From a virus: a stretch of DNA of 38,764 bases. The stretch's first letter is position 1. Every line of letters begins with the position of its first letter. Shown piece by piece: positions 1 to 38,764 of the stretch. The stretch covers positions 1-38,764 of the IMG/VR virus record IMGVR_UViG_3300035703_000201, one strand, 5' to 3'. The position numbers and the translations under genes are program-made. Under the pieces are notes generated by a model that saw only the letters and a list, made by a program, of their open reading frames with translations, was not told where the DNA came from and searched no databases.

Positions 1-96
1 GAGCCGCTTGATCGTCGCACCAGTGCCAGTCATGTGGCGGCATTCCGCAACCGATGGGAGGTTGCTTGTTACGAGGCCAAGGGGGATATGACCTGA
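1..96 (+). CDS. 3' end of the junction-spanning hypothetical protein (partial)
   Basis: Bases 1-96 are the last 31 codons and stop (TGA 94-96) of the gene beginning at 38488, repeated here because the contig ends overlap. The frame is open from base 1 and reads EPLDRRTSASHVAAFRNRWE and onward, ending CYEAKGDMT. It is not a separate gene; see the full description at 38488-38733. I do not recognise a named family. Confidence 0.8.
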   Translation, partial: EPLDRRTSASHVAAFRNRWEVACYEAKGDMT

Positions 97-127
97 AACC
101 TCGAAACCCCTACGCGTCCCACTTGCG
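1..127. repeat. Terminal direct repeat (contig closure), left copy
   Basis: The first 127 bases are identical to the last 127 bases (38638-38764). An exact odd-length overlap of this size is what a de Bruijn assembler leaves at the ends of a circular or circularly permuted molecule, so it is more likely an assembly overlap than a biological terminal repeat. The unique circle is then 38,637 bp and coordinates 1 and 38638 are the same base. The repeat carries the 3' end of the gene that starts at 38488. Confidence 0.95.
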
Positions 128-352
128 AAGTAAGCCTGCGACAAGTATACCTAGCGGAAAGCACCGCAAGCGTAGCAAGGCACAACGCAAGCTGGGCGGG
201 CTTGGCGATATTGGCTGTAGGGTATGGGCTGGGGCGAGTGTGGCGAAAATAATTTGCGGGCGTGCATTTTCTGCTTGACGCGACAGGCTCAATGGCCCTA
301 CAAGGGGTCATCAGCAACGGGGCACTGCTCCACCGAATAGGGAAACACTGAC
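97..352 (+). other. Intergenic stretch with promoter; no convincing gene
   Basis: These 256 bases separate the junction gene from the small gene at 353. They hold the promoter described at 247-304. The frame used by the upstream gene stays open for 51 codons after its TGA (97-249, stop TAA 250-252) and ends in a hydrophobic stretch (SWAGLAILAVGYGLGRVW). It contains no ATG, GTG or TTG in a useful position, so I do not call it as a gene. Confidence 0.5.
247..304 (+). promoter_or_regulatory. Sigma70-type promoter with conserved upstream element (P1)
   Basis: The -35 is TTGACG (275-280) and the -10 is TACAAG (299-304), with an 18-base spacer. Just upstream lie AAATAATTT (247-255) and GGCGTGCATTTTC (259-271). 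The same two blocks, the second at the identical distance from the -35, precede the promoter at 36547-36575, which argues that both are real and co-regulated. P1 points at the gene at 353 and on into the HTH, terminase and virion genes. Confidence 0.6.
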
Positions 353-526
353 ATGACAATCACCGTTCGCATCACCAACAACTTCGGCAACCGCGCTGTT
401 TATCCGGTTTGCGCTACTGCCGTGAAGCTGGCGGAACTGATCGGCACCAAGACCTTCACCGACCGAGCCATTGAGCAGATCAAGGGGCTTGGCTATACCA
501 TCGAAGTTCAGGCGCAAACGCTGTGA
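353..526 (+). CDS. Small hypothetical protein, first gene after P1
   Basis: This encodes 57 residues beginning MTITVRITNNFGNRAVYPVC. It starts about 50 bases after the P1 -10 box with a weak AGGGA ribosome site. The middle (TAVKLAELIGTKTFTDRAIE) and end (IKGLGYTIEVQ) look like a small alpha/beta fold with a central helix, a pattern seen in short phage proteins of unknown role. Its TGA (524-526) overlaps the GTG start of the HTH gene at 523, so the two are translationally coupled. No function can be assigned. Confidence 0.65.
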   Translation: MTITVRITNNFGNRAVYPVCATAVKLAELIGTKTFTDRAIEQIKGLGYTIEVQAQTL

Positions 527-705
527 CCCCCACCACATTCAAGCGCATTCGTCAGGGGGCCGGGCTAACACAGTCCGGCCTTGCTGCGTTATTGCGCATC
601 AGCGATAGCCGTGCGGTAAGGCGGTGGGAGGCTGGTGAGCGTGAGATAAGCGGGCCTGTGTCGATCCTGATGGAGTTGCTCGACGATGGACAGTGGCCGC
701 GTTGA
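523..705 (+). CDS. Small helix-turn-helix (XRE/Cro-like) DNA-binding protein
   Basis: A 60-residue protein made almost entirely of one HTH domain. Residues 5-50 contain the typical XRE pattern: FKRIRQGAGLTQSGLAALL as helices 1-2, RISDSRAVRRWEAG as the turn and recognition helix, then a final helix SGPVSILMELL. It starts with GTG overlapping the previous stop (GTGA). It is cytoplasmic and likely a transcription regulator, conceivably acting on the paired promoters at 275-304 and 36547-36575, although no operator was identified directly. Proteins of this size and type often lie just upstream of phage terminase genes. Confidence 0.8.
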   Translation: MTPTTFKRIRQGAGLTQSGLAALLRISDSRAVRRWEAGEREISGPVSILMELLDDGQWPR

Positions 706-708
706 CGT

Positions 709-852
709 ATGACCCGCAATCCCATAGCCCCCAACTTGCGGCACTTCCCCCACCGTGCTATTGAGGACGTAAGGCACAAAAAGCGCAACAAGTCGGAGCG
801 CAAACGTGATGCTGAGCAACGCGAACGGGATGAGCGCGATGGAACCGAGTGA
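709..852 (+). CDS. Short highly charged hypothetical protein
   Basis: This encodes 47 residues starting MTRNPIAPNLRHFPHRA, followed by an extremely charged helix rich in Lys, Arg, Glu and Asp. It begins three bases after the HTH stop with no clear ribosome site, so translation probably relies on coupling. The product could be nucleic-acid binding because of its basic charge, but no family is recognised. It overlaps the next gene's start region. Confidence 0.5.
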   Translation: MTRNPIAPNLRHFPHRAIEDVRHKKRNKSERKRDAEQRERDERDGTE

Positions 853-1054
853 CGTTGACCCTGACACTGTAACCCGCTCGCAGGCGCTAGAGTGCGCGAT
901 GTGGTTAGCGGATACCTGCGAAGGGGTAGGTGTTGATAGCTGTGATGACTTGTTGATGCTGGCAACGCAGATCGAGTTCTGGCTTACTGAGGGCATGACG
1001 GTCAGCTTCGACTGCAAGGATAGCATGGCCAAGTTTGTAAGGGGTGGTATCTGA
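839..1054 (+). CDS. Hypothetical protein, small acidic cysteine-containing
   Basis: This encodes 71 residues from ATG 839. That start is preferred because GGGA lies eight bases upstream; in-frame starts also exist at 806, 809 and 830. The protein carries three cysteines in a helical context (ALECAMWLADTCEGVGVDSCDD) and a fourth near the end, and is otherwise acidic. It overlaps the 3' end of the preceding gene by 14 bases, and its TGA (1052-1054) shares a base with the ATG of the following 25-residue gene. It has no recognised family. Confidence 0.55.
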   Translation: MEPSDVDPDTVTRSQALECAMWLADTCEGVGVDSCDDLLMLATQIEFWLTEGMTVSFDCKDSMAKFVRGGI

Positions 1055-1131
1055 TGCCGTGCAGTAAGGGAATGAAGGGCTACAGCAAGCCCAAGCCGAA
1101 GCCCGCTCCAAAGCCTAAGCCGAGCAAGTGA
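1054..1131 (+). CDS. Lys-Pro-rich micropeptide upstream of terminase
   Basis: This encodes 25 residues, MPCSKGMKGYSKPKPKPAPK and a short basic end, starting at ATG 1054 and overlapping the previous stop (TGATG). More than half of the chain is alternating Lys-Pro. Such basic, unstructured peptides can bind nucleic acid or cap proteins, but no function is known to me. Its length is marginal, so support comes mainly from the tight coupling and its position 16 bases before the small terminase gene. Confidence 0.4.
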   Translation: MPCSKGMKGYSKPKPKPAPKPKPSK

Positions 1132-1146
1132 CATTGCACTAAACAA

Positions 1147-1446
1147 ATGACGAATAGTGTTCGCCCCAAGCCCCCCGCTGCCGGTAAAGGCAGGCCGAAG
1201 GGTTCGCCTAACAAGACCACCGCGCTCTTGAAGGATGCTATTCTGCGCGCTGCGGAAAAGGCAGGAAGCAAGGTGGGGGATGACGGGCTTGTAAGTTATC
1301 TTGAGCAGCAAGCCGTCGACAATCCCGGCCCGTTTATGTCGCTGCTTGGCAAAGTGCTGCCGATGCAGATGATTGGGGCAGGTAAGGACGGCGAACACCT
1401 AAGCGAATTGGTTGTTCGGATTGAACATGGCAAAGCTGGAGATTAA
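1147..1446 (+). CDS. terS: Small terminase subunit (probable)
   Basis: A 99-residue protein directly upstream of and overlapping the large terminase (start 1427). The N-terminus has a basic PKPPAAGKGRPKGSPNK stretch, a common opening of phage small-terminase and DUF5681-like proteins, followed by a helical segment TALLKDAILRAAEKAG. Small terminases bind the packaging site on concatemeric DNA and load the motor. Identification rests on position and this basic, helical layout rather than on strong sequence conservation. Its C-terminal 20 bases are also the start of terL in another frame. Confidence 0.65.
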   Translation: MTNSVRPKPPAAGKGRPKGSPNKTTALLKDAILRAAEKAGSKVGDDGLVSYLEQQAVDNPGPFMSLLGKVLPMQMIGAGKDGEHLSELVVRIEHGKAGD

Positions 1447-2692
1447 GGTTGCGCCAGCTTTCGAGCCGTTGCTGTCGCCTGCTCGTTACAAGGGCGCACA
1501 TGGTGGGCGTGGCTCCGGCAAGTCACAGTTCTTTGCCGATCTGCTAATCATTGAGTCGCTGCAAAAGCCGGGACTGCGCGTCTTGTGCTGCCGTGAAATT
1601 CAGAAGTCGCTAAAGGAAAGCGCCAAGCGGCTAATTGAAAGCAAGATTGAGCAATACGAGATGGGTTCGCTGTTTGACGTTCAGGCGGCTGAGATCAAGA
1701 CGCCGGGCGGCGGGTTGATTGCCTTTGCGGGCTTGCAGGATCACACAAGCGAAAGCATCAAGTCCTATGAAGGCTTTGACCGTGCATGGGTCGAGGAAGC
1801 GCAGACGGTATCGCAGCGCAGTCTAAACCTGTTGCGTCCCACTATTCGCGCGCCGGGTTCGGAGCTTTGGTTTAGCTGGAATCCTCGCTTTGACACTGAC
1901 GCGGTTGATGTGATGTTGAGAGGGCCGGAGGCCCCTACTGGCTGCGTTGTCGTTCAGGCCAATTGGGCCGACAATCCGTGGTTTCCGGCTGAATTGGAGC
2001 AAGAGCGTTTGGACTTCATGCGCTCGCAGCCTGAGCAATACTCCCACATTTGGGAGGGTGGATACGTCACTGCGGTTGAAAGCGCATACTTCGCTAGGGC
2101 GCTGGCGGAGGCAAGGTCTGAGGGCCGTGTTACTACGCTAACCGCTGACAGCCTGCTATCGAAGCGGGCTTATTGGGACATTGGCGTAAGGGATGCGACG
2201 GCAATCTGGATTGTCCAACAAAAGGGCGACCAGTTGCGGTTCATTGACCATTACGAGGCTGTCGGGCAGGACTTGGCAACGCACCTGCAATGGCTGCGCG
2301 ACAACGGCCATGCGGATGCCGAGCAGGTGTTGCCGCATGACGGCGCCAAGCAGGACGCGGTGACTGCATCGCGGTTTGAGGATCACATCCGCAACGCTGG
2401 GTTTGCGGTTCGCACGGTGCCTAATCAGGGCAAGGGCGCGGCCATGAAGCGCATCGAGGCTGCGCGGTCGCGGTTTAATCGGTTTTGGTTTGACGAGGTT
2501 AAGTGCGCCAACGGTTTAAAGGCGTTGGGCTGGTATCACGAAAAGAAGAACGAGGGTGGTTATGGCGTCGGCCCTAATCACGACTGGTCTTCACATTCGT
2601 GCGACGCGTTTGGACTGGCTGCAATTGACTATAGCGAACCGAAAGCATATAAGCCGCTAGATTTAAGCAAGCTGAAAAGAGCCGTTGCATGA
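1427..2692 (+). CDS. terL: Terminase large subunit (packaging ATPase/nuclease)
   Basis: This encodes 421 residues from ATG 1427; a TTG at 1412 is an alternative. The N-terminal ATPase shows Walker A GGRGSGKS (residues 26-33), Walker B FDRAWVEEA (117-125) and the SWNPR coupling motif near 150. The C-terminal RNase H-like nuclease is marked by WDIG (D251), PHDG (D305) and SHSCDA (D393). This is the Terminase_3/PBSX-type architecture. The enzyme translocates DNA into the prohead through the portal and cuts the concatemer. It overlaps the small subunit upstream and the portal gene downstream (ATGA at 2689). Confidence 0.96.
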   Translation: MAKLEIKVAPAFEPLLSPARYKGAHGGRGSGKSQFFADLLIIESLQKPGLRVLCCREIQKSLKESAKRLIESKIEQYEMGSLFDVQAAEIKTPGGGLIAFAGLQDHTSESIKSYEGFDRAWVEEAQTVSQRSLNLLRPTIRAPGSELWFSWNPRFDTDAVDVMLRGPEAPTGCVVVQANWADNPWFPAELEQERLDFMRSQPEQYSHIWEGGYVTAVESAYFARALAEARSEGRVTTLTADSLLSKRAYWDIGVRDATAIWIVQQKGDQLRFIDHYEAVGQDLATHLQWLRDNGHADAEQVLPHDGAKQDAVTASRFEDHIRNAGFAVRTVPNQGKGAAMKRIEAARSRFNRFWFDEVKCANGLKALGWYHEKKNEGGYGVGPNHDWSSHSCDAFGLAAIDYSEPKAYKPLDLSKLKRAVA

Positions 2693-4740
2693 TTGAAACT
2701 CCCGAACAGCTTGCGGCTATTCTCAAGCGCGAATACGAGGCTGCGGATAGCTTCCACGAGCAGATGGAAGAATTGCAGCGCCTTGCGTTTGAGTTTTACG
2801 AGGGCCAGCCGCTTCGTAACGAGATTGACGGTCGCTCGCAGATTGTCTTGCCGGATGTGCAGGAAACGGTCGATTACATGCTGCAATCCGTGATGCGGAC
2901 GCTGACTAGCGCCGAGCGAGTTGTTGAGTTTGAGGCGGTAGACGAAAGCGACGAGCAGGCGGCGGATGATGCCACTGTCGCGATTGATTACGAGTTCATG
3001 CGTCGGCAGGACGGCTTTCGTGTGCTGCTGGATACGTGCAACGACGGGCTGCTGCGCAAGATCGGCATCGTCAAGGCTGTGATGGATAAGCGCGAGCGCG
3101 TGACGCGTGAGCAGCAAGTCATGCTGCCGGAAGAGTTGGGGATGCTTCCGGACGGCGTGGAGGTCGAGGACGTTGCCGATAATGGCGATGGTTCGATCAC
3201 GGCAAGCCTGAAGATTACGCGTGTCGAGCAGCGCGCTACTGGCGTTTCGGTTCCGACGTTTGAGTTTCGGTTTAGCCCCAATGCGCGGCACGAGGATGGC
3301 GCTGTGTATGTGGCGCACGTATGCCCCAAGACGCGTGGCGAGCTTGTGGAGATGGGCTTTGACCGTGAGCAGGTGTATTCGCTGCCAGCTTACAACAGGG
3401 TAGACGATCAAGACACCGAAAGCGCCACGATTGATTTCTTCCGCTATCAGGAAAGCAGCCCTGCGGTGGAAGAGGTTGAGATGTGCGAGGAATACGCGCG
3501 GATTGACGTTGACGGCGATGGAATTGCCGAGCGCGTCAAGGTGTTCCGTGTGGAGAATACTATCCTGCGGTATCAGGGCGCGCCTGTCATTGATGAGATG
3601 ACGGGCGAGCAGGCGGTTGACGATAGGGGCGAGCCGCTGTTTGAGGAGGGCGAGCTTGCTGTTGAGACGGTCGAGGAGCAGCCGTTTAGCGTGTTCTGCC
3701 CGTTCCCGCGCCCGCATCACCTGATTGGCTATTCGCTTGCCGACAAGGTGATGGACATTCAATATCTGCGCACAATGCTTGCCCGTCAGATGATTGACGG
3801 CATGGCGTTTGCGAACCTTCCCCGCTACGAGGTGAGCGAAACCCTTAGCGGCGAGAATACTCTGGAGGATATTCTCAACCCCATTCCGGGCTCTCCGATC
3901 CGTGTGCGTTCGCCGGGTGCGATCAATGCGATCGGCAGCAACTTTGATGTGGGCGCATCGCTTACGGCTATGGAATGGGCCGCTGGTGAGCGCGAAAGCC
4001 GGACGGGGATTACGCGGCTTAATCAGGGCTTGGATGCGGACGCGCTGAACAAGACTGCGAGCGGCACTGCAATGATGCAGGCGCAGGGGCAGCAGATCGA
4101 AGAGTTCATTGCCCGCAACATGGCTGAGATGATGTCGCGGTTCTTTATGAAGCTGTATCGCCTGATGCGTTCGGCGGGTGAGCCGATGAAGCTGAAGGTT
4201 GACGGCAAGTATCGCATGGTCAACCCGCGTGAGTGGCCGGATGACATTTGCGTCAAGGTGCGTGTTGGCCTTGGCACGAATAGCAAGGACAAGCGCATTC
4301 AGGCGCGCATGGCGCTTTACCAGCCGATGCTTGCGGCGATCGAGCAAGGCTTGGCTGGGCCTGAGCACGCGTTCAAGTGGATGGACGGTATTGCGCGTGA
4401 TACGGGCATCGGCACGGGTGATGAGTTCATGTTCAACCCCGAAGATCCGGAAGTGCAGGCTCGCATGGCGCAGGACGAGCAGGAGCCTTCGCCGGATGTG
4501 ATCGAGGCGCATGGGCGTGTTGAGGTGCTGCGCGAAAAGGCGGCGTTTGATGCTGAATTGGCGGCGTTCAAGGCGCAGGCCCAGCTTGAGCTTGAAGCAG
4601 CCAAGATCGACGGGCAGCTTGACCTTGCGGCGTATCGGGCCGAGAATGAGGCGCGTCTCGCGGCCATGAAGGCGCGGTTTGAGGCGCGCATGAAGGTTGA
4701 GATGAGCGATAACCGCGAAGGTGGGAGTTTGGCTGAATGA
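2689..4740 (+). CDS. Portal protein
   Basis: A 683-residue protein immediately after terL. The N-terminal half has the portal pattern of podovirus-type phages: helices with AFEFYEGQPL, RSQIVLPDVQETVDYM, a DDATVAIDYEFMRRQDGF segment and GLLRKIGIVKAVMD. The middle has FCPFPRPHHLIGYSLADKVM, followed by clip/stem-like TGITRLNQGLDADALNKTAS. Residues 600-675 form a long Ala/Glu/Lys helix suitable for a crown or barrel. Twelve copies would form the DNA channel at the capsid vertex. The gene overlaps terL by 4 bases and its stop overlaps the ATG of the next small gene. Confidence 0.93.
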   Translation: MIETPEQLAAILKREYEAADSFHEQMEELQRLAFEFYEGQPLRNEIDGRSQIVLPDVQETVDYMLQSVMRTLTSAERVVEFEAVDESDEQAADDATVAIDYEFMRRQDGFRVLLDTCNDGLLRKIGIVKAVMDKRERVTREQQVMLPEELGMLPDGVEVEDVADNGDGSITASLKITRVEQRATGVSVPTFEFRFSPNARHEDGAVYVAHVCPKTRGELVEMGFDREQVYSLPAYNRVDDQDTESATIDFFRYQESSPAVEEVEMCEEYARIDVDGDGIAERVKVFRVENTILRYQGAPVIDEMTGEQAVDDRGEPLFEEGELAVETVEEQPFSVFCPFPRPHHLIGYSLADKVMDIQYLRTMLARQMIDGMAFANLPRYEVSETLSGENTLEDILNPIPGSPIRVRSPGAINAIGSNFDVGASLTAMEWAAGERESRTGITRLNQGLDADALNKTASGTAMMQAQGQQIEEFIARNMAEMMSRFFMKLYRLMRSAGEPMKLKVDGKYRMVNPREWPDDICVKVRVGLGTNSKDKRIQARMALYQPMLAAIEQGLAGPEHAFKWMDGIARDTGIGTGDEFMFNPEDPEVQARMAQDEQEPSPDVIEAHGRVEVLREKAAFDAELAAFKAQAQLELEAAKIDGQLDLAAYRAENEARLAAMKARFEARMKVEMSDNREGGSLAE

Positions 4741-4880
4741 TTGAATGGCGCGACAAGGGGTCGTCTAGGTTTGCCGATTACCCGCCGGCTGAATTGCTTT
4801 ACACTGGCGGTGTGGGCCGTGTGTTTGCCAAGGTCGAGCGCGGGCATTTGTTTTTGACGGGGCCGTTTCCTTATGCGTAA
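4737..4880 (+). CDS. Small hypothetical protein between portal and 4873 gene
   Basis: This encodes 47 residues, beginning MIEWRDKGSSRFADYPPAEL and ending LFLTGPFPYA. It is supported by tight packing: its ATG overlaps the portal stop (ATGA, 4737-4740), and its final eight bases contain the ATG of the next gene. Composition is mixed, with aromatic residues and no membrane segment. No family is recognised; a minor head component or assembly factor is possible from position alone. Confidence 0.6.
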   Translation: MIEWRDKGSSRFADYPPAELLYTGGVGRVFAKVERGHLFLTGPFPYA

Positions 4881-5235
4881 TCTGGCAATCCGCCTAGTGC
4901 TATGGCTGTGCGAGCGGTTTAGCATCGCCGTGCTTGACGAGCAGCGCGTTTTCATGGGCGCGGACGTTATCGAGCGTTCTAAGCGGTGGGAGGCGTTTTA
5001 CCGCGAACAAGGCGGGCTTGCCGATATGCTGGCGGATATTCGTCGTGAGGCTTTCGAGGCGGCACAAGAGATTGACCCGCGAGAGACCGACAAGATTTAC
5101 TATTGGGCAATGGCGGATCGCAATGTCCGCAAGCTTGAACAGCGCATCCGCAACGTGATTACTGCGGGCGAAGTTGAAGCGAAAAGGCGCGAGGCTTTAC
5201 ATAGCAACCCGATTAAGCGTAAGAGTGTTTACTAG
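4873..5235 (+). CDS. Hypothetical head-module protein
   Basis: A 120-residue protein between portal and scaffold. The N-terminus is amphipathic (MRNLAIRLVLWLCERFSIAV). The rest is mostly alpha-helical and charged, with ADMLADIRREAFEAAQEI and DRNVRKLEQRIRNVITAGEV suggesting coiled-coil helices. It overlaps the preceding small gene by eight bases. Similar small helical proteins recur between portal and scaffold genes in short-tailed phages, but I know no defined role. It is probably a structural or assembly accessory. Confidence 0.7.
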   Translation: MRNLAIRLVLWLCERFSIAVLDEQRVFMGADVIERSKRWEAFYREQGGLADMLADIRREAFEAAQEIDPRETDKIYYWAMADRNVRKLEQRIRNVITAGEVEAKRREALHSNPIKRKSVY

Positions 5236-5268
5236 CCGCCGCAATTGTGGCATATATGAGGAAAGACT

Positions 5269-6291
5269 ATGGCCCATTCACCTAGTGTGGAAGCCGCAAG
5301 TCGGCCAATGACTATGGCAGACAAGGCGGCGAGCTTTGAGGACGCATTGTTCGCAGAGGGTGATCCCTTTGCGGAAGGCGAGCGCGAGGAAGAAGAGCCG
5401 AGCGCGCCGCAGGATGAGGAATTTGACGACGACTTTGCCGATGATGGCGAGGAAGAAGTCGAAGGCGAGGAAGGCGGTGACGAGGTTGAACAGGCTAAGC
5501 CTGCCATCGACCCGCCCGTAAGCCTCAACGCGGAGGAAAAAGAGGTCTTTGCGCAGCTTCCGGTGGAAGCCCAGCAAGCATGGGCCGCAAGTGAAACCCG
5601 CCGCAACGCACAGGTGCAGGAAGCCACCACCAAGGCTAAAGAGGCCCAGCGCGCAGCCGAGCAGACTGCCGCAGCCGCATACAGCCAAGCCCAAGCACTG
5701 TATCGGGCGCAGTTGGATGAGATTGTCAGGGCGTTTGAGCCGCAGTTGCCAGACCCTGCCAATTACACCGACATTCGCCAGTATCAGTATGCTAAGGCTC
5801 AATACGATTACGCGAAAGCCCAGCACGACACGTTCGCGCAGCAAGTAGGGTCAATCGGTGTGGAAACGCCAGAGATGAAGGCGGCGCGCATTCAGTCGCG
5901 TGATGCTCAGTTGCTGGCTATCCCTGAGGTCGCCAACGAGGAAACTCGTAACGAATACATCGGCAATGCGTTCGCGCTGGCTGTGGAATTTGGTTACGAG
6001 CAGGCAGAGTTGGCAGAGGCCATTGAGGCACGTGACCTTAAGTTGCTCGCCCAAGCAGCCAAGTGGAAGGCTGATAGCGAGGAGCTTGCGCGTATTCGTG
6101 CCAAGTCGAGCGAGCGCCGCCGCGATGTTAAGTCGGGGCAGTTCCGTTCGATGAAGCCCGGCGCGGCTGTCCCCGGTGGGGATACTCGCAATCCGGCCAA
6201 GTCGTTCGATCGCGTCAAGCAGAGCAAGACTAACCGTCAAGCCTTCAGCGATGCATCGGCGGATTGGTTGGAAAAGGGCGGTTACCTGTAA
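5269..6291 (+). CDS. Capsid scaffold protein
   Basis: A 340-residue protein just upstream of the major capsid gene. Residues 23-80 are strongly acidic (runs of Glu/Asp), and residues 95-150 form an Ala/Gln/Lys helical region. The centre has helical repeats (DIRQYQYAKAQYDYAKAQHD), and the C-terminus is basic and helical before ending in WLEKGGYL. Acidic, helical proteins in this place act as internal scaffolds that guide coat assembly, with the C-terminal helix binding coat. No protease triad is visible, so a protease fusion is unlikely. The start has an AGGAAAGACT ribosome site upstream; an internal ATG at residue 14 is an alternative. Confidence 0.82.
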   Translation: MAHSPSVEAASRPMTMADKAASFEDALFAEGDPFAEGEREEEEPSAPQDEEFDDDFADDGEEEVEGEEGGDEVEQAKPAIDPPVSLNAEEKEVFAQLPVEAQQAWAASETRRNAQVQEATTKAKEAQRAAEQTAAAAYSQAQALYRAQLDEIVRAFEPQLPDPANYTDIRQYQYAKAQYDYAKAQHDTFAQQVGSIGVETPEMKAARIQSRDAQLLAIPEVANEETRNEYIGNAFALAVEFGYEQAELAEAIEARDLKLLAQAAKWKADSEELARIRAKSSERRRDVKSGQFRSMKPGAAVPGGDTRNPAKSFDRVKQSKTNRQAFSDASADWLEKGGYL

Positions 6292-6305
6292 GTTTCACCT
6301 AATCC

Positions 6306-6355
6306 GCGTCGTGAGACGCTGACCCTCCCACGCCTTCGGGCAAGATGGATTTTTT
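6306..6355 (+). promoter_or_regulatory. Hairpin leader before the major capsid gene
   Basis: The 67-base gap before the capsid ATG holds a 5-bp stem with a GTGA tetraloop (GCGTC 6306-6310 / GACGC 6315-6319). A short GCC-TTCG-GGC hairpin (6332-6341) follows, and a run of six T lies at 6350-6355. The last two together are weakly terminator-like, while the first could stabilise or pause the transcript. No strong promoter is visible here. A role in tuning capsid versus scaffold expression is inference. Confidence 0.35.
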
Positions 6356-6358
6356 AAC

Positions 6359-7309
6359 ATGGCTGTTCCTTCCCAGACTATCCAGAACGTCGCACGCGTT
6401 GGCGTTCGTGAAGACCTGAGCGACCGCATTGGCGAACTGTTTCCGGACGATACCCCGTTTCAGCGCGCCATCGGCACCTCGAACGTAAACAACACCTACA
6501 CCGAATGGCAGACCGACAGCCTTGTCGCTGCCAACCACGACAACAAGACCGTTCAGGGTGACGATCTGGCGAACGACAACCGCCCGAACACCACTCGCGT
6601 CGGCACTCACACGCAGATTTTTAAGAAGGTCATCGGCTCGTCGACCACCGTTGAGTGGACGAACAAGGCCGGTCGCCGTTCGGAGCTTGCGCGTGAAACC
6701 ATGAAGGCTGGTCGCGAAATCCGCACCGACATGGAGAAGCGTTTCCTTGGCAACTACGCTTCGGTCGCTGCTACCGCTTCGGTCGCTGGTGAAACCGCCG
6801 GCGCGCTTGCGTGGCTTACCTCGAACGTGTCGCGTGGCGTGGGTGGTTCGTCGGGTGGTTTCTCGGCTGGTATCGTTGGCGCTGCCACCAATGGCACCCA
6901 GCGCGCTTACACTGAGCCGCTTCTGAAGACTGTTCTTCAGTCGGCGTGGACTAACGGCGGCAACCCGTCGATGGTTATCACCAACGGCACCCAGAAGCAG
7001 GCGGCTGCTGCGTTCGCCGGTCTGGCTGATGCTCGCCGTGAAGCTGGCAACGGTCGCCTGACCATCGTGGCTGGTGCTGACATTTACGTGTCGGACTTTG
7101 GCGAAATCCAGTTCGTTCCGGATCGCTTTGCTTCGGCCCGTGACGCGCTGGTGGTTGACCCCGAATACTGGGATGTCGGCATCGGTGATGCGCTTAAGAT
7201 CATGCCGCTGGCGAAGACCGGCCTTGCCGAGCGCCGCGCCATGTATGCTGAAGTCGCGCTTCGCTGCCTTAACCAGGCCGCGTCTGCCGTGGTCGCAGAC
7301 CTTACCTGA
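6359..7309 (+). CDS. Major capsid protein (DUF5309/SU10-like)
   Basis: A 316-residue protein in the major-head position. It shows the DUF5309-type features of many podovirus coats: an N-terminal DLSDRIGELFPDDTPFQRAI, then TYTEWQTDSLVAAN, a TRVGTHTQIFKKVIGSSTT E-loop-like region, RRSELARETMKAGREIRTDM as the spine helix, and a C-terminal DPEYWDVGIGDALKIMPLAKTG. Codons are strongly biased towards C-ending forms compared with neighbours, as expected for the most abundant protein. A hairpin terminator or attenuator follows at 7317-7340. Confidence 0.93.
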   Translation: MAVPSQTIQNVARVGVREDLSDRIGELFPDDTPFQRAIGTSNVNNTYTEWQTDSLVAANHDNKTVQGDDLANDNRPNTTRVGTHTQIFKKVIGSSTTVEWTNKAGRRSELARETMKAGREIRTDMEKRFLGNYASVAATASVAGETAGALAWLTSNVSRGVGGSSGGFSAGIVGAATNGTQRAYTEPLLKTVLQSAWTNGGNPSMVITNGTQKQAAAAFAGLADARREAGNGRLTIVAGADIYVSDFGEIQFVPDRFASARDALVVDPEYWDVGIGDALKIMPLAKTGLAERRAMYAEVALRCLNQAASAVVADLT

Positions 7310-7316
7310 TGAGATT

Positions 7317-7347
7317 GGGGCGGGCTTAACGGCTCGCCCCTTTCGCT
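7317..7347 (+). terminator. Attenuator-type hairpin after the capsid gene
   Basis: Eight bases after the capsid stop, GGGGCGGGC (7317-7325) pairs with GCTCGCCCC (7332-7340) with one G-T wobble and a six-base loop. It is followed by a short pyrimidine tract (TTTCGCTTT) without a perfect T-run. The structure fits a partial terminator that reduces transcription of downstream genes relative to coat, or a 3' stabiliser of the coat mRNA. Confidence 0.6.
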
Positions 7348-7363
7348 TTGAAGGAGTGAAAGA

Positions 7364-7567
7364 ATGATTGAGCCTAAAAAGCGCGGACGACCTGCGAAGG
7401 CGGTAACGGTTGAAGCCAAGGCTGCCGAACGAATTGGCACTCTCAAGGTTAAAGTGCCAAACGCTATTTTTGACGGCGCTGGCGGGTTTCTCCCCGTTGG
7501 CGCTATGTTTGACGCTGTGGACGCGGCGACTGCGGATATTCTCAAGGCGCGAGGGCTTGTGGAATGA
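7364..7567 (+). CDS. Small head protein with basic N-terminus
   Basis: A 67-residue protein with a strong AAGGAG ribosome site and an AT-hook-like KKRGRPAK motif at residues 5-12. The rest is a small beta-rich segment (RIGTLKVKVPNAIFDGAGGFLP) and a C-terminal helix. Small proteins of this kind commonly follow the major capsid gene, but their roles vary (decoration, head completion or unknown). The stop overlaps the next start (ATGA at 7564). Confidence 0.65.
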   Translation: MIEPKKRGRPAKAVTVEAKAAERIGTLKVKVPNAIFDGAGGFLPVGAMFDAVDAATADILKARGLVE

Positions 7568-7896
7568 TCCGCGAGGTCATTGATGATGGCTCTTGGAATG
7601 GCCTGCGCAAGACGCTGATTAGCGACCCGAACGCGCCTGATGATGTGCAAGTGCTTTACGAGGATGTAAGCGGCGGCTCGATTATTGAAGAAAACAAGCG
7701 GGCCGAGACGCACAAGATTGACCGGGACGTCTGGCACGTGGGCCACATTCCGGCGAGCGTGGGCATGAAGTGGCTTGTCGAGGAAGGTGTCGATATGTGG
7801 AGCACTGACCCTGACATGAAGCGCCGCGTGATGCGCAAGCTGATGGACAGCGACTATCGCCACCTAGTGCCGGGTATGGCCCGCATCCGCCTTTAG
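7564..7896 (+). CDS. Hypothetical head/adaptor-region protein
   Basis: A 110-residue soluble protein, coupled by ATGA to the gene before. It is rich in Asp, Trp and charged residues (DVWHVGHIPASVGMKWLVEE), with a C-terminal helix DMKRRVMRKLMDSDYRHLV. No transmembrane or metal motif is visible. It lies between coat and the head-tail adaptor, so a virion or completion role is likely, but I do not recognise a characterised family. Confidence 0.65.
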   Translation: MIREVIDDGSWNGLRKTLISDPNAPDDVQVLYEDVSGGSIIEENKRAETHKIDRDVWHVGHIPASVGMKWLVEEGVDMWSTDPDMKRRVMRKLMDSDYRHLVPGMARIRL

Positions 7897-7905
7897 GGAT
7901 TAAAC

Positions 7906-8559
7906 ATGACGGCATTTTCGGTTGACAGCGCAAGCGCGATTACAACGCTCACCGACCTCATTGCGGAAATCCGCGATGAGATGGACGATAGCGGGTATTC
8001 GGAGACGAAAATCCTGCGGGCGATTGCGCGGGCCGAGGCGTATTTCAACCGTGAATTGCGCGTGCCGCAAATGGAGACCGAATTTGAGTTTCCGGTGACT
8101 GGGGAGAGTACCTCGCTTCCCGTCGACTTCCTGCAAATGCGGGCGATTTATCAGGAGGGTTCGCCGGACAATCCCATGCGGTCAATGTCGCCCGCTGGCT
8201 TGCGGCAATTGTATTTCGGGCAGTCTGGCACGCCTGCTGCTTATGCGCTGGAAAACCGCCGCCTGATTGTGGCACCTGTCGGCAGCGCGTCGGTGACGAT
8301 GCTGTATTATGCGGCCATCCCTCCGCTGAATGAAAGCAACCCGACGAATTGGCTGCTTGTCGATTATCCCGACATTTACCTGCACCAAGTGCTTGCGATC
8401 TTGTTTGCCAAGATTGGCGACGATGGGCGCGCTGCAAGCAACCTTGGGATTGCGGGGGAGCTTATTGAGCAGGCGAACAAGACGGGGCGCAATGCGCGTT
8501 GGGGAGATGGCCCGCTTAATCCGCTGCTGGTGCGCCAAGTGCCGGGGGCGCGCATCTAG
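7906..8559 (+). CDS. Head-tail adaptor protein (podovirus type)
   Basis: A 217-residue protein with the pattern of phage adaptor proteins attached under the portal. It has an N-terminal helix pair (LTDLIAEIRDEMDDSGYSET, KILRAIARAEAYFNREL), then a beta-rich middle with the typical LPVDFLQMRAIYQEGS, and a C-terminal helical part in which PDIYLHQVLAILFAKI packs against a final helix. Such adaptors form a ring joining portal and nozzle or tail hub. The stop TAG shares its last base with the GTG start of the next gene. Confidence 0.78.
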   Translation: MTAFSVDSASAITTLTDLIAEIRDEMDDSGYSETKILRAIARAEAYFNRELRVPQMETEFEFPVTGESTSLPVDFLQMRAIYQEGSPDNPMRSMSPAGLRQLYFGQSGTPAAYALENRRLIVAPVGSASVTMLYYAAIPPLNESNPTNWLLVDYPDIYLHQVLAILFAKIGDDGRAASNLGIAGELIEQANKTGRNARWGDGPLNPLLVRQVPGARI

Positions 8560-9968
8560 TGCGGTTTCCGTTTGGCCCCTTCCTGCCCGATCAGTTGCCC
8601 GTGGGCGCTGACAGGCTCATGGTCGCGGAGAACGTCCTTCCGGCGGTTGACGGTTATCGGGCTGTGGGTTCTTTCGCTTCAATCAGCGAAGCGTTGCCGG
8701 GTGCGTTTCTGGGTGGTGCCAGCTTCGTTTCGACTAGCAACACGGCCTATCTCTTGGCGGGGACGGCATCGACGCTTTCGCGGCTGTCTGGCGGCACGTG
8801 GACTAGCCTTCTGTCTGGTCTGACGATCACGAACCGTTGGCGCTTTGCGCAGTTTGGCGACAATGCCATCGCGGTTAATGGCGGGACAACTTACGATGTT
8901 GACCTAAGCGCAGGCACGGCTGCGGCGATTGTCGGCGCGCCTACGGCGATAGACGTTGACGTTGTTGGCCCGCACGTTGTCTATGCGCAGCCTAACGGGG
9001 ATATTCTGCGCGTTCGCTGGAGCGCGTTCGAGGATTACACCGGCAACACGCTAGGGACTAATCAGGCGGGCGATCAGCCTATGCTTACCGGCGGCGAGGT
9101 GATGGGTATCGCTGGTGGCGAGTTTGGCGTTATCCTGCAACGGCAACGTCTGGTGCGTATGTCGCTAACGGGTGACAGCACAGCACCGTTCCAGTTTGAC
9201 GAGATCACGCCTAACTTTGGCTGCGCGTCCAAGGGTTCGATTGCCAAGGCTGGCCGGACGGTGTTTTGCCTTAGCGACCGTGGATTTATCGGGATCGACA
9301 ACGGGCAACGCGTGCGCCCGATTGGTAACGAGAAATTCGATACGTCATTCCGTGAGGCGCTGGGCGAGGACGACTTCGAACGCGTGTGGGCGACGGTTGA
9401 CCCGCAACGGACGATTGTGGCGTGGGGTATTCCGGGCGTGCCGGGGCAGATTTGGGTTTACAACTGGGTGCTTGACCGCGCCTCTGTGCTTAAATTGAAC
9501 CATGATGCAATTTTTTCGGGGTTTGAGAACAGCCAAACGCTTGAAGAGGTGTCGGCAGCATATCCTGACATTGACACCATGCCGTTTAGCTTGGACGATC
9601 CGCGCTTTCAGGGCGGTGCGCCGAGGCTTTACGTGGTGCAGAACGGGCAAGTTGGCGTTCTGGCCGGTGCTCCGTTGGTTGCGAAGCTCAAGACAGCGCA
9701 ATTCCCGCCGTTTGGGGACGATCTGACGCGATTGCGGGCGGTTTGGCCTGATACCGACGCGGTAACGGGCTTGACGGTCACTGTAGAGGCCTCACAGCGC
9801 CGAGGCGACACGCCTAACACGGTGACTAGCAGCAATTTGCAGGACAGCGGGCGCATTCCGTTGCTTGTGCGCGGCAAGAACATGACCTTGCAGCTTGAGA
9901 TCAACAGCACCGATTGGACATATGCCAATGCAGTGACGCTGGAAGCTAGTTCAGGTGGCTTGCGGTGA
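8559..9968 (+). CDS. Tail hub / nozzle-like protein (P22 gp10-type, probable)
   Basis: A 469-residue beta-rich protein starting at GTG 8559, overlapping the adaptor stop. Repeating blade-like segments (YLLAGTASTLSRLSGGTWTS, WRFAQFGDNAIAVNGGTTYD, TVFCLSDRGFIGIDNGQRV, RTIVAWGIPGVPGQIWVYNW) suggest a beta-propeller. This is how nozzle or stabilisation proteins of short-tailed phages are built. The opening RFPFGPFLPDQLPVGADRL is typical for that family. It would close the tail channel and anchor fibres or spikes. The family assignment is from pattern, not alignment. Confidence 0.68.
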   Translation: MRFPFGPFLPDQLPVGADRLMVAENVLPAVDGYRAVGSFASISEALPGAFLGGASFVSTSNTAYLLAGTASTLSRLSGGTWTSLLSGLTITNRWRFAQFGDNAIAVNGGTTYDVDLSAGTAAAIVGAPTAIDVDVVGPHVVYAQPNGDILRVRWSAFEDYTGNTLGTNQAGDQPMLTGGEVMGIAGGEFGVILQRQRLVRMSLTGDSTAPFQFDEITPNFGCASKGSIAKAGRTVFCLSDRGFIGIDNGQRVRPIGNEKFDTSFREALGEDDFERVWATVDPQRTIVAWGIPGVPGQIWVYNWVLDRASVLKLNHDAIFSGFENSQTLEEVSAAYPDIDTMPFSLDDPRFQGGAPRLYVVQNGQVGVLAGAPLVAKLKTAQFPPFGDDLTRLRAVWPDTDAVTGLTVTVEASQRRGDTPNTVTSSNLQDSGRIPLLVRGKNMTLQLEINSTDWTYANAVTLEASSGGLR

Positions 9969-10480
9969 GACGCATCCCTGAAACCTATGATCGTCTCGAT
10001 TGGCCGCGTCTGGTCGCGCAGACTGTCAACGATATTATCGGCATACTCACGCCGACTTACGGCAAAATGTATATGCAGGCCAATGCTACTGTGACGGATA
10101 TTGTCACGGCAGCAACGCCGGTAAAGATTGCCGGAACCACTACGGCAGGCGAGCTAAACCAGCGTTTCACGCATTCGGATAATCGGCTAACCTATATCGG
10201 TTCGCGCACCAAAGTGTTTGAAGTGTCAGTGGTGGGCGTGCTGGTCAATGGTGGAAATAACGACCAATATGGCGTTTACGTTTATAAAAACGGCTCTGTG
10301 GTGCCAGAAAGCGAAAAGTTTATCACGGCTGATAGCAGCGGGCGCGTGACTAGCTTTTCAACGCAATGTCTGTTAGAATTGTCAACTGATGATTACGTCG
10401 AGATTTGGCTAGAGAACCTTGCCGACACTGACGATGCGACGATTAGTTACTTGAGTGTGATTGTAACCCCTGCGACTTGA
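9965..10480 (+). CDS. Virion protein with TNF/C1q-like jelly-roll character
   Basis: A 171-residue protein starting at GTG 9965, overlapping the hub gene. Residues 1-35 are a helical lead-in (PETYDRLDWPRLVAQTVNDI). The remainder is all-beta, with alternating strands such as TKVFEVSVVGVLVNG, QYGVYVYKNGSVVPES and DDYVEIWLENLADTDDATIS. That order resembles trimeric jelly-roll domains of phage tail and head decoration proteins. It probably forms a trimer attached to the tail or capsid. No enzyme motif is visible. Confidence 0.62.
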   Translation: MRRIPETYDRLDWPRLVAQTVNDIIGILTPTYGKMYMQANATVTDIVTAATPVKIAGTTTAGELNQRFTHSDNRLTYIGSRTKVFEVSVVGVLVNGGNNDQYGVYVYKNGSVVPESEKFITADSSGRVTSFSTQCLLELSTDDYVEIWLENLADTDDATISYLSVIVTPAT

Positions 10481-10489
10481 GGTTTTGAT

Positions 10490-10777
10490 ATGGCGACGAT
10501 GTATGTTTCTTGGCTTGGCGGGGCGCAGTTTAATGTTGCGAAGTCGCCTGTTGCGTCCGAGACCGTGACGACCAGCACTGTCACGGCTAAGTCTGGCGCT
10601 GCTCCGGCGGGTTCTGGCATTGCGATGGTGACTTCGGACACGGCGCATTATGTCGCTGTAGGCCCGCAGGCGACCGTGACCGCGACTGCCACTAACGGCA
10701 TCTATGTTCCTGCCAACTGTGTGCGCGAGATTGCGATCAATCCCGGCGACGGCGTTGCAGCGATTACGCTGGCGTGA
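10490..10777 (+). CDS. Small Ala/Thr/Val-rich virion protein
   Basis: A 95-residue protein rich in Ala, Thr and Val (ETVTTSTVTAKSGAAPAGSG), predicted to be all-beta, with a GAGG ribosome site. The low-complexity composition and position between the jelly-roll protein and the ejection proteins suggest a minor structural or decoration protein. No family is recognised. Confidence 0.62.
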   Translation: MATMYVSWLGGAQFNVAKSPVASETVTTSTVTAKSGAAPAGSGIAMVTSDTAHYVAVGPQATVTATATNGIYVPANCVREIAINPGDGVAAITLA

Positions 10778-11172
10778 TGAAGGTCAAGCAGCAGCGCCAT
10801 GTTAGCCGTGAGGCTGCGGAAGCGTTGTTGCCTGCCCTCAAGTATTCCAACATGAGCATTGCCGAAGTTGAGCAGGTTCTTGATGGATACGGATGGATGA
10901 TCTGGAATGTCGGCAACCTATGCTGGGTGCTGACAATGGTAAACTCGGATAACGAGATTGAAGTTTTGCTAGCTGGCGGCAGAAAAGCACGCGAATGTGT
11001 TGCACCTTGGCTGCAAGCTATGCTACAAGAGCCTGCCCACCGAGCCATGACGATCCGTGTTGACGGGCGTAAAGGCTGGAGCAGATACCTTAAGGATTTT
11101 GAACGCCGCGATGGCGTGCTTTACATGAAGGTGCCGGATGGGCAAGAAACGCACAAGAACTACTCAGACTAA
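10777..11172 (+). CDS. Conserved-type phage protein before ejection genes
   Basis: A 131-residue protein from ATG 10777; a GTG one codon upstream (10774) is also possible and either overlaps the previous stop. It shows a helical N-terminus and a mixed alpha/beta core (YGWMIWNVGNLCWVLTMVNS, EIEVLLAGGRKARECVAPWL, HRAMTIRVDGRKGWSRYLKD). The fold resembles the small acetyltransferase-like proteins found among P22-type phage morphogenesis genes, but no acetyl-CoA binding motif is clear. The 3' end overlaps the next gene by 35 bases. Confidence 0.6.
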   Translation: MKVKQQRHVSREAAEALLPALKYSNMSIAEVEQVLDGYGWMIWNVGNLCWVLTMVNSDNEIEVLLAGGRKARECVAPWLQAMLQEPAHRAMTIRVDGRKGWSRYLKDFERRDGVLYMKVPDGQETHKNYSD

Positions 11173-11980
11173 CCGCCCGATCTACTCGCAGGAGATTACG
11201 GGCGCTGCGCAGGGTATCACGAACGCGTATAACGCTTCGCAGCCCGCAATTAACCAGCTTACGAGCAACCTTGGCGCTGTGTCGAATGAGGCGCTGCAAG
11301 GCATGACGGGCGCGAATAACCCGCTGCTTAATGCTAATACGTTCGTCAATGAGCAGTTGACCGGCGATCTGCAAAACAACCCGTATTTGCAGCAGCAGAT
11401 TGACCTAACCAACGAGAGCGTGCGCAATCAGGCGCAGGCGGCATTGGGGAGGCGCGGGCTTACTGGCGGTTCGGATTACTCCAACCTGATTGCGCGGGCG
11501 CTGGCGCAAAACGAAACCGGCTTGCGCTACACCGATTACAACAACGCTCTTAACCGTCGCTTTCAGGCTGCGGGTATGGCGGGCCAGAACCTTGGGCAGG
11601 CTGCGCAGTTGGGTCAGGCCGGTGCCATGCTGCCGCTTCAGGCTGCGGCGCTGCAAGGCGCGGGCGTTGGCGGGCTGCTTGGGCAGTATCAGGACGTGCG
11701 CGGCACTCAGGTGCAGTCGGGCGGCTTGCTGGGCAATCTGTTGCAGATTGGCGGGCAGTTGGGTTCGGCAGCCATCATGGCTTGCGATGAGCGACTGAAG
11801 GAAAATGTGCAGCGCGTGGGTGAGACCCCCGGCGGCGTTCCGCTTTACCGCTTTGACTATATTGGCGGCGCACGCGGTGTCGTTGGCCCGATGGCGCAGG
11901 AGGTGGCAATCCTTCAGCCTGACGCGCTTGGGCCGGTGCTTGACGGTTACATGACCGTTGACATGGGAGTGCTGCGCTAA
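11138..11980 (+). CDS. Ejection/tail protein with chaperone-like C-terminus (S74-like)
   Basis: A 280-residue protein. Residues 1-200 are Gln/Asn/Ala/Leu-rich and helical (NLGQAAQLGQAGAMLPLQAA). The last 65 residues resemble the intramolecular chaperone domain of endosialidase-type tail proteins (Peptidase_S74): CDERLKENVQRVG, LYRFDYIGG, GPMAQEV, PDA, GYMTVDMGVL. Typical members have Ser where this one has Cys216, so self-cleavage may be lost or altered. Many short-tailed phages keep such a tail on an internal virion protein. It is the first of three consecutive ejection-type genes (TAATG overlap with the next). Confidence 0.65.
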   Translation: MGKKRTRTTQTNRPIYSQEITGAAQGITNAYNASQPAINQLTSNLGAVSNEALQGMTGANNPLLNANTFVNEQLTGDLQNNPYLQQQIDLTNESVRNQAQAALGRRGLTGGSDYSNLIARALAQNETGLRYTDYNNALNRRFQAAGMAGQNLGQAAQLGQAGAMLPLQAAALQGAGVGGLLGQYQDVRGTQVQSGGLLGNLLQIGGQLGSAAIMACDERLKENVQRVGETPGGVPLYRFDYIGGARGVVGPMAQEVAILQPDALGPVLDGYMTVDMGVLR

Positions 11981-12720
11981 TGTTTGGCGGACTGTTCGGC
12001 AAGAAAAAGCAACCTATGACCGGCTCGTATAACGTGGACGGCACGCAAGTTTCGATGGACATGATCCCTACGACTGCGGGCGGGCGTTATGGCGACCCTA
12101 TGCCGCAACAGCAGGATCAGCGCGGCGGGTTTCTGAAGCCCTACGGCACGGGGCAATTGATCTTTAGCGCACTGTCGGACTTGGGCGCGGCGATTAACGA
12201 CCGTCAGGGCGGCGCGCTTGCTGGCATGACGCAGGACATGATGATGCAGCGCGAGCGTGCGGCAAAGCAGGCCGAGGCGTTGCGGATGCAGGCCGAGCAA
12301 ATGGCGGCTTATCAGCGCTTGGGTTACACGCCCGATCAAGTTATGGCGCTTGGGGGTGAATTGGCTAAGGTGCAAGCGCAGCGCATGGATGCGCCCAAGC
12401 CCGGAAGCTTTGAGTGGTATATGGGCGCTACGGACGCGCAGCGCGCCGAATATGACCGCTACAATCCTGTGATTGCTTCAACTTGGCAGGGGCCTGTGCC
12501 TGTGTCCCGCGCAAGCCTTGGCGGTGGCGCTCCGAGCGCGCCGGTTGGCAAGCTTACGCCTATTCAGCCGACTATCCAGAACACGCCCGCCCCGCCGCTT
12601 GGCGCCAATGGGCTGCCGACCGCCCTTAGCCGTGCGCAGTATCAGGCGACGGTTAACGCGATGGGTAAGGCACAGACTGACGACTGGATGCGCCGCAACA
12701 ATATTCAGGTGGTTAACTAA
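11980..12720 (+). CDS. Internal virion / DNA-ejection protein (probable)
   Basis: A 246-residue protein. It has a glycine and lysine N-terminus (MFGGLFGKKKQ), a long helical region rich in Met/Gln/Ala (DMMMQRERAAKQAEALRMQA), and a Pro/Ala-rich flexible C-terminal third. The composition resembles ejection proteins that are packed in the head and pass into the cell with the DNA. It is coupled to both neighbours by TAATG overlaps. The role is inferred from place and composition only. Confidence 0.6.
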   Translation: MFGGLFGKKKQPMTGSYNVDGTQVSMDMIPTTAGGRYGDPMPQQQDQRGGFLKPYGTGQLIFSALSDLGAAINDRQGGALAGMTQDMMMQRERAAKQAEALRMQAEQMAAYQRLGYTPDQVMALGGELAKVQAQRMDAPKPGSFEWYMGATDAQRAEYDRYNPVIASTWQGPVPVSRASLGGGAPSAPVGKLTPIQPTIQNTPAPPLGANGLPTALSRAQYQATVNAMGKAQTDDWMRRNNIQVVN

Positions 12721-15332
12721 TGGCCCAACAGGCACGCGATGAAGCCGGTAACATTTGGGAAATTGATGAGCAGGGCAATCCGGTAAGGCTTGTTCAGGCT
12801 GCGCCGCAGCCTAATGCGCCGATTGCTCCGCCTAATCCTGCGCAAGCATTTGAGGCTCCGAAAGCGCAGGCCGACGCGCAGAGGGCGCAGGCTGAAGCCG
12901 CGCTTGCCGCTGCCCAAGCCCCCTATGCCGCGCATCTCGCGCAAGCCGAGGCCGCCCGCGCTCTTGCGGAAGCGGAAAAGGCTCGCGCCGAAGCTGCCCG
13001 CGATCCTAACGCCCAAGTTCTTGACCGTGGCAAAATCGGGCAATTCCTAGCGCTTGAAAAGCAACTTGGCCGCATTCAGGAGCTTTATGAGCAGGGGCCG
13101 GGGCGCACTAGCGGTGTCGGGGCTATTGCTGATTATTTGCCTAGCGATGTGAACTCTGCTTTTGATAGCGCGGGCGCTGGCCTTAGTGAGGTCGGCCTTG
13201 CTGCGTTTCGTGTCCCCGGCGCTGGTTCCCAATCGGATGCAGAATTGCGGCAGTTCATCGCGGCCAACACTCCGCGTGCCAGTGACCGCGATAGCGCAAT
13301 CAGGGAAAAGCTTGCCAACCTACAGCGGCGACTAGAGGCGACTAAGCAGGCTTGGGGCGTTGACCCGCAGGCGCCCGCAGCAGATTTGCTTCAGCGTTTC
13401 GGTGGTGCGCAACCGTCCGACCGGCAGGGCAGCGCAATGGACGTGCTGCGCATCGGTGGCGATCAGGGCGGCGGCACTGCGGCACCTCGCGCTGACGTTG
13501 GCAGCGGTCAGAAGATTAACGAAAGCTATCCCGAAGCGATGGTGCGCGAGCATGACGCTATCGTGGCGCGGCTTGTGTCCGAAGGCGGCGGGCGGCTTGA
13601 CCCCAACGCATACGCTGCGGAGCGTGCGCGGCTTGACGCTGAATTTGGCTATCAGGGCGATCCCACTACTTATGCGGGCTGGGCGAACAGCGTAAACCAA
13701 TACATTGACGCTGGTGGGCGCACTATCCCTAGCGGCATCCAGCCTGCGGAACGTCTCATGACTGCCCGCGAAACCATGGTGAACAATCTGGTGAACAATC
13801 CGTTGACGGCAACGGGCATTGGCGCTTCCAATGCGCTTGCTTTCGGTGTGCCGGAAATGATTGCGCCGGATGAGTTTGGCGCTTTGCGTGACGCGCAGGG
13901 CGTCCCGATGATGCTTGGCGAAGCTGGCGGCGCTATTGCTGGCACTGCGGCGCTTGGCGGCATCGGGCGTTTCGGTGCTAGTCGGCTTGCACCTTCGCTG
14001 TTGCAGGGCGGTGGGCGGGGCCAGTTTGCGCGCAATGTCGGCACCGATGCGCTTTATGGCGGCATCTACGGCGGCACCACGCAGGGCGATCCGCTCACGG
14101 GCGCGGCGCTTGGCACTGGCGGTTCGGTTGTCGGGCAGGGCGTTGGGCGCACTGTTGCCAATACTGTCGGTGGCATCCCCGTTAGCGAGGCCACGGCCTC
14201 GCTTCGTCAGCAGGGCGTGCCGATCAGCGTTGCGCGTCAGGTTGGCCTTGGGCGTGTCGAGGACGCAATGCAAAGCCTGCCGCTTGTCGGTGACGTTTCG
14301 CGTGCGCGTCAGTTGGAGAGCTTTGAGGGCTTTAACCGCGCAGCTATGGAACAGGCGGGCCGTCCGATTGGTTTCCAGCCCACGCAAATCGGGGCCGGTG
14401 GTGTTGAGGACTTGCGCCTTGCTGTGGAGGACGCTTACGGGCAGGCCGTGCAGGGTGTAACCGCACCGCTTGACCGCCAATTTCTCCGTGACATGGTGCC
14501 TGTGCGGCAAATGAGCCGCAATCTATCCCCGCAAAACCGCGCCCAGCTTGCCGAGACGCTGCAAGATGCTGTGCAAATTCCCGCTAGTGCGCGGGCGATT
14601 ACGCCCGAACAGTTTCAGGACGCGATTAGCAGCCTCAAGGCGCTTAGGTCGAATGCCAAGGGCGCAATGCCCAATTCGGCAAACACGCTGCGCAAGTCGG
14701 CAACGCAAACCATTAATGCGCTTGAGGGCGCAATGATGCGGGCGGGCGGCGAGCCTATCGTTGAAGGTCTGCGCGTTGCTAACGCCGCCAACCGTGGCTT
14801 CAAAACCATTGAAAGCGCGGCGCTGGATGCGGCTAAGGTTGGCACGCAAACCGGCGCTCCGAATGTTTTTACTCCTGCGCAGTTGATTGGCGCTGCACGC
14901 GCTGCGGAAAAGCGCGGCTACGGCCAAAACCCGCTAATGCCGCTCGCGCGTCAGGGGCAGGAGGTGCTGCCGTCTACTCTCCCCAACAGCGGGACTACTG
15001 ACCGCGCAATTATGACCGGCACGCTTGGCACGCTTGGCCTCGGCGGTGTTGGCGCACTTGGGGGCGCTGCATCCGCCGATCAGCCTAACCTTGGAAACGC
15101 AGCGGAAGGCGCTGGCAGCACTGTGTTGACCGGAGCGGGCATCCTTGGCGCACTTGGCTTGCTTGGCACCCGTCGCGGACAGGCTGCGCTGGAGCGCGTG
15201 CTTATCACCCGCCCGCAAATGGCGCAGCAAGCTGGGCAGGCTATCCGTCGCCGTTCGGGCATTTTCGGCTCCGCTGCACTGCCGACCTTCGTGCAGATGA
15301 ACCAGCCCCAGCCCATCTACGTTCCGCAGTGA
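12720..15332 (+). CDS. Large internal virion (ejection) protein
   Basis: The largest protein in the genome, 870 residues. Residues 35-100 are an Ala/Gln/Glu helix (coiled coil). Residues 370-490 are Gly/Ala-rich and hydrophobic (GEAGGAIAGTAALGGIGRFG, GTGGSVVGQGVGRTVANTVG), and a second hydrophobic Gly/Leu region lies near 760-820. Long helical proteins with membrane-compatible Gly-rich parts, lying after adaptor and hub genes, form the trans-envelope channel during DNA ejection in short-tailed phages. No lytic transglycosylase motif was seen. Confidence 0.68.
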   Translation: MAQQARDEAGNIWEIDEQGNPVRLVQAAPQPNAPIAPPNPAQAFEAPKAQADAQRAQAEAALAAAQAPYAAHLAQAEAARALAEAEKARAEAARDPNAQVLDRGKIGQFLALEKQLGRIQELYEQGPGRTSGVGAIADYLPSDVNSAFDSAGAGLSEVGLAAFRVPGAGSQSDAELRQFIAANTPRASDRDSAIREKLANLQRRLEATKQAWGVDPQAPAADLLQRFGGAQPSDRQGSAMDVLRIGGDQGGGTAAPRADVGSGQKINESYPEAMVREHDAIVARLVSEGGGRLDPNAYAAERARLDAEFGYQGDPTTYAGWANSVNQYIDAGGRTIPSGIQPAERLMTARETMVNNLVNNPLTATGIGASNALAFGVPEMIAPDEFGALRDAQGVPMMLGEAGGAIAGTAALGGIGRFGASRLAPSLLQGGGRGQFARNVGTDALYGGIYGGTTQGDPLTGAALGTGGSVVGQGVGRTVANTVGGIPVSEATASLRQQGVPISVARQVGLGRVEDAMQSLPLVGDVSRARQLESFEGFNRAAMEQAGRPIGFQPTQIGAGGVEDLRLAVEDAYGQAVQGVTAPLDRQFLRDMVPVRQMSRNLSPQNRAQLAETLQDAVQIPASARAITPEQFQDAISSLKALRSNAKGAMPNSANTLRKSATQTINALEGAMMRAGGEPIVEGLRVANAANRGFKTIESAALDAAKVGTQTGAPNVFTPAQLIGAARAAEKRGYGQNPLMPLARQGQEVLPSTLPNSGTTDRAIMTGTLGTLGLGGVGALGGAASADQPNLGNAAEGAGSTVLTGAGILGALGLLGTRRGQAALERVLITRPQMAQQAGQAIRRRSGIFGSAALPTFVQMNQPQPIYVPQ

Positions 15333-15339
15333 GGTAACA

Positions 15340-15678
15340 ATGGCAGTCACCGATTATTCAAGCACGCCCGCCAGCAACACCACGATCAGCGGCATTAACA
15401 TTGCTGAGGGTTGCCCGCCTGCTAATATCAATAACGCAATTCGCACCGTCATGGCGGATGTGCGCGTCATGTATGACAACCTGCCCGTTGTCACCGGCAA
15501 GGTCGATGCAGCGGGCGGTGTTTTTTCTGGCACGCAGCCGATCTACACTGGACGCGGGGCTTATCTGCACCACAATGACAGCGCGAACGTGTCGGGGCGG
15601 GTGTATATCCTTGCTGACGGTTCGGCTAACCCAACCTCGCCTAGCGCGGGGGACATTGTCATGTTCTACACGCCATGA
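15340..15678 (+). CDS. Short tail-fibre or attachment protein
   Basis: A 112-residue protein beginning MAVTDYSSTPASNTTISGIN, with an INNAIRTVMADVRVMYDNLP helix. This opening is very common at the N-terminus of phage tail fibres and spikes that plug into the virion. The C-terminal part is beta-rich and ends DIVMFYTP, so the gene looks like a short stand-alone version of a fibre adapter. Its stop overlaps the next ATG (15675). Confidence 0.62.
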   Translation: MAVTDYSSTPASNTTISGINIAEGCPPANINNAIRTVMADVRVMYDNLPVVTGKVDAAGGVFSGTQPIYTGRGAYLHHNDSANVSGRVYILADGSANPTSPSAGDIVMFYTP

Positions 15679-16112
15679 GGGTTTATATCTCCGGTTCTTG
15701 GCGCGAGATTGAAAGCGGGCTTGTGCGCGTTGGCGGGGCGTGGAAAAACCTTGTGCGTATCCGTGCGTATGTCGGCGGCGCGTGGGAAGACGTTGCTAGT
15801 TTCATTCAGCCGTTGACGCTTTCGGCATCGCCTGTTTCGCCAAACGCATTTATTTTTGGCTCAGGAACTGCGACCACGGATGCTGTTACAGTCACCCCAT
15901 CCGGCGGTGCAGGGCCGTTTACTTATTCATGGTCGCTTGTTAGTGGGACTTGCACTATTATCAGCCCGACAAGCGCGTCAACTACGTTTAGCCGCACCTT
16001 AACCAGTGGCGAGAGGGCCGAAGTTACTGTAAGATGCACCGTAACGGATAGCCTCGGCACTATTGCAACGATTGATATTGTTGTAACGTTTGAGAGCTTC
16101 AGTTTCTCGTAG
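15675..16112 (+). CDS. Tail protein with Ig/PKD-like domain
   Basis: A 145-residue protein. Residues 1-45 contain two short WKNLVR/WEDVASF repeats (GGAWKNL, GGAWEDV), seen in tail-tip adapters. Residues 50-140 form a beta sandwich (VTVTPSGGAGPFTYSWSLVS, AEVTVRCTVTDSLGTIATID) with the W and C placement of PKD/Ig-like folds. Such domains commonly mediate weak carbohydrate binding or spacing on phage surfaces. ATGA-coupled to the gene before. Confidence 0.65.
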   Translation: MRVYISGSWREIESGLVRVGGAWKNLVRIRAYVGGAWEDVASFIQPLTLSASPVSPNAFIFGSGTATTDAVTVTPSGGAGPFTYSWSLVSGTCTIISPTSASTTFSRTLTSGERAEVTVRCTVTDSLGTIATIDIVVTFESFSFS

Positions 16113-16120
16113 GGGTTATC

Positions 16121-17578
16121 ATGTTTCATTATTTCGACACGATCACGAATACTCGCGGCGATAGCCTTGCTGGCTGGCAGGTTGAATGCGTTTTGCTTTC
16201 GGATGGCTCGACTGTTGTTGACATTTTCGCGGATGAAAGCGGCACGCCTATTTCTAGCGTGTCTGGCGTAGCCAACCGCGCCGTGACCGATGAAAACGGG
16301 AATTACGATTTCTATGTGCCTAGCGGGACTTACTCGCTGCGCATTTACAACTCGTCTGGCGTGTTTCAGCGGTTGCAGCGTTATCTGCCGATGTATGGCA
16401 CTGATTACGTCGAGCGCATTGTCTCGCCGGAGGACTTCACCGGCACTGACACTGAAAAGCTACAGGCCGCGCTGAATACGGGAGGTCCGGTTTATTGCAC
16501 TGCCGCTTCGTATTCGGTCACGGACACGCTTACGATCACAGCTAACGGGCAGGTAATTGACCTCGGCGGCGCACTTGTAACGCCTACAGGCAATTTTAAT
16601 GTGTTTGAATTTGCGCCTGACATTCAGGGCGCGACGATCTGCAATGGCCGCTTTAACGGCGATTTCATGACCGGCGGATACATTGTTTACGTATCCAACG
16701 CCGACCGTTTGACAATTCGCGATCTTGTTGTCGGGGGGCCGTGGAACTTCTGCTATATTGAGCAGTCTAACGTAACCGAAATTCGCAACGTTTGGGTAAA
16801 CAACGTTCGGGGCGATTACGGTATTCGCTGGTATGGTGATGCGACTAAGCGGTCTGACATTCTGCGGCTTATTGGAGTAGTTATTTCTGCTCCGAACAGC
16901 AGCGCAGTTGGCATTGATTGGGACGGCGATTGCCACACCATGCAAGCTTGGGGCGTTGCACTTCCTAATTGCGGGAAGGGGCTTGTGATCCGCAATTCGT
17001 CCGGCGGCCCGCCGCCTGCGCTTGGTTTCTTTACGGGGCTGGAAATTGATTTCCCCGATAGCTACGGCGTGGAAATCCTCGCAGGCTCTAGCTACTATTT
17101 TGGGCCGCAATTCTACTGCCATGGCTCGGCCACGACTTCGGGCGTATTCGTTGATTCGTCGCTCGCCGATGAGACTGTGACAATTATGGGGGGTAAGGTC
17201 ACAAGCCACGCAACTTACGGCATTGAAAGCAGCAAGCGCGTTTTGGCACTTAATCTGGACGTTTCAAATAACGGAACGTCGGCATATTTGGACGGCACAA
17301 AAATTCTTACTCGCACGCCGCGCATGGAGATTGACGGCACGTATTTCATGCGGCTGGATGGCACGAATCCGATTTTGCAATTTGATGCCAGCGACTTTAT
17401 CGGTTTTAACAGGTCTGCAAATGACTTGTTCGCATCGTTGGGCGGCTCTACGCGCTTTCAGGTATCCGCAGGAACTGACGCGGTGAGGCTGATGGTGGGG
17501 GGCACATTGCGGCAGGTAACGGTGGGCGCGGCCGACAGCGGCGGAACGGGCTTTAAAGTCCTGCGGGTGCCGAACTGA
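16121..17578 (+). CDS. Tailspike protein, beta-helix (pectate-lyase-like)
   Basis: A 485-residue protein. Residues 1-95 are a transthyretin/carboxypeptidase-like adhesion domain (DENGNYDFYVPSGTYSLRIY). From about 105 (TDTEKLQAALNTGGPVYCTA) a right-handed beta-helix begins, with repeated coils (QVIDLGGALVTPTGNFNVFE, GATICNGRFNGDF, RLTIRDLVVGG, NVTEIRNVWVNNV). The C-terminus (about 400-485) is a beta-rich trimerisation tip. It likely binds and cleaves host surface polysaccharide. Candidate acidic catalytic residues lie on the helix face (RWYGDATKRSD, DWDGDCH), but they cannot be assigned firmly. Confidence 0.78.
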   Translation: MFHYFDTITNTRGDSLAGWQVECVLLSDGSTVVDIFADESGTPISSVSGVANRAVTDENGNYDFYVPSGTYSLRIYNSSGVFQRLQRYLPMYGTDYVERIVSPEDFTGTDTEKLQAALNTGGPVYCTAASYSVTDTLTITANGQVIDLGGALVTPTGNFNVFEFAPDIQGATICNGRFNGDFMTGGYIVYVSNADRLTIRDLVVGGPWNFCYIEQSNVTEIRNVWVNNVRGDYGIRWYGDATKRSDILRLIGVVISAPNSSAVGIDWDGDCHTMQAWGVALPNCGKGLVIRNSSGGPPPALGFFTGLEIDFPDSYGVEILAGSSYYFGPQFYCHGSATTSGVFVDSSLADETVTIMGGKVTSHATYGIESSKRVLALNLDVSNNGTSAYLDGTKILTRTPRMEIDGTYFMRLDGTNPILQFDASDFIGFNRSANDLFASLGGSTRFQVSAGTDAVRLMVGGTLRQVTVGAADSGGTGFKVLRVPN

Positions 17579-17697
17579 TGGAATACGCCGCCCTCCTCGC
17601 CTGCTTTCGCAGCGAACAGATGACCGCCGCTGAATTGCTCGCCCACATGGCCGAGGATGAAGCGTTTGCCCAATACGTGCGGGAGAATGTGGCATGA
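17578..17697 (+). CDS. Micro gene between spike and LamG-like gene
   Basis: This encodes 39 residues (MEYAALLACFRSEQMTAAEL and a short acidic tail). Its ATG shares a base with the spike stop and its own stop overlaps the next ATG, so it is embedded without gaps in the operon. It is helical and slightly acidic. Similar short ORFs sit next to receptor-binding genes in alphaproteobacterial phages and might act as small chaperones, but this is unproven. Confidence 0.5.
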   Translation: MEYAALLACFRSEQMTAAELLAHMAEDEAFAQYVRENVA

Positions 17698-18920
17698 TCG
17701 GGCTTGGGCTTGGCATTAACCTTAGCGCCCTCCGCAGCGGCACGGCTGTGTGGCTTCCCATTGCGCTGTTCGAGAGCGGCGAACAAGGCGCATGGTATGA
17801 CCCGTCTGACCTGACCTCGATGCGCCAGCTTTCCACGGGCGCGACGGCTGCGGCTGTGGCCTCGCCCGTTGGCTTTATCGCTGACAAGCGGCTGATGGGC
17901 GGCAAGACGTTCGATGCGTTTGTGGCGGGGCAGCCGGAGTTGGCTATCGACGCTCATTTTAACAACCCTTTGGCGTGGACAACTACCGCCAACACTTCTG
18001 TTTCAGGGGGGGGTGCCTCGTTTAACGCGCCAACAGTAAACGGAGACAGCATTACTCCGTCTACGGCTATAGGCTTGGTTCCAAACACATATTATGAGTT
18101 TACCTTTACTATTGTAAATTACGTGTCAGGAAGTGTTCGGGTTGAAACTGTCGGAGGTGGGTCTGTCTCTATTGGCAATAGTGTTGGGGCCAACGGAACT
18201 TTTACCCAAATACTTCAGGCCGTTGGAGCAAATAACAGCTTTCGGTTTCGGACTACCACAACGAACGCTGATCTGGATATCACATCCTATTCCGTCAAAG
18301 CCATCCCCGGCAACCACGCGACCCAAGCCACTGCGGCGGCTAGGCCGATCCTACGACAAGACGGTGCGCTGTATTATCTTGAGTTCGACGGCGTAGACGA
18401 CAGCCTTGCCACGGCCAGCATTGACTTCAGCGCGACGGATGAAATGTCGGTCTTCGCGGGGGTGCGGAAGCTGAGTGATGCTGCGCAAGGCATGTTGGTA
18501 GAATTGTCGGCAAACGCCGGTTCAAACAACGGCGCATTTTTTATCACCGCGCCAAATAACGCTGGGACAGGTAACTATGCAGTTTTGGGGAGAGGTAGCA
18601 CTACTGCATTTTACCTACCGGCCACTTACTCTGCTCCAATCACTAATGTTGTAGCCGCGCTGTATGACATAAGTGGCGCAACTATTGCAGACCAAATTAC
18701 GCCGCGCATCAACGGTGTGGTGGATCGTGACGCGCCGAGCGGCACGATGGGCACCGGCAACTTCGGCAACTACCCGCTCTACATCGGACGGCGTGCCAGC
18801 GCCTCATCCCCCCTCAACGGTCGCATCTACAGCCTGATTGTGCGCGGCGCACTGACCAGTGGCGACCTGCTGACCGCTACCGAGACCTACGTCGCGGACG
18901 AAACCGGAGTGACGATCTGA
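17694..18920 (+). CDS. LamG/concanavalin-like host-recognition protein with inserted domain
   Basis: A 408-residue protein. The N-terminal 80 residues (GEQGAWYDPSDLTSMRQLST) and residues 205-408 form one family: GNHATQATAAARPIL, YYLEFDGVDDSLATASIDFS, PLYIGRRASASSPLNGRIYS. This is a LamG/concanavalin-like jelly-roll typical of phage adhesins. Residues about 85-205 form a separate beta-sandwich resembling a carbohydrate-binding module (PNTYYEFTFTIVNYVSGSVR), and its DNA (17960-18290) is visibly more AT-rich. It likely binds cell-surface glycans. Confidence 0.7.
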   Translation: MIGLGLGINLSALRSGTAVWLPIALFESGEQGAWYDPSDLTSMRQLSTGATAAAVASPVGFIADKRLMGGKTFDAFVAGQPELAIDAHFNNPLAWTTTANTSVSGGGASFNAPTVNGDSITPSTAIGLVPNTYYEFTFTIVNYVSGSVRVETVGGGSVSIGNSVGANGTFTQILQAVGANNSFRFRTTTTNADLDITSYSVKAIPGNHATQATAAARPILRQDGALYYLEFDGVDDSLATASIDFSATDEMSVFAGVRKLSDAAQGMLVELSANAGSNNGAFFITAPNNAGTGNYAVLGRGSTTAFYLPATYSAPITNVVAALYDISGATIADQITPRINGVVDRDAPSGTMGTGNFGNYPLYIGRRASASSPLNGRIYSLIVRGALTSGDLLTATETYVADETGVTI

Positions 18921-19309
18921 TGCGTATCACCGTAGCCTGTCCCGACGCGCTGCGCGCGGACGCGAACAATCTTGCGATGGTTCTGGCCTTTGGCCCTGCG
19001 GACGAACTCACCTACGGCGCTCTCAACTGGCAGGACGCGGACGGCAACCTCTACGCCGCTGCCAGCTTCGAGGCCCGCCCTGAGTGGATCGCAGGCGCGC
19101 AAGGCCCGCTCACCCGCCCCGCGTGGGATACCGAACCCTACACCATCAGCATGGCCGCTGCGAACCGCGCACAGGACGCGCTGGTGCTCTGGTCCGGTGA
19201 GGGCGACATTCCCCAAGCCGCCCTCGGCAAGCTGACTGCCATCGCAGGGATGGACGGGCAGGCCGCACTCGCGGTGATGGGTCTGGCTGCGGTGGAGCAA
19301 GTCGAATGA
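18920..19309 (+). CDS. Small tail-associated protein of alphaproteobacterial phages
   Basis: A 129-residue protein starting MRITVACPDALRADANNLAM. It carries LTYGALNWQDADGNLYAAAS and ends with a helical segment around GKLTAIAGMDGQAALAVMGL. From memory, proteins with this opening accompany LamG-like adhesins in Rhodobacterales and Rhizobiales prophages. Its function is not established. Local GC is higher than in the preceding gene, which fits module exchange. The start follows the previous stop (TGATG), and its own stop overlaps the next ATG. Confidence 0.6.
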   Translation: MRITVACPDALRADANNLAMVLAFGPADELTYGALNWQDADGNLYAAASFEARPEWIAGAQGPLTRPAWDTEPYTISMAAANRAQDALVLWSGEGDIPQAALGKLTAIAGMDGQAALAVMGLAAVEQVE

Positions 19310-19815
19310 TCCTCCCCCGCATCACATGGAAGACCGGCATCATCGCCAACGGCAGCAACTCGCTGATCGGGGGGATTACGATGCGCGTCGGCGCTTCCGC
19401 TGCGGTTCTCGCGCAAGAGGTTGCCGAGTGGAACTACCGCTTCGCCCGTGTGGCCCCTGTGTGCGCCCTTGTGGCGGCTCTGGCGGGTTTCGGGGCGTGG
19501 CAGGCCATCCCGCCGCTCTACGCAATCCTGACGGCTCTGGGCGCGGCTGCGGTGGCGTTTGGACTGACCGACAAGATCGTCACCGATGCGCGGGCGTTCG
19601 AGTATTGGGGCAAGGCGGTCGAATGGCGGGCTGCTGTTCGGATGGGCGCGGACAGTGAAGCCTATCTGCGCAACGAGGCCCTGAGCCTTTCGCTCTACGC
19701 GGCGCACAAGGGCGATACGCTGGAAAAGGCGATAGCCGGTATTCGCGCCAACGAGGCCGAGGCTGATGCGTGGCTCAATAAGCATTGGGCCAAGGTGCAG
19801 GATGCTATGCGATGA
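19306..19815 (+). CDS. Membrane protein, possible lysis-module component
   Basis: A 169-residue protein with two adjacent transmembrane helices at about residues 50-85 (APVCALVAALAGFGAWQAIP, LYAILTALGAAAVAFGLTDK). A soluble C-terminal helical domain (AYLRNEALSLSLYAAHKGD) follows. Alternative ATG at 19381 (residue 26, MRVGASAAVLAQ) gives a shorter N-terminus. It lies between adhesin and lysis genes and is coupled by 4-base overlaps. A holin-like or superinfection-related role is possible; no family is recognised. Confidence 0.6.
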   Translation: MILPRITWKTGIIANGSNSLIGGITMRVGASAAVLAQEVAEWNYRFARVAPVCALVAALAGFGAWQAIPPLYAILTALGAAAVAFGLTDKIVTDARAFEYWGKAVEWRAAVRMGADSEAYLRNEALSLSLYAAHKGDTLEKAIAGIRANEAEADAWLNKHWAKVQDAMR

Positions 19816-20432
19816 TGGGGCTTGTGCTGGGCCTTTGGCAGTCATGCAGAGTGGGAGAGCCTTCTATTGTCTCGACCTCTAGCGCAAGCGCGCTTCTTTC
19901 GACCAGCCTTTCGGTCAGCGCACCAGAAGGCGCTCAAGAGGGCGACTTGCTTGTGGCTGTATCTCAGGGAAGCACTTTGCTCCCTGTTTTGCCGCCGGTC
20001 GGTTGGACTGTGGCTGCGGGGCCGACAAATGGGGCTTCGGTTGCCACTGCTGTTTTCGATGGTGTCACGCCTTCGTTTCTTTTCACAGCCGCTGGCGCAG
20101 TGGATCAGTCTGTCATGATGCTGGCACCGCGCAGTGCGGAGGTTGATGTTGTCGGCTCGTTCGGAGCGGATGCCGCGAACCCAACGCCGAGCACTGTCAC
20201 GGTCGCCACACCGAATAGCTTGAACCTAACCGTGGTCGCTAGTGACGCGGGGCAGGCTTACACTATGCCGGTCGGATGGACGCTTGTTGCGAGCATCAAT
20301 ACCAGCAGGACGATTGCTGTTTTCCGCCGCACTGCGCGGGTTGGCATCGGGGCCTTGCTTGGGGTGCTGGTTACCCGCATCTTGGGTGCGGCATTAGGGC
20401 GCGCTGCGCAAATTGTGGTGCGCAACTCATGA
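19812..20432 (+). CDS. Beta-rich surface protein of the tail/lysis border
   Basis: This encodes 206 residues from ATG 19812, chosen for its ATGA overlap with the previous stop. It is almost all beta: SVSAPEGAQEGDLLVAVSQG, PVGWTVAAGP, FLFTAAGAVDQSVMMLAPRS, NSLNLTVVASDAGQ. The GDLLVA...GWT pattern is typical of small trimeric tail or head decoration domains. The C-terminus is a hydrophobic tail (IGALLGVLVTRILGAALGRA) that could insert in membrane or pack in a trimer. Virion role probable. Confidence 0.55.
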   Translation: MMGLVLGLWQSCRVGEPSIVSTSSASALLSTSLSVSAPEGAQEGDLLVAVSQGSTLLPVLPPVGWTVAAGPTNGASVATAVFDGVTPSFLFTAAGAVDQSVMMLAPRSAEVDVVGSFGADAANPTPSTVTVATPNSLNLTVVASDAGQAYTMPVGWTLVASINTSRTIAVFRRTARVGIGALLGVLVTRILGAALGRAAQIVVRNS

Positions 20433-20713
20433 CCAAACCGAATACCCAAGCCGAGCGTCTGACGCGCATCGAAACCTTACTAGAGGGCTGGTTGGAAAAC
20501 CGAAGAGACGACCGTGCAGAATGGGCTGCTGAATTGCGCAAGATTCACGACCGCTTAGACCACATCCAGAGCGAGCATCAGGCCACTAACGAGCGCCTGT
20601 CTGCATATGAGAACAAGGGCAAGGGCCTGCTTATCGGCGTGGGCTTGTTTGGCTCCGGTATCGGTGCGACAATTCTGGCTGTTGTCGCCAAGTTCGCAGA
20701 GTGGTTCAGATGA
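20429..20713 (+). CDS. Holin candidate (coiled coil plus C-terminal TM helix)
   Basis: This encodes 94 residues from ATG 20429 (ATGA overlap). Residues 5-60 form a charged helix (ERLTRIETLLEGWLENRRDD, KIHDRLDHIQSEHQ), followed by one transmembrane helix (LLIGVGLFGSGIGATILAVV) and a short tail. This is the layout of XhlA-like holins and haemolysin-type lysis proteins. It lies immediately upstream of the endolysin. Holin function is inferred from place and topology. Confidence 0.65.
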   Translation: MTKPNTQAERLTRIETLLEGWLENRRDDRAEWAAELRKIHDRLDHIQSEHQATNERLSAYENKGKGLLIGVGLFGSGIGATILAVVAKFAEWFR

Positions 20714-21423
20714 TGTTTAGCAAACTAGCAAACCGCATTCGTGAGATTGCCGCTGTGGCGGATGTTCGCCCGCGTCCCAAGCCCGACACGATCAAGCGCA
20801 TGAATGAGAACTTGAATAAAGCTTTGGAAGGTGCGCCGGTTTATCCTGCCCCCGAAAAGGCTAAGGCTGACTTAGCGAAACCGCCGTTAGAAAAACCGGC
20901 CCAAATTTCTAACAGCCTGCCGCCTGTGACGCATCGCCGCACCGGCAAGGCTGGCATTGACCTGATGCACTCCTTTGAGGGCTGCGCTCGCAAGCTCCCC
21001 GACGGGCGTTATGCCGCCTATCCCGATCCCGGCAGCAAAGATGGGCATCCGTGGACTATCGGTTGGGGTAGCACCGGCCCTGATCCGTTCAATGGCGGGC
21101 AGATTCGCAAGGGGACTGTGTGGACGCAAGAGCAGTGCGACATGCACTTTGCCAACAGCCTTGGCAAATATGAAGCCGGCGTGAGGGATGCTTTGGGCAA
21201 GGCTCCGACTTCGCAGCTACAGTTCGACGCGATGGTGTGCCTGTGCTACAATATCGGCATTGGGGCATTTCAGCGTTCGTCCGTAGCGCGCAAGCATAAG
21301 GCTGGCGACTTTGGTGGCGCGGCCAAGGCTTTCCTTATGTGGGTCAAGAACGACGGAAAAGTGATGCGCGGGCTAGTTCGTCGCCGCGAGGCAGAGGCTG
21401 CACTTTATCGGAGTGGGTTCTAA
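20710..21423 (+). CDS. Endolysin, GH24 lysozyme
   Basis: This encodes 237 residues from ATG 20710. After a 70-residue basic, proline-rich N-terminal extension comes a T4/P21-type muramidase domain. It shows LMHSFEG (catalytic Glu90), AYPDP (Asp106) and WTIGWGS (Thr116), then the typical FDAMVCLCYNIGIGAF and GLVRRREAEAALY end. It hydrolyses the MurNAc-GlcNAc bond of peptidoglycan. There is no signal or SAR helix at the N-terminus, so release should depend on a holin. Neighbouring membrane genes fit that. Confidence 0.92.
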   Translation: MMFSKLANRIREIAAVADVRPRPKPDTIKRMNENLNKALEGAPVYPAPEKAKADLAKPPLEKPAQISNSLPPVTHRRTGKAGIDLMHSFEGCARKLPDGRYAAYPDPGSKDGHPWTIGWGSTGPDPFNGGQIRKGTVWTQEQCDMHFANSLGKYEAGVRDALGKAPTSQLQFDAMVCLCYNIGIGAFQRSSVARKHKAGDFGGAAKAFLMWVKNDGKVMRGLVRRREAEAALYRSGF

Positions 21424-21587
21424 TGGCTGTTATTCGCTATCTAAAGGCTCGTTTGGGCGAGCGTTCGACTTGGCTGCTGGTCGGTTCGGGCATAGGGACT
21501 GCGGCTATGCTGCCGTGGCCGTGGTCGCTTGTGTCGGCTGTGGTGCATACCGCCGCCGCGCTGGTGCCGGATGGGGGTGGGGAATGA
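21423..21587 (+). CDS. Small hydrophobic protein, second holin candidate
   Basis: This encodes 54 residues from ATG 21423, sharing a base with the endolysin stop. A basic N-terminus (MAVIRYLKARLGERS) leads into a long hydrophobic segment, probably one long or two short membrane helices (TWLLVGSGIGTAAMLPWPWS, LVSAVVHTAAALV), and an acidic end. Size and place fit a holin or antiholin partner of the 94-residue protein upstream. Confidence 0.6.
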   Translation: MAVIRYLKARLGERSTWLLVGSGIGTAAMLPWPWSLVSAVVHTAAALVPDGGGE

Positions 21588-21591
21588 TGCT

Positions 21592-21678
21592 GCGGGGCGG
21601 TGGGATTCGAACCCACGGGTGCCCGAAGGCCCTCTTGGCGTCCCTCAACCTTAAACCACTCAGTCACGCCGCCGCAGC
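21592..21678 (-). tRNA. Degenerate tRNA-like element, class II (Ser-type), antisense
   Basis: Read on the minus strand, this stretch has a perfect T arm (GTGGG-TTCGAAT-CCCAC, 21599-21615). It also has a G-C variable hairpin (GGGCC-TTCG-GGCACCC, around 21617-21633) and a Ser/Leu-style D loop (GAGTGGTTTAAGG). The acceptor stem closes if one C is bulged (GCGG-c-GGCG with CGCC-CCGC). I cannot draw a 5-bp anticodon stem or a loop with U33, so a working tRNA is unlikely. It is antisense to, and between, lysis genes. No host attachment role can be claimed, since no integrase is present. Confidence 0.5.
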
Positions 21679-21694
21679 CCCAAAGGACTAACCC

Positions 21695-22024
21695 ATGACC
21701 CCCATCATTGCAAGCACAATCGCCCGCAAGGTCTGGCAGATTATCGGCATCCGTGGCGCTATCGCTATTGGCCTTGCTATTGCGCTCCCGATCCACGGCT
21801 GCACCGAATACCGCAAGGGCTATCGGGAAGGCGTGGAGAGCGTTGAAGCCCGCCTGCGGGATGCAGAAGCGGAGAGCCTCAAGAAGGCCGCTATCGCAGC
21901 GCGCAAGGCTGACGAGGCAGGCGAGCAGCGGGCGATTGTCGAAGCGGAAACGCGGGCGGCTGACCTGAAGGCTATCGAGCGGGCGGAAGCGGAAGGCGGG
22001 AACGCCTTGGACAGCCTGTTCTGA
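21695..22024 (+). CDS. i-spanin-like protein (Rz type)
   Basis: A 109-residue protein with one N-terminal transmembrane helix (IRGAIAIGLAIALPIHGCTE, about residues 19-38) and a long periplasmic helix rich in Glu/Ala/Arg (EGVESVEARLRDAEAESLKK). This is the inner-membrane spanin layout. It follows the endolysin and precedes a lipoprotein with o-spanin features. Together they would fuse inner and outer membranes at the end of lysis. Unusually, the o-spanin gene does not overlap it but lies 124 bases downstream. Confidence 0.78.
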   Translation: MTPIIASTIARKVWQIIGIRGAIAIGLAIALPIHGCTEYRKGYREGVESVEARLRDAEAESLKKAAIAARKADEAGEQRAIVEAETRAADLKAIERAEAEGGNALDSLF

Positions 22025-22029
22025 TGGGT

Positions 22030-22079
22030 GGGGGTAAAGACCCTGTGACCCCCGGCACGGGAGGCTTGCTAGAAGCCTC
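22030..22079 (+). promoter_or_regulatory. Two tandem hairpins between the spanin genes
   Basis: Hairpin one pairs GGGGGT (22030-22035) with ACCCCC (22048-22053) over a 12-base loop. Hairpin two is a perfect 7-bp stem, GAGGCTT (22061-22067) with AAGCCTC (22073-22079) and loop GCTAG, extendable by three G-C pairs around a bulge. No T-run follows, so they are not classic intrinsic terminators. They may stabilise the message or limit o-spanin expression. Confidence 0.45.
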
Positions 22080-22148
22080 GCCCGCTGGTGCGCTGCTAGG
22101 CAAGCGTGCGGTGTTCCATCGCCAAACTTTTAACACGTGAGGCCCGTC

Positions 22149-22430
22149 ATGTCAAAGAAACTGGCTTTCCTTTACACGTTGCCCCTGTGCCTCACCGCCT
22201 GCGGCCCCAAGCCGATCTCGGTCAACGTCCCGCCGCCGCCTGCGGAATGGCTGCAATGCCAGCAAGCACCGGAGCGCCCCGACCTTGCGCCGCTAACGAC
22301 CTATGCCAAGCCGGAAGTGGACGCACGCGACCTTAAGATTGCGCGATACATTATCGACCTGCGGGCGGCGTATTTCGACTGCCACAACCAGCTAGGGAAA
22401 GTGCGGGACTACTACCGTTCGGCAGAGTAA
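22149..22430 (+). CDS. o-spanin-like lipoprotein (Rz1 type)
   Basis: This encodes 93 residues from ATG 22149; a GTG at 22137 would add four residues. The signal sequence MSKKLAFLYTLPLCLTAC ends in a lipobox LTAC, so the Cys would be lipidated and the protein anchored in the outer membrane. A proline-rich stretch (NVPPPPAEWLQCQQAPERPD) follows, as in Rz1-type spanins, then a helical C-terminus. It pairs with the i-spanin at 21695. Confidence 0.78.
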   Translation: MSKKLAFLYTLPLCLTACGPKPISVNVPPPPAEWLQCQQAPERPDLAPLTTYAKPEVDARDLKIARYIIDLRAAYFDCHNQLGKVRDYYRSAE

Positions 22431-22438
22431 TTTGCCAA

Positions 22439-22478
22439 CCCCTTGAAAATCCGCTAACCACGGCGAAACAGCAAGGGG
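22439..22478 (+). promoter_or_regulatory. Hairpin that can hide the ribosome site of the phosphoesterase gene
   Basis: CCCCTTG (22439-22445) is fully complementary to CAAGGGG (22472-22478). The second arm contains the Shine-Dalgarno sequence of the gene starting at 22485 (AAGGGGAAAG). When paired, the site would be blocked. The 26-base loop could let a protein or translation of the upstream gene open it. Regulation is inferred from the pairing only. Confidence 0.45.
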
Positions 22479-22484
22479 AAAGAA

Positions 22485-23675
22485 ATGCCCAATCCCGGAC
22501 TAACGCCCGATGAACACGCCCGCCGCTTGGCTGTCGTGCAACGTCACATCGCCACCGGCTTCGGTTGGAAGCGCCGCGCCGCTAGCGAATTAGGCATAGA
22601 CCGCACCACCCTGCATAGCTGGTGCCAGACGAACAACATTGATGCAGACGGCCCCGAAAGCCAAGTTGCCGATGGCTTCGCGCTCAAGGGCTACTCCGAG
22701 CTCACGAAAACCGAACACGGCACGCCGATCTGGCTTAAGACGGTCAAGGCGGAACAGGACTACTGGCAAGGCGTTGCGGACGCAATCCGCACAATCGAGC
22801 CTGTTAAAAACGTGCCGCTGCCGACCGGCATCCCTGACGGCGACATAATCCCTTGGCTGCAAATCGGGGACGCTCACATCGGGCTTTTGGCCAACGAAAA
22901 GGAAACCGGAGCCAACTTTGATGTTGGCATTGCCGAAGCTGAAATATGCGCCGCCGCCGCCGCGCTTATCGCTTCCGCACCGCCCTGCAAGCGAATGGTT
23001 ATCAACGACCTCGGCGACGGAACGCACGCGGAAACCTTTGCTGCGCTGACTGAAGCCAGCGGGCATTCGCTGGACGTCGACACCCGATACTGGAAAATGA
23101 TCCGCGCCTATATTCGCATTACGCGCTTCATCATTGATCGCGCCTTGGAAAAGGCCGAAACCGTCGATTACATCTGCAACCAAGGCAATCACAGCCGCTC
23201 AAACGACATATGGGCGGCGGCACTGGTGGAGCAGATTTACGGCGAAACTGGCCGCATCAACGTGCTCGAAAATGCCAACGTGTTCATTCCCTACCGAATG
23301 GGCAAGACGCTTGTTGTTGTCCACCACGGCGACAAGTGCAGGCCGGAAAAATTCAGGGACGTTGTTTCTAGCGACTATGCCGTGGATTGGGGCGAGACCG
23401 AGTTTCGCTACCTTGACGGCGGGCACGTGCATCATTCGCAGCGCAAAGAGATGGCGGGATGCGTTTTTGAAAGTTGGAACAACCTAGCCCCCCGCGACAA
23501 ATATGCAAACGACGGCGGTTGGCGGTCAAAGCAGTGCATGACGCTGGTGTTGCGTTCCCGAACCTATGGCGAAGTCGGGCGGCAAGTCATGCCGATTGAG
23601 CGGGTGCGCGATTTGATCCTTGCGACGGGCAAGGCGCATTACTGTCCGCCATCAATGCGCGCATTTTCAGCATGA
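22485..23675 (+). CDS. Calcineurin-like metallophosphoesterase with N-terminal HTH
   Basis: A 396-residue protein. Residues 10-50 resemble a helix-turn-helix (WKRRAASELGIDRTTLHSWC). From 125 on, all five metallophosphoesterase motifs are visible: IGDAHIG (D129, H131), LGDGTHAE (D178), NQGNHSR (N235, H236), VVHHGD (H280/H281) and GGHVHH (H314, H316). Such enzymes are two-metal phosphodiesterases or nucleases (SbcD/Mre11 or YfcE type). In phages the HTH-plus-phosphoesterase form probably acts on DNA or nucleotides. It is first in a two-gene unit behind a possible RNA switch. Confidence 0.85.
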   Translation: MPNPGLTPDEHARRLAVVQRHIATGFGWKRRAASELGIDRTTLHSWCQTNNIDADGPESQVADGFALKGYSELTKTEHGTPIWLKTVKAEQDYWQGVADAIRTIEPVKNVPLPTGIPDGDIIPWLQIGDAHIGLLANEKETGANFDVGIAEAEICAAAAALIASAPPCKRMVINDLGDGTHAETFAALTEASGHSLDVDTRYWKMIRAYIRITRFIIDRALEKAETVDYICNQGNHSRSNDIWAAALVEQIYGETGRINVLENANVFIPYRMGKTLVVVHHGDKCRPEKFRDVVSSDYAVDWGETEFRYLDGGHVHHSQRKEMAGCVFESWNNLAPRDKYANDGGWRSKQCMTLVLRSRTYGEVGRQVMPIERVRDLILATGKAHYCPPSMRAFSA

Positions 23676-23842
23676 CCAACGCCGATCTCGCCCGCCGCCT
23701 AGCCGATTTGCTCGACGACTGCGTGATCCCCAGCGACAACGAAAAGCCCCTACGCCTGATGCTGCTGCATGGGCTTAGGGCTTGCGGTGATCCGGCGTTT
23801 GCAGAGGAAGCGCGGCTTTTGATTGATTTTCTTAAAGACTAA
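23672..23842 (+). CDS. Small helical protein coupled to the phosphoesterase
   Basis: This encodes 56 residues, MTNADLARRLADLLDDCVIP and a helical C-terminus (EEARLLIDFLKD). Its ATG overlaps the phosphoesterase stop. Its TAA (23840-23842) overlaps, on the other strand, the TAG of the AP2 fragment, so the two converging operons end in each other. Composition is acidic and soluble. A partner or regulator of the phosphoesterase is possible, without direct evidence. Confidence 0.6.
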   Translation: MTNADLARRLADLLDDCVIPSDNEKPLRLMLLHGLRACGDPAFAEEARLLIDFLKD

Positions 23843-24045
23843 GCGACTCTACCGTAATCTCCGTGAAGCCGCTTGCTCGCCTCAATATAGGCCGCATGTG
23901 CTAACTCTGGCGTTTTGTGGTGGCCTAAATAGTGATGCCTGCCTTCGGCATAAATTGTGGCCCTCCAACTTTTGCCAGCTTGCGAAACCCCTTTGTATCC
24001 AGAGGTGTTGTTTGATTGGGCGCGGCTTGGTTCGGCGCTGCGGGA
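23839..24045 (-). pseudogene. AP2-domain fragment without start codon
   Basis: An open frame of 68 codons follows directly, in the same frame, after the TGA of the zinc-ribbon gene. It contains a clear AP2/ERF DNA-binding domain: SNNTSGYKGVSQ, WRATIYAEGRHHYLG, TPELAHAAYIEASKRLHGDY. In phages this domain usually ends HNH homing endonucleases, preceded by an NNTSG linker as here, but no HNH part is present. There is no ATG, GTG or TTG in the frame. It is either a remnant, a readthrough or frameshift product, or a missed sequence change. A neighbouring frame offers ATG at 24065 but would need a -1 shift. Confidence 0.65.
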
Positions 24046-24282
24046 TCATCTACGCCTCCACTCATGGTTGCAGTCTGGACATTTGAAGGCGACGACGCAG
24101 TCCTTCTCAATGCTGTAGAGACCAATCTGTCGGCCCCAGCGCCCCTCGGCTCTGGTCGCGCCATACATCGCGGCGATGCGGTCTGCCTCGGCCTCGTCCT
24201 TGTGTTTTTCAAAGAACGTGTCCCAGATCAGATCACCATCAAGGTTGGTGCCGCATGATGGGCAGTGGCGTGGCTCGTTCAT
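24046..24282 (-). CDS. Zinc-ribbon protein
   Basis: This encodes 78 residues from ATG 24282 (ATGA overlap with the membrane peptide upstream). Two CxxC pairs frame the chain: CPSC at residues 8-11 and CPDC near 70-73, suggesting a single zinc ribbon closed by the two termini. Between them is a charged stretch (FFEKHKDEAEADRIAAMYGA). It is soluble and small, like many phage accessory proteins that bind nucleic acid or host enzymes. Its stop is followed in frame by the AP2 fragment. Confidence 0.65.
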   Translation of the reverse strand: MNEPRHCPSCGTNLDGDLIWDTFFEKHKDEAEADRIAAMYGATRAEGRWGRQIGLYSIEKDCVVAFKCPDCNHEWRRR

Positions 24283-24383
24283 GACAGCGCCCACCAGATC
24301 ACACCAATCCAGAAGGCGGCCAGACCAAACAGGATCACGCGCCATGCCATCACGGCTTCACGGTCGAAAGGTTCTCGGCTCAT
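24279..24383 (-). CDS. Single-helix membrane micropeptide
   Basis: This encodes 34 residues. A charged start (MSREPFDREAVMAWR) leads to one transmembrane helix (VILFGLAAFWIGVIWWALS) at the C-terminus. It is bounded by ATGA overlaps on both sides (start 24383 in the previous gene, stop in the next), which strongly supports translation. It is one of four tiny membrane peptides in this operon. Function unknown; such peptides can be membrane-based toxins, exclusion factors or partners of host enzymes. Confidence 0.6.
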   Translation of the reverse strand: MSREPFDREAVMAWRVILFGLAAFWIGVIWWALS

Positions 24384-24622
24384 TGTTCCCGAACCTTCGG
24401 CTGGTAGCGCGGCTGCGTTTCAGCATAGGTGCGACCGTCAGCGCGGCGCAGGTGTTCGGGCGCGGTGCCCCAGACATGGCCTGCACGGTCATATGAGCGG
24501 CACAGGGCGCGCAGATGGGTCTCTGAGGCCCTGAGAGCCTGCCGGAGCCGTTCGTGTTCCTGTAGGGCTTCTACGGCCTCTCTGAGCACGTCCAATTCGG
24601 TTAGCGTGTCGGTTGTGGTCAT
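24380..24622 (-). CDS. Small coiled-coil protein
   Basis: An 80-residue protein. Residues 5-50 form a heptad-like helix (LTELDVLREAVEALQEHERL, RQALRASETHLRALC), followed by a basic, proline-containing tail. It is coupled by ATGA to genes on both sides. The helical part resembles the coiled coil of the next gene upstream, and the two could pair. No family is recognised. Confidence 0.62.
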   Translation of the reverse strand: MTTTDTLTELDVLREAVEALQEHERLRQALRASETHLRALCRSYDRAGHVWGTAPEHLRRADGRTYAETQPRYQPKVREQ

Positions 24623-25017
24623 TTCGTCTCTCCTAATGCGGCGCGGGCTGCGTCCCCGAAGTCGAGCGTGTTGTCGTCAACGTAAACGCCGCCGGGATAG
24701 CCGTCCGCCCACACGGGGAACCTCCCCCAACCGTCATGGCCTCCTTCAAGGTTTTGCCACTCCATAGGCCCAGCGTATACCTTCAACGCCTCCCGCAGCC
24801 GCTCGATCTCAGCCGCTTGGGCTTCGACGCGAGTGTGCAAATCCAAGGTGGCGCGTTCACGGTCTAAACGCAGTGCGTCGCTAGATTCCAACCGCTCAGA
24901 CATATCCTTGAGGCGCGCTTGGAGCGCAGATGTAGCCTCTCGAATGGCGCGGTCTGTTGCTTCCCCTTCTTCGGCCCACAGACGCAAGGCTTCCGTTTCT
25001 CTATCAATATCACCCAT
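24619..25017 (-). CDS. Coiled-coil protein with compact C-terminal domain
   Basis: This encodes 132 residues from ATG 25017, which has AAGGAG nine bases upstream. Residues 5-85 form a long charged coiled coil (TSALQARLKDMSERLESSDA, VEAQAAEIERLREALKVYAG). The last 45 residues are a distinct small domain with Trp/Gly/Asp (NLEGGHDGWGRFPVWADGYP), possibly beta. The start overlaps the preceding small gene by eight bases. Unknown function. Confidence 0.65.
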   Translation of the reverse strand: MGDIDRETEALRLWAEEGEATDRAIREATSALQARLKDMSERLESSDALRLDRERATLDLHTRVEAQAAEIERLREALKVYAGPMEWQNLEGGHDGWGRFPVWADGYPGGVYVDDNTLDFGDAARAALGETK

Positions 25018-25150
25018 GCGCCCGCTCCTTTTCCTTGCGTTCACGCCGCCAGCGCCAGAAATATTCATCCTCCGGCGACATGGGTAGAATAGGGCCATGC
25101 GACCAGCGCGAGGGCTTGTCCGTGGCAAAGATGTTGAGGGCGCGGGTCAT
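25010..25150 (-). CDS. Small basic protein, MTRALN start
   Basis: This encodes 46 residues beginning MTRALNIFATDKPSRWSHGP and ending in an Arg/Lys/Glu/Trp-rich helix. The DNA for MTRALN is shared with the micro gene at 25315 and resembles the openings of other small genes in this operon. Coupled by ATGA to the gene before and overlapping the next one by eight bases. No family is recognised. Confidence 0.55.
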   Translation of the reverse strand: MTRALNIFATDKPSRWSHGPILPMSPEDEYFWRWRRERKEKERAHG

Positions 25151-25278
25151 GCCGAAGCCCTCATGACGCAATCTGTTCGTAGGGGGCATGGCACTTTGTC
25201 ACACTGCCTCTTGTCGGCAGGGCAAGTCGTATCGTGCGATGTGGCGCACGCAATTATCTGTGCATCTCTCTTGTCCAT
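25147..25278 (-). CDS. Cysteine-rich small protein
   Basis: This encodes 43 residues with five cysteines (C11, C19, C26, C31, C37), a strong AGGAGAG ribosome site and an ATGA overlap with the next gene. The spacing (CPADKRQC, CPLRTDC) fits a small zinc-binding knot. Homologues are not recalled. Small zinc proteins are frequent in phage accessory operons. Confidence 0.58.
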   Translation of the reverse strand: MDKRDAQIIACATSHDTTCPADKRQCDKVPCPLRTDCVMRASA

Positions 25279-25279
25279 C

Positions 25280-25315
25280 TCACTCTCCTGTCATGTTGTT
25301 GAGGGCGCGGGTCAT
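25280..25315 (-). CDS. 11-residue relay ORF (MTRALNNMTGE)
   Basis: This mini-ORF starts at an ATG overlapping the stop of the 99-residue gene upstream (ATGA). It ends one base before the ATG of the next gene, carrying that gene's ribosome site inside its last codons. Its first codons match the start of the 46-residue gene at 25150, and its last codons (MTGE) match the end of the gene at 25613. It may serve only to hand ribosomes from one gene to the next, or be a scar of duplication. As a protein it is doubtful. Confidence 0.35.
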   Translation of the reverse strand: MTRALNNMTGE

Positions 25316-25611
25316 GCGGGTTTCCACTTCATGCAAAGACCGTCCGGCTTGGCGACTGCGTAACCGTGAAAGTCGCTTTCGGCGGCGCACATCATCCGGC
25401 TGTCATGCGGCATCGGCAGATAGTTGGTGCAGTTCCCGCACTGAGCCGAAGGGTTGGCCTGCTTGAACGCATCAAAGGAAAGCGATGCGCGGTAACGCTG
25501 GCGGATTTGCTGGCGGGCCTTGCTGCGGTTACGCAGTGTCGGGTCATTCGCCTTAGCCCACGCATCCGGCCACTTGGCCGCAATGGCTGCGTCGGTTTCA
25601 GGATCAGCCAT
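25312..25611 (-). CDS. Hypothetical protein with four-cysteine cluster
   Basis: A 99-residue protein. The N-terminal half is helical and basic (PTLRNRSKARQQIRQRYRAS). The C-terminal half has CGNC at about residues 58-61 and two further cysteines (MMCAAES, GLCMKW), consistent with a treble-clef or zinc-ribbon site. The ribosome site lies within the end of the previous gene. I think of a small nucleic-acid-binding protein, without a family name. Confidence 0.65.
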   Translation of the reverse strand: MADPETDAAIAAKWPDAWAKANDPTLRNRSKARQQIRQRYRASLSFDAFKQANPSAQCGNCTNYLPMPHDSRMMCAAESDFHGYAVAKPDGLCMKWKPA

Positions 25612-25612
25612 C

Positions 25613-26056
25613 TCACTCTCCTGTCATTGCGCCCGAGGGCTGTTGCGCGGCGATGGCGCGAAGGGCTGCGCCGGTCAGGGCAAGCGCGGGGGTGGCACCC
25701 CATCCGGCAACCTGAAATTCATGGTTCCAGCGCGCCAAATGCGCTGACCAGTAATTTGGCGATGGCGTCGGAATGTTGAGGTATTTGCGCGGGCCTTTAA
25801 TTTCGTGCCAGCTATCAGTCGGCACCAGCGACATGGCCGCGTCGAGGGAAGCGGTGAAGGCGGGGGCAGTCCGGTGTGCGAAGCCGCCCACCTCTTGGAT
25901 GCGTCCGGGCTGCACCTCATTGGGAAACGGCTCGCAATCGGTCTGAATGCGATACCCCGGCCATTGCAGCAAGAATATCTCCGCATCAACCTCCCGATCC
26001 GCCCCCGTCAGCGCCTCAACGCGCTCCGCCAGCGCCAGCAGTTCATCCCTGTTCAT
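25613..26056 (-). CDS. Hypothetical phage protein (Trp/Pro-rich, conserved type)
   Basis: A 147-residue protein. It starts with a helix (LLALAERVEALTGADREVDA), then a beta-rich centre (CEPFPNEVQPG, SWHEIKGPRKYLNIPTPSPN), and ends in a helix (PALALTGAALRAIAAQ). Proteins with the LERVE.LTGADREVDAEI opening are very common in phages of alphaproteobacteria and always unassigned. Its start overlaps the previous gene by 14 bases. It is soluble, with no catalytic motif. Confidence 0.7.
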   Translation of the reverse strand: MNRDELLALAERVEALTGADREVDAEIFLLQWPGYRIQTDCEPFPNEVQPGRIQEVGGFAHRTAPAFTASLDAAMSLVPTDSWHEIKGPRKYLNIPTPSPNYWSAHLARWNHEFQVAGWGATPALALTGAALRAIAAQQPSGAMTGE

Positions 26057-26228
26057 TCCGCATCCTTTCGATCTGTTCGTTGAGGGCGAGATAAGCGTTG
26101 GTGATTTTGCGCGATGTGCGGCGCTGCGCGGCGGTCATTTCTGCTTCGTCGGGAATGTTTAGGCCGATGCTTTCGCTAATAAAAAACAAATCCTCGGCGG
26201 TGAGCTTGACGCTACGCTTCAGGTTCAT
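26043..26228 (-). CDS. Small hypothetical protein with duplicated C-terminal tail
   Basis: This encodes 61 residues from ATG 26228, helical throughout (VKLTAEDLFFISESIGLNIP, RKITNAYLALNEQIERMRNE). Its last nine residues repeat the end of the Lar-like gene upstream (TEQIERMRNEPEA), and the matching 29-base DNA (26051-26079 and 26223-26251) spans the stop-start junction of both. The copy suggests that a junction was duplicated when the gene was inserted. Unknown function. Confidence 0.6.
   Translation of the reverse strand: MNLKRSVKLTAEDLFFISESIGLNIPDEAEMTAAQRRTSRKITNAYLALNEQIERMRNEQG
26051..26079. repeat. 29-base direct repeat, copy 1
   Basis: Identical to 26223-26251. It covers the codons EQIERMRNE and the following start region of the next gene on the minus strand. 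Two equal gene junctions within 172 bases point to insertion or duplication of the 61-residue gene. Confidence 0.85.
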
Positions 26229-26592
26229 TCCGCATCCTTTCGATCTGTTCGGTGAGGGTGGCGAGGGCTTGGCGGGCCTTTGCTTCGGCTTGACGCAAGT
26301 CATTCTGCGCCCATCCCTTGAATGACGGCCCGCCACCCATGTGCGGCTGATAGCGGGCGCACATGGTGAAAGCGGACAACGCCTCCCGCGCCTGCTCCAT
26401 CGCCGCCAGTGCTTCGGTCGTGGGGGATTTGCGGGTGTTCCATGCTGCGATGGATTGTTCATGATGTCCGGTGTCCGCCCACGGCCCTTCCGCGCCGCAA
26501 TTTTTGCAAGACACCCAAACATCGCAGATATTGCCGCCCGTAAGGACTGCCTCGCCCCCACAAAACGGACACGGCTTCAGTTCCTCGCTCAC
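26212..26592 (-). CDS. Lar-like restriction alleviation protein
   Basis: This encodes 126 residues from GTG 26592, chosen because it overlaps the stop of the preceding micro gene (GTGA). Residues 5-55 match the Lar family: LKPCPFCGGEAVL, WVSCKNCGAEGP, then SIAAWNTR, with a four-cysteine zinc site. Lar of the Rac prophage relieves type I restriction by modulating the host enzyme. Many phages carry short homologues of unproven activity. The C-terminal 70 residues are helical and not part of the core family (EQAREALSAFTMCARYQPHM). Confidence 0.78.
   Translation of the reverse strand: MSEELKPCPFCGGEAVLTGGNICDVWVSCKNCGAEGPWADTGHHEQSIAAWNTRKSPTTEALAAMEQAREALSAFTMCARYQPHMGGGPSFKGWAQNDLRQAEAKARQALATLTEQIERMRNEPEA
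26223..26251. repeat. 29-base direct repeat, copy 2
   Basis: Identical to 26051-26079, at the junction between the Lar-like gene and the 61-residue gene. Recombination between the copies would exactly remove the 61-residue gene and leave a working junction. Confidence 0.85.
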
Positions 26593-26651
26593 TTGCTTTC
26601 TCCCGTCAGGTGGGACTTTTCCGCCAGCAGGCAGGTGCGTTCGGGGGTCAT
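26589..26651 (-). CDS. 20-residue coupling ORF before the Lar-like gene
   Basis: MTPERTCLLAEKSHLTGESK starts with ATG overlapping the stop of the 63-residue gene and stops with GTGA overlapping the Lar start. The perfect overlaps on both sides suggest it is translated, at least as a bridge for ribosomes; its last codons contain a GGGAG ribosome site for the Lar gene. The product itself may have no role. Confidence 0.4.
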   Translation of the reverse strand: MTPERTCLLAEKSHLTGESK

Positions 26652-26839
26652 GCTGGCCTCCGCAGGTCAGCAAGCGCCCGCGTCAAGTCGAGGCTGGCAC
26701 GGCGACAAGCCCCGCTTTCACGGCATCCCTGAAAGTCGTAAATGTCGTTCAGCGTGCGCCGTTCTTCCAGCGCCTTCACAGTTGCGAGAAAACGCTTGGC
26801 TTCAGCCTTAGCGACGGCAAGTTTCTTTGCGTCCATCAT
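26648..26839 (-). CDS. Small helical basic protein
   Basis: This encodes 63 residues from ATG 26839, with GGAG seven bases before; TTG 26851 is an alternative start. A Lys/Ala-rich helix (AKKLAVAKAEAKRFLATVKA) is followed by two cysteines (GCRESGAC) and a second helix (LDLTRALADLRRPA). It starts two bases after the stop of the membrane peptide upstream. No family is recognised. Confidence 0.6.
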   Translation of the reverse strand: MMDAKKLAVAKAEAKRFLATVKALEERRTLNDIYDFQGCRESGACRRASLDLTRALADLRRPA

Positions 26840-26840
26840 C

Positions 26841-26957
26841 TTATTCTCCAATCATTGCCAGCAGCCCCGCCACCAGCGGCAGGGCGAGCATCATTACAGG
26901 TATCAGCAGCGCAGTGCGGTTGTGCTGCCATGCGGTGCGGATTAGGGCGCGGATCAT
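26841..26957 (-). CDS. Single-helix membrane micropeptide (AWQH type)
   Basis: This encodes 38 residues: a basic start MIRALIRTAWQHNRTALL followed by a transmembrane helix (IPVMMLALPLVAGLLAMIG). The MI.R.L...AWQH pattern reappears in the 34-residue peptide at 28391-28495, so the two are paralogues. The ATG overlaps the stop of the repeat protein. The inner-membrane, N-in orientation is inferred from the positive start. Confidence 0.6.
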   Translation of the reverse strand: MIRALIRTAWQHNRTALLIPVMMLALPLVAGLLAMIGE

Positions 26958-27997
26958 GCGACTGCCACCAGCTTGCCAGCCTTGGCATGATACCAAACGC
27001 CAGCCTTAATGCCATTCTTGCCGGTGATCCCGCAGGCCACGGATGCGATGGAACCGTCATCGGCAAACTCGGTGCAATAGAGCGCCTGACCGTAGCCCTC
27101 GCACATCACCTTGCCTTGATACGCGTGGGAAAAGGCCGCGCCGCGAGTGCCACTGTTCGAAGCCGCGCCGCAATCGCCACTGTTCGAAGCCGCGCCGCGA
27201 GCGCCACTGTTCGAAGCCGCGCCGCAATCGCCACTGTTCGAAGCCGCGCCGCAATCGCCACTGTTCGAAGCCGCGCCGCAATCGCCACTGTTCGAAGCCG
27301 CGCCGCGAGTGCCACTGTTCGAAGCCGCGCCGCGAGTGCCACTGTTCGAAGCCGCGCCGCAATCGCCACTGTTCGAAGCCGCGCCGCCGTAGCCACTGTT
27401 CGAAGCCGCGCCGCCGTAGCCACTGTTCGAAGCCGCGCCGCGAGTGCCACTGTTCGAAGCCGCGCCGTAATCGCCACTGTTCGAAGCCGCGCCGCAATCG
27501 CCACTGTTCGAAGCCGCGCCGCGAGCGCCACTGTTCGAAGCCGCGCCGCCGTAGCCACTGTTCGAAGCCGCGCCGCGAGTGCCACTGTTCGAAGCCGCGC
27601 CGTAATCGCCACTGTTCGAAGCCGCGCCGCGAGTGCCACTGTTCGAAGCCGCGCCTTTAGCCTTCTTCGCACACCACTCAGTAACACGGCGCATCAATTC
27701 GCCCATCGTGATTTCAACGCCAATCGTAATGCTGGCGCTGGCGATCTTGTTGCCATCACGATCCGTCGCGCCCGATGCGGCCACATCGAAGTAGCGCGAT
27801 ACCCCCGGCGCGTAGTATTCAAACACAGCATGGGGTGGGTTTTCATCGTCCACGGGGCAGGCATGAAAGCCGCTTTCGCAAGCCCTCACAGGCCCGTCGA
27901 TAGTGTAGGTCTTGCCGACTTCAAACTGATAGCCACGGCAAGTCATGTCTTGGTTCATGCCCTTGATCGCGTGCACGGCTTCACTCTTCTTCGTCAT
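26954..27997 (-). CDS. Repeat protein with 19 x 9-residue array (DUF7666-like N-terminus)
   Basis: A 347-residue protein. Residues 10-105 are a conserved phage domain (KGMNQDMTCRGYQFEVGKTY, ACESGFHAC, YYAPGVSRYFDV, ASASITIGVEI), which I associate with DUF7666 from memory. Residues 115-285 are 19 perfect-length units GAASNSGxx, where xx is TR, DC, YG, DY or AR. Residues 286-347 form a closing domain (GKVMCEGYGQALYC, GVWYHAKAGKLVAVA). The array would suit a beta-solenoid. Similar Ala-Ser-Gly repeats occur in other phage proteins of this family; the role is unknown. It is coupled at both ends to membrane micropeptide genes. Confidence 0.8.
   Translation of the reverse strand: MTKKSEAVHAIKGMNQDMTCRGYQFEVGKTYTIDGPVRACESGFHACPVDDENPPHAVFEYYAPGVSRYFDVAASGATDRDGNKIASASITIGVEITMGELMRRVTEWCAKKAKGAASNSGTRGAASNSGDYGAASNSGTRGAASNSGYGGAASNSGARGAASNSGDCGAASNSGDYGAASNSGTRGAASNSGYGGAASNSGYGGAASNSGDCGAASNSGTRGAASNSGTRGAASNSGDCGAASNSGDCGAASNSGDCGAASNSGARGAASNSGDCGAASNSGTRGAAFSHAYQGKVMCEGYGQALYCTEFADDGSIASVACGITGKNGIKAGVWYHAKAGKLVAVA
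27143..27655 (-). repeat. Array of nineteen 27-bp coding repeats
   Basis: Nineteen head-to-tail units, 27 bp each, with 21 almost invariant bases containing the palindrome TTCGAA and six variable bases encoding residues 8-9. The near identity at silent positions indicates recent expansion or gene conversion. The unit length is a multiple of three and lacks stops, so several frames on both strands are open across it; those are by-products. Confidence 0.95.
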
Positions 27998-28098
27998 TAG
28001 AAAACTCCCTTAAAAGCAGCCCACACTCCGCCAGAAACCGCCAGCCAGAACACCGCCAAGCCAGCGATGCACCAGCGCCAGAATTGAGCGCGGGTCAT
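27997..28098 (-). CDS. Single-helix membrane micropeptide (Trp-rich)
   Basis: This encodes 33 residues: MTRAQFWRWCIAGLAVFWLA and a further hydrophobic stretch ending WAAFKGVF. One transmembrane helix follows a short basic start. The ATG overlaps the stop of the 58-residue gene, and its TAA overlaps the ATG of the repeat protein. It shares the MTRA opening and the AVFWLA/AAFWIG helix style with the peptide at 24279-24383. Confidence 0.6.
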   Translation of the reverse strand: MTRAQFWRWCIAGLAVFWLAVSGGVWAAFKGVF

Positions 28099-28271
28099 GC
28101 GTCCCACTCCTTATCAAGCTGCGCCCTACGTTCGGGCGACATATTGGCCCGATGCTGGCGGGCGTGTTCGAGCGCCGTGAGGCCGTCACCATTATTATAT
28201 TGGCCGCGCCAAGCTGACATCTCTGCCGCAACGTGCGCTTCGATACGTGTTTTTTGTCCGCTGTTACGCAT
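28095..28271 (-). CDS. Small hydrophilic protein
   Basis: This encodes 58 residues, MRNSGQKTRIEAHVAAEMSA followed by polar helix (LEHARQHRANMSPERRAQLD). It is predicted helical and soluble, with a GGAGAG ribosome site. The start overlaps the previous gene by eight bases and the stop overlaps the next by four. No family is recognised. Confidence 0.6.
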   Translation of the reverse strand: MRNSGQKTRIEAHVAAEMSAWRGQYNNGDGLTALEHARQHRANMSPERRAQLDKEWDA

Positions 28272-28401
28272 AAGCTCTCTCCATAATTTCTGCCGCCTGA
28301 GCCTCGTATTCGGTCAGGTCGAACATGTGTTGCACCTCTAACGGGATGCCGTCGTCCTCGGCAAGCCACGCAACCCAATTGGCCATGGCATTAGATCGCA
28401 T
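28264..28401 (-). CDS. Small acidic protein
   Basis: This encodes 45 residues from ATG 28401, which has GGAG six bases upstream; an internal ATG gives 40 residues. The sequence is acidic and helical (NWVAWLAEDDGIPLEVQHMF, LTEYEAQAAEIMERAYA). It overlaps the preceding micropeptide gene by 11 bases. No family is recognised. Confidence 0.55.
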   Translation of the reverse strand: MRSNAMANWVAWLAEDDGIPLEVQHMFDLTEYEAQAAEIMERAYA

Positions 28402-28495
28402 ATAGCACTCCGACAAACGCGAAAGCGGCCAACATGGCGAACAACCCGCCCTTGTCATGCTGCCATGCGGCGGCGAGTAGCTGGCGGTAAATCAT
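28391..28495 (-). CDS. Single-helix membrane micropeptide (AWQH type, paralogue)
   Basis: This encodes 34 residues: MIYRQLLAAAWQHDKGGLFA, then a transmembrane helix (MLAAFAFVGVLYAI). The AWQH motif, charge layout and helix place match the peptide at 26841-26957. The ATG overlaps the stop of the 89-residue gene (ATGA). Membrane insertion is predicted; function unknown. Confidence 0.6.
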   Translation of the reverse strand: MIYRQLLAAAWQHDKGGLFAMLAAFAFVGVLYAI

Positions 28496-28761
28496 GCCGA
28501 CACCATGCCGTAAGTGCTGCGAGTATGCGACAAGGCGTTACCTTCATCTTCGGCGCAATACACCGTGACCAGCCAAGGCCACTGCCTGCCGAGCGACCAG
28601 TTGTTGCGCGCAATATGAAGCGCCTCAGCTTCACGGTTGCCGTCTGGATTAACGCCGACTTCCCAAGTAAAGGTGCGCGGCGGATAATTGCCGAAGCCCT
28701 GATCGGTGAAGGTGATTTGCGCAATCCACTTTTCGCGGACGGGCGGAATGTAAGCACTCAT
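28492..28761 (-). CDS. Hypothetical protein, beta-rich
   Basis: An 89-residue protein with a strong AAGGAG ribosome site. It contains EKWIAQITFTDQGFGNYPPR, a strand-rich centre, an EALHIARNNWSLGRQWPW helix-turn and a C-terminal VTVYCAED strand. It appears to be a compact alpha/beta domain. It is separated by 65 bases from the gene upstream, a gap that includes a weak hairpin and T-run (minus strand), so its expression may be attenuated. No family is recognised. Confidence 0.65.
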   Translation of the reverse strand: MSAYIPPVREKWIAQITFTDQGFGNYPPRTFTWEVGVNPDGNREAEALHIARNNWSLGRQWPWLVTVYCAEDEGNALSHTRSTYGMVSA

Positions 28762-28826
28762 GATGTCTCTCCTTGTTGCACTTAAAAATTGCGAAGGCCT
28801 CGGCCTAGTGCGGTTGGCGAAGGTCG

Positions 28827-29123
28827 CTATGCGGCCTCCACGTCAATCGTTTCAACCTTGCCAGTGAGGCAGGCGGTCAAGAGCGCAGCCGCACACTCGG
28901 TCGCGCTGGCATATTTGCTGGCGGCGCTGTAGCCCATCGCCTCAATGCAAGCGTCAAACAGCTTCCATTCCGGCACGAAGAAAACGGTGCGCAGATAATC
29001 CCGCGTTGCATACGGGTGCGCCATCACGTCCTCGATCTGCGGACGGCGCAGGCAGTCGTTAAACAGCCCGTCAATAATCTCGAACTGCGCGAGGGTGATT
29101 TGGGTGGGAAGGGCGTTGGTCAT
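28827..29123 (-). CDS. First gene of the leftward operon, hypothetical
   Basis: This encodes 98 residues from ATG 29123 with AAGGAG eight bases upstream. It is helical: TLAQFEIIDGLFNDCLRRPQ, RDYLRTVFFVPEWKLFDACI, ECAAALLTACLTGKVETIDV. Soluble, with three cysteines and no metal pattern. As the promoter-proximal gene it should be the best expressed of the operon. An early host-takeover role is plausible but unsupported by family. Confidence 0.65.
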   Translation of the reverse strand: MTNALPTQITLAQFEIIDGLFNDCLRRPQIEDVMAHPYATRDYLRTVFFVPEWKLFDACIEAMGYSAASKYASATECAAALLTACLTGKVETIDVEAA

Positions 29124-29171
29124 GTCAGGCTCTCCTTGTTGCCCGATCTTTCTGGCACAAGGCCTAAATGC

Positions 29172-29177
29172 TGTCAA
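29172..29177 (-). promoter_or_regulatory. Consensus -35 box for the leftward operon
   Basis: On the minus strand TTGACA lies 49 bases before the start of the 98-residue gene. A matching -10 is not obvious at 17 bases (CAGAAA), so the promoter may have a weak -10 or need an activator. The site sits between the two divergent operons. Confidence 0.4.
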
Positions 29178-29191
29178 ACACATTTTTAATG

Positions 29192-29219
29192 TTGCCATGC
29201 TGTTTTTTACGTTTATGCT
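29192..29219 (+). promoter_or_regulatory. Promoter for the rightward replication operon
   Basis: TTGCCA (29192-29197) and TATGCT (29214-29219) with a 16-base spacer form a reasonable sigma70-type promoter, 26 bases before the GTG start at 29246. A T-rich tract lies in the spacer. It diverges from the leftward -35 box at 29172. Confidence 0.5.
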
Positions 29220-29245
29220 GACCGGACTAGCAAAGGAGATTGCCA

Positions 29246-29398
29246 GTGAACAGATTTGACGAAGCCGTGACCCGCTCAGAGGAAGCGCATCGGCAATACA
29301 TGAAAGACGCAAGCGACCAGTTGCTTGAACGTATCCGCGCCGCCCGTGAAGGCCGCGAACCCGGAAGCCCGCAATTTGTATTTTGGAGTATGCTGTGA
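29246..29398 (+). CDS. Small helical protein preceding the DnaA-like gene
   Basis: This encodes 50 residues from GTG 29246 with AAAGGAG seven bases upstream. A charged helix (RFDEAVTRSEEAHRQYMKDA, LLERIRAAREG) ends in a short hydrophobic tail (QFVFWSML). It is the first gene of the replication operon and overlaps the next start (GTGA). No family is recognised. Confidence 0.6.
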   Translation: MNRFDEAVTRSEEAHRQYMKDASDQLLERIRAAREGREPGSPQFVFWSML

Positions 29399-30141
29399 GC
29401 GAAGCTATCGTTATCGGTTGGGGTCTGGAAACCCGTCACCGTCAAGTTCTGATCGACCTGCGGGACGGCTGGCAGAAGGCCCCGCTGCGTGGAAAGATCA
29501 GGTCGAGCATGATTTGCCGCAACCTCGCCAAGCGCGGACTGTTGCGTGAGCGCAAGATCAAGGATGCCTACCTGTTTTGCCTGACCCCGCTTGGCTGTCA
29601 GGTGCAAAAGGAAATCAGCAAGGGACTGCCGCCTAAGCCGCGTGGCCGTCGCTTGGAGTGCGAGCCGACCGAAGAGCAGCGCGCAGTGCTTGACCGCGCC
29701 TGCGAGATGTTCGGGGTGAAGCCTGAAATGGTTTACCAGCGCAACCGGACGCAGATCATGCAGGATGTCCGGCAGTCAGTAGTCATGGCGCTGCATCGCA
29801 AATGGCCCAAGATGTCCTATAAGACGATGGTGAAAGTCCTTGGCCGAGACGATCACTCGATGGCTATCTATTGGCTCAATGCGGGAATGAAGCGCATTGA
29901 TAAGGAGGAATGGCTGGCCGATGTGGTGGCGGAATTGTGCGGAGAAGAGCCGCCTGCGCGGGAGCCTATCGACCACAAGAAGCTTGCGGACTTCTGGGCT
30001 GAAAAGGAAGCAAGCATAGCCGATCTGATGGATATGGAAGATGCTATGGAAGAATACGAATCGCGGGATGAGCGCGCAGCCATGAAAGAGTTTAGCGATA
30101 ACCTGCTGGCTGCGATTATCAGCGCGAGGATGGCAGCGTGA
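29395..30141 (+). CDS. Replication initiator with DnaA domain IV-like DNA-binding region
   Basis: This encodes 248 residues from GTG 29395. Residues 15-75 look like a winged helix (RHRQVLIDLRDGWQKAPLRG, ICRNLAKRGLLRE). Residues 125-170 resemble the DnaA C-terminal box-binding domain: RQSVVMALHRKWPKMSYKTM, then VLGRDDHSMAIYWLNAGMKR, where the family has a G-R-D-H-(S/T) signature. No AAA+ motifs are present. It likely binds origin repeats and recruits host replication proteins. The C-terminal helix is acidic (ADLMDMEDAMEEYESRDERA). Confidence 0.75.
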   Translation: MSEAIVIGWGLETRHRQVLIDLRDGWQKAPLRGKIRSSMICRNLAKRGLLRERKIKDAYLFCLTPLGCQVQKEISKGLPPKPRGRRLECEPTEEQRAVLDRACEMFGVKPEMVYQRNRTQIMQDVRQSVVMALHRKWPKMSYKTMVKVLGRDDHSMAIYWLNAGMKRIDKEEWLADVVAELCGEEPPAREPIDHKKLADFWAEKEASIADLMDMEDAMEEYESRDERAAMKEFSDNLLAAIISARMAA

Positions 30142-30494
30142 TTGTTCTACCCTTCCCGCCTGCCAGTTTATCGGGACACGACAAGCGGACGGACTTTGCC
30201 CGCGCCAAGCTGGTCAAGGAATGGCGGCAGCTTGCATGGGCCATCACCCTGCAATCCAATCCGCCCAAGTTCGGGAACGGTTCGCCTTACACGAAAGAGG
30301 GTGACATACCTGTGAAAATAGTGTTTACTCCACCTAGCAAACGTGGAGACCGCATGAACTTCCTGAACCGGCTGAAGCCCGCAATTGACGGGATTGCAGA
30401 CGCGTTGGGTGTGAATGATGCCCGATTTGTGCCGAGTATTGAGTTTCGCGAACCGGAAGCGCCGGGGCGTGTTGAGATTAGCATAGGAGAGTAA
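30138..30494 (+). CDS. RusA-like Holliday junction resolvase (probable)
   Basis: A 118-residue protein starting at GTG 30138 (GTGA overlap). The second half follows the RusA pattern: PVKIVFTPPSKRGDRMNFLN, RLKPAIDGIADALGVNDARF, where D71, D83 and D93 could be the three metal-binding acids. RusA has D.D and DD; here the first pair is D.M, so activity is less certain. The place beside ERF and NinB fits recombination-intermediate cleavage before packaging. Confidence 0.6.
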   Translation: MIVLPFPPASLSGHDKRTDFARAKLVKEWRQLAWAITLQSNPPKFGNGSPYTKEGDIPVKIVFTPPSKRGDRMNFLNRLKPAIDGIADALGVNDARFVPSIEFREPEAPGRVEISIGE

Positions 30495-30495
30495 C

Positions 30496-31116
30496 ATGAC
30501 GACAACGAAGGAAGGTCTTGCATCCGCAATGGCCAAGGCATTTGCGGCTATTGAGGGCGCGACCAAGAGCGCAAACAACCCGCACTTCAAGAGCAAGTAT
30601 GCCGACCTGACGAGCGTGATCGAGGCCATCAAGCCTGCGCTGGTGGCTAACGGCTTGTTCTTTACGCAATCGCCGCGCCCCAATGACAAGGGTGTCGAGA
30701 TTGAAACTATCCTGCATCATGCCAGCGGTGAGGTGTTTAGCCTTGGCAGCTTGTTCGTGCCTGCGGACAAGAACAACGCGCAGGCGTTCGGCTCGGCATT
30801 AACATATTGCCGTAGGTATGCGCTGGTTACGGCGTTCGGTGTGCCTGTTGAGGATGACGACGGCAACGCTGCCGCTGCCGCCCCGCCGAAGGTGTCTGTC
30901 GTCAGCGATGCGGATTGCGTGTTGCTGATGCAGCTTATCGAGGCAACGCAGACGGATGTTCGCAAGTTCTGCGGCGCGTTCGGGATTACGGCTGTGAAGT
31001 CGCTTCCGGCTGATGCGTTCCCCAAGGCCAAGGCGATGCTTGAAAAGAAGCTTGCGGATATGGCGGCGGAAAAGCCCAAGGCCGATGACGTTGACGCGGA
31101 CGAAATCCCCTATTGA
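30496..31116 (+). CDS. erf: ERF-family single-strand annealing recombinase
   Basis: A 206-residue protein. The N-terminal 115 residues are classic ERF: KAFAAIEGATKSANNPHFKS, KYADLTSVIEAIKPALVANG, then SLGSLFVPADKNNAQAFGSA and LTYCRRYALVTAFGV. A linker rich in Asp/Ala precedes a C-terminal helical part (LPADAFPKAKAMLEKKLAD). ERF proteins form rings on ssDNA and anneal complementary strands, supporting circularisation and concatemer formation. It sits between the RusA-like and exonuclease genes. Confidence 0.92.
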   Translation: MTTTKEGLASAMAKAFAAIEGATKSANNPHFKSKYADLTSVIEAIKPALVANGLFFTQSPRPNDKGVEIETILHHASGEVFSLGSLFVPADKNNAQAFGSALTYCRRYALVTAFGVPVEDDDGNAAAAAPPKVSVVSDADCVLLMQLIEATQTDVRKFCGAFGITAVKSLPADAFPKAKAMLEKKLADMAAEKPKADDVDADEIPY

Positions 31117-31127
31117 GGAGCAAGGCA

Positions 31128-31805
31128 ATGATTGACGTATATCTCGACATCGAAACCATCCCGAACCAGTCGCCCGACTATCGCGCCAAGGTTCGTGCTG
31201 GCATCAAGCCGCCTGCGCAATACAAGAAGCCCGAAAGCATCGAGCAATGGCTTGCTGAAAACGCGGATGCAGAAACTGACGCGGCCATCGCCAAGACCAG
31301 CTTCGACCCTGCGCGTGGGCATATCGTGTGCATCGGTTGGGCGATTGGCGATGAACCGGCGCAAACCGCATCCATGGGCGCATCGCTGGATAATGAGGCC
31401 AGCGTGATTGATGAGTTTTTCGAGAGCCTGCGCGTTGACCTTCCCGCCAATCCCGGCGTCGTCCGCTTCGTCGGCCACTACATCAGCGGCTTTGACCTGC
31501 GCTTTATCATCAACCGCGCAATCGTGCTTGGCGTGCCAATCCCGTCCATTATCCCGCGTGACATTAAGCCGTGGTCGCAGGACATTTTCGACACCATGGT
31601 CGCGTGGGCGGGGCCGAAGGGGACTATCTCGCAGGCCAACCTTGCTGAGGCGCTTGGCATTGACGGCAACAAGTTGGACTTTGACGGCAGCATGGTGCAT
31701 GACGCGTGGCAGCAAGGGGATCACGAACGCATAGCTGAATACTGTCGCGGGGACGTGGAGACCGTCCGCAAAATTCATCGCCGCTTTGTCGCGGTTGGAT
31801 ACTAG
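31128..31805 (+). CDS. DEDD-family 3'-5' exonuclease
   Basis: This encodes 225 residues from ATG 31128 with GAGGAGC upstream. It shows YLDIETIP (motif I, D and E), FVGHYISGFDLRFI (motif II), and AEYCRGDVETVRKIHRRF (motif III, Y/D). These define the PolB-like predicted exonuclease group. It would trim 3' ends, possibly in partnership with ERF to generate ssDNA or to proofread the recombination products. No polymerase domain is attached. Confidence 0.85.
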   Translation: MIDVYLDIETIPNQSPDYRAKVRAGIKPPAQYKKPESIEQWLAENADAETDAAIAKTSFDPARGHIVCIGWAIGDEPAQTASMGASLDNEASVIDEFFESLRVDLPANPGVVRFVGHYISGFDLRFIINRAIVLGVPIPSIIPRDIKPWSQDIFDTMVAWAGPKGTISQANLAEALGIDGNKLDFDGSMVHDAWQQGDHERIAEYCRGDVETVRKIHRRFVAVGY

Positions 31806-31815
31806 GAGAATTGAT

Positions 31816-32070
31816 ATGAGTTACGAAATGAAAGACAACTCCGGCTCGCTGTTCAAGAACGACAAGCGCGAAAAGGACACCTATGCCCATGCGCGTGGCA
31901 GTGCGCTGATTGACGGGGTGGACTATTTTGTGGATGCTTGGACGAACACCGACAAGAACGGCAACAAGTATCAATCGCTCAAGTTCAAGCGCAAGGACAA
32001 GCAGCCTGCGCAGTCTGGCGGTGGATGGGATGCCCCTGCCGACGATCTGGACGATCAGGTTCCTTTTTGA
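31816..32070 (+). CDS. Small phage protein with SSB-like acidic tip
   Basis: This encodes 84 residues from ATG 31816 with TAGGAGA upstream. A short beta domain (GSLFKNDKREKDTYAHARGS, DGVDYFVDAWTNTDKNGNKY) is followed by a flexible Gly/Gln segment and an acidic end, DDLDDQVPF. The end mimics the DDDIPF tip of bacterial SSB that recruits DNA repair and replication enzymes. The body resembles a common small phage family of unknown function that sits in replication modules. Confidence 0.65.
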   Translation: MSYEMKDNSGSLFKNDKREKDTYAHARGSALIDGVDYFVDAWTNTDKNGNKYQSLKFKRKDKQPAQSGGGWDAPADDLDDQVPF

Positions 32071-32268
32071 GCTAACCCGAAGCGCACTCCTTGTGTCGCG
32101 GTGGCAACGCGATTAACGCCTTGGATGCGAAGTAGCGATGGCCCTGTTCATATGGTCGCTACGTAGTCAATCCCCTGTGCGCCGAGGGTTAGGGGCCTAG
32201 GCAGGGAAATCCACGGGAATAGCTACCGATGGGGGCGGTCATAATACCCCCGCTTTAGGAGAGACAAT
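32071..32268 (+). other. Non-coding gap with structured-RNA signs
   Basis: These 198 bases lack a convincing gene. GTAGCGA (32132-32138) pairs with TCGCTAC (32156-32162) over a 17-base loop. GGGGG (32231-32235) pairs with CCCCC (32247-32251) just before the ribosome site of the gene at 32269. G/A-rich stretches lie between. It may be a leader, a small RNA or an origin-adjacent element. No repeated DnaA-box-like sequence was seen by eye. Confidence 0.4.
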
Positions 32269-32406
32269 ATGACCCCTTGGCAGCGTGCGCTTGAAATACA
32301 GCGCCGAGAAAAAACGGATGCAATGCGGGAGCGCCTAGGCCTGCCGCGTTGGAATTGGCCTAGTTTGGAGAGACGGAATGCTGCGCAAGCTACCGAAGAA
32401 GCCTAG
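32269..32406 (+). CDS. Small basic protein upstream of HNH gene
   Basis: This encodes 45 residues, MTPWQRALEIQRREKTDAMR and on, Trp- and Arg-rich (LGLPRWNWPSLERRNAAQ), with a TAGGAGAG ribosome site. Short proteins with WQ.ALE.Q..E openings often precede HNH or NinB genes in phages. Its 3' end overlaps the HNH gene by 29 bases and supplies that gene's ribosome site. Confidence 0.55.
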   Translation: MTPWQRALEIQRREKTDAMRERLGLPRWNWPSLERRNAAQATEEA

Positions 32407-32716
32407 ACGCGAAACCGGCTTTCGTTCGCAGCGGCACCTAAAGCACGTTCGGTCTTTTGCTTGTGTGTGCTGTGATGCTGAAGCGCCCATAGAAGCCGCT
32501 CACGTGCGTCTGGGCACTGATGGAGGCATGAGTAGCAAGCCGAGCGACTTTTACGCTGTGCCGCTCTGTGGTGGCCCTGAGGGCTGTCACGCCCGCCAGC
32601 ACCGCGAAGGCGAGCGCACATTCTGGCAAGACAAAGACCCTCACGCAATCATTGACGAGCTAATCAGGACAAGCCCCGTGCGGCGAGAGATAGAGGCTCA
32701 CCGTGAGCGGGAATAA
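32378..32716 (+). CDS. HNH-like nuclease (DUF968/Ref type)
   Basis: A 112-residue protein. It has SQRHLKHVRSFACVCC, then EAAHVRLGTDGGMSSKPSDF, VPLCGGPEGCHARQH and GERTFW. The order C..C, AH(V/I)R, G.KPSD, LC..CH..H, GE..FW is that of the DUF968/Ref-like HNH proteins found next to NinB and RusA genes. The metal would be held by the His/Cys set. It likely cuts recombination intermediates or ssDNA. The stop overlaps the NinB start. Confidence 0.7.
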   Translation: MLRKLPKKPRRETGFRSQRHLKHVRSFACVCCDAEAPIEAAHVRLGTDGGMSSKPSDFYAVPLCGGPEGCHARQHREGERTFWQDKDPHAIIDELIRTSPVRREIEAHRERE

Positions 32717-33122
32717 GACCACATACAAGCTTGCCAATCAAGCAGTGCGCCAGCGGGCCATACAGGCCGTTTTAAGCGCGCCTGAGGGCTTTACGGTGGT
32801 TGTGGGGCCGGAGACCCGTTCGCAGGCTCAGAACCGCTTATTCTGGCCGCTAGTGGCAGATATACGCGCACAGAACCCCGGCATGGCTCAATTCACGCCC
32901 GATCAGGTCAAGCTGCGGTTCTTGAACGCGCTCGACAGCGAGATGCAATTCCTGCCCGAATTATGGGGCGGCGGCATGTTCGCCGTGGGGCAGCGTTCAA
33001 GCACCTTGTCAAAGCGGGACTTTAGCCTGCTGGTCGAGATGGTGTTTAAGTGGGGCGCTGAAAACGGCATCCGCTGGTCTGACAAGTCACGTTTTACGTA
33101 TGACGAGGTGGTCGGAAATTAG
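32703..33122 (+). CDS. ninB: NinB-family recombination mediator
   Basis: A 139-residue protein starting at GTG 32703. It matches NinB (lambda Orf family): FTVVVGPETRSQAQNRLFWP, LVADIRAQNPGMAQFTPDQV, STLSKRDFSLLVEMVFKWGA and a closing Trp/Asp segment. NinB binds single-stranded DNA and helps load recombinases in place of RecFOR. It is coupled to the HNH gene and belongs to the recombination set with ERF. Confidence 0.88.
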   Translation: MSGNKTTYKLANQAVRQRAIQAVLSAPEGFTVVVGPETRSQAQNRLFWPLVADIRAQNPGMAQFTPDQVKLRFLNALDSEMQFLPELWGGGMFAVGQRSSTLSKRDFSLLVEMVFKWGAENGIRWSDKSRFTYDEVVGN

Positions 33123-33125
33123 TCC

Positions 33126-33204
33126 CTTGCGGGCGCTTTCAGAATGCTATAAACAATGCGGGCCGAGCGAGCGTTAAGAGCAACCAGACGCTCAAGCTCG
33201 GCCC
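33126..33204 (+). promoter_or_regulatory. Promoter-like boxes followed by a strong leader hairpin
   Basis: CTTGCG (33126-33131) and TATAAA (33148-33153) are spaced 16 bases. Seven bases on, GGGCCGAGC (33160-33168) pairs perfectly with GCTCGGCCC (33196-33204). Inside it, AGCGT (33170-33174) pairs with ACGCT (33188-33192), giving a 14-bp interrupted stem. It ends 29 bases before the ATG at 33234. It may be a 5' leader of the helicase-primase transcript or a replication signal. Confidence 0.5.
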
Positions 33205-33233
33205 TATCAACCGCCTAATAGGGAGGCGACTGA

Positions 33234-33752
33234 ATGACTGTGCCTATATATCCACCCCCTTGCTCGGTCAAGGATTTCGCCTCGTCGCAAGAGGCGGCCT
33301 TTCGCAGGACTACGCGTGACACGGTTCGCAGATCGAACCTGACGCGCACCGAAAAGGAAATCCTGCTCGCATTCTTAAACCATTGGTTTGTGCGTCGTCA
33401 CAAGGGGCCGGTGCATCCGGGGCGCAAGAAGCTTGCCAAGAAGGCGAAGGCATCAGTGCGGGCTGTGAATTACACGCTCAGCATGTTGCGCGACTTCGGC
33501 GTGATTACCGCAGTGGCCTACGCTACCGGCAATGCTGGCGGCGAAAAGGGCCGTGCGACCGAATACGAGGTCGACACGAGCAAGCTGCTTATCATGTGCG
33601 CCATTCCTGCAAAAGCTCTCAAGTCAATCCGCAAGGGTGCAAATTCCGGTATATCGGGGTGCAAAAATGCGCGTTTGAAGGGTGCACAAATTGCACCCCG
33701 TAATAATAACGGAACCATCATACCTTTCCGCATCCATGGGGTTGGCAAATGA
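33234..33752 (+). CDS. Winged-helix DNA-binding replication protein (probable)
   Basis: A 172-residue protein. Residues 35-110 form a winged helix: LTRTEKEILLAFLNHWF, PGRKKLAKKAKASVRAVNYT, LSMLRDFGVITAVAYA, then a beta wing (GRATEYEVD). Such domains occur in phage replication proteins (O-like or RepA-like) that bind origin DNA. The C-terminus is basic and unstructured (KSIRKGANSGISGCKNARLK). It is ATGA-coupled to the helicase gene, which supports a helicase loader or initiator role. Confidence 0.65.
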   Translation: MTVPIYPPPCSVKDFASSQEAAFRRTTRDTVRRSNLTRTEKEILLAFLNHWFVRRHKGPVHPGRKKLAKKAKASVRAVNYTLSMLRDFGVITAVAYATGNAGGEKGRATEYEVDTSKLLIMCAIPAKALKSIRKGANSGISGCKNARLKGAQIAPRNNNGTIIPFRIHGVGK

Positions 33753-35230
33753 CTAGTCTCTTCCATGGAACCGAAACCTCTCGCAAGGTAATCAGACCTC
33801 ACCAAGAGAAGGCCATAGCCATGCTTAGGCAATCCCTTGGACGCGGTAATAAGCGAGTGGTATTGCAGTTGCCGACCGGAGCCGGAAAGACCTACGTGGC
33901 TTCGCAAATCGTTCGCGGAGCTTTGAACAAGGGGAAGCGGGTGTGTTTCACCGTTCCGCTGATCACCCTAGTTGACCAGACCATTGCGGCTTTTGAGGCG
34001 GAAGGCATAGACGGCATTGGCGTAATCCAAGCAAGCCACCACCGCACGGACTTTTCGCAGCCGGTGCAGATTGGTTCAATGCATACCATGACACGGCGCG
34101 GTGTTCCTGAAGCCGACATTGTGATTGTTGACGAGTGCCATTTGCAATTCGACCTGTTGCCGAAGTGGATGCGTGACGATCCGAAGCGCATTTTTATCGG
34201 ATTGTCGGCAACACCGTGGGCGCGTGGCATGGGCGACATTTGGGACGACCTTGTGCGCCCCGTGACCATGCAGGAATTGATTGACGCGGGGTATCTATCG
34301 CCGTTCCGCGTGTATGCGCCTTCGCATCCCGATTTGAGCGGCGTTGCAACCGTGGCGGGAGACTATCACGAAGGCCAGCTAGGCTCGGTGATGAGCCAAA
34401 GCCCGTTGATTGCTGATGTGGTGGATACGTGGCTGCAAAGGGCAAAGGGACTGCCGACGCTAGTCTTTGCGGTCAACCTTGCCCACGCTAGAGCGATTCA
34501 AGATGCGTTCGCGGCGCGTGGTATAGCGTTTGGATACTGTGACGCAAAGATTGACCTAACCGAGCGGCAACACTTGTTCCGGCAGATGGGGCGCGGTGAG
34601 TTGGCGGGGATCGTGAATGTCGCCACGCTTACGACCGGCGTGGATGCGGACGTTCGATGCATAGTCATGGCGCGGCCCACCAAATCAGAACCGCTGTTCG
34701 TGCAGTGCATCGGGCGCGGCCTGCGAACGGCACCCGGCAAAGACCATTGCCTGATTTTGGATCATAGCGACAATCATGCGCGGCTCGGGTTCGTTACGAG
34801 CATTAATCACGAGCGATTGCTATCGGGCAAGGAAAAGGCACCGAAGCCAAGGGAAAAGGAAAAGCCCGAACAAGTGCCGCGTGAATGCCCTTCGTGTGGT
34901 GCAGTCAAGCCTCGTGGGCCATGTCCTGCCTGCGGTTTTGAACCGAAGCGGCAAAGCGAAATCGAGTTCGAGGAAGGCGAGTTGGTGGAGATTACGCCTA
35001 GCCGTGACCGCAAGCCGACAATGCAGGACAAGCAAAAGTTTTGGAGCATGGCTCTTGCGGTTGATAGGCAAAGGGGCAAGGAAGGTCGCTTGGCAAAGGC
35101 GCTTTATCGCGGCAAGTTTGGAACGTGGCCGAGGGGCTTGGACGACAACGTAATGCAGCCTGATGCTGAGTTTATGAGTTACGAGCGCAGTCGGCGGATT
35201 GCATTTGCAAAGAGGAGGGGCGGGCGATGA
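33749..35230 (+). CDS. Superfamily 2 DEAD/DECH helicase with zinc ribbon
   Basis: A 493-residue protein with Q-like RPHQ (16-19), Walker A PTGAGKT (42-48), DECH (128-131), SAT (153-155) and motif VI QCIGRGLRT (319-327). After the helicase core a zinc ribbon (C380, C383, C392, C395) and a C-terminal helical domain follow. This layout is that of UvrB/RecG-like phage helicases used in place of a hexameric one. It would unwind the origin or recombination forks, and is ATGA-coupled to the primase. Confidence 0.92.
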   Translation: MTSLFHGTETSRKVIRPHQEKAIAMLRQSLGRGNKRVVLQLPTGAGKTYVASQIVRGALNKGKRVCFTVPLITLVDQTIAAFEAEGIDGIGVIQASHHRTDFSQPVQIGSMHTMTRRGVPEADIVIVDECHLQFDLLPKWMRDDPKRIFIGLSATPWARGMGDIWDDLVRPVTMQELIDAGYLSPFRVYAPSHPDLSGVATVAGDYHEGQLGSVMSQSPLIADVVDTWLQRAKGLPTLVFAVNLAHARAIQDAFAARGIAFGYCDAKIDLTERQHLFRQMGRGELAGIVNVATLTTGVDADVRCIVMARPTKSEPLFVQCIGRGLRTAPGKDHCLILDHSDNHARLGFVTSINHERLLSGKEKAPKPREKEKPEQVPRECPSCGAVKPRGPCPACGFEPKRQSEIEFEEGELVEITPSRDRKPTMQDKQKFWSMALAVDRQRGKEGRLAKALYRGKFGTWPRGLDDNVMQPDAEFMSYERSRRIAFAKRRGGR

Positions 35231-36249
35231 AAACGCTAGACGCAGCGCGAGGCAAGTGGCGCGGACTTCTTTTGACGTTAGGCATTGACGAATCGTTCCT
35301 ACGCAACCGCCACGGCCCTTGCCCGCTATGTGGCGGGACAGATCGCTACAGGTGGGACAACAAAGGCGGCACCGGTTCGTATCTGTGCAGCCAATGCGGT
35401 GCTGGAACCGGAATGCAACTGCTGCAAAAGCTGAAGGGCTGGGATTTTGGCACGGCATCTCGGGAAGTTGACAAGGTGCTCGGCAATGTAAGCAAAGACC
35501 CGCCGAGTAAGCCTGCACTGCCCCCTGAGAGGCGCAAGGAATTGTTGCGCGAGGTGTGGAAGGGTTCGCGGCCATTGTCTGACGGTGATGCAGCCCACGC
35601 CTATTTAACGGGTGCTCGGCGGCTGTCGCTGGCGGGTGTCGATGTAGGCGACCTGCGGTTTCACCCTAAGCTGCGGAGGCTGGATAATCTTGGCGGGGGT
35701 GAGCATCCTGCATTGCTGGCATTGGTGCGTGACCATGCGGGCAATCCTGTGTCGCTGCACCGGACGTTCCTTGGCGAAAGCGGACACGTTGGCCGCGCTA
35801 TGATGGCCGGTGACTTGCCCGATAGCATCGCGGTTCGGCTGGGTGCGCCGATCAATGGCAAGCTGGCAATTGCCGAGGGGCTAGAGACTGCGCTTGCTGT
35901 GTCTCGCCTGTTCGGTGTAGTGTGCTGGTCAACCGTTAACGCTGGGTATTTGGCGAAGTTTGTCCCGCCCGAAGGTGTGGAGCGCGTGGTGATCTACGGG
36001 GACAGTGACCAAAGCTTTACGGGGCAAGCGGCGGCTTATGCGTGCGCAAGGCGGCTTGTCGGCATGGGCTACAGCGTGGCCGTGGAATTGCCTAGCGTAT
36101 TGGGGATGGATTGGGCCGATGGAACGTCAAATCCCAGCGCCCGGTTACGTGCGAATAACTGGGACGAAGAAGCCCCCTGCCAGCATGGGGACGCACCTCT
36201 ACTGCCAGCTAAGGAACGGATGGTGCGACCCTACGCCTTGGCCGGTTAG
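35227..36249 (+). CDS. DNA primase, zinc-ribbon plus TOPRIM (P4-like)
   Basis: A 340-residue protein. The zinc ribbon has CPLC (C32, C35) and CSQC (C54, C57). A linker and an RNA-polymerase-like domain lead to a TOPRIM domain with AEGLETAL (E217) and VIYGDSD (D259, D261). It synthesises RNA primers for host DNA polymerase. There is no attached helicase, so the upstream SF2 helicase would serve. The last 43 residues after DWADGT look unlike the family and overlap another frame (36119-36313), so the true C-terminus may be shorter or the gene altered. Confidence 0.9.
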   Translation: MKTLDAARGKWRGLLLTLGIDESFLRNRHGPCPLCGGTDRYRWDNKGGTGSYLCSQCGAGTGMQLLQKLKGWDFGTASREVDKVLGNVSKDPPSKPALPPERRKELLREVWKGSRPLSDGDAAHAYLTGARRLSLAGVDVGDLRFHPKLRRLDNLGGGEHPALLALVRDHAGNPVSLHRTFLGESGHVGRAMMAGDLPDSIAVRLGAPINGKLAIAEGLETALAVSRLFGVVCWSTVNAGYLAKFVPPEGVERVVIYGDSDQSFTGQAAAYACARRLVGMGYSVAVELPSVLGMDWADGTSNPSARLRANNWDEEAPCQHGDAPLLPAKERMVRPYALAG

Positions 36250-36313
36250 CACAACCAGATGGGTGCATGATGGGACGGCAGGGGATGTGGTCGCAATCAA
36301 GCGAGTGGAGTGA
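36119..36313 (+). CDS. Small conserved-type protein overlapping primase 3' end
   Basis: This encodes 64 residues from ATG 36119, in a different frame from primase for 131 bases. The sequence looks like a real small domain: APGYVRITGTKKPPASMGTH, LYCQLRNGWCD, TRWVHDGTAGDVVAIKRVE. Trp-rich short proteins of this pattern are common in alphaproteobacterial phages. A shorter form may start at ATG 36185. Its stop overlaps a possible GTG start at 36310. Confidence 0.55.
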   Translation: MERQIPAPGYVRITGTKKPPASMGTHLYCQLRNGWCDPTPWPVSTTRWVHDGTAGDVVAIKRVE

Positions 36314-36318
36314 TTAGC

Positions 36319-36522
36319 GTGACAAGCGATGATATGGTGAAACTGGCCCGCGAACGCGCCTGTGTGCTGAACGCAAGTGCGGCATGGGGTAGCGATGACG
36401 ACGCGCAACTGTTTTCGGCTATGGCCGACCGCATTGAAGATTTGGAGGCCGCGCTACAGCGGGAGCGGGCGATAGGTGTGCTATTAGCGATTGATGGCGA
36501 GCTTTATGGGGATGCGAAATAA
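36319..36522 (+). CDS. Small helical protein with repeated C-terminal tail
   Basis: This encodes 67 residues from GTG 36319 (GGAG eight bases upstream); GTG 36310 is an alternative. It is helical and acidic (SDDDAQLFSAMADRIEDLEA, ALQRERAIGVL). The final LLAIDGELYGD is repeated almost exactly at the end of the 19-residue ORF at 37457. This is the end of the replication operon; the promoter for the next group begins within its last bases. Confidence 0.6.
   Translation: MTSDDMVKLARERACVLNASAAWGSDDDAQLFSAMADRIEDLEAALQRERAIGVLLAIDGELYGDAK
36484..36514. repeat. 31-base near-identical repeat, copy 1
   Basis: Matches 37469-37499 in 29 of 31 bases and encodes the same C-terminal peptide LLAIDGELYGD. 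It lies at the end of the 67-residue gene, directly before the promoter at 36547. Confidence 0.85.
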
Positions 36523-36575
36523 TTTCGCTTGGCGTGCATTTTCCGCTTTACAGGGTGGAATGTCCGCCGTATAAG
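36517..36575 (+). promoter_or_regulatory. Sigma70-type promoter with the same upstream element (P2)
   Basis: TTTACA (36547-36552) and TATAAG (36570-36575) with a 17-base spacer. Upstream, AAATAATTT (36517-36525) and GGCGTGCATTTTC (36531-36543) repeat those of P1 (247-304), with the same three-base gap to the -35. It points into the small-gene block that ends at the contig junction. A shared regulator binding the common element is likely. Confidence 0.62.
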
Positions 36576-36645
36576 GGGGACAAGGAAGCGAACACAGCAA
36601 CTCAGGCAACGGGCAATTCCGCCCATCCAGAAAAAGGAGGTTGCC

Positions 36646-36849
36646 ATGCTCGTTAAGTTTTCGACCCTCGCTGGCGGAGTTTTCATCGAAGACACTGGCG
36701 CATTCGAGCGTCGCGCTTCGGATCGCTGCTTCCGTTTCGATGCGGCAGGCAATGCGGAATACGCCTTTTACGCCGACCTAATCGGCAGCAACCCTGCGCC
36801 GCGTTGGTTTGGCCACCAGTTCCGCGAACGTGATTTTACGTTCGCTTGA
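36646..36849 (+). CDS. First gene after P2, hypothetical
   Basis: This encodes 67 residues from ATG 36646 with a perfect AAGGAGG ribosome site. It is a compact alpha/beta sequence with aromatic residues (STLAGGVFIEDTGAFERRAS, AEYAFYADLIGSNPAPRW), ending FRERDFTFA. Likely early and well expressed by its signals. No family is recognised. Confidence 0.65.
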   Translation: MLVKFSTLAGGVFIEDTGAFERRASDRCFRFDAAGNAEYAFYADLIGSNPAPRWFGHQFRERDFTFA

Positions 36850-36864
36850 TGGGGAGATTGCCTA

Positions 36865-37119
36865 ATGGCTTGGGATATGCGTTATCGCCCTTTGCGTGAG
36901 GGCGAAATCATCCGGAAAACAGACGAGGTGCAAAATGATGATGGCACATGGCGGGCAGGTTGCCGTTGCGCTGGACAGCCCGCACCTGATCCTAACTACA
37001 CAAGCCACCGCGTTTACCGCAGGCTCATTAGCCATGAGGCGCGCGGTAAAACGTATCATGGCCACCTGCTAGCCGATTTAGCCAAAAGCGGAACCTACCA
37101 TCCGGGGGATGACGCGTGA
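36865..37119 (+). CDS. Small basic hypothetical protein
   Basis: An 84-residue protein. It starts MAWDMRYRPLREGEIIRKTD, resembling a common small phage family with an R.L..GE.I..D pattern, with two cysteines (GCRCAGQP) in the centre and a histidine-rich end. Ribosome site GGGGAG is upstream. Its stop overlaps the GTG of the next gene. Function unknown. Confidence 0.62.
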   Translation: MAWDMRYRPLREGEIIRKTDEVQNDDGTWRAGCRCAGQPAPDPNYTSHRVYRRLISHEARGKTYHGHLLADLAKSGTYHPGDDA

Positions 37120-37319
37120 CAAACTGGCACACAATTGAAAGCGCGCCAACGGATTGGCAAGATGTGCTGGTTTATTCACCAGACCATGCAAGTGAAAATT
37201 GCGGCGGCGTGTTTTCTGCCTTCTGTGGTGGTGGGCGGTGGTTCACTTACGCGCCCGGAGAAAACATGGAGGTTTTTCCGACGCATTGGCAGCACCTGCC
37301 TGAGCCTCCACATGACTAG
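37116..37319 (+). CDS. DUF551-like small protein
   Basis: This encodes 67 residues from GTG 37116 (GTGA overlap). It matches the DUF551 pattern: WHTIESAPTDWQDVLVYSPD at the start, a beta centre with WFTYAPG, and THWQHLPEPPHD at the end. DUF551 proteins are widespread in phages; their function is unknown. It overlaps the next gene by eight bases. Confidence 0.75.
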   Translation: MTNWHTIESAPTDWQDVLVYSPDHASENCGGVFSAFCGGGRWFTYAPGENMEVFPTHWQHLPEPPHD

Positions 37320-37479
37320 CTGGCGCGCCCACCTAACCCCCGACGAGCGCAACCGCATGGACGAGATAAGGGCGGAACAGTTTGCGCTTAGCCGTGAGTA
37401 TCGCCGCATCTTCGACCGCGCCCGCAAGCGCGCACAAAGAGCAAGGAGCAAGGGCAATGGACACGCTGTTGGCGATTGA
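37312..37479 (+). CDS. Small charged helical protein
   Basis: This encodes 55 residues: MTSWRAHLTPDERNRMDEIR, then a basic helix (ALSREYRRIFDRARKRAQRA). The L(T/P)PDE...ME-type start with a basic end is frequent in phage peptides. Its end overlaps the 19-residue ORF at 37457 and contains that ORF's ribosome site. Confidence 0.6.
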   Translation: MTSWRAHLTPDERNRMDEIRAEQFALSREYRRIFDRARKRAQRARSKGNGHAVGD

Positions 37480-37516
37480 TGGCGAGCTTTATGGTGATGT
37501 GCAAAAAACTGTTTGA
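37457..37516 (+). CDS. 19-residue ORF with duplicated LLAIDGELYGD tail
   Basis: MDTLLAIDGELYGDVQKTV follows an AAGGAG ribosome site. It contains the C-terminal peptide of the gene at 36319, encoded by the 31-base repeat. It is either a truncated paralogue or a gene-junction scar. The small size makes function doubtful, although its translation signals are intact. Confidence 0.4.
   Translation: MDTLLAIDGELYGDVQKTV
37469..37499. repeat. 31-base near-identical repeat, copy 2
   Basis: Matches 36484-36514 in 29 of 31 bases. Both copies are followed by promoter-like sequence within 60 bases, suggesting that a gene-end plus promoter cassette was duplicated or exchanged. Confidence 0.85.
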
Positions 37517-37541
37517 CACCTTGTTTGGCGCTGGGTAGGAG
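37513..37541 (+). promoter_or_regulatory. Possible promoter inside the early block
   Basis: TTGACA (37513-37518) and TAGGAG (37536-37541) with a 17-base spacer. The -35 is consensus; the -10 is weaker than, but similar to, TACAAG and TATAAG of P1 and P2. It would serve the genes from 37564. The upstream element of P1 and P2 is not present. Confidence 0.38.
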
Positions 37542-37563
37542 GGGGCAGCAAAGGAGAAATGAG

Positions 37564-37743
37564 ATGAGCAACACCAACCGCCCCGCCGCCCATATCCGCC
37601 ACAAGGGCATCATGATTGACGCTTCGTGGAACAAGGATGGCACCGTTGATTATTACGTGGTGCAGGGTTCGCGTGGGCGTTTCTATGGGCTGGATATTGC
37701 CAAGGAAATCGCAGAGGGTATCGCGCGGCGCAAAGCCGCCTAA
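37564..37743 (+). CDS. Small hypothetical protein, beta-rich
   Basis: This encodes 59 residues from ATG 37564 with AAAGGAG upstream. A strand-rich start (HIRHKGIMIDASWNKDGTVD, YYVVQGSRGRFYG) is followed by a helix (IAKEIAEGIARRKAA). Soluble; no family is recognised. Confidence 0.62.
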   Translation: MSNTNRPAAHIRHKGIMIDASWNKDGTVDYYVVQGSRGRFYGLDIAKEIAEGIARRKAA

Positions 37744-37772
37744 CCCCACATTCAAGCAAAGGAGAGTTACAC

Positions 37773-37925
37773 TTGCCCGAACTAACCCCCGCCGATCAAT
37801 CCCGCTTAGAAGAGCTTGACGCAATCATTCAGGCAAACAAGCTTCACATTGCGCCAGTAAAGGCGGAGCGCAGGCGTATCCTGATGCGAGGGTATCAGGC
37901 TGCAATTCGCGAGAGAGGGCGGTAG
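37773..37925 (+). CDS. Small helical protein with TTG start
   Basis: This encodes 50 residues from TTG 37773. That start is supported by AAAGGAGAG seven bases upstream and no ATG nearby. Sequence PELTPADQSRLEELDAIIQA, then a basic helix to the end. It resembles the LTP-type opening of the 55-residue gene at 37312. No family is recognised. Confidence 0.58.
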   Translation: MPELTPADQSRLEELDAIIQANKLHIAPVKAERRRILMRGYQAAIRERGR

Positions 37926-37936
37926 ACTTGCATCGC

Positions 37937-37980
37937 GTGGAGAGATGCGCTAAACCCGTTTCGGGCGTGTTTCTCTCCAC
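37937..37980 (+). promoter_or_regulatory. Strong two-part hairpin in a 128-base gap
   Basis: GTGGAGAGA (37937-37945) pairs perfectly with TCTCTCCAC (37972-37980). The inner loop holds a second hairpin, CCCG-TTT-CGGG (37955-37965). Outer GCG and CGC may extend the stem past a mismatch. No T-run of five follows directly, so it is not a typical terminator. It may be a small RNA, a 3' stabiliser, or a partial terminator of the block. Confidence 0.5.
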
Positions 37981-38053
37981 ACGCAGGGCGCTTTTACTTC
38001 CCAGCGGTATGCGCCGACCCAAAAGACCGCAGGGAACCTAACAGGAGAGAGGC

Positions 38054-38236
38054 ATGACATCGCCAAACAAGCCAAGCAAGTCGGACATTCTCGCCGCCCG
38101 TGAGATTGCCATGACTAAGCTTCCCCCGTCGTTTCGCAAAGCGGTTGACGCGGGAGAGATGGACCCTTGGGGGTTGGTGCAAACCGCACTGGCCGAGTTG
38201 ATCCGCAAGCGTGAAGTAGAAGGAGAGAGTGAATGA
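38054..38236 (+). CDS. Small hypothetical protein, helical
   Basis: A 60-residue protein with CAGGAGAG upstream. Helical: SDILAAREIAMTKLPPSFRK, DPWGLVQTALAELIRKREVE. Its stop overlaps the next start (ATGA at 38233). No family is recognised; the soluble, moderately charged profile is like that of other early phage peptides. Confidence 0.62.
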   Translation: MTSPNKPSKSDILAAREIAMTKLPPSFRKAVDAGEMDPWGLVQTALAELIRKREVEGESE

Positions 38237-38394
38237 CGCATAAAGACCTGACCGACGGTTGGCGTGAGCACGTTAACGATGCAGCGGCATTCTTGGTGGA
38301 TGACTTGCGCTCCGAGGGCCAATCTCTAGCCATTGCCCGAGAGGCGTTTATCGCTGAGTTCGACCGATTGGCCGCGCAATTGGATGCGGCATAA
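38233..38394 (+). CDS. Small hypothetical protein, acidic helical
   Basis: This encodes 53 residues, MTHKDLTDGWREHVNDAAAF followed by acidic helices (RSEGQSLAIAREAFIAEFDR). It uses the ribosome site inside the end of the previous gene (AGGAGAG). Unknown function. Confidence 0.6.
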   Translation: MTHKDLTDGWREHVNDAAAFLVDDLRSEGQSLAIAREAFIAEFDRLAAQLDAA

Positions 38395-38416
38395 TTTCAA
38401 GCAAAGGAGAGTAACT

Positions 38417-38524
38417 ATGTTCAAGTATATCGTGACCGCCGCAGTGGCATTGCTGGCAACCCCTGCTTTCGGGCAGCAGCAGGACATTTGCGGGGCATTG
38501 GCGAGTTGGCGCAAGAGGTTTTGA
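38417..38524 (+). CDS. Signal-peptide-bearing ORF, likely 5' half of a split gene
   Basis: This encodes 35 residues from ATG 38417 with AAGGAGAG upstream. MFKYIVTAAVALLATPAFGQ is a typical Sec signal peptide cleaved after AFG or AFGQ. It is followed by only 15 further residues (QQDICGALASWRKRF) before the stop. The overlapping frame at 38488 continues with what reads as the mature part, so a one-base shift near 38495 would join them into a periplasmic protein of about 105 residues. It is either a frameshifted gene or a genuine short secreted peptide. Confidence 0.5.
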   Translation: MFKYIVTAAVALLATPAFGQQQDICGALASWRKRF

Positions 38525-38733
38525 CCCAGCGTTATGGCGGCGTTCCCATGTCGCGGCAGATCGCTATCATCAGTGATGCCGTCGAACCCGGCGATCTCCA
38601 AGACCTCATTCGTTTCGTAATTTGGCAGGCGTATAATGAGCCGCTTGATCGTCGCACCAGTGCCAGTCATGTGGCGGCATTCCGCAACCGATGGGAGGTT
38701 GCTTGTTACGAGGCCAAGGGGGATATGACCTGA
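38488..38733 (+). CDS. Junction-spanning hypothetical protein, likely 3' half of a secreted protein
   Basis: This encodes 81 residues from TTG 38488 with no good ribosome site of its own. The sequence GELAQEVLTQRYGGVPMSRQ, IISDAVEPGDLQDLIRFVIW and RNRWEVACYEAKGDMT is like the mature part of small periplasmic proteins in alphaproteobacterial phages, which begin with a signal peptide and DIC.A. The signal peptide is found in the overlapping frame at 38417. The gene runs through the contig junction, and its tail is repeated at 1-96. Confidence 0.6.
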   Translation: MRGIGELAQEVLTQRYGGVPMSRQIAIISDAVEPGDLQDLIRFVIWQAYNEPLDRRTSASHVAAFRNRWEVACYEAKGDMT

Positions 38734-38764
38734 AACCTCGAAACCCCTACGCGTCCCACTTGCG
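38638..38764. repeat. Terminal direct repeat, right copy
   Basis: Identical to bases 1-127. Trimming one copy closes the circle. Confidence 0.95.

What the first reader, a model, noticed from the sequence alone, without database searches (positions are those of the whole stretch)
21592..21678. Degenerate class II tRNA-like sequence antisense inside the lysis cassette
A perfect T arm, Ser-type D loop and variable hairpin are present, but no anticodon stem can be drawn. A lone tRNA on the non-coding strand between lysis genes is odd: it could be a decaying phage tRNA, a captured host tRNA end (old attachment site), a tRNA mimic, or an antisense regulator of lysis genes.
Basis: partly seen in the sequence, partly recalled or inferred. 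Interest (0 to 1): 0.58.

Follow-up and report, generated by a model that had tools for sequence, protein, structure and literature searches.

The report
Phage small RNA mimicking a tRNA
The odd tRNA-like stretch between this phage's lysis genes looks like a member of a recurring family of phage small RNAs that copy the elbow of a transfer RNA, cannot read codons, and in many cases appear to have their own promoter.

Summary
In detail: 21588-21678 (-) has a perfect T arm, a Ser-type D arm, a variable-arm hairpin and no proper anticodon arm; Rfam tRNA scores 22.0 bits (cut-off 29), ARAGORN finds nothing. It is not a lone decaying tRNA. A pattern scan of IMG/VR found the same architecture in unrelated phages (13 of 15 stretches; a permuted-stem control gave 1, an ordinary tRNA). 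Fifteen distinct elements share a 5'-3' terminal stem GCTGCGG/CCGCAGC, usually a bulge, a covarying inner helix, D and T arms, and a degenerate middle. Upstream of 13 of 15, TA lies exactly at -12/-11 relative to the first G of the stem, with TG before it and TTG near -35: an extended -10 promoter whose start site is the first base of the RNA. One element is 99% identical over 107 bp in two contigs that share nothing else, so it travels as a unit. Four further phages with the window's D arm have terminal helices of 13-25 pairs. The architecture is that of bacterial Y RNA (YrlA), but no Ro60 gene was found over cut-off in 24 records and Rfam's YrlA model was not matched. Best reading: an autonomously transcribed, non-decoding tRNA mimic; decoy function is inferred.

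The parts
21588..21678 (-). tRNA-like small RNA gene (whole element, first base of transcript predicted at 21678)
   Evidence: R1 covariance model 89.8 bits (the element is in the training set)
21672..21678 (-). outer terminal stem, 5' arm GCTGCGG
   Evidence: pairs 7 of 7 with 21589-21595
21589..21595 (-). outer terminal stem, 3' arm CCGCAGC, followed by A at 21588
   Evidence: same stem in 13 of 15 scanned stretches
21667..21670 (-). inner terminal helix, 5' arm GGCG (bulged C at 21671)
   Evidence: pairs 4 of 4 with 21596-21599; covaries across 15 elements
21596..21599 (-). inner terminal helix, 3' arm CGCC
21648..21664 (-). D arm ACTGAGTGGTTTAAGGT
   Evidence: 3 of 3 stem pairs; near-identical D arm in FoX2, Vibrio 1.273 and L072-L075
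21617..21647 (-). middle region without a proper anticodon stem; variable-arm hairpin at 21618-21632
21600..21616 (-). T arm GTGGGTTCGAATCCCAC
   Evidence: 5 of 5 pairs
21685..21690 (-). -10-like hexamer TAGTCC, at -12 to -7 from the first base of the stem
   Evidence: weak alone (strict scan finds no promoter) but at the position conserved in 13 of 15 elements
21708..21713 (-). -35-like hexamer TTGCAA, 17-bp spacer
21424..21587 (+). 54-aa holin-like ORF, neighbour in the lysis cassette
   Evidence: holin by position and look of the sequence only, no family search made
21695..22024 (+). Rz-like spanin, other neighbour
   Evidence: PHROG 2536, E 7e-4
20701..21423 (+). endolysin (phage lysozyme)
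   Evidence: PHROG 7 and PF00959

Best explanation
The element is a gene for a small non-coding RNA of about 91 nt plus a 3' tail of unknown length. Host RNA polymerase starts at the first G of the outer stem from a sigma-70-type, extended -10 promoter (inferred from conserved sequence). The 5' and 3' ends pair into a 7-bp plus 4-bp bulged helix that stacks on the T arm, and the D and T loops form the tRNA elbow (helices supported by covariation; the tertiary contact is inferred). With a rudimentary anticodon arm it cannot decode. It works like the tRNA-mimicking module of bacterial Y RNA: host factors that read the elbow and the acceptor/T helix (tRNA-modifying or -processing enzymes, PNPase, or a tRNA-cutting defence nuclease) bind it in place of tRNA. 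I think a decoy or sponge for such a factor, carried as a self-contained transcription unit ('moron'-like), is most likely; the partner is not shown.
For: Recurrence in unrelated phages: 13 of 15 stretches in viral contigs against 1, an ordinary tRNA, for a permuted stem; 2 of 12 in genome contigs are clear members, both copies of viral-scan elements; scans freeing one side of the stem found L036, L037, L039, L040, with the stem kept or nearly kept. Structure: inner helix 54 of 60 pairs against 31.8 when partners are swapped, T stem 75 of 75 against 66.5, each 0 of 20000; 97.4% of 266 cells paired, 8 pairs with double changes, 0 of 500 shuffles, slid controls 40-51%. Promoter: TA at -12/-11 in 13 of 15, G-14 13 of 15, T-34 13 of 15; next best offset has TA in 4. 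Discrete unit: L010 and L037 share only 107 bp at 99%. Wider family with the window's D arm: L072-L075, helices 13-25 pairs, 0 of 300 shuffles each; FoX2 and Vibrio 1.273. YrlA is described as a large 5'-3' stem plus D/T/acceptor mimic, DusA and TruB substrate (passage of PMC8394870); YrlA's tRNA-like domain is proposed as a possible competitive inhibitor of an anticodon nuclease (passage of PMC7790460).
Against: No RNA has been seen: no expression data. The window's own promoter is weak and a strict scan does not call it. Folding energy is ordinary for its composition. No terminator follows, so the 3' end is unknown. The GCTGCGG stem was fixed in most searches, so its conservation is partly ascertainment. 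The pairing register of the inner helix was chosen by me; L009 and L012 pair only 2 of 4 in it. The helix test is weak for L014, L017, L020, L036 (16-53 of 300 shuffles reach it). The promoter spacing was established only for the GCTGCGG group; L072-L075, FoX2 and Vibrio do not visibly share it (read by eye, not computed). No binding partner or phenotype is known.
Confidence: 0.68

Rival explanations
1. Decaying phage tRNA-Ser: a former translational tRNA kept by chance after losing its anticodon arm.
For: Rfam tRNA 22.0 bits, below cut-off; Vibrio 1.273 carries its element behind two ordinary tRNA genes.
Against: Compensatory changes in the inner and T helices across 14 rows, same degenerate plan in many phages, terminal stems extended beyond tRNA length, promoter at fixed distance.
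Confidence: 0.1
2. Unusual but working tRNA with a 2-3 bp anticodon stem and long acceptor, charged with Ser/Leu and used in phage translation.
For: Some members have 7-nt loops on 2-3 bp stems (L010, L011, L013, L016, L017; sequences, read by eye); ARAGORN names some members with inconsistent anticodons.
Against: No common anticodon, U33 and R37 not kept (by eye); terminal plus T helix of 16 bp or more against 12 in tRNA; the window has no anticodon stem; Rfam tRNA reaches its cut-off in only 2 (L005, L020) of 11 distinct elements whose loci were scanned.
Confidence: 0.07
3. Phage attachment site: a captured host tRNA segment used by an integrase.
For: Integrases often use tRNA genes (recalled); 3 of 13 records have an integrase domain over cut-off.
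Against: The window has none; both tRNA halves are present; a Novosphingobium contig carries it internally, with an endolysin gene on one side (L027) and phage-like genes by eye on the other; no host tRNA with this stem among the 12 stretches found in 84,980 species genomes.
Confidence: 0.05
4. Cis-antisense regulator of the lysis operon.
For: Antisense between the holin-like ORF and Rz in the window; 5 of 15 elements lie antisense to or beside lysis genes.
Against: 10 of 15 lie elsewhere, 3 in sense between terminase and portal genes; antisense pairing would not need a tRNA fold.
Confidence: 0.08

Closest known systems
Bacterial Y RNA YrlA
   Same: 90-150 nt RNA with a large 5'-3' stem carrying a tRNA-like D/T/acceptor module (PMC8394870 passage)
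   Different: no Ro60/TROVE gene over cut-off in 24 records, 1 of 99 genomes of the order of one host has one; Rfam YrlA not matched; its own conserved stem and promoter
tRNA (Rfam RF00005), class II
   Same: D arm, T arm, long variable arm; clearly the source of the sequence
   Different: no proper anticodon arm, terminal helix of 11 or more pairs beyond the T stem, 22.0 bits against a cut-off of 29
tmRNA tRNA-like domain
   Same: tRNA-like module without anticodon arm
   Different: no tag-coding part; one sub-threshold match of 16.4 bits, in L018 only
Phage morons (autonomous transcription units between phage genes)
   Same: own host-type promoter, varied positions, transferable as a unit
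   Different: morons as I recall them encode proteins; this one encodes an RNA

Membership tests
Bacterial Y RNA (YrlA) | large stem pairing the 5' and 3' ends | tested here: met
   11 pairs (7+4 with bulge) in the window, best helices of 13-25 pairs in L072-L075
Bacterial Y RNA (YrlA) | tRNA-like domain with D and T arms | tested here: met
   D 45 of 45, T 75 of 75 pairs over 15 elements
Bacterial Y RNA (YrlA) | gene near Ro60 (rsr); recalled, and stated for some bacteria | tested here: not met
   TROVE 0 of 24 distinct records over cut-off; one 14.3-bit match below the cut-off of 23 in G312
Bacterial Y RNA (YrlA) | match to Rfam's YrlA model | tested here: not met
   no match for the window element at E <= 10, nor in L072, L075, L018 at E <= 2; that Rfam holds a YrlA model is recalled and implied
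Bacterial Y RNA (YrlA) | binding of Ro60 and PNPase | not testable with these tools
   needs biochemistry
Translational tRNA | 5-bp anticodon stem with 7-nt loop | tested here: not met
   window middle folds without it; ARAGORN none
Translational tRNA | Rfam tRNA gathering score | tested here: not met
   22.0 against 29
Translational tRNA | aminoacylation | not testable with these tools
   needs biochemistry
Integrase attachment site in a tRNA gene | integrase gene in the same phage | tested here: not met
   PF00589 0 matches in the window; 3 of 13 records over cut-off
Integrase attachment site in a tRNA gene | long identity with a host tRNA 3' end | tested here: inconclusive
   one host genome tested gave only about 20 nt besides the prophage copy; the window's own host is unknown

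The most novel reading that the evidence does not exclude
A so far undescribed family of phage-encoded, Ro60-independent tRNA mimics: Y-RNA-like small RNAs with their own sigma-70 promoter, spread as RNA 'morons' among phages of at least two bacterial phyla, that protect the phage by occupying host tRNA-binding enzymes, for example tRNA-cutting defence nucleases or PNPase.
Probability: 0.4. Interest if true: 0.88.

Novelty: new variant of a known kind. Interest (0 to 1): 0.72.

Why it matters
Phage genomes are mined mostly for proteins; a mobile RNA gene that copies the tRNA elbow is missed by tRNA finders because it scores too low, and can be overlaid by spurious ORFs. If it is a decoy, it would be an RNA-level counter-defence against tRNA-targeting immune systems, and it would show the Y RNA plan working without Ro60. 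The covariance model built here finds members in held sequence, though it does not separate them cleanly from host tRNA-Ser.

Tried and rejected
Y RNA proper: rejected as a membership claim because the Ro60 neighbour and the Rfam YrlA model failed. Attachment site: see rivals. Rho-independent terminator or stand-alone sigma-70 promoter call in the window: none found. BLAST for relatives of the region in GenBank phages: only MRE11-like and lysozyme similarity; BLAST of the L040 element: no match. Whole-window annotation was partial: 21 distinct window proteins were given to PHROGs and/or Pfam. The first alignment A1 misplaced the outer stem of some rows, so A2 left out L013, L014 and L039 (12 of 15) and A3 left out L014, identical to L013 in the pieces used (14 of 15). 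In one search my first parser failed on 5 of 16 elements, L031 among them; one search repeated it for 15, L031 dropped because it has no recognisable D arm. In one search L045 and L004 were given but returned no row. Literature: seven searches listed no paper that I recognised as describing tRNA-like RNA genes of this kind in phages; titles and abstract starts were seen, and passages only of PMC9569102, PMC8190616, PMC8394870 and PMC7790460. Chen et al. 2014 on YrlA is recalled and seen only as a reference entry.

Full report
What is there. The window is a single IMG/VR virus record of 38,764 bases. On its minus strand, between a 54-aa holin-like ORF ending at 21587 and the Rz-like spanin starting at 21695, lies a tRNA-like sequence at 21588-21678. 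ARAGORN reports no tRNA and Rfam's tRNA model gives 22.0 bits against a cut-off of 29. Its folding energy is ordinary for its composition, so chance had to be tested by comparison.

It is one of a family. A relative of the phage found through its MRE11-like exonuclease gene (L005) carries a different tRNA-like sequence beside its Rz1-like gene with the same outer stem, GCTGCGG/CCGCAGC. A scan of viral contigs for that stem around a T arm gave 15 stretches; 13 are such elements (10 distinct) and 2 are ordinary tRNA-Gln genes in tRNA arrays. The same scan with the stem letters permuted gave 1 stretch, an ordinary tRNA by eye. In 84,980 species genomes 12 stretches matched; two, L027 in Novosphingobium mathurense and L034 in Limnoglobus roseus, are clear members and repeat L017 and L015, one (L031) is unclear, and the other nine are ordinary tRNAs, tRNA ends or chance by my reading. 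Freeing the 5' side of the stem gave 12 stretches, all members, two of them new (L036, L037); freeing the 3' side gave 14, of which 11 are members, two of them new (L039, L040), and 3 lack a T arm.

Structure is selected. Over 15 distinct elements the inner helix next to the outer stem forms 54 of 60 possible pairs, against 31.8 when 3' partners are swapped among elements, and the T stem 75 of 75 against 66.5; none of 20,000 shuffles reached either. The outer stem hardly varies, and the D stem, with little variation, does not clearly exceed its shuffles (1322 of 20,000 reach it), so neither adds to this test. On a 14-row alignment of the helices 97.4% of cells pair, 8 of 19 pairs show changes on both sides, 0 of 500 shuffles reach that, and sliding the partners drops pairing to 40-51%. 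The middle is another matter: members have at best a few pairs under a loop and no common anticodon.

A promoter sits at the first base. With the first G of the stem as +1, TA lies at -12/-11 in 13 of 15 elements (11 of 13 if L014 and L037, whose flanks resemble L013 and L036, are dropped), A-11 in 14, G-14 in 13, T-15 in 11, T-34 in 13; the next best offset between -60 and -6 has TA in 4. That is the anatomy of an extended -10 promoter with the start site on the first base of the RNA. The searches did not ask for it. L036 and L037 have TTGACA, a 16-bp spacer and TAAA-type hexamers; the window has TTGCAA-17-TAGTCC, weak alone and not called by a strict scan. No terminator is found near the window element.

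It moves as a unit. L010 and L037 share 107 bp at 99% and nothing else in the sequence held, from the first base of the stem to three bases past its end. L010 lies between terminase and portal genes, L037 beside a long gene that looks like a tail gene by eye. This could be insertion, or gene exchange between resident copies. Positions vary: antisense to or beside lysis genes in 5 of 15 (window, L009, L012, L016, L017/L027), in sense between terminase and portal in 3 (L010, L040, L011/L022), facing tail-like genes in 2 (L036, L037), other contexts in 5 (some neighbours named by eye only). Several lie near the junction of two opposing gene blocks.

The wider group. The window's D arm recurs in Xanthomonas phage FoX2 and Vibrio phage 1.273 and in four more viral contigs, L072-L075, found with a D-arm pattern. 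These have other terminal stems but the same plan: best helices of 13, 23, 25 and 19 pairs outward from the D and T arms, 0 of 300 shuffles each; of these four, ARAGORN names only the L073 element, as tRNA-Ala. In the GCTGCGG group the same test is reached by 7 or fewer of 300 shuffles in 11 of 15 and by 16-53 in L014, L017, L020 and L036.

What it works like. Bacterial Y RNA YrlA is described as a 90-150 nt RNA with a large stem pairing its ends and a tRNA-like module of D, T and acceptor arms that tRNA-modifying enzymes accept (PMC8394870, passage). The authors of PMC7790460 suggest that this module may competitively inhibit an anticodon nuclease (passage). The phage elements share that plan. 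They are not shown to be Y RNAs: no TROVE domain over cut-off in 24 records, one of 99 genomes of the order of one host has it and that host does not, and Rfam's YrlA model is not matched. I therefore call it Y-RNA-like in build, and commit to a non-decoding tRNA mimic that occupies a host tRNA-binding factor. Transcription start, structure and mobility rest on sequence evidence; processing, partner and benefit are inference.

Against it. No transcript has been seen, the partner is unknown, the outer stem was fixed in the searches that found most members, and the model built here cannot tell members from host tRNA-Ser without the stem.

Noticed in passing
L036 10706-10748, L037 5106-5148, L009 4108-4149: A GC-rich hairpin (GGGCGGCG...CGCCGCCC with an inner GGG..TTCCC) recurs near the tRNA-like elements of different phages (91-93% over 43 bp between L009 and the other two); possibly a two-way terminator at gene-block junctions.
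   Followed up: no
L074 9944-10021 (-): ARAGORN calls a tRNA with anticodon TTA (would read the stop codon TAA) right beside this phage's tRNA-like element.
   Followed up: no
L045 4625-4718: FoX2 carries a second odd tRNA (annotated tRNA-Leu, ARAGORN says Pro) with a long irregular middle, next to its tRNA-like element, behind about 600 bp with only tiny predicted ORFs.
   Followed up: no
window 26954-27997 (-): A 347-aa gene with a DUF7666 domain and a weak collagen-repeat match, on the strand opposite to most window genes.
   Followed up: no
L004 9247-9336 (-): Another tRNA-like sequence with a normal-length acceptor and an irregular anticodon region in a phage whose lysozyme-like gene is nearby.
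   Followed up: partly
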